Shown: piece after piece, positions 1-37,589 of the stretch
Layout: each line of letters opens with the position of its first letter
Position numbering within the stretch: the first letter of the stretch is position 1
DNA from: Planctomycetales bacterium 4572_13
Lineage (GTDB): Bacteria > Planctomycetota > Phycisphaerae > Sedimentisphaerales > Anaerohalosphaeraceae
Length of the DNA stretch: 37,589 nucleotides
Assembly (NCBI GenBank): GCA_002084585.1
Contig: NBLM01000012.1
Span: 1-37,589, forward strand
Direction of reading: 5' to 3'
The notes under the pieces: generated by a model
Told to the model about the DNA's origin: nothing
Seen by the model: only the letters and a program-made list of their open reading frames with translations
The model's database searches: none
Translations under genes and position numbers: made by a program

Positions 1-597
1 GCTCATAGCGGGGCTGATATTAACGGGGATATTTTCATGCTGCCGCCATACTACTCCTTGCCGCCGATCAGTCCGCCTGATTATACGGCCTCTCAAGGGT
101 CGATTTCCGGAAAGAATATTACGCTGCATTCCTCCGACAGCGGAAAATACTCAAAGATATCCATTTCCAATAACGGAACCTTGTCGATCAACGGCGACCT
201 GATACTGTATATCACCGGCGACATTGAACTTAAAAACAACGCGGAGATAGAAGTTAAAAATAATGCCACCCTGACACTCTATTTCGATGGGGATATCGAG
301 GCCAAGAATTCATCTGGCTTCAATAACAAAACCGAAATCCCGGCCAATCTGCTCATCTACGGCACCGGCGACAGCCAGGAAATCAAGCTCAAAAACTCGG
401 CGGACCTCTATGCGGTTATTTACGCCCCTCATGCGGACATGACCGTCCACAACAGTGTCGATGCGTACGGCTCATTTATTGTCAGCGACATGGAGCTAAA
501 AAACAGCGGGACTATTTACTACGACAAAGCCCTCAAGCAGGTCAGTGAAGACGATGAACTGGCCCGCTTCATGGTGACCCGCTGGGAAGAACTGTAA
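1..597 (+). CDS. DUF7305/PilX-like pilus-associated protein, C-terminal part
   Basis: The reading frame is open from the first base, so the true start lies outside the window and about 198 residues of the C-terminus remain. The sequence is rich in short beta-strand-like repeats with LYITGD, LYFDGD and VIYAPHAD motifs. It aligns along its whole visible length with the C-terminal half of the gene at 1746-2990, which has LYITGDV, IYLDGDW and VIYAPNAD at matching places and the same ending style (ARFMVTRWEEL here, ARFVINRWNEQ there). The two are clear paralogues flanking two prepilin genes. I assign it to the DUF7305 / PilX-N type of planctomycete pilus protein from memory of the family. A surface or pilus-tip role is inference. 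The stop is followed after 22 bases by the next gene, consistent with one operon. Confidence 0.75.
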   Translation, partial: AHSGADINGDIFMLPPYYSLPPISPPDYTASQGSISGKNITLHSSDSGKYSKISISNNGTLSINGDLILYITGDIELKNNAEIEVKNNATLTLYFDGDIEAKNSSGFNNKTEIPANLLIYGTGDSQEIKLKNSADLYAVIYAPHADMTVHNSVDAYGSFIVSDMELKNSGTIYYDKALKQVSEDDELARFMVTRWEEL

Positions 598-619
598 TCG
601 GGCAAAAAAGGGAAAAAAG

Positions 620-1093
620 ATGAACTCAAAACAGATACGAAAAACGCATGGTTTCACACTCATTGAATGTATGGTGGGGATGTTGATCCTGATGATTACG
701 ATCGGCGGGATCATGAGTTTTCGCTATTATGCTGTTCTCAGTACCGAACGAGCGGAAACACAACTTCTGGCCGCACGGGCTTCCGTTGTGCTGTCCGAGG
801 CCTGGCGCGGGCAAAAGGGTGCCGATGATTTCGATCCGACACAACAGAGCTTTGACGATCATTTTCGGGTACAGTCCGGCAGCGTATCTGCTTTTTCGGA
901 AGCAACCGGGCCTGGCTATACGCATTTGGGGAACTATCAAATCCAGATCGAAGGGCGTCGGTTTAGTGCCACCCTGGTATATGAAAACTCTGCCGTCGTG
1001 CAAAATGCACGCATTCTGCATGTCGTACTGGCCTGGCAGGAAGGAAAGCAATTAGAGCGAACCTTTCATCTGTCAACCTTAACCCAAACATAA
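620..1093 (+). CDS. minor prepilin / pseudopilin (PilV/GspI-like)
   Basis: A 157-residue protein with a short basic leader, a type III prepilin cleavage motif G/FTLIE at about residues 11-16 and a following hydrophobic helix (MVGMLILMITIGGIMSF). The Glu at position 5 after the cleavage site, needed for methylation and subunit assembly, is present. After processing by prepilin peptidase (not in this window) it would enter the pilus or pseudopilus at the inner membrane. The remaining roughly 115 residues form a small globular head with no recognised signature. It sits between two DUF7305-like genes and just ahead of a second prepilin. The class (PilV or GspI) is a guess from size and position. 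A purine-rich stretch (gggaaaaaag) precedes the ATG. Confidence 0.85.
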   Translation: MNSKQIRKTHGFTLIECMVGMLILMITIGGIMSFRYYAVLSTERAETQLLAARASVVLSEAWRGQKGADDFDPTQQSFDDHFRVQSGSVSAFSEATGPGYTHLGNYQIQIEGRRFSATLVYENSAVVQNARILHVVLAWQEGKQLERTFHLSTLTQT

Positions 1094-1149
1094 AATAAGG
1101 CCTGAGGCATTAGGCGTGAGACTCGAGGAAGAACGATAAGGAAAAAAAG

Positions 1150-1668
1150 ATGAAATCGAAACGAATACGACGATATTCTGGATTTACAATTACCGAGCTG
1201 ATTTTGGCGATTGCGGTCAGTTCGATTCTCATTCTGGCCGTCGGTGCGGTGATGATGGACACCCAGAGGGGCTGGATGGACTCTTATGCCAAGGTTCACG
1301 GCGGCGCAGCCACCGATGCGGCGGTCGCCAAAACAGCGTTTGACAAAGTCGTTCGCAAGGCCTCTCGATCCATTTATCATTTTAATGCGGACGATGATAT
1401 TACCGTTTACTACTATAACAACTGGCTGACATCAACCGACCCGGATCGGGCCGCACGATTTTATCGCTCCACCGAGAATCCGTCCGAGATGTATATTCGA
1501 CACTCGGACATCGAGACCAAAGAGGTGCTGGCCGAGGTTCTGCTGGCGGCCAATGTCGCCGATTTGGAGTTCAAGCCGATCAGCGGCGGCATTGAAATGA
1601 AGATGGCTCTCGATGACGGTCGCGAAGCAACGACCATTGTAACGACAGCACTTTTGCATAATGAGTAG
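1150..1668 (+). CDS. minor prepilin / pseudopilin (PilW/GspJ-like)
   Basis: A 172-residue protein beginning with a Lys/Arg-rich leader, then the prepilin signature SG/FTITE and a hydrophobic helix (LILAIAVSSILILAVGAVMM). Glu5 of the mature protein is conserved. An AAGGA motif lies about 8 bases before the ATG, supporting this start. The head domain resembles the larger minor pseudopilins (PilW/GspJ) in size, but I see no diagnostic residue. The 56-base gap after the preceding prepilin and the same orientation argue for one transcript. The product should be anchored in the inner membrane before incorporation at the tip of a type IV pilus or type II secretion pseudopilus. Confidence 0.85.
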   Translation: MKSKRIRRYSGFTITELILAIAVSSILILAVGAVMMDTQRGWMDSYAKVHGGAATDAAVAKTAFDKVVRKASRSIYHFNADDDITVYYYNNWLTSTDPDRAARFYRSTENPSEMYIRHSDIETKEVLAEVLLAANVADLEFKPISGGIEMKMALDDGREATTIVTTALLHNE

Positions 1669-1745
1669 TTAAGTGGCCTTTTATCTATGTCGATACTTCC
1701 TAAGCAGGAAAATGGAAATTAATGGGTCCGATAAGCGAGGACAAA

Positions 1746-2990
1746 ATGAATAAATCGCAAAAAAGACGGAGATTAAGGAAGAAATCAGGGTCGATTTTGG
1801 TTCTGGTTCTGCTGGTAGTGTTAGTGAGTCTTATTACCGGAACCGGATTATTGGCTCTGGGTACACAATCCCGTGTTGCCTCGATCAATCAGGTGCAGGA
1901 CATGATGTCTCGTTCCGCCGCCGATGCAGGTCTGGAACGAGCGGTTCAGGAAATTAATAACGCCGTTCTGGCAAAAACATGGTCCGATAGTGTTCTGCCA
2001 ATGGCCAGCGATGCCACCCTGCCTTATTCGGAATCTGTCTATTCGGTCAAGACCGAATATGACGCGACAGACGGTTACAGCATCGCCTCAGTTGGAACGA
2101 ATAAAAATCGCACCCATACCGTCAATGCGACGCTGGGGCTGAGAGGTTTGTTTGAAAACGCGATCCAGTGTCGTGACAGCATTACATTAAAAGCCGGTAC
2201 AGTGGTCGGAACCATTGATTCAGACATTTCTCTGGACCCGGCCGATTGTGACGATAAAGCGGTTATCGGAACCAACAGCACCGAGGCGGATAAGGTCATT
2301 CTGAATTCGGGCGTGGTTGTGGAAGGCGATGTGGTTGTCGGTGTCGGCGGCGATATCGCTACCGTTATCAAGGATCTTGGCGCTACAACGGATGACCAAT
2401 ATGCCATGAGTACAACGGTAGAGTTTCCCCCGGTCTCGCCGCCGTCACTGTTTGGTCCGGATTCGGCTATTTCGATTAACAAAGGTGAGATGACAATCGG
2501 TCCCGGCGGAGATTTTCCGGCTGTGGGACGGTTTTCAGGGATTTCAATGAAAAACGGAACAACTTTGCGAGTGATCGGGGACTGCACTCTCTACATTACC
2601 GGCGATGTGGGTATGGGGCAAAGCAGCGAGATCATTCTGGACAACAGCAAAAACGCCAAGCTGACCATCTACCTGGACGGCGACTGGGCTTCAGATAACA
2701 ACTCAGGAATTAATAATGAAACGGAAAAACCGTCCACCTTTCAGTTGTATGGAACAGGTCCGGCTGGACAAGCAATAGACATCAAGGCAAAAAGTGAGTT
2801 TTACGGCGTGATCTACGCCCCGAATGCGGACCTGACCATGTTTTCGGGCGGGGATATTTATGGGTCTTTTGTAACCAATAACTTTGAATTAAAAAATCCG
2901 GCGAGCTTTCTGTACGATGTCTCTTTGAAGACGATTTCGGTCTTTGACGAGGGCGCGCGGTTTGTGATTAACCGCTGGAACGAACAATAG
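1746..2990 (+). CDS. PilX-N / DUF7305-like pilus assembly protein
   Basis: A 414-residue protein. I prefer ATG 1746 to an in-frame ATG at 1722, because GCGAGG sits 5-6 bases upstream of 1746 and the basic leader (MNKSQKRRRLRKK) then directly precedes the single hydrophobic segment (SILVLVLLVVLVSLITGTGLL). This N-terminus, followed by a Ser/Ala-rich helix with ADAGLERAVQE, is typical of PilX-N type proteins, which lack a canonical prepilin cleavage site. Residues from about 230 onward form the beta-rich region shared with the partial gene at 1-597 (LYITGDV, IYLDGDW, NNSGINNETE, VIYAPNAD). A role as an adhesin-like or tip protein of the pilus is inference from context. pilM starts 9 bases downstream. 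Confidence 0.8.
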   Translation: MNKSQKRRRLRKKSGSILVLVLLVVLVSLITGTGLLALGTQSRVASINQVQDMMSRSAADAGLERAVQEINNAVLAKTWSDSVLPMASDATLPYSESVYSVKTEYDATDGYSIASVGTNKNRTHTVNATLGLRGLFENAIQCRDSITLKAGTVVGTIDSDISLDPADCDDKAVIGTNSTEADKVILNSGVVVEGDVVVGVGGDIATVIKDLGATTDDQYAMSTTVEFPPVSPPSLFGPDSAISINKGEMTIGPGGDFPAVGRFSGISMKNGTTLRVIGDCTLYITGDVGMGQSSEIILDNSKNAKLTIYLDGDWASDNNSGINNETEKPSTFQLYGTGPAGQAIDIKAKSEFYGVIYAPNADLTMFSGGDIYGSFVTNNFELKNPASFLYDVSLKTISVFDEGARFVINRWNEQ

Positions 2991-2999
2991 GACAAGTTT

Positions 3000-4076
3000 A
3001 TGATGCTGAATGTATTAAACCGACAAAAAATCGAATTGGCCGGGCTGGATATCGGAAGCTCTGCGGTCAAACTGGTTCGTTTGAACAAAGGCGACGACGG
3101 CTATACGCTCATCGCCGCCGCCTCCGAATCGATAGCTTCCTGCCCGGATGACGAAAAACAGCGGCAGCAAAACCGTGTCGATGCGGTCAGAACCTGCCTG
3201 CAAAAGGCCGGGTTGAAAAATGGGGACCTCGTCTGCGGCCTTTCAGGGCCGGAGGTTGTGATTCGCGGATTCACATTTCCGCCGCTTCCGGACGGGGCCG
3301 TTCAACAGGCGGTTCAAATGGAAGCACAGCAGGTCTGCCCGCTGGATATGAAGCACAGTGTCCTGGATTTTCAACTTATCGAATCGCCGCAGACCGCCTC
3401 GGCCGCGGTGGCCGCAAAAGCGACTGTTCGGCAGGGTGTGTTGACGGTGGCAACTGAAAACGCCATCCGCCAACAGACAGAGTTGTTGACTCAGGTTGGG
3501 GCCACGGCGGCGATTGTGGATGTCAATGCCTTGGCGATGCTGAATTGTCTAAGTGAACTCGAACAGTTGGATGAGCAGGAAACCGTCGCAGTGATCGATG
3601 TCGGTAACGCGATGAGCAATGTTGTGATTTACGGACAGGATGGACTGCCGTTTGTTCGGGATATTAACATGGCCGGCGCGACCATCATTCAGGACATCAG
3701 CTGTCAGACGAAACTTCCCGAAGAGCAAATTCGCCGGACATTAACACAGGGACAATCGTCCGACCCACTGGACAGTCAGTTGCTGCTGGCGATGAACAAT
3801 GCGATGAGGCCTTTGGTCAATGCAATCAACGAAACGCTGAGGTTCTATTCGTTCCAGGAAAAAACCTCCGGTGTTGACCGCATCTTTTTATGCGGCGGCT
3901 TTGCATTAATTGAGACATTCGTAGAATTCCTGACCGATGCTGTATCGACTCCGGTGGCTCTGCTGAATCCATTTTCAACCATTCTGTACGACTCGGATGC
4001 GGCAACAAACGAATCACTGAAAAAAGACGGTCCGGCATTTGCCGTGGCCGCAGGTCTTGCGATGAGGACACGATAA
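3000..4076 (+). CDS. pilM: type IV pilus assembly protein PilM
   Basis: A 358-residue actin-like ATPase of the FtsA/PilM fold. The phosphate-1 motif is seen near the N-terminus (LAGLDIGSSAVKLVRL). A second nucleotide-binding motif appears near residue 200 (VAVIDVGNAMSNVVIY), and the adenosine motif (IFLCGGFALI) comes at about residue 298. PilM is cytoplasmic and binds the N-terminal tail of PilN, linking the inner-membrane PilN/PilO platform to the motor ATPases. The order pilM-pilN-pilO downstream fits the family. Length matches typical PilM (about 350 residues). ATG 3000 and ATG 3003 are both possible starts; an AGGA lies about 8 bases upstream. The next gene begins 2 bases after the stop. 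Confidence 0.92.
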   Translation: MMLNVLNRQKIELAGLDIGSSAVKLVRLNKGDDGYTLIAAASESIASCPDDEKQRQQNRVDAVRTCLQKAGLKNGDLVCGLSGPEVVIRGFTFPPLPDGAVQQAVQMEAQQVCPLDMKHSVLDFQLIESPQTASAAVAAKATVRQGVLTVATENAIRQQTELLTQVGATAAIVDVNALAMLNCLSELEQLDEQETVAVIDVGNAMSNVVIYGQDGLPFVRDINMAGATIIQDISCQTKLPEEQIRRTLTQGQSSDPLDSQLLLAMNNAMRPLVNAINETLRFYSFQEKTSGVDRIFLCGGFALIETFVEFLTDAVSTPVALLNPFSTILYDSDAATNESLKKDGPAFAVAAGLAMRTR

Positions 4077-4078
4077 CT

Positions 4079-4723
4079 ATGTTTGCAATTGACTTACTCA
4101 AAGGAAAAGGATTGCCTGAAGAAATCGATCTGAAAAGATTACTCCTCAGGATGATACCGATACTGATTCCGATACTGGCCATCACGGTGTTCGGTTCGGT
4201 GTATCAGCACAATCGCGCCACATTACGGACGCAGCAGCAGCTCCTGCACAGCAATCAACAGCAGCTTGCGACCCATACGGGCGATGTGGCCGAATATAAC
4301 AGGATCAATGCGAAGATTAAAGGGATGAAAAAATGCCTCAACGATATTTCCAAGGCGATGGTCTATCGCATCCAGACCTCTGAGGTGCTTGTCGAGTTGG
4401 TGCAGGCGCTGCCGGAAAACATTTTCATTTATGAAATGAATCTGGACCGCAGCGCTGCTCAGAAGAAGATTCAGAATCCAGATTCCGGAGAGGTCAAGCA
4501 GCAGCTGGTGGTTCGCAGAAAACTAAAGCTGGTTTTGTGTGGACACAATGCGGACCAAAGCGATGCGGCGGTTCACGGCTATGTCAATGCCCTTAAGCAA
4601 TCGCCGCTGCTGGCTGACTTCTTTACCGAGATCAAACCCTCGGCGAGGCAGCAGGGCGAGGTGGATGGTCGGTCCGCGATTTACTACGAAATTGAATGTG
4701 TGCTTCGAGAACAGGGCGAATAA
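4079..4723 (+). CDS. pilN: PilN-like inner-membrane pilus assembly protein
   Basis: A 214-residue protein with the PilN layout: a short cytoplasmic N-terminus containing an IDLLKG motif (compare the INLLPW-type PilM-binding peptide of PilN), one membrane helix at about residues 28-41 (IPILIPILAITVFGSV), a Gln/His-rich coiled-coil stretch, and a small mixed alpha/beta periplasmic domain. It follows pilM by 2 bases and overlaps the next gene by one base (TAATG), so translation is coupled. The call rests on topology and gene order more than on strong sequence identity. The equivalent in type II secretion would be the C-terminal half of GspL. Confidence 0.8.
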   Translation: MFAIDLLKGKGLPEEIDLKRLLLRMIPILIPILAITVFGSVYQHNRATLRTQQQLLHSNQQQLATHTGDVAEYNRINAKIKGMKKCLNDISKAMVYRIQTSEVLVELVQALPENIFIYEMNLDRSAAQKKIQNPDSGEVKQQLVVRRKLKLVLCGHNADQSDAAVHGYVNALKQSPLLADFFTEIKPSARQQGEVDGRSAIYYEIECVLREQGE

Positions 4724-5322
4724 TGAAATCAATAATCAAATGCAGTCGATACACAATCGTAACAGCAGCCGTGTGGGCTGTTTCAGTGGTCCTTCTTGGC
4801 GGCGGCTATGCCTTGCTCTATGCGCCGCAGCAGGTCATGGCCACTCAGGTAAAAAAACAATGCGCCGAAAGTCAATCAGCACTGGAGCAGGCACAGTTGG
4901 TCGCCCGTGACAAGACCAAAGCCATGCAAAAGCAGCAATGTGAAGACATCAACCAACTCATCTCTGGCTTCTCAATACCACAGAATGCGACTACGGAGCT
5001 TGTTTTTGAGATCGGACGGATTGCCCAGGAGCTGCGGCTCTCGGAGTTTTCGAGCAAAAATCAAAAAAAGAAAAACTATACAACCGTCGGTAAAAGTACA
5101 TTCGTCTCCGAGGTTTGGTTAAAGGTGGAGTTTCAGGCGACATTCGAACAATTCGCACAGTTTATCAATCGGCTTGAGTCCCACAACCCTGTTGTCTTTG
5201 TCGAGGAGATTTCCTTTCGGCGGGGATCGCAGAGCGACAAGAGCCACAAAATGTCATTACAATTATCCTTTTTGGCAGAGACAAAAACGAAAAACAAAAA
5301 AGTGGCATTGGCCACGCACTGA
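4723..5322 (+). CDS. pilO: PilO-like inner-membrane pilus assembly protein
   Basis: The 199-residue product starts at the ATG that shares its A with the pilN stop codon, with AGGGCG just upstream. A longer in-frame start at 4696 lies inside pilN and is less likely. One membrane helix (about residues 10-31, VWAVSVVLLGGGYALLY) is followed by a coiled coil to about residue 75 and a ferredoxin-like periplasmic domain. That is the topology of PilO, which heterodimerises with PilN. Position right after the PilN-like gene is the main support. The periplasmic part contains TFEQFAQFINRLES, resembling the helix before the beta hairpin of PilO proteins. Confidence 0.78.
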   Translation: MKSIIKCSRYTIVTAAVWAVSVVLLGGGYALLYAPQQVMATQVKKQCAESQSALEQAQLVARDKTKAMQKQQCEDINQLISGFSIPQNATTELVFEIGRIAQELRLSEFSSKNQKKKNYTTVGKSTFVSEVWLKVEFQATFEQFAQFINRLESHNPVVFVEEISFRRGSQSDKSHKMSLQLSFLAETKTKNKKVALATH

Positions 5323-5376
5323 TCCACAACCGCCGCGTTCGGAATATGCGGCGAATAGAAAGACAGGGAAAAAACA

Positions 5377-6171
5377 GTGAGAACAATAGCGATTACAAAT
5401 CTGAAAGGCGGCTGCGGCAAGACCACCACCTCGGTGAATCTATCGGCGGCGCTGGCCCTGAAGGGCTATCGGACGCTTTTGATCGATCTGGATCCGCAGG
5501 GCCATGCAACGCTCGGCTTCGGGGTCATTCCGGAAAATCAAAAGCGAACCATCCATGATGTGATCGTCAATCCGAAGGTTTCCCTGCCAAAGGTTCTGGT
5601 TCAGACCAATATATCCAAGCTGCTGCTGGCGCCAAGCAATGTACTGCTCTCCGGTGTCGAGGCCGCATTGATGCAAATGAAAGATCGCGAACATGTCCTG
5701 CTGAATCGTCTGCAGCGGTACGAACGGTATTTCGACTACTGCATCATTGATTGTTCACCGTCGCTGAGTTTGCTGACGCTCAACGCGCTGGATGCGGCCA
5801 CCGAGGTCGTCATCCCGATGCAGACGCATTATTACTCAATCGAAGGCCTCAAGCAGGTGATGGAAACATTGGGTGTGGTCCAAAAACGGTTCAATCCGCT
5901 GCTGGACATCCGGGGGATTCTGCTGACCCTGGCCGAAGAGGGAACGGTACTTTGCAGGGATGTCGAAGAGCAGATGCGAGATTATTTTGGCGATTTGGTA
6001 TTAAAGACTGTGATTCATCGGAATATCCGATTGGCCGAGGCCCCCGGCGCCGGCGAATCGATACTGACCTTTGATGAGAATAATTCAGGCGCAAAAGAAT
6101 ATATGCAATTAGCGGAAGAGATTTGCTATGAGAAAATCCGGCTTACACAAACAGATTTCGTCCATATTTGA
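5377..6171 (+). CDS. ParA/MinD-type ATPase in the pilus operon
   Basis: A 264-residue deviant Walker A ATPase. The motif KGGCGKTTTSVNLS is at residues 10-23, with the signature Lys10 and catalytic Lys15. Switch I is seen as DLDPQGHATLGFG, and the Walker B region as YDYCIIDCSPSL-like sequence at residues 112-122. The start is GTG, with AGGGAAA upstream. Such proteins are cytoplasmic dimers that bind nonspecific DNA (ParA/Soj) or membrane (MinD). No amphipathic MinD-type C-terminal helix is obvious, so ParA-like is preferred. No parB or parS was found, and the genes on both sides are pilus parts. Chromosome partitioning is therefore less likely than positioning of the pilus machine, as TadZ/CpaE and FlhG-like relatives do. 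That role is inference. Confidence 0.85.
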   Translation: MRTIAITNLKGGCGKTTTSVNLSAALALKGYRTLLIDLDPQGHATLGFGVIPENQKRTIHDVIVNPKVSLPKVLVQTNISKLLLAPSNVLLSGVEAALMQMKDREHVLLNRLQRYERYFDYCIIDCSPSLSLLTLNALDAATEVVIPMQTHYYSIEGLKQVMETLGVVQKRFNPLLDIRGILLTLAEEGTVLCRDVEEQMRDYFGDLVLKTVIHRNIRLAEAPGAGESILTFDENNSGAKEYMQLAEEICYEKIRLTQTDFVHI

Positions 6172-6931
6172 TGGTGTTCCCGTCCCATCCAACAGTACGC
6201 TGACCGAAGAGTCAGAGTCGTCCGAGGAGATGACGGGGCTGCGGACAGAGGACGATCCCCAATCAGATACCCACGAGGCGACAGCGCCGAAATCCTCCGG
6301 CCCCTCGCTGGTGCAACGGATGACCGCCGACCCGTCAGACGCGTTAGAGAGCGATCCGATTCCGGTCCTGCAGGTCGGACGGCCAATGCCGCTGTCAAAA
6401 TCCAAAGCGACATCCAAGTCCACTATGGGGCCGGGGCTTTCAACGCGGATTAAGAAAATGGTTTTTGGTTCCCACTCTTCGCTTGACCCGCATCAGAAAA
6501 AAACGGCCACGCTGGTGGGGATTCTCTCATTGGTGTTTGGGGTTGTCATGTTTGTTTCATTGGGAGGCGTTGGCAAGACACACCCCGCCGATGCAGACGC
6601 CGCAAGTGGTGATCACCCAAGCCAAAGCCAAGCGACAAAAAAGACAGCACAGCAATGGAAAAACCCCAATCCCCTGCCGCAGAATCTGCGTAACGCAACC
6701 TCACCGAAAGTGATTCGTTCGGACGCGCAGCAGGAAGGGACGAGTGCGGAAACCGGAGCGATGGTGGTTAAGGGAATTGTATTCAGTAAAAACAAACCTT
6801 CGGCCATTATCAATAATCAGATTCTGTCTGAAGGACAAATTTTCAATGGGGTTACGATTGTCAAAATCACCAAAGAAACCGTTGAATTTGAAGCAAACGA
6901 AAAACGCTGGACCCAGCTCGTTCAGCGATAA
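6128..6931 (+). CDS. GspB/PilP-like single-pass protein of the secretin complex
   Basis: A 267-residue protein starting inside the 3' end of the ParA gene (44-base overlap). It has a long polar, low-complexity cytoplasmic N-terminus rich in Ser, Thr and Pro to about residue 125. One membrane helix follows (ATLVGILSLVFGVVMFVSLGG, about residues 126-146), then a Gln/Pro-rich linker. The compact C-terminal domain of about 55 residues has the pattern VVKGIVFSKNKPSAIINNQI-LSEGQ-IFNGVTIVKIT. That small beta domain resembles the C-terminal domain of GspB and the HR domain of GspC/PilP, which contact the N0 domain of the secretin. The secretin gene follows 45 bases later. Family membership is moderately secure; the exact name is not. 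Confidence 0.65.
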   Translation: MRKSGLHKQISSIFDGVPVPSNSTLTEESESSEEMTGLRTEDDPQSDTHEATAPKSSGPSLVQRMTADPSDALESDPIPVLQVGRPMPLSKSKATSKSTMGPGLSTRIKKMVFGSHSSLDPHQKKTATLVGILSLVFGVVMFVSLGGVGKTHPADADAASGDHPSQSQATKKTAQQWKNPNPLPQNLRNATSPKVIRSDAQQEGTSAETGAMVVKGIVFSKNKPSAIINNQILSEGQIFNGVTIVKITKETVEFEANEKRWTQLVQR

Positions 6932-6976
6932 CATCGAACAAACTGCGATATGGATAATAACCGAAAGGAAAAGACA

Positions 6977-8428
6977 ATGAAAATGACAGGAGCATTCAGG
7001 AGTGCTGTCCGATACAGTGTGATGCTTGTACTCATCACAGCATCTCAAACAAGTGCCGCTGATGCTGTCAAGCCGGAACTGCTTAGTCCCGTCCAGCAGC
7101 GCATGCAGCAGGAAATCAGCATCGATTTCAAGGACACGCCCATTGATGATGTGTTGATGATTATGGCCAAACAGGCCGATGTGGACATCATCAAAAGTCC
7201 GAAAGTCATAGGAACCGTGACCGCGACACTGACCGATATTCCGCTGGCCGAGGCCCTGACGAGTATCCTTGAGACGCACGGCTATGCGTTCGTAACGACT
7301 GACAATGTCATTCGCGTGGTTCCCAAAGGCGAAATTTTCGATGTCCGTGAAAAGCTCATCAGCCGCGTATTCCGTATTACCTATGCGGATGTCAAAGATG
7401 TCGAGGGGGCGCTGAGACAGTTTATTTCTGATCGGGGTGCGATTTCTTCCAATCCCGGCACGAGCAATATTATTGTTACCGACACCGAAAACAAGGTCAA
7501 GGCGATCAATTCGTTTATTGAAGAGATTGACCGCATCACCCCGCAAATTCTCGTCGAGGCCCAAATTTATGATGTAACCTCAACGGACAATCTGGATCTG
7601 GGCGTCAAGTGGCAGGCCGGAACCCCGACCGACTTTGGCCAGCCGGGAGCAAACCAGACTTGGGGAAATGATTTCGGCACAGTGGGTAATATCGTCGGCG
7701 GCATTACCGATACCGCCATCGGCAGTGCGTTTAATTCCGGGATTAGCCATGCTAACACCGAAGGTCTGTTACGCCTCGGTGTCTTAAATGACAGTATCCA
7801 TATGGACGCAGCCCTGTTTGCCGCACAGGATGATGGTCGGGCTAAACTGCTGGCCAATCCGCGTGTTCTGGTGTTGGATAATGAGCAGGCCGAGATTAAA
7901 ATTGTAGAAGAAATTCCGTACCAGCAACTCACCGATAGTACCGACGGCGGAAGTGTGGGGACGACGGAGTTCCGTGATGTGGGTGTTGAACTTCGGGTTA
8001 CGCCGCACCTGACGCGGGACGGGTTGATCCATCTGAAACTCAACCCCAAGTTCAGTACGATCACAGGGAGCGTTAATATTGTTACCGGCGATGGTGGCAA
8101 TGTTACCCCTCAACCAGTTGTCGCCACTCGTGAGACGACCACCACCGCGCTGATCAAAGATGGGCAGACCGTGGTCATCGGCGGCCTGAAAAAGCAAAAG
8201 AAGGTGCAGGAAACCAGCAAGATACCGTTGCTGGGTGATTTGCCGCTGTTAGGGCTGCTGTTTAGGTTTGAAGGCGAAAGCACGGTCAACAGTGAGCTGG
8301 TAGTGTTCATTACGCCGCATGTGGTTGAAAACCCCGAACTGACCGCTGAGGAGCAGCAATACCTGGCTGATTCAACTTATGTCAGTCCTTCGCTTCCGGA
8401 AACAAAGCTCGGCAACGGCGAAGAATAA
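6977..8428 (+). CDS. type II/IV secretin (GspD/PilQ family)
   Basis: A 483-residue outer-membrane secretin. ATG 6977 is chosen over in-frame ATG 6950 because AAGGA lies about 7 bases before it and because it directly begins a Sec signal peptide (about residues 1-28, ending TSAADA). An STN/N0 domain follows (SIDFKDTPIDDVLMIMAKQA), then an N1 (KH-like) domain at about residues 130-185 (VFRITYADVKDVEGALRQFI). The secretin barrel domain contains LLANPRVLVLDNEQAEI, VGVELRVTPHL and the hallmark near the C-terminus, KIPLLGDLPLLGLLFR. It has one N-domain repeat fewer than GspD, so the length is short. It would be the outer-membrane pore for the pilus or pseudopilus encoded upstream. It is the last gene before a strong terminator. 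Confidence 0.93.
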   Translation: MKMTGAFRSAVRYSVMLVLITASQTSAADAVKPELLSPVQQRMQQEISIDFKDTPIDDVLMIMAKQADVDIIKSPKVIGTVTATLTDIPLAEALTSILETHGYAFVTTDNVIRVVPKGEIFDVREKLISRVFRITYADVKDVEGALRQFISDRGAISSNPGTSNIIVTDTENKVKAINSFIEEIDRITPQILVEAQIYDVTSTDNLDLGVKWQAGTPTDFGQPGANQTWGNDFGTVGNIVGGITDTAIGSAFNSGISHANTEGLLRLGVLNDSIHMDAALFAAQDDGRAKLLANPRVLVLDNEQAEIKIVEEIPYQQLTDSTDGGSVGTTEFRDVGVELRVTPHLTRDGLIHLKLNPKFSTITGSVNIVTGDGGNVTPQPVVATRETTTTALIKDGQTVVIGGLKKQKKVQETSKIPLLGDLPLLGLLFRFEGESTVNSELVVFITPHVVENPELTAEEQQYLADSTYVSPSLPETKLGNGEE

Positions 8429-8450
8429 TTTCAAGATATTGTGAGAGTCC

Positions 8451-8490
8451 AAAGGCCGGTGTTTCTGATCAGAAACACCGGCCTTTTTTG
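8451..8490 (+). terminator. intrinsic terminator of the pilus operon
   Basis: A perfect 36-base palindrome (8451-8486, arms AAAGGCCGGTGTTTCTGA and its complement) ends in a run of T. It lies 22 bases after the secretin stop and ends the plus-strand operon. Because it is symmetrical it could also weakly stop transcription arriving from ileS. Confidence 0.9.
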
Positions 8491-8542
8491 TAAGAGTTCA
8501 AGCTTTAGCTTGTTCTTGACACACTAAAGTGTGAACTCTTAC
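8490..8542. repeat. three-way-junction palindromic element
   Basis: Outer arms GTAAGAGTTCA (8490-8500) and TGAACTCTTAC (8532-8542) enclose two inner hairpins, CAAGCT-TT-AGCTTG and ACACT-AA-AGTGT. The same plan (outer stem or adjoining hairpin pairs) recurs at 11471-11512, 26557-26606 and 27150-27262. The right outer arm contains the ileS stop codon (TTA at 8539-8541 on the plus strand). This looks like a REP/MITE-type short element; mobility is inference. Confidence 0.7.
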
Positions 8543-11391
8543 AATCCCGCCACAACCTCTGCACATCGATCACACAAATCAGAATACTCAGCATTCTGCC
8601 CGACGCTCGAATAATAATACCAGCACCGTTCGCACTTGGGATGTGAACATTTCCCGGCGGACACCTTGAGTACATCGCCCTTTACGATGCTGACCTCGCT
8701 GACAATACACAATGACGCGAATGTTTCGATACCCATATCATTGATAACAGCCAACAATTCATCGTCATCGGTTTCGATGGTGATCGCCGCTTCTTGATTA
8801 CTTTTGATGATCTGTTCATCCCGCAAGCCCTCCAGCGACTTGAGAACCTCATCCCGTAACGCCATAATACGGTCCCACTTAGCCGCATTGGCCGTCGGGT
8901 CAATCACTTTGTCAGCAACCGGCATCGAAACCAGATGCACCGTATCAACATCCTCGCTCTTATATTCAATCGCCGCCCACGCTTCTTCGGCGGTATGAGC
9001 CAACACCGGCGCCAGCATTCGCACCAGTGCATCAAGGATACTGTACATCACGGTCTGTCCGCTGCGGCGACCCACACTGTCGGTCGCGTCGCAATACATC
9101 CGGTCCTTGAGAACATCCATATAGATACTGCTCATCTCAATCGTACAGAAATTATAGATTTTCGTAAACACACGATGAAATGCGAAATTATCATATGCCT
9201 GATGCACCTCAGTAATCAGCGTATTCAACTTTTCCACGGCCCACTGATCGATCAGCGGCATATCCTTATAATCCACCGATATTTCAGCCGGAACAAAACC
9301 GCTAATATTGCTCATCAGATACCGCAGCGTATTGCGAATCTTTCGATACGCATCCTGCAGCCGCCCGATCAGTTCGTCGCTGCACCGCATATCCTCCTGA
9401 TAGTTCACGCTGGACACCCACAGCCGCAGAATATCAGCACCGTATTTTTCCACCTCTTCCAACGCACTGACATAGTTACCCGCCGACTTGGACTGCTTCA
9501 TTCCTTTGTCATCGACAGTAAAGCCGTGCGTCAGCACCGTCTTAAATGGCGGTTTACCTGTGGCCCCCAAAGCGGGCAACAGCGAAAGCTGGAACCAGCC
9601 GCGATGCTGATCGGACCCTTCCAGATACAAATCGACCGGCACCTCATACCCCGCCATTTCGATCACGCTGTGCCAACTGCACCCGGACTCAAACCACACA
9701 TCAAAGATGTTTTCTTCTTTTGTCAAATCGTCCCAGCTAAAGCCATCGGGCAATTGGAAATCGTCGCCGAGGATTTCTTTTGGTGAATCGGTAAACCAGC
9801 AGTTTGACCCTTTTTGCCCAACATACTTTGCGACCGCCATGGCGGACTCTTTCGTCAACAAGGCATCACAGTTGCTATTAATGAATGTAGGAATCGGCAG
9901 CCCCCATGACCGCTGGCGGCTGATACACCAGTCCGGCCGCGATTCCAGCATCCCCTGGATCCGCTTTTGACCCCAATCAGGAATCCACTTAACATCGTCG
10001 ATTTGCTCCAGCGCCATATTCCGCAAGCTCTTATTGCCGAATTTTTCAATGTCCCTGTCCACACCGACAAACCATTGTTCCGTCGCCCGAAAGATCACTG
10101 GCATCTTGCTCCGCCAGCAATGCGGATAACTATGCAGCAGGTCGGCTTCGTGTACCAGTAGCCCTAACTTTCGCAGATGTTCGTTGACTTCGGCGCTTAC
10201 TTTCAAGACACTCTTGCCGCGCAGCCATTCGGGAACGGTCTCATCATAACAACCATTATCCATCACCGGCGAATAGACTGCCAGCCCGTACCGCATTCCC
10301 TCCATATAGTCCTCGGTCCCGTGGCCGGGCGCGATATGGACAATGCCCGTGCCGTCCTCGGTCGTTACATATTCAGCATTGATAGCAAAATACGCATCTC
10401 TGTCCGTCGGATTTTCCTCAATATATGGATGCACATAACGCAACCGTTCAAGTGCGGTTCCCTTAACCGATTCGCTAACCGAATACTGCCCCTCTTCCAG
10501 CCCCGCCGCGGCGACAACCGCTTCAAGCCGTTCGGCGCAGATAATCGATGTGAATTTTGTACCGTCCTTGTCGTATGTCAGGCCGACATACTCCAGCCTA
10601 GGATGCATCGCCACCGCTAAGTTCGCCGCCAGCGTCCACGGTGTAGTCGTCCAGATCATAAAGCAAACTTTGGTGTCGCCTGGGGCCAGTCCCATTTCGC
10701 AAATTTTCGCCGCGCTGTCATCGTCCATCGGAAAATTAACATAAATACTGGACGAGGTAACATCTTCGTATTCGAGTTCCGCATCCGCCAACGCCGTCTC
10801 ACACCCAATCGACCAATGAATCGGCTTGAGCTGCTTATAAACCAGCCCATTACCGACCAACTCGGCGAAAATCTCTAAAATCCCCTGCTCATACTGCGGC
10901 TTCAGCGTCAGATACGGATTCTTAAAATCACCAAACACCCCCAGCGCCTTAAACTGCTTGGTCTGATGCTTGACGAATTTCGAGGCGTATTTCTGGCATT
11001 GTTTGCGTATTTCCGGCTTGGACATCGACTTGGCCCGCTCGCCCAGTTCCGCCATCACCTTGACCTCAATCGGCAGGCCGTGGCAGTCCCAACCCGGTAC
11101 ATACGGCGCCTTGTGGCCAGTCATCGTCTTGTACTTGACGACAAAATCCTTGAGTACCTTGTTAATGACATGGCCCATATGAATATCGCCATTGGCATAC
11201 GGCGGGCCGTCGTGCAGCAGATACAGCGGCGACCCCTCACGGGCGGCGAGTATCTCAGTATAAATATCCCGCTTTTCCCACGCCTTGCGCTGTTGCGGCT
11301 CCCGCTGAGTTAAGTTCGCCTTCATCGCAAAACCCGTCTTTGGCAGGTTCAGCGTACCCCGATATCCCTTTTTCTTGTCCTTATCCGACAT
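8539..11391 (-). CDS. ileS: isoleucyl-tRNA synthetase
   Basis: A 950-residue class I aminoacyl-tRNA synthetase that charges tRNA-Ile in the cytoplasm. The HIGH-type signature appears as PPYANGDIHMGHVINK near residue 65, and VPGWDCHGLPIEVKV follows. The KMSKS loop is present as GMKQSKSAGN at about residue 620. The editing (CP1) domain includes the TTPWTL motif (IWTTTPWTLAANLAVA). The C-terminus ends in a zinc ribbon with CSHPKCERCW and CDRCAEVV, as in the bacterial-type enzyme. AAAGGAT lies about 6 bases before the ATG. It is a single-gene transcription unit, convergent with the pilus operon, and its stop codon lies in a palindromic repeat arm. Confidence 0.98.
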   Translation of the reverse strand: MSDKDKKKGYRGTLNLPKTGFAMKANLTQREPQQRKAWEKRDIYTEILAAREGSPLYLLHDGPPYANGDIHMGHVINKVLKDFVVKYKTMTGHKAPYVPGWDCHGLPIEVKVMAELGERAKSMSKPEIRKQCQKYASKFVKHQTKQFKALGVFGDFKNPYLTLKPQYEQGILEIFAELVGNGLVYKQLKPIHWSIGCETALADAELEYEDVTSSSIYVNFPMDDDSAAKICEMGLAPGDTKVCFMIWTTTPWTLAANLAVAMHPRLEYVGLTYDKDGTKFTSIICAERLEAVVAAAGLEEGQYSVSESVKGTALERLRYVHPYIEENPTDRDAYFAINAEYVTTEDGTGIVHIAPGHGTEDYMEGMRYGLAVYSPVMDNGCYDETVPEWLRGKSVLKVSAEVNEHLRKLGLLVHEADLLHSYPHCWRSKMPVIFRATEQWFVGVDRDIEKFGNKSLRNMALEQIDDVKWIPDWGQKRIQGMLESRPDWCISRQRSWGLPIPTFINSNCDALLTKESAMAVAKYVGQKGSNCWFTDSPKEILGDDFQLPDGFSWDDLTKEENIFDVWFESGCSWHSVIEMAGYEVPVDLYLEGSDQHRGWFQLSLLPALGATGKPPFKTVLTHGFTVDDKGMKQSKSAGNYVSALEEVEKYGADILRLWVSSVNYQEDMRCSDELIGRLQDAYRKIRNTLRYLMSNISGFVPAEISVDYKDMPLIDQWAVEKLNTLITEVHQAYDNFAFHRVFTKIYNFCTIEMSSIYMDVLKDRMYCDATDSVGRRSGQTVMYSILDALVRMLAPVLAHTAEEAWAAIEYKSEDVDTVHLVSMPVADKVIDPTANAAKWDRIMALRDEVLKSLEGLRDEQIIKSNQEAAITIETDDDELLAVINDMGIETFASLCIVSEVSIVKGDVLKVSAGKCSHPKCERCWYYYSSVGQNAEYSDLCDRCAEVVAGL

Positions 11392-11423
11392 TTCGTATCC
11401 TTTAGCTGAAATTCAAAGCGGCT

Positions 11424-11452
11424 ATCCTACGCCCAAACCCCCATTTTGTCAA
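11424..11452 (-). promoter_or_regulatory. sigma70-type promoter of ileS
   Basis: On the minus strand, TTGACA (plus 11447-11452) and TAGGAT (plus 11424-11429) are separated by exactly 17 bases. The -10 box is about 33 bases from the ileS ATG. No T-box hallmarks are visible in this short leader. Confidence 0.75.
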
Positions 11453-11470
11453 GCCAACATTAAGCAACGG

Positions 11471-11512
11471 GTGGCACGATCAAGCTCTGCTTGGCCGTGT
11501 GAGGCACACAAG
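11471..11512. repeat. double-hairpin palindromic element
   Basis: Two adjacent hairpins: CACG-AT-CAAGC-TCT-GCTTG-GC-CGTG (11475-11499) and GTGTG-AGG-CACAC (11497-11509). The first resembles the CAAGCTTTAGCTTG hairpin at 8499-8512. It lies between the divergent ileS promoter and queG, and belongs to the same family as the other elements listed. Confidence 0.6.
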
Positions 11513-11562
11513 CCAAATACAATAACATTGAACATTTTGCCTAAAACATTTAACATAGCCAC

Positions 11563-12540
11563 ATGAGTTTAGAGGCGGAAATCAAGCAAAAGGCCCTCGA
11601 TCTTGGCTTCGATGCGGCGGGCATTACCACAGCTGAGCCGGTGGATGCGGCCCATTCGGAGTATTTCCGAAAATGGCTGGATGACGGATGCGCCGCGGAA
11701 ATGGACTATATGCACCGCAATATCGACAAACGCTTTGATCCGGGCCAATTGCTCAAAGGCGCAAAGTCGATTATCTGCGTGGCCCTGAACTATCGCCCTG
11801 CCACTGATGAACTGCTGGAAAATCCACCTGTCCGCATCGCCCGGTTTGCTCAATACGAAGACTATCACCCCTTCATTAAAGACCGGCTCTTCCAACTGGC
11901 CGAATTCACAAAAGCGGAGCGGCGCGAGCCGCCCGATGGCGACTCAAAACATGCCCGCGCGGATCAAATAAAATTCAAGGCCTGCATCGATTCAGTCCCT
12001 TTGGCCGAACGCGCCTTGGCCCAACGGGCCGGATTGGGTTTCATCGGGCGAAACCGTATGCTCATACACCCTGAACTCGGCAGCCAAATCCTGCTGGGTG
12101 AATTGATGACCACGCTCCAACTTCAGCCGGACGAACCCTTCGATCAAATTTCCTGCGGCGACTGCGGCCGCTGCATCCGCGCCTGCCCGACCGGGGCCTT
12201 GAACTTCGACGGCTCCTTCGATGCCCGCAAGTGCATCAGCTACCAAACCATCGAGGCCCCTACAAAAGCGGAGCAGCCCGATGGCGACTCGAAAGATGCC
12301 CGCGCTGGCAGTTACATCTTCGGCTGCGATGAATGCATTCTCGCCTGTCCGCACGAACTGAACGCTCCGGCACGGAAAAATGCCGATTTTCAATTCCACC
12401 CCGAATGGCAAGACCTGACCCCCGACCAAATCCAAACCATGACCGCCGACGAATTCCAAAAAATCTTCGCCGACTCCGGTTTTATTCGACTGGGTCTCGA
12501 CAGATTAAAAAGAAATGTGCGGGGAAATAGGGTGGGGTAG
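11563..12540 (+). CDS. queG: epoxyqueuosine reductase, with two in-frame palindromic-repeat insertions
   Basis: A 325-residue cobalamin-dependent, iron-sulfur epoxyqueuosine reductase that performs the last step of queuosine synthesis in tRNA. The catalytic-type Asp (about D143) is in KACIDSVPLAERALAQ, followed by AGLGFIGRN. The cluster cysteines are C198-C201-C204-C208 (CGDCGRCIRACPTGAL) and C224, C255, C258, C262 (GCDECILACPHEL). The HEAT-repeat tail of longer QueG proteins is absent, as in many short homologues. Two loops read KAERREPPDGDSKHARA (about 117-133) and KAEQPDGDSKDARA (about 235-248). These are near-identical at DNA level and match an intergenic repeat, so they are insertions (see repeat entries). 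No clear Shine-Dalgarno precedes ATG 11563. Confidence 0.92.
   Translation: MSLEAEIKQKALDLGFDAAGITTAEPVDAAHSEYFRKWLDDGCAAEMDYMHRNIDKRFDPGQLLKGAKSIICVALNYRPATDELLENPPVRIARFAQYEDYHPFIKDRLFQLAEFTKAERREPPDGDSKHARADQIKFKACIDSVPLAERALAQRAGLGFIGRNRMLIHPELGSQILLGELMTTLQLQPDEPFDQISCGDCGRCIRACPTGALNFDGSFDARKCISYQTIEAPTKAEQPDGDSKDARAGSYIFGCDECILACPHELNAPARKNADFQFHPEWQDLTPDQIQTMTADEFQKIFADSGFIRLGLDRLKRNVRGNRVG
11908..11960 (+). repeat. palindromic element inside queG, copy A
   Basis: Starts ACAAAAGCGGAGC, contains the hairpin GCGGC-GCGA-GCCGC (11919-11932), then CCCGATGGCGACTC and ATGCCCGCGC. It adds roughly 15 codons in a surface loop just before the catalytic FKACIDS region, compared with my memory of E. 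coli QueG. It matches copy B except for a 9-base gap and a few substitutions, and it resembles the element at 27150-27262 (shared AAAAGCGG, GNRA-like hairpin loop, CCCGATGG). Confidence 0.75.
12261..12308 (+). repeat. palindromic element inside queG, copy B
   Basis: Starts ACAAAAGCGGAGC and continues GCCCGATGGCGACTC and GATGCCCGCGC, nearly identical to copy A but with 9 bases of the hairpin missing, so the frame is kept. It encodes KAEQPDGDSKDARA between the TIE and FGCDEC motifs of QueG, a linker that varies in the family. Confidence 0.75.
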
Positions 12541-12554
12541 AAAACAGATTGCAC

Positions 12555-12592
12555 AAAAAAACGGCGGCGTGAGAGAGGGGGCATCGCGCCGC
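12555..12592 (-). terminator. intrinsic terminator of the Cys-rich small gene
   Basis: Read on the minus strand, GCGGCG (plus 12587-12592) pairs with CGCCGC (plus 12564-12569) across a 17-base loop and is followed within 2 bases by seven T. It lies about 38 bases after the stop of the gene at 12630-12926. Confidence 0.55.
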
Positions 12593-12629
12593 AGTGCTTT
12601 TCACAAAAGAGTTGTTTTGGGGGGTACGC

Positions 12630-12926
12630 CTATTCTGTATCCTTGCTGCATTTCTCACAGGTACAGTCCTTGCCGCATTCCGGTTTTGGTGCGGGCTTTT
12701 TATCCTTATCACAGGTTCCGGATTGGCCGCATGTCGGCTCCGGCTCTGGTTCCGGTTCCGGTTTCGGCGCCGGTTTTGGCTTGGTGCATCCGCCGCCGCA
12801 AAGATACTCAACATCGACGGTCAATGCCGCGTCGTCTTTATCTTTATCGCAGGGGCCGCCGCACGCGAAAACCGCGCTGGTGCTAAAGATCATCATTAAG
12901 GCCAACAACAGTGTAATCGTTTTCAT
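12630..12926 (-). CDS. small secreted Cys-rich protein with Pro-Glu/Lys repeats
   Basis: A 98-residue protein with a clear Sec signal peptide (MKTITLLLALMMIFSTSAVFA, about 21 residues). The mature part has ten cysteines in pairs (CGGPC, CGGGC, CGQSGTC, CGKDC, CTCEKC), separated by lysine-rich and PKPEPEPEPEP linkers. This suggests a periplasmic or exported metal-binding or disulfide-rich peptide. I do not recognise a named family. AAGGGAAG is about 5 bases before the ATG, and a TATAAT box is about 36 bases upstream of the ATG. The codons are not obviously biased and the Pro-Glu tract is slippage-prone, so its length may vary between strains. It is monocistronic, between a convergent queG and a minus-strand terminator. 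Confidence 0.75.
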   Translation of the reverse strand: MKTITLLLALMMIFSTSAVFACGGPCDKDKDDAALTVDVEYLCGGGCTKPKPAPKPEPEPEPEPTCGQSGTCDKDKKPAPKPECGKDCTCEKCSKDTE

Positions 12927-12961
12927 GGTTCTTCCCTTTCAGTCTGTTTTCAAAAGCTCGC

Positions 12962-12967
12962 ATTATA
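12962..12967 (-). promoter_or_regulatory. -10 box of the Cys-rich small gene
   Basis: A perfect TATAAT on the minus strand, 35 bases upstream of the gene's ATG. No good -35 box is visible 16-18 bases further upstream. Confidence 0.4.
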
Positions 12968-13088
12968 GTCTATTTAACAACCATACGCCCGGTATCGGCG
13001 GTTTGTTTGAAAGAATAAAAATATTTTCGCATAATTCAAACCGATGATTATTTATGGGAATTGGACAGTGTTTGGGCAAAAATACACC

Positions 13089-13577
13089 TTATTGCGGCTC
13101 TATGCTATTTTTGTGGCCTTTCAGAGTATTATGAAGCATTTGAAAATGTCGCTCTGTTTCGGTGGACAGAAACTCTAATGTCTCCTGAATCTCCTGACCG
13201 TCGCCGGAGAGAATCTCAAAAAAGTTCTTCTCAAGCAGCGCCTCTTCAAGCTTCATCGCCAATGACAGGGCATTGATCAACTCAAAATCCGGTTCGGCGG
13301 CTCGGTCGGTCAACCCGTTTACATAATTGATCGAAAACTGAACCGCATCGATCGAAAATCGTTCGACAATGACCATCGCGGAATCTTCCTGCAGCAGGGT
13401 TCTGATCTTGTTCAGACACGCGGCATGCTTGAGTTCTTCCCGAGCGAGATCGGCCCAGAAGTTGGTGCCGTCATCAAACCGCGTCGAATACGCTCGATAC
13501 AGTCGCGCAATGGCTTGCTCGTGCTCCGAAAGCGTCTTCAACAAAGCATCGGGATCCCTCGCAGTTCTGTACTCCAC
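13089..13577 (-). CDS. ferritin-like (rubrerythrin-type) helical protein
   Basis: A 162-residue all-helical protein starting at GTG, with AGAGGG about 6 bases upstream. Helix motifs carry Glu and His at ferritin-like spacing: SEHEQAIARLYRAY, FWADLAREELKHA (ExxH), LAMKLEEALLEKNFFEIL and TETERHFQML (ExxxH). It matches the rubrerythrin/ferritin-like fold with a possible di-iron site, but lacks the rubredoxin CxxC tail. A paralogue lies at 24563-25039 (FWWQLVIEESNHA, ALKIEMSAGEIHF). Peroxide or iron handling is inferred from fold only. It starts 24 bases after the end of the broken phosphofructokinase gene and probably shared its transcript. Confidence 0.7.
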   Translation of the reverse strand: MEYRTARDPDALLKTLSEHEQAIARLYRAYSTRFDDGTNFWADLAREELKHAACLNKIRTLLQEDSAMVIVERFSIDAVQFSINYVNGLTDRAAEPDFELINALSLAMKLEEALLEKNFFEILSGDGQEIQETLEFLSTETERHFQMLHNTLKGHKNSIEPQ

Positions 13578-13601
13578 GATTACCCTCTCAATTAATACAA
13601 T

Positions 13602-14754
13602 CTATACCGTTGGCAAATTACCGAGGAATTCAGTCTTGGGCAGTGTGCCGACCAGCGGTCGGGCGTATTCGAGAAACGCCTCGGTCATGCCGTTGCCGTC
13701 GGCGTTGATGAACTCATCCGGAACGCTCTTGGTATGCTCGGCGACATTGGCCAGATCGGTGCGGAAGTATTCCACGCCGTAGTCGGCGCCGTTGCCGGTT
13801 CGCTTCATCGCGACCGAGCCGTTGTCATATTTCAGCGACATTCGGACCGCCTGTCGTCCGCATTCGGCGGCTTCTTCGGCATCCGTTTCGGACTGTAAGC
13901 CCGCAAAGCTGCGTTGCAGATAGCCGAATGTATCGGCGCGGACCCGTTTGATCTTCAGGTTACTCTTGATCTGGCCGGACAGGAAGTCCGCTAGGGCGCC
14001 GCTGCCGGAGAGCTGCACATTGCCGTGTGCGTCGCGTTCGGCGTTTTCAGTCATCTTTTCGGCCCAGGTAACACCGTCAACATCGCCGATGCCCTCACTG
14101 ACGGCGATCACGCAGCGGCCATACTTTGTATAGCACGCGTCGACTTCGGCCAGAAATTTGTCCATCGGGATGGGTCGTTCGGGAATATAGATCAAATGCG
14201 GTCCATCGTCGTCGCGCTGTTTGGCCAGTGCGGCGGCCCCGGTCAAAAAGCCCGCGTGCCGACCCATGATGACATCGATCTTAACACCCGACAAAGCCCG
14301 GTTGTCCAGATCATCGCCCATCAATGCACAGGCCACAAACTTACCCGCCGTGCCAAAGCCGGGGCAGTGGTCAGTAACGAGCAGGTCGTTGTCAACGGTT
14401 TTGGGGATATGGAAGGCCTTGAAGTTGTAGCCGGTCTTCATTGCCATCTCGTTAATGAGGTAGCAGGTGTTGGCCGAATCGTTGCCGCCGATCCCGCTGG
14501 CAGTATTCCGCATCCGGTTTGTCCCGGCTGGAACCCAGCGCTGCCGATGGCGAAAAAGAAACTCTCTGGAGCGTTTCGATGGATAACTTCCGCAAATCGA
14601 TGAACTTTTCCGCAACGATACCGGCCACCGCATGAACGCCGCCATAGACATTTTCGATTTCTTTGTGCTTGCACGCTTCGCCGATGACGCCGACGAGCGA
14701 GGCATTGATCACGCCGGTTGGCCCGCCGGATTGACTGACAATTGCATTTGCCAT
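13602..14754 (-). pseudogene. pyrophosphate-type 6-phosphofructokinase, frameshifted
   Basis: Two overlapping frames together encode one phosphofructokinase. Frame 1 starts at ATG 14754 with MANAIVSQSGGPTGVINAS (the GGxxxGxN nucleotide/PPi motif) and reaches PSAALGSSRDKPDAEYC near 14510. Frame 2 then resumes with IGGNDSANTCYLINEMA, HIPKTVDNDLL (substrate Asp) and IMGRHAGFL, and runs to the stop at 13602. Homologues have about 30 residues between the GSSR and GGND motifs; here only about a third remain. So roughly 15-20 codons are deleted and the frame changes near 14500. GGNDS in place of GGDGS points to the PPi-dependent group (fructose-6-phosphate phosphorylation with PPi). It is either a recent pseudogene or an assembly error. 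An IS4 relic lies directly upstream. Confidence 0.8.
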
Positions 14755-14867
14755 GATTTTGTTGACCTTTCGTGTCTTTTCAGTATTAGTTATTGCTTCA
14801 ATTTTGGACTTTTCGCGACCAGTGATTATACACCGCCAACGGAAAAAAACAAGGAACAAATAGGGTT

Positions 14868-15003
14868 GATCCATTTGAAGAACAGTTCGATCTTCCAACG
14901 GCATTTGTAAAGCCGTGCGATGGTCAATGCGTCCAGAGTAAAGTTGTTTGTCAGAAATGCAAATTTCTTGTTTGTGTCCAAACCAAAAACAATTCGAAAT
15001 GAT
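14868..15003 (-). pseudogene. IS4-family transposase relic
   Basis: On the minus strand a stop-free stretch reads FRIVFGLDTNKK, FAFLTNNFTLDALTIA and RLYKCRWKIELFFKWI. LTNNF...LTIA and the Y-x2-R-x3-E-x6 spacing (YKCRWKIELFFKW) match the C-terminal DDE region (YREK signature) of IS4 transposases. The frame is cut by a stop upstream (near 15025), and the sequence diverges right after KWI, where the phosphofructokinase leader begins. Only about 45 codons remain and no terminal inverted repeats were seen. The rest of the 14755-15192 gap shows no gene I can support. Confidence 0.7.
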
Positions 15004-15192
15004 TGACGATTGGGAGGCAGAGAGAATTATTGATATGGCCCAAATGAATGAAGAGCAAGCTATATCAAACGAGTAATCAGTTGATTGAGCGGATTATTAA
15101 TACTCAAGATACAACTGCGGAACACCATTGCACTACACTCACTGTTGCTTCATCTGGCAAGCAATGGCTGGATATCGCATTTCATCTTTATC

Positions 15193-15837
15193 TTAGCGCA
15201 TCACCCAGGTTTGTTTGATTTCTTTCATTGTTACGGCATTCCGGAGTTTCGGGTCGCCGGCAACAGCGTACTTGAGTTGCAGAGTTTTCTGCAGGAAGAT
15301 TTTTTGGGGGTTTCCGTCTTCGTCCTTGAGTTCAGGGTCTTCCACGACAGCGGTTTCGTTACTCAGGCCGCCGACAAACAAACAGATCTGTCTGGCCTTG
15401 GGATCGAAGTCCAGCCAGATGATGGCGAAATCGCGAGTGTTGTCGGTGCCGCGACCAACACGATGATCCTTAAAATCAAGTGATTCTAAAAACGGGTAGC
15501 TGCCCTGATGTTTTCGTTTAACCGCATTAAAAACCGCGATAGGAACCTGTTTGTCCGCGTCAACAACCTGGAATGTATCTGTGATCAATCGGCACAGGGG
15601 GTAAAATTCCACTTCATCAAGCGAGGTTTCGTTCGTTATGCTCAGGATAATGTACCAAAACCGCTGCGGCTTTGCCTGATTTGGCAGTTGCAGCGAGATC
15701 TGCTGCGGTGCGGAATAATCAATATCCAGCGTCCACTGACTGGCTTTTTGCACAACTTTCGGCTCCGGATACCCCGCAGCAACCGCCGAAATCGTCAGCA
15801 CAGACACCATTAAATAGAAGACAAATCGAGTTTTCAT
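15193..15837 (-). CDS. secreted protein of unknown function
   Basis: A 214-residue protein with a Sec signal peptide (about residues 1-21, MKTRFVFYLMVSVLTISAVAA). The mature domain is mostly beta-strand-like, with WTLDIDYSAPQQISLQLP, WYIILSITNETS and IIWLDFDPKARQICLFVGGL. The pattern, a statement of 'normal' stress followed by paired strands, resembles an immunoglobulin-like or similar sandwich. It carries no catalytic motif and only one Cys that would survive processing (PLCRL), plus ICLFV. AAGGGG lies about 9 bases before the ATG. It is a single-gene unit between the IS relic and mgtE. I recognise no family; a periplasmic location is inferred from the signal. Confidence 0.7.
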   Translation of the reverse strand: MKTRFVFYLMVSVLTISAVAAGYPEPKVVQKASQWTLDIDYSAPQQISLQLPNQAKPQRFWYIILSITNETSLDEVEFYPLCRLITDTFQVVDADKQVPIAVFNAVKRKHQGSYPFLESLDFKDHRVGRGTDNTRDFAIIWLDFDPKARQICLFVGGLSNETAVVEDPELKDEDGNPQKIFLQKTLQLKYAVAGDPKLRNAVTMKEIKQTWVMR

Positions 15838-15966
15838 AAGAAAATCCCCTTGTTATGATTGCCAAATGTTTTTATAGTACGGTGTATTTTACAATAAATC
15901 AGCCCCCGGGTAAAGCAATTTCTGTTACCTGATGCGGCATAGCTGTCTTTTTGCTATTCCAAGCCA

Positions 15967-15987
15967 AATAGCGTCAATGGCGCTATT
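15967..15987. promoter_or_regulatory. inverted repeat upstream of mgtE
   Basis: AATAGCG-TCAATGG-CGCTATT, a perfect 7-bp stem, ends 24 bases before the mgtE start codon. It could be a leader hairpin or operator. It does not resemble the large Mg2+ (M-box) riboswitch. Confidence 0.35.
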
Positions 15988-16011
15988 CAAAAGAAAAGAT
16001 TCGGGTGGCCT

Positions 16012-17421
16012 GTGGCCGATGAACAAAAAATCCTGTTGAAACAGATTGCAAGTGATATCGCTGAGATAGTGGAGCTGTTTGACCCCGAAGAATGCCGCCA
16101 AATCTTCGATTCTCTGGGTAAATCCGAGGCGGCCGAAGTTTTTGAGAAGGTCGATGAGGCGACCCGTGCGGAGTTGTTTGACCTGTTCGCCGACGATGAA
16201 CTGGTCGATTTAATCAGCGAGCTTGATCCCGATGACGCAGCGGATGTGCTGGCCGAACTGGATCAGGAGGAGAGCCGGGAGGTTCTGGAGGGGCTGGATT
16301 CCGAAAACGCCGAGCAAATTAAGGAGTTGATGGTCTATTCGGAGGACTCCGCCGGCGGCATTATGGACCCAACGGTGCTTTCAGTGGATGAAAACGCCTC
16401 TGCGAACGAGGTGATCAAACGCATTCGCGATGCGGAGGTCGATGAGGACTTTTACAGCATTTTTGTTGTAGACAAAAACAGGCGATTTCTTGGCGATGTT
16501 CGAATTCGCCTTTTGATTACCTGTCCCGCGGACACCCTTATTCGCACCCTTATCGACACCGATGCGGTTTTTGTTAATGTTGACGACGACCAGGAGGAAG
16601 TTCGTAATTTATTTAAGAAAAATGACTTAATGGTTGCTCCGGTGCTGGATGACCAGAAAAAACTCGTCGGACGCATTACGGCGGATCGCGTGATTGAAGT
16701 GGCTGAAGAAGAGGCCGCCGAGGATATGCTCGCGATGGCCGGTACCGATGCGACGGAACTGGAAACTTTCTCGGTGTTCAATGCCGCTCGCGTTCGTATG
16801 ACCTGGCTGCTGCCCTGTCTGGCCGGAACGGCGGTAACGGCAATACTCGGGTTCTTATTCAAGAATTGGTTCACTTCGGACGGCCAGCTCCATGTTTTTC
16901 TGGTTGCGGTCCTTTTTTCGCCGATGATTGCGGCGATCAGCGGAAATGCCGGACTTCAGACATCCGCCATCGTTATCTGCGGGCTTGCGACGGGCGACCT
17001 GGCGGCCCTGAAAATGAGCCAGGTGTTTATGCGCGAGGCCCGAATCGCACTTTTGGTCGCTCTTTGCTGCGGTGTCATCGGCGGCGGGATTTGCTCATTA
17101 TTGCCGTCCTTTTTCGCTAATCATGCACCGAAAGCGGCCCCGAATGTAATAGAGGTATCATCGCCGGCAGCAATTGCGGTTGAAACCGCGGATCAGCCAA
17201 TTAGTTTATTGGCGAACAAAGAGCAGGTGCGGCTGGCCGTTGCGTTCGGGATTGCGATGTTTTCGGCCATTATGATTTCCACATCGCTGGGCCTTTTGTT
17301 GCCGTTTTTGTTCCGGAATATCGGCCTCGACCCGGCGATTAGTGCCGGACCGATAGTAACAACCGCCAATGACTCAATCAGTGTTTCCATTTACCTGCTT
17401 TTGGCGTTGACACTGACTTAA
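16012..17421 (+). CDS. mgtE: magnesium transporter MgtE
   Basis: A 469-residue Mg2+ channel of the inner membrane. The acidic MgtE_N superhelical domain spans about residues 15-120 (repeats such as LISELDPDDAADVLAELDQEE). Two CBS domains follow (about 120-250: SAGGIMDPTVLSVDENAS; DDQKKLVGRITADRVIEVA), then a plug helix and five membrane helices from about residue 265. The pore signature FSPMIAAISGNAGLQTSAIV and the final-helix Asp region GLDPAISAGPIVTT are present, so it should be functional. The start is GTG with a weak GGGTGG upstream, and no better start is seen. Length fits the family (about 450). It is not obviously co-transcribed with pilT, which has its own promoter. Confidence 0.95.
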   Translation: MADEQKILLKQIASDIAEIVELFDPEECRQIFDSLGKSEAAEVFEKVDEATRAELFDLFADDELVDLISELDPDDAADVLAELDQEESREVLEGLDSENAEQIKELMVYSEDSAGGIMDPTVLSVDENASANEVIKRIRDAEVDEDFYSIFVVDKNRRFLGDVRIRLLITCPADTLIRTLIDTDAVFVNVDDDQEEVRNLFKKNDLMVAPVLDDQKKLVGRITADRVIEVAEEEAAEDMLAMAGTDATELETFSVFNAARVRMTWLLPCLAGTAVTAILGFLFKNWFTSDGQLHVFLVAVLFSPMIAAISGNAGLQTSAIVICGLATGDLAALKMSQVFMREARIALLVALCCGVIGGGICSLLPSFFANHAPKAAPNVIEVSSPAAIAVETADQPISLLANKEQVRLAVAFGIAMFSAIMISTSLGLLLPFLFRNIGLDPAISAGPIVTTANDSISVSIYLLLALTLT

Positions 17422-17499
17422 TAGGCCAAAAAGTACCGACATTTTATCACCCACACCGGCTTAAAATCTGTTGTTAGACAAAAAGGACAGACCTGAACA

Positions 17500-17529
17500 T
17501 TGACAGAAAGTGTTCAATACCTGTATAAT
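17500..17529 (+). promoter_or_regulatory. consensus sigma70 promoter of the pilT operon
   Basis: Perfect TTGACA (17500-17505) and perfect TATAAT (17524-17529) with an 18-base spacer, 96 bases before pilT. It is one of the best-looking promoters in the window. Confidence 0.8.
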
Positions 17530-17625
17530 GGTGAAGTGATAATTTGCCTTGTTGTTCATTTTCTGTCGTTACGCATTTATCATATAGTAGATTTATTATA
17601 GCTTGTATTGAAATAGGAGTTTTTT

Positions 17626-18762
17626 ATGGAAGCCCAGCCCTTGAATGAGCCTGTTGAGATAAATACTCATAAACCGCCTGAGATCGAGAAGCTGTTCCGT
17701 GTGGTCATCAAATCGGATGCCAGTGATCTTCACCTAAAGGTGGGGTTGCCCCCGAAAATTCGCATCCATAGCAAGCTCAAAAATACAACGGGCGACCCCA
17801 TGACCGAAAAAAAGATCGAAAAACTTGTCTTTGAGATCATGAGCGAGAAGCAAAAGCAATTTTTTCAGGATAACGGGGCTTTGGACTTTGCGTATCAGGT
17901 GGGCGATATGGATCGTTTCCGTATCAATGTTTTTCGTCAGCGTAGTTTCGTTAGTATGGCCGCGCGCCGGATCAGTGGAAGTATTCCGCCGTTTGAATCG
18001 CTTCATGTTCCCCCTATTATCGAGAAGATAGCCGAGGCCCATGACGGGTTGATCCTGGTAACCGGGCCGACGGGGTCGGGAAAAAGCACGACAATCGCCT
18101 CAATGATCGACCATATCAATCGAAACCGGGCCTGCCACATTGTAACGATCGAAGACCCTCTTGAATTTTTACATATGGACAAAAAAGCGATTGTTTCTCA
18201 GCGCGAAATCGGCATTGATGTACCTGATTTTGAAAGTGCGCTGCGGTCGCTGATGCGACAGGACCCGGATGTGGTTCTGGTGGGTGAAATTCGCGACCAC
18301 GAAACACTAACGGCAGCGATGAAAGCGGCGGAAACCGGTCATCTGGTATTCGGAACACTGCACTCGAACAACTGTGCCCAGACGATACAGCGAATCCTCG
18401 ATATGTTCCCGCAGGAAGAACGAGAGTTGACGCGGCAGACATTCGCGATGACAATTCGCGCGGTGATCAGTCAGAATTTACTCCCCGGAATCCGTCCGGA
18501 TGTCAAACGACTGCCGGCCATTGAAATTATGATCAATACACCAATTGTCCGAAAGCTTATCAGCGAAGAACGGGAAGCGGATCTTCCGTCCGCGATTCGG
18601 GCCGGACAACACGAGGGAATGCAGGACTTTACCGACAGCTTGCACAAACTCGTCGAGGAAGAATATATTGACCTGAAAATTGCGTATGAATACGCCCCGA
18701 ATATTGAAGAATTGAAAATGGCCCTAAAGGGGATTCGTTCCACGGCCAGTGGTATTTTATGA
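17626..18762 (+). CDS. pilT: PilT-type twitching motility retraction ATPase
   Basis: A 378-residue hexameric ATPase of the PilT/GspE family that would depolymerise the pilus from the cytoplasmic face. The N-terminal domain has DASDLHLKVGLPPKIRIH. The C-terminal ATPase carries Walker A GPTGSGKSTT (about 147-156), the Asp box TIEDPLE (174-180), Walker B with DPDVVLVGEIRD (213-224) and the His box GTLHSNN (243-249). The PilT-specific AIRAG/EGMQDFTDSL stretch is also present. All catalytic residues are intact. TAGGAG lies about 7 bases before the ATG. It starts a plus-strand run that continues into a degenerate relative of the same family 38 bases downstream. Confidence 0.95.
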   Translation: MEAQPLNEPVEINTHKPPEIEKLFRVVIKSDASDLHLKVGLPPKIRIHSKLKNTTGDPMTEKKIEKLVFEIMSEKQKQFFQDNGALDFAYQVGDMDRFRINVFRQRSFVSMAARRISGSIPPFESLHVPPIIEKIAEAHDGLILVTGPTGSGKSTTIASMIDHINRNRACHIVTIEDPLEFLHMDKKAIVSQREIGIDVPDFESALRSLMRQDPDVVLVGEIRDHETLTAAMKAAETGHLVFGTLHSNNCAQTIQRILDMFPQEERELTRQTFAMTIRAVISQNLLPGIRPDVKRLPAIEIMINTPIVRKLISEEREADLPSAIRAGQHEGMQDFTDSLHKLVEEEYIDLKIAYEYAPNIEELKMALKGIRSTASGIL

Positions 18763-18800
18763 TGAGCGATCTGCAAAAACAAAAATTAGGGAGAGCGTGA

Positions 18801-20438
18801 ATGCCGAATGAATTAATCGCCGCTGTGGAATACGGCGGATACATTTCATTGCCGAAGTTGTTACTGTTTGTTCTGGCTTTTGCCGCTTGGGCGCCGTTGG
18901 TGGGCTGGGTCTATACCGATGCCCAGTCAGTTCGGACAAACGCACTGGTGTGGACGCTGGTGATCGCAGCTTCCGGGCCGATTACATTTTTTCTCTGGCT
19001 TGTGATTCCCGCATTTTTTATTGGACTGCTGTTTTATCTCATTGTGGTCGCCGGCATAACACTGGCCTATGTAACCCATCGTAACGCGATGGTGGCCGAT
19101 TTTGAAAAGGTGTTGTCTGCCGATCACCTTCGCGGCCTTTTCAGCGACCCGCATAAGAAGATCGGACAAGCGGGACACGGTATTACTTTTATCACCGCCA
19201 ATGGCAACGAAGTCCCGCTTCCCGAACCCAAAAGCGCCGAATTGGAGGGGTTCATCGTAACCTGCGACCTGATCGATGACGCAAACTGGAATCGGGCTGA
19301 TAGTATCCGCCTGGTGCCTCAAAAAGACGAATACGCCGTGATCTATGAGATTGATGGAATACAATCTAAACAGGATCCCAGATCACACGAAGAGGTCAAC
19401 TATTTTTCCCACTACGCCAAACAGCTCGCGTCTTTGGAGGTCGAGGAAAAAAGAAAGCCGCAAAGGGGGCAGTTTACAACACTTTTCCCTGACCAGGAAC
19501 GCATTGAGTGGGAAGTTGTTACCTCCGGATCCACGGCTGGCGAGCAGATCATAATCAAAAGGGCCTCGGCATTGCTGTCGCGGAAGATTGAGGACTTGGG
19601 TCTGAATGAAAACCAGCTTGACGCAATTAAGAGTTTACGAGACCTCAAGGAGGGGCTGGTTCTTATTACCGGTCCGAAGAAAAGCGGCTTGACCACTACT
19701 TTTTACACCCTGCTGGGCAATCACGATCCATTTATGAACAATATCAACACGCTGGAAAAAAATCCGTCGGCACAACTTCAAAATATCACCCAGTTTACAT
19801 ACAGTTTGACCGACACCGGAACCACCACATTTTCCCGCCGACTCCAAAGTGTGTTTCGAAAAGGCCCGGATATCGTCGGGGTGGCCGACTGCCAAGACGC
19901 TCAAACCGCCCAGCTTGCCAGTGCGGGCGCCAAAGACGGCCGGGTTGTTTATGTCGTTCTGGAAGCGGCCAGTGTCAATGAGGCCATGGCTAAATGGTTA
20001 AAACTCGTTGCCGACAAGAACCTGATTGCCGACTCACTCGTGGCTGTCATCAATCAGCGACTGGTTCGGAAACTATGCAAAGAGTGCCGCCAGTCGTACC
20101 AGCCCAATCCGGCACTGTTTAAGAAATTTAATATCCCGCCTGAAGAAGCAACAAACTTTTATCGCCCCGGCGAAATTGAATACGATAAGCATGGCAAGCC
20201 CATTGTCTGTGAGAACTGTCAGGGGACGGGTTTCTTTGGGCGGATTGGATTGTTTGAGACAATCCGTATCGAGGATAAACTAAAGGGGGTTATCCGAAAA
20301 GCAACGGCGGCGAAAGAAATCGCCTTGGCATTTCGTCGTTCAGGAATGCTGTATGTGCAGGAGCAGTCAATCAAGAAAGTGGCTGCGGGAGAGACTTCTA
20401 TTAACGAAGTGATACGCAACTTTTCAAAAAAATCCTGA
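18801..20438 (+). CDS. membrane-anchored GspE/PilB-like pseudo-ATPase
   Basis: A 545-residue protein. The first 90 residues hold three probable membrane helices (LLLFVLAFAAWAPLVGWVY; ALVWTLVIAASGPITFFLWL; FFIGLLFYLIVVAGITLAY). The remainder aligns with GspE/PilB, but every nucleotide motif is altered. Walker A is GPKKSGLTTT (291-300; Leu where the P-loop Lys should be). The Asp box is NTLEKNPS. Walker B is GPDIVGVADCQD (355-366; GEIRD lost). The His box TLHTND is replaced by VLEAAS. The tetracysteine zinc site is kept (CKEC 426-429, CENC 470-473). It is therefore probably not an ATPase but a structural or regulatory partner. GGGAGAG precedes the ATG. Constrained sequence without stops argues against a pseudogene. 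Confidence 0.82.
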   Translation: MPNELIAAVEYGGYISLPKLLLFVLAFAAWAPLVGWVYTDAQSVRTNALVWTLVIAASGPITFFLWLVIPAFFIGLLFYLIVVAGITLAYVTHRNAMVADFEKVLSADHLRGLFSDPHKKIGQAGHGITFITANGNEVPLPEPKSAELEGFIVTCDLIDDANWNRADSIRLVPQKDEYAVIYEIDGIQSKQDPRSHEEVNYFSHYAKQLASLEVEEKRKPQRGQFTTLFPDQERIEWEVVTSGSTAGEQIIIKRASALLSRKIEDLGLNENQLDAIKSLRDLKEGLVLITGPKKSGLTTTFYTLLGNHDPFMNNINTLEKNPSAQLQNITQFTYSLTDTGTTTFSRRLQSVFRKGPDIVGVADCQDAQTAQLASAGAKDGRVVYVVLEAASVNEAMAKWLKLVADKNLIADSLVAVINQRLVRKLCKECRQSYQPNPALFKKFNIPPEEATNFYRPGEIEYDKHGKPIVCENCQGTGFFGRIGLFETIRIEDKLKGVIRKATAAKEIALAFRRSGMLYVQEQSIKKVAAGETSINEVIRNFSKKS

Positions 20439-20470
20439 GAGAAGATTTATTTAGAACTGGAGTTCGTTAT

Positions 20471-21562
20471 ATGGCATTGGCAATCGTTATTTTGGTTCTG
20501 TTATTAACCTTGTCGTTTTTCTATCTGAAATGTTCGCTGATGCAGTCGCTGTCGATGCTGTGGTCAGCGGTCATCGCAACGATCATTGCTTTTAGTTTTT
20601 ATGAAGCGGCGGCCCAGCAGTTCCTGACGCGCGGATACGGTTTGGATTGGGCGCAGTTCGGCTGCTTTCTGGCAGTGTACATCATCAGTTTTGCTCTGTT
20701 GAGGACGGCTCTGGACTATGTGGTGCCCATGAAAATTGACCTGGGCGACCCCGTTAAAATCGTAGCGGCTGTTGTCTGCGGCTTGCTGACGGGAGTGATT
20801 TTCTCCGGCAATCTGCTGGTGGCCATGGGACTCTTGCCATCGCAGGGAAAAATATTTTACAGCCGATTTGATCCGGATGCACCCGTCGCCCTGAGACAGC
20901 CCCGAACGCCCGCCCTGAAGACCGATGGTTTTGTAACCGGTCTGTACAGTCGGATCAGTTCCGGGTCGATGAGTTCCGGCCAAAGTTTTGGCGTTCTTCA
21001 CGCGGATTACCTGGCCCAAATCCATCTCAACAAACTGAAAACAAAGGATCAGGTTTTGACGGTTTGCTCTCAGGATGCGTTGATTCTGCCTCGGGACAAA
21101 AACCAAAAACCAATCCGCCGGCAAACCACCGCCGAGGGTAAAGAAATAATGATCGTCCGGGCAGGCATCCGGGCACGGAAAATAACAGACGGCGGTGCGA
21201 ATAACGCCTCCGGCAAAATCGCGTTTTTTCCGGCTCAAATCCGCTTGATCGTCAAAGAAGCGAATGTTGCGGCTCACCCCTTGGCCCAAACCGCAACAGC
21301 GATCTATCCTATCGGGCTTTGGAAGAGCGGGAAAGTGATAGAATGGGAATTGAACGAAATTGTCACACCGGATTCCAAGGGGATCAGAGACAGAGTTTAC
21401 TGGATGGATGTAGCTTTTCAGGACCCGAAAGGCAAAAAGCCGGTCCTGCTGGAGTTCAAACAAAATGCGGTCGTTGACTTATCGCCCTATGAAGTGGTTA
21501 AAAACACGCCGGAAATCGAACAAGCTCTAAACGATGAGGGCCAGAAAAAAGGATCGCCTTAG
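20471..21562 (+). CDS. CvpA-like membrane protein with long C-terminal domain
   Basis: A 363-residue protein with four predicted membrane helices in the first about 125 residues. Examples are MALAIVILVLLLTLSFFYL, LWSAVIATIIAFSFYEAAA and VAAVVCGLLTGVIFSGNLLV. The layout and spacing are like CvpA (colicin V production family). The following 235 residues are soluble and beta-rich, containing ILPRDKNQKPIR and IYPIGLWKSGKVIEWEL; I do not recognise this part. It begins 33 bases after the pseudo-ATPase gene, so they are probably one operon with pilT. Its TAG stop overlaps by 4 bases the stop codon of the convergent gene at 21559-21708. Function of CvpA family members is poorly defined. Confidence 0.6.
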   Translation: MALAIVILVLLLTLSFFYLKCSLMQSLSMLWSAVIATIIAFSFYEAAAQQFLTRGYGLDWAQFGCFLAVYIISFALLRTALDYVVPMKIDLGDPVKIVAAVVCGLLTGVIFSGNLLVAMGLLPSQGKIFYSRFDPDAPVALRQPRTPALKTDGFVTGLYSRISSGSMSSGQSFGVLHADYLAQIHLNKLKTKDQVLTVCSQDALILPRDKNQKPIRRQTTAEGKEIMIVRAGIRARKITDGGANNASGKIAFFPAQIRLIVKEANVAAHPLAQTATAIYPIGLWKSGKVIEWELNEIVTPDSKGIRDRVYWMDVAFQDPKGKKPVLLEFKQNAVVDLSPYEVVKNTPEIEQALNDEGQKKGSP

Positions 21563-21708
21563 TACGACAGCGCGATTTCTTCCAAATCTACCTGCATGAG
21601 GTGTTCCAGGTAGAGATCGAGATCTTTAACCGTAAATTGGTCCAGAAAATCCTGTCTTGCGGTTCTGTTGATGTCCATAATGCAATCGATAATCTCGTAC
21701 TTGCTCAT
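21559..21708 (-). CDS. conserved-looking 49-residue acidic protein
   Basis: A short minus-strand ORF starting at ATG 21706-21708, with GGAG about 9 bases upstream, and ending in TAA at 21559-21561, which overlaps the stop of the convergent CvpA-like gene. The peptide begins MSKYEIIDCIMDINRTARQD and continues FLDQFTVKDLDLYLEHLM, then QVDLEEIALSY. It is strongly amphipathic and helical, with regular Leu/Ile spacing and net negative charge, which is unlike random antisense sequence. It probably forms a small helical adaptor. No named family recognised. An opposing plus-strand frame at 21601-21936 is rejected as a shadow. Confidence 0.6.
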   Translation of the reverse strand: MSKYEIIDCIMDINRTARQDFLDQFTVKDLDLYLEHLMQVDLEEIALSY

Positions 21709-21946
21709 CCAGTGCGGCTCCGTAAACGAATCTCGTTGGCTTCTATAACATTAGTATGCATATCGGGTGTTACGGTCTTTTTTCTTGAATCGCCGGAAAG
21801 CAAAAACAGCGGCGGCGATTTTCCCGACAGACACAACATCTATTACAGAAACACCCGGAAGATACATAATGTTGAAGTCGTGATTTTCAGGTGCAAAAGG
21901 AGTCCAATAATAACACGAAACAAGAACGATAAATGACAGGACGCTC

Positions 21947-21977
21947 TTGATAAAAAAATTATTTTTTTGAATATAAT
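21947..21977 (+). promoter_or_regulatory. promoter of the radical SAM gene
   Basis: TTGATA (21947-21952) and perfect TATAAT (21972-21977), with a slightly long 19-base spacer. The predicted transcript would start about 14 bases before ATG 21998, a very short leader that fits the lack of a Shine-Dalgarno sequence. Confidence 0.55.
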
Positions 21978-21997
21978 CGATTCTATTGACCTGTTCG

Positions 21998-23044
21998 ATG
22001 CTGAAATTGAAAGATAATCTGTTTAATGCAAGGCGCTGGCGGAATCAGCCCAAGCTGAAGCTGTGGCGGTACGCCGGACTGATGCTGACCTATCGGTGCT
22101 CAGCGGCGTGTCGATTCTGCTACTACCATTGCAGCCCGCAGGCATCGGGGCTGATGCCCGTGGAAACGGCCATCCAGTCGTGGGAAGGGCTTATTCGTTT
22201 GGCTGGGGACAACGCAAAGGTCCATATTACCGGCGGCGAACCATTTTTGTATTTTGACCGCCTGGCTCAAATTCTTAAACACCTCTCGCGGCTGGGATTG
22301 ACGCCGCCGGATTCAATTGAAACCAATGCCGGCGTTTGGAACAGCGATAGTGAATTGCGGGATCAGCTTTGCTTTTTGGATGACTGCGGGGTGGACCGTC
22401 TCAAGGTCAGTTGGGACGCTTTTCACGAAGAATTCGTCGAGATTGAAAAAGTTCAGCGATTTATTCACATTGCGCGTGAGATGTTGGGTTCCCATCGCGT
22501 CTTGGTTCGCTGGGAAAAACATCTGGATCGGCCAACAGGGATTCACCAACAGGGGCCGGATGAAAAAAAAACGACTCTGCTGGCGGCCCTTGACGCGGAT
22601 TCCTGCCGATTTACCGGTCGGGCCGCCGAGGCATTGGCACCGCTTGTTGCTGCGCATCCGGCATCGGATTTTCAGGGCCGACATTGCCAAAAGGCACTGT
22701 TGGGATCCAAAGGGGTACATATTGACCCGTATGGGAATGTTTTTAACGGCCAGTGCAGCGGAATGGTCATTGGGAATGTTAACCAGATGCCTTTGGATGT
22801 TCTTTGGCAGACATTCGAGCCGGATCGAGCGGATTTTTGGACAGTGTTATACGAAAAAGGGCCATTCGGGCTTTTGGAGCGGGCCTTGAGCGATGGTTTT
22901 CGCCCACGGGACACATATGCCTCCAAATGCCATCTTTGTACGGATATTCGGCGTTTTTTCTTTGACAAAGGAAATTATTCGACGATAATCGGCCCCCATG
23001 ACTGTTATGGAAACAATGATTCCCGGACTGGAGGATGTCCTTGA
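21998..23044 (+). CDS. radical SAM protein with SPASM-like C-terminus
   Basis: A 348-residue protein. The radical SAM CxxxCxxC cluster motif is in LTYRCSAACRFCYYHCSP (about residues 30-47), and the GGE motif for SAM binding is in VHITGGEPFLYFDRL. The C-terminal part has further cysteines (HCQKALLGSKG, GNVFNGQCSGMVIGN, SKCHLCTDIRR, HDCYGN) consistent with an auxiliary iron-sulfur cluster. Substrate is unknown; no short peptide substrate gene is next to it, although a 49-residue gene lies upstream on the other strand. ATG 21998 is chosen over TTG 21986 because of the promoter position. The 3' end overlaps the kinase gene by about 10 bases, implying coupled expression. Confidence 0.82.
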   Translation: MLKLKDNLFNARRWRNQPKLKLWRYAGLMLTYRCSAACRFCYYHCSPQASGLMPVETAIQSWEGLIRLAGDNAKVHITGGEPFLYFDRLAQILKHLSRLGLTPPDSIETNAGVWNSDSELRDQLCFLDDCGVDRLKVSWDAFHEEFVEIEKVQRFIHIAREMLGSHRVLVRWEKHLDRPTGIHQQGPDEKKTTLLAALDADSCRFTGRAAEALAPLVAAHPASDFQGRHCQKALLGSKGVHIDPYGNVFNGQCSGMVIGNVNQMPLDVLWQTFEPDRADFWTVLYEKGPFGLLERALSDGFRPRDTYASKCHLCTDIRRFFFDKGNYSTIIGPHDCYGNNDSRTGGCP

Positions 23045-24282
23045 CCGGTAGTGGAATGACGAATTATGATACGATCCTTGGACGTATGGTCGTTGACCTG
23101 TCCCTGTGTACGGAGACAGAGGTGCGACACTGCATCGAAGAAAAGAAGTCCCATTCCCCCGAAGACCCCATAACGCTTGAGCAAATTCTTCTCGATAAGC
23201 AGTTCGTTACAAACACCCAGCTTGGACGGATGCGGACGCTGATCCGGGAAAGCAAGGATGTTTCCAACCAGATTCCCGGCTATAAAATTCTTGGCAAACT
23301 TGGGTCCGGCGCCATGGCCGTTGTCTATAAGGCCAAACAAATTTCTCTGGATCGCACTGTCGCCATTAAGGTGCTGCCTAAAAAGTTTGTGCAAAAGGCC
23401 GATTATGTCGAACGGTTTTATAAAGAAGGACGGCTGGCGGCCAAGATGAACCACAACAACATCGTTCAGGCGATTGATGTCGGCGAAGTGGGAGGCCTGT
23501 ACTACTTTGTGATGGAGTTCGTCGAGGGCAAAACGCTTCACGATGATCTGTCCAAGGGGAAAATTTTCGGTGAAGATGAAGCCATCGATCTGATTCTGCA
23601 GCTTATCAGCGCGCTTGGGCATGCTCATTCCATGGGCCTGGTCCACCGGGATGTCAAGCCCAAGAACATCATGCTCAACAAGGACAATGTGGTTAAACTG
23701 GCCGATATGGGGCTGGCCCGCGAAACATCAGACATCAAAGCCGCCAAGCATGAACAAGGCAAGGCGTTTGGAACCCCCTATTATATCGCACCGGAGCAAA
23801 TTCGCGGACTGATGGATATTGACGGACGAGCCGATATTTACGCCCTGGGAGCAACCCTGTTCCACATGGTCACCGGCCGCGTCCCTTTCGAGGCCGGCTC
23901 GCCGTCGGAGGTAATGAAAAAGCATCTGAAAGAACCCCTGACGCCGCCGGACCACATCAACACCGCCTTAACGGCCGGGATGGCCGAAGTGATTGAGGTA
24001 ATGATGGCCAAAAACAGGGACCAACGGTACGCGACGATGGCCGAAGTCATGGATGATTTGAAAGCTGTGCGACAAGGCCACCCGCCGTTGATGGCCAGAC
24101 AGAAGTTTAATGTCAAGTCCCTCGAAGAACTGGAAGAGGGAATGATACTGGGAACGACCGATGACGGCGAACAAAAAATCTACACCGCCGAAGCAATCGC
24201 CACTTATCGCCTGTGGGTCATCGTTCTCGGCGCCCTGTCGGCCCTGATGGCACTGGCTGTTTTGTTTATGCTGACACGCTGA
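23035..24282 (+). CDS. Ser/Thr protein kinase with N-terminal helical domain and C-terminal membrane anchor
   Basis: A 415-residue Hanks-type kinase. Residues about 1-75 form a helical domain (ILGRMVVDLSLCTETEVRHC; EQILLDKQFVTNTQLGRM) resembling the GspE/MshE N-terminal fold. The kinase domain (83-345) has LGSGAMAVVYKA (P-loop), VAIK (K112), HRDVKPKNIM (D206), DMG in place of DFG (224-226), and GTPYYIAPEQ. It is catalytically complete. One helix near the C-terminus (LWVIVLGALSALMALAVLFML) anchors it with the kinase in the cytoplasm; no sensor domain lies beyond. The start is uncertain: GGAGG abuts ATG 23035, is 6 bases from TTG 23041, and another ATG lies at 23056. It overlaps the radical SAM gene. 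Confidence 0.9.
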   Translation: MSLTGSGMTNYDTILGRMVVDLSLCTETEVRHCIEEKKSHSPEDPITLEQILLDKQFVTNTQLGRMRTLIRESKDVSNQIPGYKILGKLGSGAMAVVYKAKQISLDRTVAIKVLPKKFVQKADYVERFYKEGRLAAKMNHNNIVQAIDVGEVGGLYYFVMEFVEGKTLHDDLSKGKIFGEDEAIDLILQLISALGHAHSMGLVHRDVKPKNIMLNKDNVVKLADMGLARETSDIKAAKHEQGKAFGTPYYIAPEQIRGLMDIDGRADIYALGATLFHMVTGRVPFEAGSPSEVMKKHLKEPLTPPDHINTALTAGMAEVIEVMMAKNRDQRYATMAEVMDDLKAVRQGHPPLMARQKFNVKSLEELEEGMILGTTDDGEQKIYTAEAIATYRLWVIVLGALSALMALAVLFMLTR

Positions 24283-24287
24283 CCCAC

Positions 24288-24356
24288 AATGACACCGACC
24301 ACAGCAAACGAATCCGGGCCTGTCTGACAAAAAACAAAATCGCGGTTCAACCATAA
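24288..24356 (+). pseudogene. relic of a ferritin-like gene 3' end
   Basis: Reads NDTDHSKRIRACLTKNKIAV then QP-stop, closely matching the last 23 codons of the gene at 24563-25039 (DDKDHAKRIRAYMKENQIAI, QS-stop). The DNA match includes AAACGAATCCGGGC and AAATCGCG. No start or upstream portion remains, so it is the stub of a tandem copy, immediately after the kinase stop. The rest of the gap to 24562 shows nothing I can name. Confidence 0.75.
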
Positions 24357-24562
24357 AATGACCCTTAGCGGCTGGACGCTCGACACCCGAGGCGAACCAT
24401 TTGCAAGAACCGTTGTGTTCACCCTGTGCGGTATCTGTGCTGGGGCATGAAAAAGGCGTTTAACGGCAACGGTTCCTGTTTGTTAAACAGTTGCAAAAGG
24501 AGCTGGAGGGGGATAGGATTGAAATGGACTTTACCGTTGGGACTATGAATCGAAAGGCAATG

Positions 24563-25039
24563 ATGAGCAATGACCTGATCCAATTGGCTCAAGAGGCGAT
24601 GCGGCTGGAGTATAATGTTAGTAAGCTGTATATGATTTTTCGCGATGCCTATCCGGATGACGCAGCGTTTTGGTGGCAGCTTGTGATTGAAGAAAGTAAC
24701 CATGCGGCACTCATCAAGAGCGGGTTGGAGTATTTTATGCCGTCAGAGATTTTCCCGGTTGAGATGCTGGCTTCGATGGAAGAGTTGCAGGGAGCCAATA
24801 AGGAATTAGAGTCTCTGCTTGAAAAATATGTGGCGGATACACCTTCGAGAGAGGCGGCGTTTAATGTGGCTTTGAAGATAGAGATGTCGGCGGGCGAGAT
24901 ACACTTCCAAAAAGCAATGGCCAAATCCACGGATTCAAAAGTGTTGGCGATCTTCCAGCGGCTCAATCAGGACGACAAAGACCACGCCAAACGAATCCGG
25001 GCATATATGAAGGAAAACCAAATCGCGATTCAGAGTTGA
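24563..25039 (+). CDS. ferritin-like (rubrerythrin-type) helical protein
   Basis: A 158-residue four-helix-type protein. ATG 24563 is preferred (AAAGG 5 bases upstream). Longer in-frame starts at 24491 (TTG), 24524 and 24545 exist, but this start gives an N-terminus that aligns with the paralogue at 13089-13577. Possible di-iron ligands are RLEYNVSKLY, FWWQLVIEESNHA (ExxH), ALKIEMSAGEIHF (ExxH) and DDKDHAKRIRAY. No rubredoxin domain is present. A stub of a third copy lies 200 bases upstream, showing that this family is duplicating locally. Likely roles are iron or peroxide handling, by fold analogy only. Confidence 0.68.
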   Translation: MSNDLIQLAQEAMRLEYNVSKLYMIFRDAYPDDAAFWWQLVIEESNHAALIKSGLEYFMPSEIFPVEMLASMEELQGANKELESLLEKYVADTPSREAAFNVALKIEMSAGEIHFQKAMAKSTDSKVLAIFQRLNQDDKDHAKRIRAYMKENQIAIQS

Positions 25040-25049
25040 AGCGGGCAAC

Positions 25050-25574
25050 CTATGGGCTGTTAGGATCGGCGGCAATCCGCTCCAGACGCTGTTGGAAATT
25101 ATCGATGTTCCTCTCGACATTATACCTTGCCATGGTAGCCGACATAGCGCTTAGATTTACAAGACATTCCAATACCCGAAGATTTTTTTCACGCTTGGAT
25201 GAGTCAAGATAAGATTTTGGTTTTTCATATGGGACGACAAATGGACTCGTGGCTTCAGGGAAACGCTTCTCCGAAGGTAACGGATAGGGTCCCATAGGAG
25301 ATATTGGTATGGGTTCCAGCCCGCGTTCGGTTTCAATCAGAGTCAGACAATTCTCCAGGTGACGCTTCAACCAACCCATTGCATATGACGAATCAGTGCA
25401 GATTTGATTTTGTCGTTCAATGGCCTCGGTCAGATCCATGACATAGACCTCGGGTGCGATATGCTGAGGAACTCTGTCGATGACCAATGTGTTGACCTTG
25501 TACATCAGGACCATCAGAGCGATGACAAACAGGGCCATTACGGTGATGAGCAGGTCTTTTGATTTTATCTTCAT
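25050..25574 (-). CDS. membrane-anchored hypothetical protein
   Basis: A 174-residue protein with a short basic N-terminus and one membrane helix at about residues 8-26 (LLITVMALFVIALMVLMYKV), then a mostly helical, polar periplasmic part. Two internal stretches may form coiled coils (VYVMDLTEAIERQNQI; ARYNVERNIDNFQQRLERIA), separated by a proline-rich linker (LEPIPISPMGPYPLP). AAGGGAG lies about 9 bases before the ATG. No domain is recognised. It lies 54 bases downstream of the MEMO1 gene on the same strand and could be co-transcribed. The stop is only 10 bases from the end of the convergent ferritin-like gene. Confidence 0.65.
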   Translation of the reverse strand: MKIKSKDLLITVMALFVIALMVLMYKVNTLVIDRVPQHIAPEVYVMDLTEAIERQNQICTDSSYAMGWLKRHLENCLTLIETERGLEPIPISPMGPYPLPSEKRFPEATSPFVVPYEKPKSYLDSSKREKNLRVLECLVNLSAMSATMARYNVERNIDNFQQRLERIAADPNSP

Positions 25575-25628
25575 ACTTATGACTCCCTTCTAAGTGAAAT
25601 ATTCGTCAGCTGGAAGCTGGCGCTACAA

Positions 25629-26501
25629 TTAGAATACAATGGATGCGTAGCCAACGGATTCTTCGCTGGTTTCGTTGAACTTTGCTTTCATGATGTCATT
25701 GCTGGTGGTGTGTCCGAGGAGGATGCCGCGGTCGCGGCCGATGGCTTTCACCGCTGCGACGAGAGTTGCCACTGCTGCCGGGCCGCAGGCGTTATTTTTA
25801 TCGAGGGCCGATTTGAGCAATTGCTCGGCATCCATTTTCAGGGCCAGATCGATAAACTCCATATCATTGACTTCCCGTGCCCACTTCAGCGCGGCCGCTC
25901 CTGTTCCTTCCGGGCAAAAGCCATAACGAGGACCGTAGTGGGTCAGGTCGGTCGAGGCGATGCAGACGATTTTTTTGTCCGTTTGTGCGCTGATCAATTC
26001 ACCAACACGCATCCCGAAATCGGGGTCAAAATCGGCGACTGGAATGAGAATGGGTACGATTTGGGCATTGCCAAACAGGTGCTGGATGAACGGCACCTGC
26101 ACTTCGATACTGTGTTCGCCGTGATGAGCTTCCGTCTCGGCAGTCGCCCCGGCGGTAACAATCCGGGCGGCCAGTTCGCTGTCAATCGCGACATTGCCCA
26201 GCGGAGTCCGCCAACCCTCACTGTCATCGACAACCGCTCCACCGCCGAAATATCGATGTGCGGCGCCAAAGATGATAAAGGTATCCACCTCTTTGTTGAC
26301 CTGCTGAATCGCCTTGAACGCCATAGCCGCCAGTTCGCCGCTGAACACCCAACCGGCGTGTGGGACAATCGCCGCGACGATGGGGTCGGGTAGCTCGATC
26401 GTCAAATCGCGGGCGGGCAGGCATTCGTCGATCTCGGCGAGGCATTCGGCCTGTGTGCCGCCATAAAACTGACCCGCAACGGCTGGTTTTCGGACGCTCA
26501 T
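25629..26501 (-). CDS. MEMO1 family protein (AmmeMemoRadiSam system protein B)
   Basis: A 290-residue protein of the MEMO1/extradiol-dioxygenase-like fold. Visible motifs are RKPAVAGQFYGG at the start, PHAGWVFSGELAAMAF, FGAAHRYFGGGA, EHSIEVQVPFIQHLFG and STDLTHYGPRYGF, carrying the conserved His residues and Cys/Asp that bind metal in this family. GGAGG lies about 6 bases before the ATG. In many bacteria it accompanies an AMMECR1-domain protein and a radical SAM enzyme; neither is adjacent here (the radical SAM gene at 21998 lacks that context). Function remains unsettled; recent work on the family points to metal-dependent chemistry. Confidence 0.88.
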   Translation of the reverse strand: MSVRKPAVAGQFYGGTQAECLAEIDECLPARDLTIELPDPIVAAIVPHAGWVFSGELAAMAFKAIQQVNKEVDTFIIFGAAHRYFGGGAVVDDSEGWRTPLGNVAIDSELAARIVTAGATAETEAHHGEHSIEVQVPFIQHLFGNAQIVPILIPVADFDPDFGMRVGELISAQTDKKIVCIASTDLTHYGPRYGFCPEGTGAAALKWAREVNDMEFIDLALKMDAEQLLKSALDKNNACGPAAVATLVAAVKAIGRDRGILLGHTTSNDIMKAKFNETSEESVGYASIVF

Positions 26502-26556
26502 GACAGACCTCCATTTTTGCCTTGGAAATAACCTATTGACCCAGTATAGTATTAGC

Positions 26557-26606
26557 GTGGCGCGGGCTTCGGAACCCGTGAATCACGGCCAGGATGGCCG
26601 TGCCAC
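26557..26606. repeat. three-way-junction palindromic element
   Basis: Outer arms GTGGC (26557-26561) and GCCAC (26602-26606) enclose a CGGG-CTTCGGAA-CCCG hairpin and a 7-bp CACGGCC-AGGAT-GGCCGTG hairpin (26584-26602). The layout is like the element at 8490-8542 and resembles GGCACGG...CCGTGCC repeats that I recall from planctomycete genomes. It lies between the divergent MEMO1 and purE genes. Confidence 0.7.
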
Positions 26607-26641
26607 AAGTGACATTATACAAAACAGATAAGGGAAATACA

Positions 26642-27148
26642 ATGGCGAAACAAACTCAATCACCGGTGGCGGTTTTAATGGGTTCAGACAGCGATCTGCC
26701 CACAATGGAAGCGTGTATCAAGCAATTGAAGGATTTCGGAATCGAGCCGGTCGTGCGGGTTTTGTCGGCACATCGGACGCCTGCGGCGGCGTGTGAGTTT
26801 GCGACGAATGCGGCCGGTAACGGGGTGAAGGTGATTGTCGCCGCGGCGGGGATGGCGGCACATCTGGCCGGAGCGATGGCGGCCCATTCGCAATTGCCGA
26901 TTGTCGGGGTGCCGATGCAGGCCAAAGAAGGCCTGTGTGGATTGGACGCGCTGCTAAGTACCGTGCAGATGCCTCCGGGAATGCCGGTCGGGACGATGGC
27001 GATTGGTAAAACCGGTGCGAAAAATGCGGCGGTGTTCGCGTTGCAGATATTGGCATTGAGCGATGCGGCGATGGCAAAGACCCTAACGGATTTTCGCAAA
27101 GCCCAAACCGAAAAGGCGCTGAAAAAAGATGCTGAACTGAACCGCTAA
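26642..27148 (+). CDS. purE: N5-carboxyaminoimidazole ribonucleotide mutase
   Basis: A 168-residue class I PurE that converts N5-CAIR to CAIR in purine synthesis. The motifs are MGSDSDLPTM (phosphate binding), SAHRTP (catalytic His), AAAGMAAHLAGAMAAHSQLP and VGVPMQ, all conserved. ATG 26642 is chosen over an in-frame ATG at 26594 because AAGGGA precedes it and the upstream codons run into the repeat element. Length is typical (about 165). No purK lies next to it. It is a lone plus-strand gene bracketed by palindromic elements at 26557-26606 and 27150-27262. Confidence 0.95.
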   Translation: MAKQTQSPVAVLMGSDSDLPTMEACIKQLKDFGIEPVVRVLSAHRTPAAACEFATNAAGNGVKVIVAAAGMAAHLAGAMAAHSQLPIVGVPMQAKEGLCGLDALLSTVQMPPGMPVGTMAIGKTGAKNAAVFALQILALSDAAMAKTLTDFRKAQTEKALKKDAELNR

Positions 27149-27149
27149 A

Positions 27150-27262
27150 CAAAAGCGGCAGGAGCGCAAGCTCCCCGATGGGATTACGAAAACGCAGGCG
27201 CACCTCTAAAACGCAATCGGGCTTACTTGCGCCGCCGCGCTGTTGCGGGCGAGATGCCCGCG
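27150..27262. repeat. composite palindromic element
   Basis: Begins AAAAGCGGCAGGAGCGCAAG, with hairpin GGAGC-GCAA-GCTCC (27161-27174) followed by CCCGATGG, and ends in hairpin GCGGGC-GAGAT-GCCCGC (27245-27261). The first about 50 bases share order and words with the two elements inside queG (AAAAGCGG, GNRA-loop hairpin, CCCGATGG, then an AAAAC/GCGC stretch). It sits directly after purE. Confidence 0.65.
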
Positions 27263-27271
27263 TTCCCAGTG

Positions 27272-27481
27272 TTATTCTAATTGAAAGACTTCCTCAACCT
27301 GTTTACCGAAGGCGAGGGCGATTTTTATGGCCAGCGGCAAGCTGGGTGCATACCGGCCCTGCTCGGTGGCGATGATCGTCTGGCGTGTGACGCCGACTTT
27401 GTCCGCCAACTGCTGCTGGGTCATCTCGCCGGAGTCAAACCGCAGCCGCCGGATCGTGTTGGTTAGTTGACCCTTACTCAT
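27272..27481 (-). CDS. small Xre-type HTH regulator
   Basis: A 69-residue protein. ATG 27479-27481 ([15 protein letters not shown]) is the true start; a longer frame upstream lies inside the neighbouring gene. The helix-turn-helix is [26 protein letters not shown], followed by [22 protein letters not shown], the pattern of the minimal YozG/YgzD-like Xre regulators. It is the last gene of a four-gene operon and overlaps the preceding membrane protein gene by 8 bases (GATGAGTAA). Autorepression through the inverted repeat at 29081-29098 is inferred. Confidence 0.88.
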
Positions 27482-27896
27482 CGCGGCCTCCGTGGCCGTA
27501 CTGGATGATGACGGCGGTGGACCAGATGATTCTGAATGTAATCGCCGCGGTGAAAAGTAGCCAGCCAAGATACATTACATGAATGCTGCCGTTGCCGATG
27601 ACTAACACCGGTATCAGGCAACCCGCGGCGAAGATGTAAAACAAACCCATGAAGGAAATTTTTGTCGCACGATTCATGATTTTTTCATCGCGCTCGTCAA
27701 ACGCAATTTCTCCGGCCTTCAGCGGGAAAAAGACTTTAAAAAGGTGAACCAGAACAAGCGGTGCCAAAGGAATCAGGATGCTGAATTCGTTGCCCCGCCA
27801 ATAGGTAAAGATGATCCAGGCCGAAACGCCCGCAAAAACAATCGCCGCCAAAATCACGATTAACTGATACCAAGCATATTTTAAGACTCGATTCAT
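27474..27896 (-). CDS. DERD-motif membrane protein (DUF2178-like), third copy
   Basis: A 140-residue protein with four membrane helices, in two pairs. The pairs are separated by a cytoplasmic segment containing [19 protein letters not shown]; the helices include [19 protein letters not shown] and [20 protein letters not shown]. The DERD/DERE motif and the helix-loop-helix order are shared with the two preceding genes, so the three are paralogues. Small four-helix proteins of this sort, paired with a minimal Xre regulator, are widespread in bacteria and archaea, but their function is unknown to me. ATG overlaps the previous stop (ATGA), and the SD sits inside the upstream gene's last codons. 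Confidence 0.75.
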
Positions 27897-28585
27897 GCGG
27901 GGCCTCCTTCGGTTTGTTTGTCATCTTGTTTTGCGTGGTGCATCAGGAAAATGAACTGAACTGTTCCCGCGAGAAACAGGCCGGAAAACAGTGCTAACGG
28001 TAAGGTCCATACCGGTATCATGCCGCGGCCGCCAATAAGATTAAAAGCTGTTACCATAGCAAGAACCGCATAGGCCATAAAACAATTATTGCCCCAATGA
28101 ATCGCCCGTTGAATCAGGTAGAATTCCCGTTCATCAAAGAGAGGAGGATTTCGTTTCTCCTGTTCTTTGAAGACCCCAAAAGCCGCTAACGCAACCATCA
28201 CACAAACGGGACAAAGCCCGAAGAGCAAATACTTCACGCCGCTCATATTTGCATAGGTCGCGAACCCAAAAAACGACAGGCCCACAACTGACATCGCACA
28301 AAGAGCCAAAAAATCCTCCCGTGCTTTTTTTCTCAATTGATTTATCTGGCTATCCTGCCTTGTATTGAATTTCTGTTTACTTCGCCTGGACATAATGTGC
28401 AGACTAATCACCGCTCCAATTCCGCCGCCGCCAGCCATTGTCATCAAGGTAATTAAATGGGTCCATATATCGTGAGGAAAATCATCGGCCTTTCGAGAAA
28501 GAGGTATCATCGCAAAACCACACAGGATGATCGCCACGCTAACAGCAATAACAATGCGTTGCTTTTTGCCTTTTATGAAATTCAT
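27893..28585 (-). CDS. DERD-motif membrane protein, second copy (longer)
   Basis: A 230-residue protein with six apparent membrane helices. The extra N-terminal pair surrounds KADDFPHDIWTHLITLMTMA. The motif LFDEREFYLIQRAIHWGN lies in the second half and corresponds to the DERD segment of its neighbours. The C-terminus is QTEGGPA, matching QIEGGPA of the upstream gene, because the same bases serve as the SD for the next gene. It starts by ATGA overlap with the previous stop. Function is unknown; clustering with a small Xre regulator suggests a regulated membrane stress or transport module, which is inference. Confidence 0.72.
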   Translation of the reverse strand: MNFIKGKKQRIVIAVSVAIILCGFAMIPLSRKADDFPHDIWTHLITLMTMAGGGGIGAVISLHIMSRRSKQKFNTRQDSQINQLRKKAREDFLALCAMSVVGLSFFGFATYANMSGVKYLLFGLCPVCVMVALAAFGVFKEQEKRNPPLFDEREFYLIQRAIHWGNNCFMAYAVLAMVTAFNLIGGRGMIPVWTLPLALFSGLFLAGTVQFIFLMHHAKQDDKQTEGGPA

Positions 28586-29031
28586 GCGGGGCCTCCTTCG
28601 ATTTGTTTATTGTCTTTGCCGTAGAGGACGAGGATTGTTAGAGCGTGTGTGAAAAACGCGGTGATGCCTGCGGCCATAAATAATTGCGGCAGAAGATGAA
28701 TAGAAATTGTTTCTATATTTTGGTGACGATAATATTCCCAGATTCCCATGCACAGAAGCCCGAAGACTCCATACGAAATGGCGAATCCTGCGCGAGCGGC
28801 TTTTAAGTTAATGAGCTGGTCCCGCTCGTCGGCCTGTATCGGGCCGGGGTCTTTTTTGAAAATGAGCGGTGCTAATCCACCAAACCCGGCGATACCCATA
28901 AAGCTCCATCCGGCCCATGCTCTGGGAAAGCCGATCTTAAAATAAAGAATGGTGATGGCCATTGCACTCAGGATCAATGCTGTGCCTATGCATATCACCA
29001 TCATCCACGACATTTTCTGCATACGGTTCAT
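28582..29031 (-). CDS. DERD-motif membrane protein, first copy
   Basis: A 149-residue protein (ATG 29029-29031; an upstream in-frame ATG at 29076 is not favoured). Four membrane helices are visible (MVICIGTALILSAMAITILYF; WAGWSFMGIAGFGGLAPLIF; AISYGVFGLLCMGIWEYY; LFMAAGITAFFTHALTILVL) and the motif GPIQADERDQLINLKAARAG. The DERD loop joins the second and third helices, as in its paralogues downstream. It is the promoter-proximal gene of the operon. Its C-terminus (KQIEGGPA) is read from codons that also contain the AAGGAGG ribosome binding site for the next ATG. Function is unknown. Confidence 0.75.
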   Translation of the reverse strand: MNRMQKMSWMMVICIGTALILSAMAITILYFKIGFPRAWAGWSFMGIAGFGGLAPLIFKKDPGPIQADERDQLINLKAARAGFAISYGVFGLLCMGIWEYYRHQNIETISIHLLPQLFMAAGITAFFTHALTILVLYGKDNKQIEGGPA

Positions 29032-29078
29032 TATTCTGCCCTTTCCAAATACAAGCTCACATATATCCAACGACACTC

Positions 29079-29107
29079 AATGTATGGTAATTCGTACATA
29101 ATGTCAA
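29079..29107 (-). promoter_or_regulatory. promoter of the DERD/Xre operon
   Basis: On the minus strand, TTGACA (plus 29102-29107), a 17-base spacer and TACATT (plus 29079-29084). The -10 box lies about 48 bases from the first ATG. Confidence 0.65.
29081..29098. promoter_or_regulatory. candidate Xre operator
   Basis: TGTATG-GTAATT-CGTACA, an inverted repeat with one mismatch (TGTAyG arms). It covers the promoter spacer and part of the -10 box, a classic place for autorepression by the operon's own small HTH protein. Confidence 0.5.
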
Positions 29108-29349
29108 GTTTACTTTACATATTTTTCCTTTTTTTTATCGATCATACATTTCTTTGCCGGGCCGATACCTGCGGACGACCTCATTGCCCCTTTATTTCAT
29201 AACTCATGACAATATCAGCGGTTACATAACAATCAAGCCACCCCTCACCACGAGCCGCAAGTCGGTTGACAGAATCGCTTATGAGTCATTCTTGTTTCAG
29301 GTATAGTTAGATTGATTTTGTCGGGTTTATTAAATTATTTAAGATTTTG

Positions 29350-29378
29350 TTGACTTTGGCGGATATACAGGTTACAGT
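29350..29378 (+). promoter_or_regulatory. likely promoter of the ilvBNC operon
   Basis: TTGACT (29350-29355), 17-base spacer, TACAGT (29373-29378). It would give an untranslated leader of about 345 bases before ilvB. Another TTGACA at 29266 has no matching -10, and a TATAGT at 29302 has only a poor -35 box. Confidence 0.5.
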
Positions 29379-29464
29379 AGCGCTCTGGTGCGAGGCGTGT
29401 AACCATCACGCTTTCGCGACCTGGGACACACGAGAAGATTGTGGTTTGAGTATTGCAGATTGGG

Positions 29465-29548
29465 GCATCGTATCCCGATGCGGTCGGCCCGGATAGCTCG
29501 GTGCTATCGGAAACGGCCCATCGATAACCGCCCCGGAGACCCTGCGGG
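29465..29548 (+). other. structured ilvB leader RNA region
   Basis: Nested complementary segments: hairpin GCATCG/CGATGC (29465-29481). An outer stem GCGGT (29480-29484) with ACCGC (29527-29531) encloses GGCC/GGCC and GATAGC-TCGGT-GCTATC (29492-29508). A small CCC/GGG hairpin lies at 29540-29548. No T-box (no GGUGGNACCGCG-like element) or known riboswitch was recognised. The rest of the 29108-29584 gap shows no gene. Confidence 0.5.
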
Positions 29549-29584
29549 TACTGGAATAACGAAATGTTGAACAGGACAGGAGAC

Positions 29585-29734
29585 ATGCTTATGAGTGTGC
29601 AATTCGTGTTGCGGGCGATGCCTGCGCAACCCCGTTTTTTAATCAACTCTACAACGGATACAGCTGTCGGTGCGTCTATTGCATACGACAGAACACAATC
29701 CGAAAAAATGACTTCTACAGGAGTAAACCAATGA
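29585..29734 (+). CDS. leader ORF overlapping the ilvB start
   Basis: A 49-codon frame beginning MLMSVQFVLRAMPAQPRFLI and ending GVNQ, with its TGA overlapping the ilvB ATG (ATGA), so ribosomes finishing it could re-initiate on ilvB. AGGA lies 8 bases before ATG 29585; alternatively AGGAG lies 8 bases before the in-frame ATG at 29591. A terminator-like hairpin lies inside it (29608-29640). Leu, Ile and Val codons are present (VQFVLR, FLI, AVG, ASIA) but are not run together as in ivbL, so a classical attenuation peptide is uncertain. It could be a chance frame, but the start, SD and exact ATGA junction favour translation. Confidence 0.5.
   Translation: MLMSVQFVLRAMPAQPRFLINSTTDTAVGASIAYDRTQSEKMTSTGVNQ
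29608..29640 (+). terminator. attenuator-like hairpin in the ilvB leader
   Basis: GTTGCG pairs with CGCAAC (29608-29613 with 29625-29630), with an inner GGC-GAT-GCC stem and a 2-base bulge, followed after CCCG by six T (29635-29640). The four bases between stem and T-run make it a slightly imperfect terminator. Its position within the leader ORF suggests attenuation. Confidence 0.45.
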
Positions 29735-31446
29735 GCAAAAATAAATCCCAACCAGACAGCACCGTGTGCAAGCCCGGGTCGCAGGTTATTGTTGATATGC
29801 TGATCGAACAGGGCGTGGAGGTTATATTCGGGTATTTGGGCGGCGTGGTTTTGCCGCTGTTTGATAAATTGTATGATGCGCCTATCAAATTCATCATCCC
29901 CCGCCACGAACAGGGCGGCTGCCACATGGCCGACGCCTATGCCCGCGCCACGGGTAAAACCGGCGTGGTCATTGCCACCTCCGGTCCCGGCGCTACCAAC
30001 CTCGTAACCGGCTTGGCGACCGCGATGATGGATTCGGTGCCGCTGGTTGCGATCACCGGCCAGGTACGGACCTCACTGATCGGCAACGATGCTTTCCAGG
30101 AAGCGGACACCACGGGCATTACCCGTCCGGTCACAAAACATAATGTCATTGTCAAGGATCCCAATGATCTGGCTCAAACGATTCGCGAGGCATTCTACAT
30201 TGCCCAAGCCGGTCGTCCGGGGCCAGTCCTGATCGATATGCCGGTCGATATGCAGTTGGCCGAGTGTCCGATCCCGCCGAAAGCTAAAATTGAACTTCCC
30301 GGTTTCCGAATTCAATACAAAGGCCACGCCCGCCAGATCGCCGCAGCGGCGACGGCCATCAATGCGTCTAAAAAACCGGTACTTTATGTCGGTGGCGGCT
30401 GCATTATCTCCGGTGCCTCCGAAGCATTACGAGCCGTTGCCAAAAAGGCCAACATCCCCGTAACGACCACGCTGATGGCAATGGGGGCCTATGACCAGAA
30501 TCGTCCCGAATCACTGGATATGCTGGGAATGCACGGTTCGGCCTATGCGAACTATGCGGTTCAGCAGTCCGATCTGCTGATTTCCGTCGGCGCCCGCTTC
30601 GAGGATCGGGTAACGGGCAATCTGGAAACATTTGCCCCGCACGCGAAGATTGTTCATATTGATCTGGACCCGTCGAATATCGGCAAGAATCTCCATGTTG
30701 ATATTCCGGTTGTTGGCGATGCTCGGGAAGTTCTCGAACAGATGCTTGAGGCGTTGGAATACAAACCCCGCAAGGAATGGTTTGAGCAGATCGCTGCTTG
30801 GAAAGCCAGCCATCCGTTTACCTATGACAAAAACGCGGATGTCGTCAAGCCCCAGTATGTGATCGAGGAAGTGTGTCGGCAGACCGGCGGCGATGCGATT
30901 ATTACCACCGGCGTCGGGCAGCACCAGATGTGGGCGGCCCAGTTCTACAAATACAGCCAGCCCCGTCAGTTCATTACTTCCGGCGGGCTTGGCACGATGG
31001 GCTTCGGCGTGCCATCCGCGATCGGTGCGCAAATTGCCTGCCCGGACAGAGTCGTCATCGGGATTGATGGTGACAGCAGCTTTAATATGACGCTGACCGA
31101 GCTTTCGACGGCGGTAATGTATGACCTGCCGATTAAGATCGTGTTAATTAACAACGGCTTTATGGGAATGGTGCGTCAGTGGCAGGAGTTGTTTTACGGC
31201 CGCCGCTACTCGCAAAGTTCACTGAAAAACCCGGACTTCGCAAAGGTCGCCGAGGCATTGGGCTGTGTGGGAATAACGGTGGACAAAAAAGATCAGGTTG
31301 CTGGTGCGATTGAAAAAATGCTAAAACAAACCAAGCCCTGTGTGGTCGATTTCCGGGTGGACCCCGAAGAGAATGTCTGGCCAATGGTTCCGGCAGGGAA
31401 ATCGCTGCACGAAATGGACGGACTCGATATTTTTGAAATGGCATAG
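29731..31446 (+). CDS. ilvB: acetolactate synthase large (catalytic) subunit
   Basis: A 571-residue thiamine-diphosphate enzyme that condenses pyruvate to acetolactate (valine, leucine) or with 2-oxobutyrate (isoleucine). The activating Glu region is YLGGVVLPLFDKLYD and RHEQGGCHMADAYARATG. Also present are ATSGPGATNLVTGLATAMMDS, VPLVAITGQV and the ThDP/Mg2+ motif IGIDGDSSFNMTLTELSTA, followed by NNGFMGMVRQWQ. Herbicide-sensitive-type residues are as in bacterial AHAS. AGGAG is 7 bases before the ATG. The start overlaps the leader ORF. ilvN and ilvC follow in the same direction with 27 and 25 base gaps. Confidence 0.97.
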   Translation: MSKNKSQPDSTVCKPGSQVIVDMLIEQGVEVIFGYLGGVVLPLFDKLYDAPIKFIIPRHEQGGCHMADAYARATGKTGVVIATSGPGATNLVTGLATAMMDSVPLVAITGQVRTSLIGNDAFQEADTTGITRPVTKHNVIVKDPNDLAQTIREAFYIAQAGRPGPVLIDMPVDMQLAECPIPPKAKIELPGFRIQYKGHARQIAAAATAINASKKPVLYVGGGCIISGASEALRAVAKKANIPVTTTLMAMGAYDQNRPESLDMLGMHGSAYANYAVQQSDLLISVGARFEDRVTGNLETFAPHAKIVHIDLDPSNIGKNLHVDIPVVGDAREVLEQMLEALEYKPRKEWFEQIAAWKASHPFTYDKNADVVKPQYVIEEVCRQTGGDAIITTGVGQHQMWAAQFYKYSQPRQFITSGGLGTMGFGVPSAIGAQIACPDRVVIGIDGDSSFNMTLTELSTAVMYDLPIKIVLINNGFMGMVRQWQELFYGRRYSQSSLKNPDFAKVAEALGCVGITVDKKDQVAGAIEKMLKQTKPCVVDFRVDPEENVWPMVPAGKSLHEMDGLDIFEMA

Positions 31447-31473
31447 GATCACATTAAAAATTCGGAGAATACA

Positions 31474-31968
31474 ATGAAGCATATATTGAGTACATTAGTC
31501 TTGAATAAGCCGGGTGTTTTGGCCAATGTAGCCGGGATGTTTGCCGCCCGCGCCTTTAATATCGATTCGCTGGCGGTCGGCCGCACCGATGATCCGACGC
31601 TGAGCCGAATGACGATCGTGATTGTCGGCGATGATAAGGTCGTTGAGCAGGTTCGCAAGCAGCTTGTCAAGATCGTTGAGGTGGTCAAGGTCCAGGATTT
31701 TGTCGGCCAGGATGTCGTCGCCCGCGATCTGATGCTGGTCAGTGTGGCGTGCAACCCGGAAAAACGCCCTGAAATACTGGCCCTGATCGAGATGTTCGGC
31801 GGAAAAGTTGTGGACATCGGCCCAAAATTCATTATGGTGGAGGTCGCAGGCCCGGAAAACAAGATTGAGGCGTTTATCGATCTGTGCCGGCCCTATGGCG
31901 TTAAAAGTATTGTCCGCACGGGTACGGTCGCAATGGCCCGGCAGACACGAACGAAAACAGAAGAATAA
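31474..31968 (+). CDS. ilvN: acetolactate synthase small (regulatory) subunit
   Basis: A 164-residue protein with the ACT domain at the N-terminus (HILSTLVLNKPGVLANVAGM; FAARAFNIDSLAVGRTDDP). Its second half, a distinct domain, carries PEKRPEILALIEMFGGKVVD and SIVRTGTVAMAR. It binds the IlvB subunit and confers valine feedback inhibition; the conserved N in AFNIDSL and G in KPGVL are present. CGGAG lies about 8 bases before the ATG. Length matches IlvN/IlvH (about 160). Confidence 0.96.
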   Translation: MKHILSTLVLNKPGVLANVAGMFAARAFNIDSLAVGRTDDPTLSRMTIVIVGDDKVVEQVRKQLVKIVEVVKVQDFVGQDVVARDLMLVSVACNPEKRPEILALIEMFGGKVVDIGPKFIMVEVAGPENKIEAFIDLCRPYGVKSIVRTGTVAMARQTRTKTEE

Positions 31969-31993
31969 ATCCTATCGTCAGGAGAACAGAACA

Positions 31994-32995
31994 ATGGCAA
32001 CAATGTATTATGAAAAAGATGCCCCGCTGGATGCGTTAAAGGGCAAAAAAGTCTGCGTCATCGGCTATGGAAGTCAGGGACACGCACATAGCCAAAACCT
32101 GCGAGACAGCGGCATCGAAGTAGCCGTCGCGGAACTGGAAGGCACGGCTAATTATGACCTCGCCAAAGAGCACGGGTTCACACCGTCTTCTATCGCTAAC
32201 GCGATGGACGGCGCGGCGTTGATCATCGTAACCCTGCCGGACGAGGTTCAGGCGATGGTTTATGAGTCAGACATTCACCCCAACCTAAAACCCGGCCAGA
32301 CGCTTGGTTTTTGCCACGGCTTTAACATTCACTTCGGCTATATCGCTCCGCCGGAAGGTGTCAATATCGTGATGATCGCCCCGAAGGGTCCGGGGCATCT
32401 GGTTCGTGCCGAATATGAAAAAGGCGGCGGCGTACCGTGCCTGATCGCGGTCGAAAAGAACGAAGACGGTAATGCCAAGAACATCGCATTGGCCTGGGCC
32501 AACGGCATCGGCGGCGCTCGTGCGGGTATCATCGAAACCACCTACAAAGAAGAAACTGAAACCGATTTGTTCGGCGAGCAGGTCGTTCTTTGCGGCGGTC
32601 TGAGCGAACTAATCAAGGCCGGGTTTGAAACATTGACCGAGGCCGGGTATCAGCCGGAAATCGCTTACTTCGAGTGTATGCATGAAGTGAAGCTGATCGT
32701 GGACCTGATGTATCAGGGCGGTTTGAGCTATATGCGTTACAGCATTTCCAATACTGCCGAATATGGCGACCTGTCCCGCGGCCCGCGCATCATCACCGCC
32801 GAAACAAAGGCCGAGATGAAGAAAATCCTCAGCGAAATAACCTCTGGCGAATTTGCCAAGGAGTGGGTTGCCGAATATAAAGGCGGCATGAAGAACTTCA
32901 ATGCCCTGTACAACAAAGACCACGGCAGCCAACTTGAAGAGGTTGGCCGCAAGCTGCGAAAAATGATGAAGTGGGTCAACGCGAAAGAAGTTTAA
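31994..32995 (+). CDS. ilvC: ketol-acid reductoisomerase, class I
   Basis: A 333-residue enzyme converting acetolactate or acetohydroxybutyrate to the dihydroxy acids, with Mg2+ and a nicotinamide cofactor. ATG 31994 follows AGGAG; the longer frame from 31808 runs through ilvN and is rejected. The Rossmann motif VIGYGSQGHAHSQNLRDSG, the HGFNIHFG and MIAPKGPGHLVR stretches and the C-terminal knotted domain (ETDLFGEQVVLCGGL; ECMHEVKLIVDLMYQGGL with metal-binding Glu/Asp) are intact. The cofactor loop reads VAVAELEGTANYDLAKEH where typical NADPH enzymes have VGLRxGSxSWxKAxxxG. The phosphate-binding Arg and Ser are absent and an acidic residue ends strand two, suggesting NADH preference. Confidence 0.97.
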   Translation: MATMYYEKDAPLDALKGKKVCVIGYGSQGHAHSQNLRDSGIEVAVAELEGTANYDLAKEHGFTPSSIANAMDGAALIIVTLPDEVQAMVYESDIHPNLKPGQTLGFCHGFNIHFGYIAPPEGVNIVMIAPKGPGHLVRAEYEKGGGVPCLIAVEKNEDGNAKNIALAWANGIGGARAGIIETTYKEETETDLFGEQVVLCGGLSELIKAGFETLTEAGYQPEIAYFECMHEVKLIVDLMYQGGLSYMRYSISNTAEYGDLSRGPRIITAETKAEMKKILSEITSGEFAKEWVAEYKGGMKNFNALYNKDHGSQLEEVGRKLRKMMKWVNAKEV

Positions 32996-33020
32996 GCCCC
33001 TTTCATTTATAACCGATACA

Positions 33021-33055
33021 AAAGAGGAGCGATTCTCCAATCGCTCCTCTTTTTT
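33021..33055 (+). terminator. intrinsic terminator of the ilvBNC operon
   Basis: A perfect 13-bp stem, AAAGAGGAGCGAT with ATCGCTCCTCTTT around a 6-base loop, continuing into a T-run, 26 bases after ilvC. Confidence 0.92.
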
Positions 33056-33107
33056 GCGTTTAACGAAGAATAAGGCCAGAAAATCAGGATATTATAGGAG
33101 TGTAACT

Positions 33108-33845
33108 GTGAAAACGACCGTATTGTGCATAACTCTGACAGCGGCGGTACTGACCCTGTCCGGCTGTAGTAATTCACTGGATGATTATGACGCTGTTTTT
33201 GACCGCTATTATTCGACAACCCTCAAGCAAAGTACCTCGGCGGATGTTCTTGCGATGGTCCAGGAGCCGGAGACCGAACTGCTCAGCCAAAGCGAAAGCG
33301 TCGTAGCCGCATGGGGCATTGAAGACAAGAAAGAACGCACGCACTGGTTCAACATGGTCGCCTTCGATGAAGAACAGATGAACGCGGTCCGCAAGTATGG
33401 TTTTATCTTAAAAGAAAGGCACTGGGGGTGGAACATCAGCCCGGCGCCCATGTTGCGGCTGGATGTGGCGATGGTGATGGATGCCGAAGTCTTAGAGGCC
33501 GCCTATGCCGGTAATAATGAAAAGCAGGTCGAGATTCTTAAAGCGGCCAAGGAATTGTTCACTCGGGATGCGGCGGAGCTGACATTCGACAGCCGCCCGT
33601 TGCGTAATTCCACCGACATGGTCAAGCAGGCCTTCAAGAGCGTACTGGTCAAGCTGGATCGCTCGCCTGCCTATGCGGTCAAGCTGCCGCTATTTGAGGG
33701 CATGGCGTTCGACCATCCGACCCTTGGCGAAAGCCGCATTCGGATGCTGATCGAGGGCGATATCCTTAAGATCAAGATCAAAGCGGGCAAGCATTGGTTC
33801 AAGAAAGAGCCGTTCGAAGAGCAGGACGATGTGATCTATATGTAA
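33108..33845 (+). CDS. lipoprotein of unknown function
   Basis: A 245-residue protein starting at GTG 33108, with GGAG 7 bases upstream. The longer frame from 33054 runs through the terminator and is rejected. The N-terminus is a lipoprotein signal: MKTTVLCITLTAAVLTLSGC, with lipobox LSGC at about residues 17-20. The mature part is helical at first (DDYDAVFDRYYSTTLKQ), then mixed, ending in a beta segment (MLIEGDILKIKIKAGKHWF). No domain recognised. The absence of Asp at +2 (Ser) suggests outer-membrane sorting if E. coli rules apply. It is a single-gene unit between two terminators. Confidence 0.75.
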   Translation: MKTTVLCITLTAAVLTLSGCSNSLDDYDAVFDRYYSTTLKQSTSADVLAMVQEPETELLSQSESVVAAWGIEDKKERTHWFNMVAFDEEQMNAVRKYGFILKERHWGWNISPAPMLRLDVAMVMDAEVLEAAYAGNNEKQVEILKAAKELFTRDAAELTFDSRPLRNSTDMVKQAFKSVLVKLDRSPAYAVKLPLFEGMAFDHPTLGESRIRMLIEGDILKIKIKAGKHWFKKEPFEEQDDVIYM

Positions 33846-33876
33846 ACTATTGCGACAAAAATGTACCCAACAAACC

Positions 33877-33905
33877 AAAGCGGACTTTCGAGTTCGCTTT
33901 TTTTA
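33877..33905 (+). terminator. intrinsic terminator after the lipoprotein gene
   Basis: A 10-bp stem AAAGCGGACT/AGTTCGCTTT (one G-T pair) closed by a UUCG tetraloop and followed by T, 31 bases after the stop codon. Confidence 0.9.
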
Positions 33906-33952
33906 TTCCGGCAGCAGCGTGGGTTTTCCTTTCGCTTTTTTGGGGTTTCTAC

Positions 33953-33958
33953 TATAAT
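33953..33958 (+). promoter_or_regulatory. -10 box upstream of the yhaM-like gene
   Basis: A perfect TATAAT, 51 bases before ATG 34010. The -35 region (around 33930) is not recognisable. Confidence 0.4.
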
Positions 33959-34009
33959 GATGGCACACAATAGAAACCGTTATGAAAAACCAGAGAGTAA
34001 AGGACGATT

Positions 34010-34984
34010 ATGACGCATTTGTATATTAAGGACCTTCAGCCCGGGCAGCAGATTCAGGATACTTACATGGTTACACAGCCGGTGCTGCGGAACACCGCCA
34101 AGGGCGATTTGTATATTGCAATGTTTTTGTCGGATAAGACCGGCAAAGTCAACAGCCGAATGTGGCAGGCCACGCAGGAGCTTTATCAGTCGCTGCCGAG
34201 TGAGGGATTTTTGGCCATTCGCGGCAAGAGCGAACTGTATCAGGGCAATATGCAGCTCGTTGTCAATGACATGCAGGTGATTGAGCCGGATCAGGTGCGG
34301 CTGATGGATTATATGCCGCGAACCGAAAACAACATCGGTGAGATGTTTGACCACGCCAAGGCGATTGTGGCGACTATCGAAAATCAGGATTTGAAGCGGC
34401 TGACGGATGCGTTTTTTGACGATCAGGAATTGATGAAGCAGTTTTGTATTGCCCCGGCGGCGATGCAGATGCACCATAACTATCTCGGCGGACTGCTGGA
34501 GCACACGCTAAGTATGCTCAATGTCTCGCAGGTTCTCTTCCCGCTGTATCCGAAGATTCAGAAAGATTTAGTGCTGGCGGCGATCCTGCTGCACGACATC
34601 GCCAAGACGCAGGAATTGTCGTACAAAATCGGCTTCAGCTACACTGACCGCGGCCAGTTGCTCGGCCATATTATTCAGGGTACACAGATGATTACGCAAA
34701 AGGCCGACGATCTGAAAGCCGCCGGAACGCCGATTGATCCGGAGATTTTGGATGCCCTGCTGCACATTATCATCAGCCACCACGGCCAGTACGATTATGG
34801 CTCGCCCAAACTGCCCGCCACGCCGGAAGCGTTCATGGTCAACTACATCGACAACCTCGACGCAAAAATGAACCAGACCGCCGCCCTCATCGAAAACGAC
34901 CCCGGCAACAACAACTGGACCGCCTACCAACGGTCACTGGAAACAAAACTCTACCGAAATCGCGTTCTGGAAAACGAATCGTGA
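34010..34984 (+). CDS. yhaM: YhaM-type 3'-5' exoribonuclease (OB fold plus HD domain)
   Basis: A 324-residue protein. The N-terminal OB-fold (about 15-95) reads QDTYMVTQPVLRNTAKGDLY, MFLSDKTGKVNSRMW and AIRGKSELYQGNMQLVV. The HD phosphohydrolase domain (about 160-290) has HHNYLGGLLEHT, ILLHDIAKTQEL, ISHHGQYDYGSPKLPATPEA and NYIDNLDAKM, with all metal ligands present. This is the layout of YhaM/CBF1, an Mn2+-dependent 3'-5' exonuclease of RNA and single-stranded DNA in the cytoplasm. AAAGGACG precedes the ATG. It is a lone gene. The 34985-35232 gap after it is AT-rich, with a GGGAATTTCG-type imperfect inverted repeat near 35178-35221 and nothing else I can support. Confidence 0.9.
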   Translation: MTHLYIKDLQPGQQIQDTYMVTQPVLRNTAKGDLYIAMFLSDKTGKVNSRMWQATQELYQSLPSEGFLAIRGKSELYQGNMQLVVNDMQVIEPDQVRLMDYMPRTENNIGEMFDHAKAIVATIENQDLKRLTDAFFDDQELMKQFCIAPAAMQMHHNYLGGLLEHTLSMLNVSQVLFPLYPKIQKDLVLAAILLHDIAKTQELSYKIGFSYTDRGQLLGHIIQGTQMITQKADDLKAAGTPIDPEILDALLHIIISHHGQYDYGSPKLPATPEAFMVNYIDNLDAKMNQTAALIENDPGNNNWTAYQRSLETKLYRNRVLENES

Positions 34985-35232
34985 GGTGGTTAACAATTCG
35001 TACTACAATCTTTCATCTTCTTGTTTTTTAGGCGCTGTTTTTTTAATGTAAACTTTTTAATCCGTTATCTCATAAGAGATTATATCGAATTCCTGAAAAA
35101 CTAACTTCTATCTTTTTTTATCTTTTATTCGTGTCAATTCGTGCGCATTAGTGGTTCAGTTTTTAGTTTTTAAATCTGGGAATTTCGAATTTGTTTTGGA
35201 TTTAGAGCTACCGAATTTCCCGGTTTATCCGA

Positions 35233-36342
35233 TTAGGGTGCGAGGAAAATATCATTGCTACTGGCGGGGATTTCGCGGCCTGTATAGACATCCACACCGC
35301 TGACGGTAAAAATGTCGTCGCCGTTGATGATTCGGCTTTGGACACATTTCACACTGCCGTCACCGTACAGAAGATTTTGCCCGCGACCCCGATGATTGGC
35401 GCTCAAGCTTTGTTTGAGTTGGGTGTTGAGTTCCAACTTAGAAAATTCGTCCATCTTCTGAAAAACGCTTCGGTCACAACGAATTTTCTGAAAGACGGGG
35501 TTGAGATCACTTGCAATAACGCTCCGGCTGCACAAGAGAGGGTCAGCGTTTTTATCACAGAAAAGTGTGAAACTATAGCTAATATTTTTATGCGAAGGAA
35601 AATCATATAATTGGGCTATAGCTGCTGTTTGAGAGTTAAAGAGCTTGGCTTTCTTGTTGCCTTTACACACAAACGCCCGCCCGTCCACATAGCCGCCCTT
35701 GATGAGCATAAAGGGATACCGGGTGTTAGACCGCGACTGCCGCCCCTGATCTCCAATTCTCCACCAAGGCGAACCGGCTTTTACTTTGACCTCAGAAAAA
35801 CCATTGTTATTGTGGTCGTTGTCCTTGGCAAAAGAAGCAAAGCCCGCACCGAGAACTCTCATATTGTTCCGGCAGGCCACCTGCTGATACTTCGCCCGCG
35901 CAAACTCGAACGAGGGAAACAGGATTCCTGCAATCAAAGCAAGCATCGCCGCGGCGGCAAGAACCTCGAAAAGAGGTCGCAAAAAATGGGCTTTCCCGAT
36001 AGAATTAGCCGGAATTGAGTGCTTGCCGGCAGATTCGCTCGTTGAAAAAACGGTTGTTTTTTGCTCTTGTTCAAGCAGATGATGCAATCGGGCATTTGAT
36101 GCCTTTGAACTGCTCGCAAGGAGTTTGAGGCGAGCAATCGTCAAATCGACTAAGTTATCAGGACAGGACTCGTACTTAATATGATCCAAGTCGGTCAACG
36201 CATCCTCCAGACCCGCATAAAGCCCGGCGGCGGCAGGACTGGCCGCAATCAAATCGCGCCCGGCCTCGATATCCACCTGATCCCCGCAATGGAAATAAAA
36301 GTCCAGGATTAACTGCTGCTGCTCTTGGGTCAATTTATTCAT
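35233..36342 (-). CDS. anti-sigma-like membrane protein with prepilin-type H-X-DG domain
   Basis: A 369-residue protein (ATG 36340-36342, two bases after the sigma factor stop; the longer frame from 36375 overlaps it). Residues 1-75 are a helical segment in the style of anti-sigma N-terminal domains (LTQEQQQLILDFYFHCGDQ; CPDNLVDLTIARLKLL). It has single Cys residues rather than the HxxxCxxC zinc motif. One membrane helix (FEVLAAAAMLALIAGILFPSF) follows near residue 140. Next come the RAKYQQVACRNNMRVLGAGF segment and, near the end, NHRGRGQNLLYGDGSVKC, the H-X(9-10)-DG motif of DUF1559/prepilin-like planctomycete proteins. The Glu-containing prepilin cleavage site is absent. Regulation of the adjacent sigma factor is inferred from position. 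Confidence 0.78.
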   Translation of the reverse strand: MNKLTQEQQQLILDFYFHCGDQVDIEAGRDLIAASPAAAGLYAGLEDALTDLDHIKYESCPDNLVDLTIARLKLLASSSKASNARLHHLLEQEQKTTVFSTSESAGKHSIPANSIGKAHFLRPLFEVLAAAAMLALIAGILFPSFEFARAKYQQVACRNNMRVLGAGFASFAKDNDHNNNGFSEVKVKAGSPWWRIGDQGRQSRSNTRYPFMLIKGGYVDGRAFVCKGNKKAKLFNSQTAAIAQLYDFPSHKNISYSFTLFCDKNADPLLCSRSVIASDLNPVFQKIRCDRSVFQKMDEFSKLELNTQLKQSLSANHRGRGQNLLYGDGSVKCVQSRIINGDDIFTVSGVDVYTGREIPASSNDIFLAP

Positions 36343-36344
36343 AG

Positions 36345-36965
36345 CTACTCTGCCCCGCTGTTCGCCGCTTTCCATTTCTTCATAAAATGCACCACCGCCG
36401 TGTGAAGCCTACTCTTTACCGTCCCTATGGGTATACTGAGAATCTCGGCCATATGTTTGTAAGAAAATTGCTCAAAATACGCTAACACTAAGATTCCTCG
36501 TAAATTATCCGGCATTTCCGTTACAACCTGTCTAACGCGTCGGGCCGTTTCCTCCGCCGAAACCTCATCATCAGGAGTTGTTTCATATGAAGTGAGGATG
36601 TTGACGACTTCATCGACCGAAAAATCTCCGGCGTCCGCCATCGCTCCCATGCCCATGGAGGACTGCCGCTGCATTTTTCGCAGGGCGTCTTTCGCCTTGT
36701 TGGCCGCGATGGTAAAAAGCCAGGGGCGAAGCGGCCGGCTTGTATCAAAGCTGTCCTGGCTGACATAAAGCTGTAAAAATGTTTCCTGAAAGACATCCTC
36801 AACGGCATCTTCATGATTGACAAAACGACGCAAAAATGCGTAAAGGGGGTTCTTATAACGACTTACGATCTCACGAAACGCCTGCTCATCGCCCCGGCGA
36901 TACCGCTGAAGAAGCTCGGAATCGGAAACTTTCTCCGAAACATGCTTTGTTTCACTTTCATTCAT
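36345..36965 (-). CDS. ECF-type RNA polymerase sigma factor
   Basis: A 206-residue sigma factor. Region 2 spans about residues 18-95: LLQRYRRGDEQAFREIVSRY, then NPLYAFLRRFVNHEDAVEDV, then FQETFLQLY and SRPLRPWLFTIAANKAKDAL. Region 4 is at about 148-200: MPDNLRGILVLAYFEQFSYK, HMAEILSIPIGTVKSRLHTA. The linker (110-140) is acidic and longer than in minimal ECFs. It is transcribed with the downstream membrane protein gene. Family details (which ECF group) cannot be assigned by eye. Confidence 0.93.
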   Translation of the reverse strand: MNESETKHVSEKVSDSELLQRYRRGDEQAFREIVSRYKNPLYAFLRRFVNHEDAVEDVFQETFLQLYVSQDSFDTSRPLRPWLFTIAANKAKDALRKMQRQSSMGMGAMADAGDFSVDEVVNILTSYETTPDDEVSAEETARRVRQVVTEMPDNLRGILVLAYFEQFSYKHMAEILSIPIGTVKSRLHTAVVHFMKKWKAANSGAE

Positions 36966-36998
36966 AATTGAGAAACACCGTAATAATAGAACTTGGGT

Positions 36999-37026
36999 AT
37001 TATAGTTGATTACCGGATAATTTGAA
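36999..37026 (-). promoter_or_regulatory. promoter of the ECF sigma operon
   Basis: On the minus strand, TTCAAA (plus 37021-37026), a 16-base spacer and a perfect TATAAT (plus 36999-37004). It lies 33 bases before the sigma factor ATG. It looks like a housekeeping promoter rather than an ECF-type one. Confidence 0.6.
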
Positions 37027-37113
37027 TTCTAAATTTCAAAATCTTTAACAGACCCTTCCCATTGGATAACAAAAAGGGGGCAATAATATGGTCTGAGGCG
37101 AGGATTCAGGATT

Positions 37114-37143
37114 TTGACAGATTTTCCCTTGCAAAGAAATGCT
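37114..37143 (+). promoter_or_regulatory. possible promoter of tRNA-Phe
   Basis: TTGACA at 37114-37119 and a weak AATGCT at 37138-37143 (18-base spacer), 35 bases before the tRNA. Confidence 0.35.
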
Positions 37144-37178
37144 GGATTTGTTAGTTTCTCCGTTCTGTTAAACAGTCA

Positions 37179-37251
<73 letters not shown>

Positions 37252-37261
37252 TTATTGTAAC

Positions 37262-37295
37262 GCCCTGTAAGTAAACAACTTACAGGGCTTTTTTT
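37262..37295 (+). terminator. intrinsic terminator after tRNA-Phe
   Basis: An 11-bp stem GCCCTGTAAGT/ACTTACAGGGC with a 5-base loop followed by seven T. Confidence 0.9.
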
Positions 37296-37392
37296 AATTA
37301 CCCTATGCGCCAAATCGGGCATCGTATAACCTTTCGTATAACTCTTGCGAGTCAAACAGACTCAGGAAACAGTGTACAGAAAGGAAAAAACG

Positions 37393-37589
37393 ATGACCAG
37401 GCACACACGAAACAGAAATGAAGACATCCCGGGGGCAATTTATCTCAACAAAAACCGCTACTGGTGGAAAGTCAAACTCCCCGGTGAAGAAAAAATGAAA
37501 GCACGGCCGCTCCGGCCAATCGGGGCAAAATATGCCACAATCGACCACAGTGTGGCCTGTGAGGTCGCCCGCAATCTCTGGCAGCAGGC
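37393..37589 (+). CDS. phage-type site-specific integrase, N-terminal part
   Basis: The frame runs open to the window edge, so only 65 residues are seen. It begins MTRHTRNRNEDIPGAIYLNK and continues NRYWWKVKLPGEEKMKARPL, then PIGAKYATIDHSVACEVARN. The PG-x-IYLNK-x-RYWWKVKLPG...ARPL...YAT pattern matches the N-terminal arm-binding region I remember from planctomycete tyrosine recombinases. The catalytic Arg/His/Tyr would lie beyond the edge. AAAGGA lies about 9 bases before the ATG. Location 141 bases after the 3' end of tRNA-Phe supports an integrase that uses that tRNA gene. Confidence 0.7.
   Translation, partial: MTRHTRNRNEDIPGAIYLNKNRYWWKVKLPGEEKMKARPLRPIGAKYATIDHSVACEVARNLWQQ

Follow-up and report, generated by a model that had tools for sequence, protein, structure and literature searches.

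Introduction

Palindromic repeats that code for protein were first known from Rickettsia, and scattered REP examples have been added since. The Rickettsia palindromic elements (RPEs) are about 150 bp long and form several palindromic families. Unrelated conserved genes carry them in frame, and the proteins tolerate the added peptides; about half of those first listed lay in open reading frames (ORFs) (Ogata 2000, 2002, reviewed in PMC10969869). Intragenic REPs tagged with GTAG or CGTC also occur within ORFs, including double insertions in uvrA and uvrB. Their host genes serve DNA repair, tRNA charging (the tRNA synthetases) and tRNA modification, and in two Xanthomonas different REPs occupy about the same site of recB (PMC3733652). 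Two inverted REPs make up the doublet known as a REPIN (PMC3116915), and the REP-associated tyrosine transposases (RAYTs) described to date form genes of their own, with inverted REPs on either side (PMC3116915, PMC2817692).

Here we report repeats of this kind in a genus placed in Phycisphaerae, Planctomycetota, by named records (metagenome-assembled genomes). The starting point was a 37,589-nucleotide stretch of DNA (the window), in which two repeat copies lie inside queG. What is new is the lineage, the finding of several repeat families in the same loops, and a RAYT in frame within a host ORF.

Results

The two repeat segments in queG and the F1 family

The host of both segments is queG (11563-12540, forward strand), encoding an epoxyqueuosine reductase of 325 aa that was identified by orthologue alignment and by its match to the equivalog profile TIGR00276 (264.6 bits vs. 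a cut-off of 200). The eight Fe-S cysteines (198, 201, 204, 208, 224, 255, 258 and 262) and the catalytic Asp143 are invariant across a 13-sequence alignment, so they are intact, as a previous reading of the DNA from its letters (the sequence-only reading) had claimed. Copy A (11908-11960, forward strand, 53 nt) lies in loop 1 of the protein and encodes TKAERREPPDGDSKHARA. Copy B (12262-12305, forward strand, 44 nt) lies in loop 2 and encodes TKAEQPDGDSKDARA. The sequence-only reading had described two near-identical in-frame segments encoding KAERREPPDGDSKHARA and KAEQPDGDSKDARA, and both peptides are indeed present in the 325-aa ORF. Its bounds were right for the first segment, but the end that it gave for the second (12308) was about 3 bases too far. 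The copies share a 35-nt block with 91% identity, and the 9-base in-frame gap reported between them was recovered as 9 nt absent from the hairpin of copy B. The core pattern AAAAGCGG..CCCGATGG occurs three times in the window (copy A, copy B and an element after purE) and was absent from 100 shuffles.

Further genomic copies, which the sequence-only reading had proposed to look for, are abundant. In the window genome (G000), a single 1.81-Mb draft assembly that is 83% complete, copy A gave 37 further matches; the best match has an E value of 2e-9, up to 30 of 30 bases are identical, and many matches form inverted pairs. Comparison of the genomic copies defines the complete element (F1), about 106 bp in length: ACAAAAGCG..GGC-GCRA-GCC..CCGAT, followed by a spacer and a reversed repeat of this sequence. 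Full F1 resembles a REPIN, with two inverted REP hairpins (GCRA loop) around a spacer and a dispersal mainly between genes. With regard to the features of MITEs, it has inverted ends of about 30 bp, and no target-site duplication was evident by eye. The copies read end in ACAAAAGCG (or GCAAAAGCG) rather than in a GTAG or CGTC tag.

The queG copies are singlets that retain the first REP with a portion of the spacer and lack the second arm. In copy A the REP hairpin spans 11915-11935 (forward strand), with the loop GCGA at 11924-11927. Folded in isolation, the two queG copies were no better than shuffles (z -0.4 and -1.3); the evidence for a hairpin is instead that the genomic copies preserve its stem. 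Pairing is retained in 193 of 230 stem-pairing cells over 46 arms, against a shuffle mean of 162 and a maximum of 173. One full genomic F1 copy folded with z -5.2, and the intergenic copy of the window with z -0.55.

This intergenic copy, recognised by the core pattern and by similarity, lies downstream of purE at 27149-27250, where a likeness to the queG segments had already been noticed, and is a full F1. It abuts an arm of a second family, F4 (GCGGGCGAGATGCCCGCGTTCCCA, 27243-27268), the family found in QueG loop 2 of two sister species (G001 and G008) and in addA of the window genome. F4 arms often abut F1 copies elsewhere too (L010, L025, L069), as if repeats landed in or beside repeats. 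A copy of a further family, F5, which flanks the valyl-tRNA synthetase (ValRS) transposase described below, lies at 26557-26606 (86% identity over 50 nt). It overlaps the annotated purE ATG at 26594; the first PurE residues may be repeat-encoded, or the true start may lie downstream. Between a secretin gene and ileS, the window also contains an inverted repeat (TTGTAAGAGTTCA..TGAACTCTTACAA, 8488-8544), and similar AGAGTTCA tracts stand beside F1 copies on other contigs; this is perhaps one more repeat family. At the end of an RsmD-like gene (L016, G000:C8 near 12244), the last residues and the stop codon apparently come from an F1 copy.

QueG loops in orthologues and sister species

The loops of 22 QueG orthologues from other genera of the order are short (8-12 residues in loop 1 and 12-16 in loop 2) and lack the copies, in agreement with the expectation that the loops would be absent elsewhere. 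Within the genus, for which all the genomes used are draft assemblies, loop 2 measures 20-23 residues in six of eight species, and the length of loop 1 varies between 10 and 40. Loops 1 and 2 carry F1 and F1 in G000, F2 and F2 in G007, F1 and F2 in G002, and F3 and F4 in G001, while G008 combines a short loop 1 with F4 in loop 2. All four families, F1 to F4, are dispersed repeats in the genomes of the genus. Neither loop of G006 was assigned to a repeat family, and these loops matched no other sequence. G003 has short native loops, and G005 has a loop 2 of native length and a 17-residue loop 1 to which no repeat was assigned.

In the IleRS tree, G003 and G005 are nested among the species with inserts; species with a native-length loop 2 thus interrupt the inserted ones, and more than one event is needed. 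All inserted species have in common a Tyr before IFGCD in loop 2, which leaves room for one ancestral replacement with later turnover. The alignment also qualifies the idea of simple insertion into loops. Extra residues are present, but in loop 2 the repeat replaced a native segment instead of adding to it. Predicted-structure confidence is lowest over the QueG inserts, although some other stretches are low as well. From these comparisons we read the QueG loops as recurrent landing or turnover sites in the genus.

Other host genes

About 95 copies of F1-F4 were surveyed in stretches around matches ranked by their similarity to the queG inserts, which is not a random sample. In-frame copies were found in leuS, mnmG, polA and a TGS-domain GTPase gene of G002, in mnmE and addA homologues of G001, in addA of the window genome (an F4 copy on contig C63) and in M56 peptidases of G002 and G005. 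Compared with the solved MnmG and AddA structures, and with the LeuRS of relatives, the inserts are extra or divergent sequence. For F2, about 8 of the 31 distinct copies seen lie within such conserved genes. The LeuRS loop after EVDF carries F5 in G009 (L275, G009:C89) and F2 in G002 (L266, G002:C48), and is short in G006 and G008. In the window genome, the queG pair are the only ones of the 46 F1 arms read that lie well inside a conserved gene. Most of the F1 copies in open frames of this genome were set aside, either because the frames looked non-coding or because the copies lay upstream of the real start.

The proposal of a short, coding-tolerant repeat of this lineage is borne out by the different dispersed repeats in the loops of sister species and by the in-frame copies in further conserved genes. 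That of a single mobile element needs amendment: the repeat is short and tolerated in coding sequence, but at least five families are involved, and mobility is suggested by their distribution.

RAYTs and the embedded ValRS transposase

Y1 transposases numbered 12 in G002, 12 in G007 and 9 in G001, all of them repeat-rich genomes; none was found in the repeat-poor G006 or in the incomplete G003. In G008, F4 flanks one RAYT on both sides. The genus RAYT loci read, covering part of the RAYTs and, for F1, a genome 83% complete, included none flanked by F1 or F2, and F3 gave one distant match.

In the window genome, the 1221-aa ValRS ORF holds a whole RAYT in frame in the editing-domain region, with F5 flanks (L263, G000:C15, 15094-15801). 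The ValRS of G009 (L264, G009:C134) likewise contains a complete, F5-flanked RAYT in frame, while that of six other relatives is without it. Among the 161 genomes of the order searched, the same RAYT type was found in frame at the same site in ValRS of 16 more, belonging to family f7 (L279-L294). It was also found in frame in type ISP restriction enzymes of two genomes, at two different positions (L295, G144:C92; L296, G141:C203), and several in-frame repeat peptides accompany the embedded RAYT in L295. Ten carriers were re-searched, some of them incomplete or split over contigs, and a further ValRS above the cut-off was seen in none.

Every one of the 20 embedded RAYTs has retained the two His residues of HUH and the YDH Tyr. 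With dN/dS of 0.08-0.45 for the RAYT part in four pairs, the embedded ValRS RAYT is under purifying selection in the pairs tested. Between G055 and G033 (L280, L283), fourfold-site agreement was 83% in the RAYT vs. 44% in ValRS on both sides, while amino-acid identity was lower in the RAYT than in ValRS. The fourfold-site contrast suggests lateral movement of the RAYT into the same ValRS site, with codon bias as the alternative. The deep part of the RAYT tree is poorly supported and the tree includes two badly aligned outgroups, so we base no claim of host switching on it. Among the papers searched, none joined valyl-tRNA synthetase, a transposase and in-frame insertion.

Discussion

The queG segments are very probably truncated copies of the dispersed, REPIN-like F1 that entered two loops of QueG. 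The basis for this reading is the dispersed copies, the conserved hairpin pairing, the open frame, the absence outside the genus, the unrelated families in the same loops and the other genes with in-frame repeats. The F1 copies would have entered the two loops as partial elements, and would have been kept because the repeat is free of stops in the frame used and the loops tolerate extra residues. That the repeats spread by copying, with RAYTs (Y1/HUH) as the most likely machinery acting in trans, is a suggestion to which we give even chances. Selection would remove the copies that break the frame or the structure, so that the same tolerant loops would be filled repeatedly.

It is possible, though we doubt it, that F1 arrived in queG only once and then recombined into the other loop, or that both copies came in one burst from a source outside the assembly, loop turnover in the genus being due to recombination and not to transposition. 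Among the copies found, the 3' part shared by the two in queG (GCGACTC.AAA.ATGCCCGCGC) has no match beyond this pair, a point whose force is reduced by the missing 17% of the window genome, where a source copy may lie unseen. Loop 2 stays at 23 residues in five species despite their different repeats, which also favours recombination; the different families in the two loops of G002 and G001 speak against it. In G007 both loops carry one family at 93-96% identity, but loop-to-loop copying was rejected as a conclusion from this shared variant, since the variant also occurs elsewhere, in G005.

It would be surprising if the inserts had acquired a function, such as that of a regulated mRNA hairpin or a binding loop in the protein. 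That they persist in frame in several species, and in genes with the related roles of tRNA modification, tRNA charging and DNA repair, fits such use, but insert sequence and family vary between sister species, two species have no repeats in loop 2, and model confidence is low over the inserts. Misjoining of repeats into queG during assembly is more improbable still: repeats are where assemblers err and drafts are used throughout the genus, but independent genomes present the same pattern with different repeats, the frames remain open, and in-frame repeats are found in other genes too. Finally, native lineage-specific extensions that resemble repeats by chance can be dismissed for G000, G001, G002, G007 and G008 and have next to no probability overall. 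Length change is usual in loops and the G006 loops match nothing else, but matches to dispersed copies reach 30 identical bases (E 2e-9), four families lie within the same loops and the core pattern is missing from shuffles.

One enzyme in one genus thus offers a natural series in which the same two loops are either native or occupied by F1, F2, F3 or F4. With this series one can test whether the inserts are neutral passengers, by what route they turn over and what agent moves them. A broader reading, which is speculative and which we consider unlikely as a whole, would place a RAYT in frame within the essential ValRS (and, in another family, within type ISP enzymes), translated with its host, with its catalytic residues kept and moving laterally into the same site. 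This RAYT would serve REP-like repeats that insert, with the frame kept, into loops of QueG, LeuRS and other proteins. Such ORF-preserving mobile DNA would be the coding equivalent of homing elements, but with no splicing. The in-frame ValRS transposase, with purifying selection in the pairs tested and no second ValRS detected, would represent a novel mode of persistence for a transposase gene.

The parallel with RPEs drawn by the sequence-only reading is apt for behaviour and fails for membership. As with RPEs, functionally unrelated conserved genes carry a palindromic repeat in frame (queG and addA here; leuS, mnmG, mnmE, polA and addA in relatives). Unlike RPEs, the in-gene F1 copies are halves of 44-53 nt, and sister species fill the same two loops with different families. 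The host lineage, Planctomycetota, Phycisphaerae, is not Rickettsia and sets F1 apart; F1 behaves as an RPE does, but we do not class it among them. With the intragenic REPs, our repeats share the location within ORFs, the double insertion in one gene and the DNA-repair and tRNA-related hosts. F1 differs from the GTAG- and CGTC-tagged REPs in being a GCRA-loop hairpin with no such end tag, although F3 (GTCAT..CCGG) may be of the CGTC type, and the recurrent occupation seen here involves four families in two loops within a single genus. The REPIN and RAYT systems are matched by full F1, with its two REP hairpins in inverted orientation, and by the RAYTs of the same genomes, one of which has F4 on its flanks. 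Unlike the RAYTs described before, the ValRS-embedded RAYT lies inside one long ORF, between F5 copies in the same orientation.
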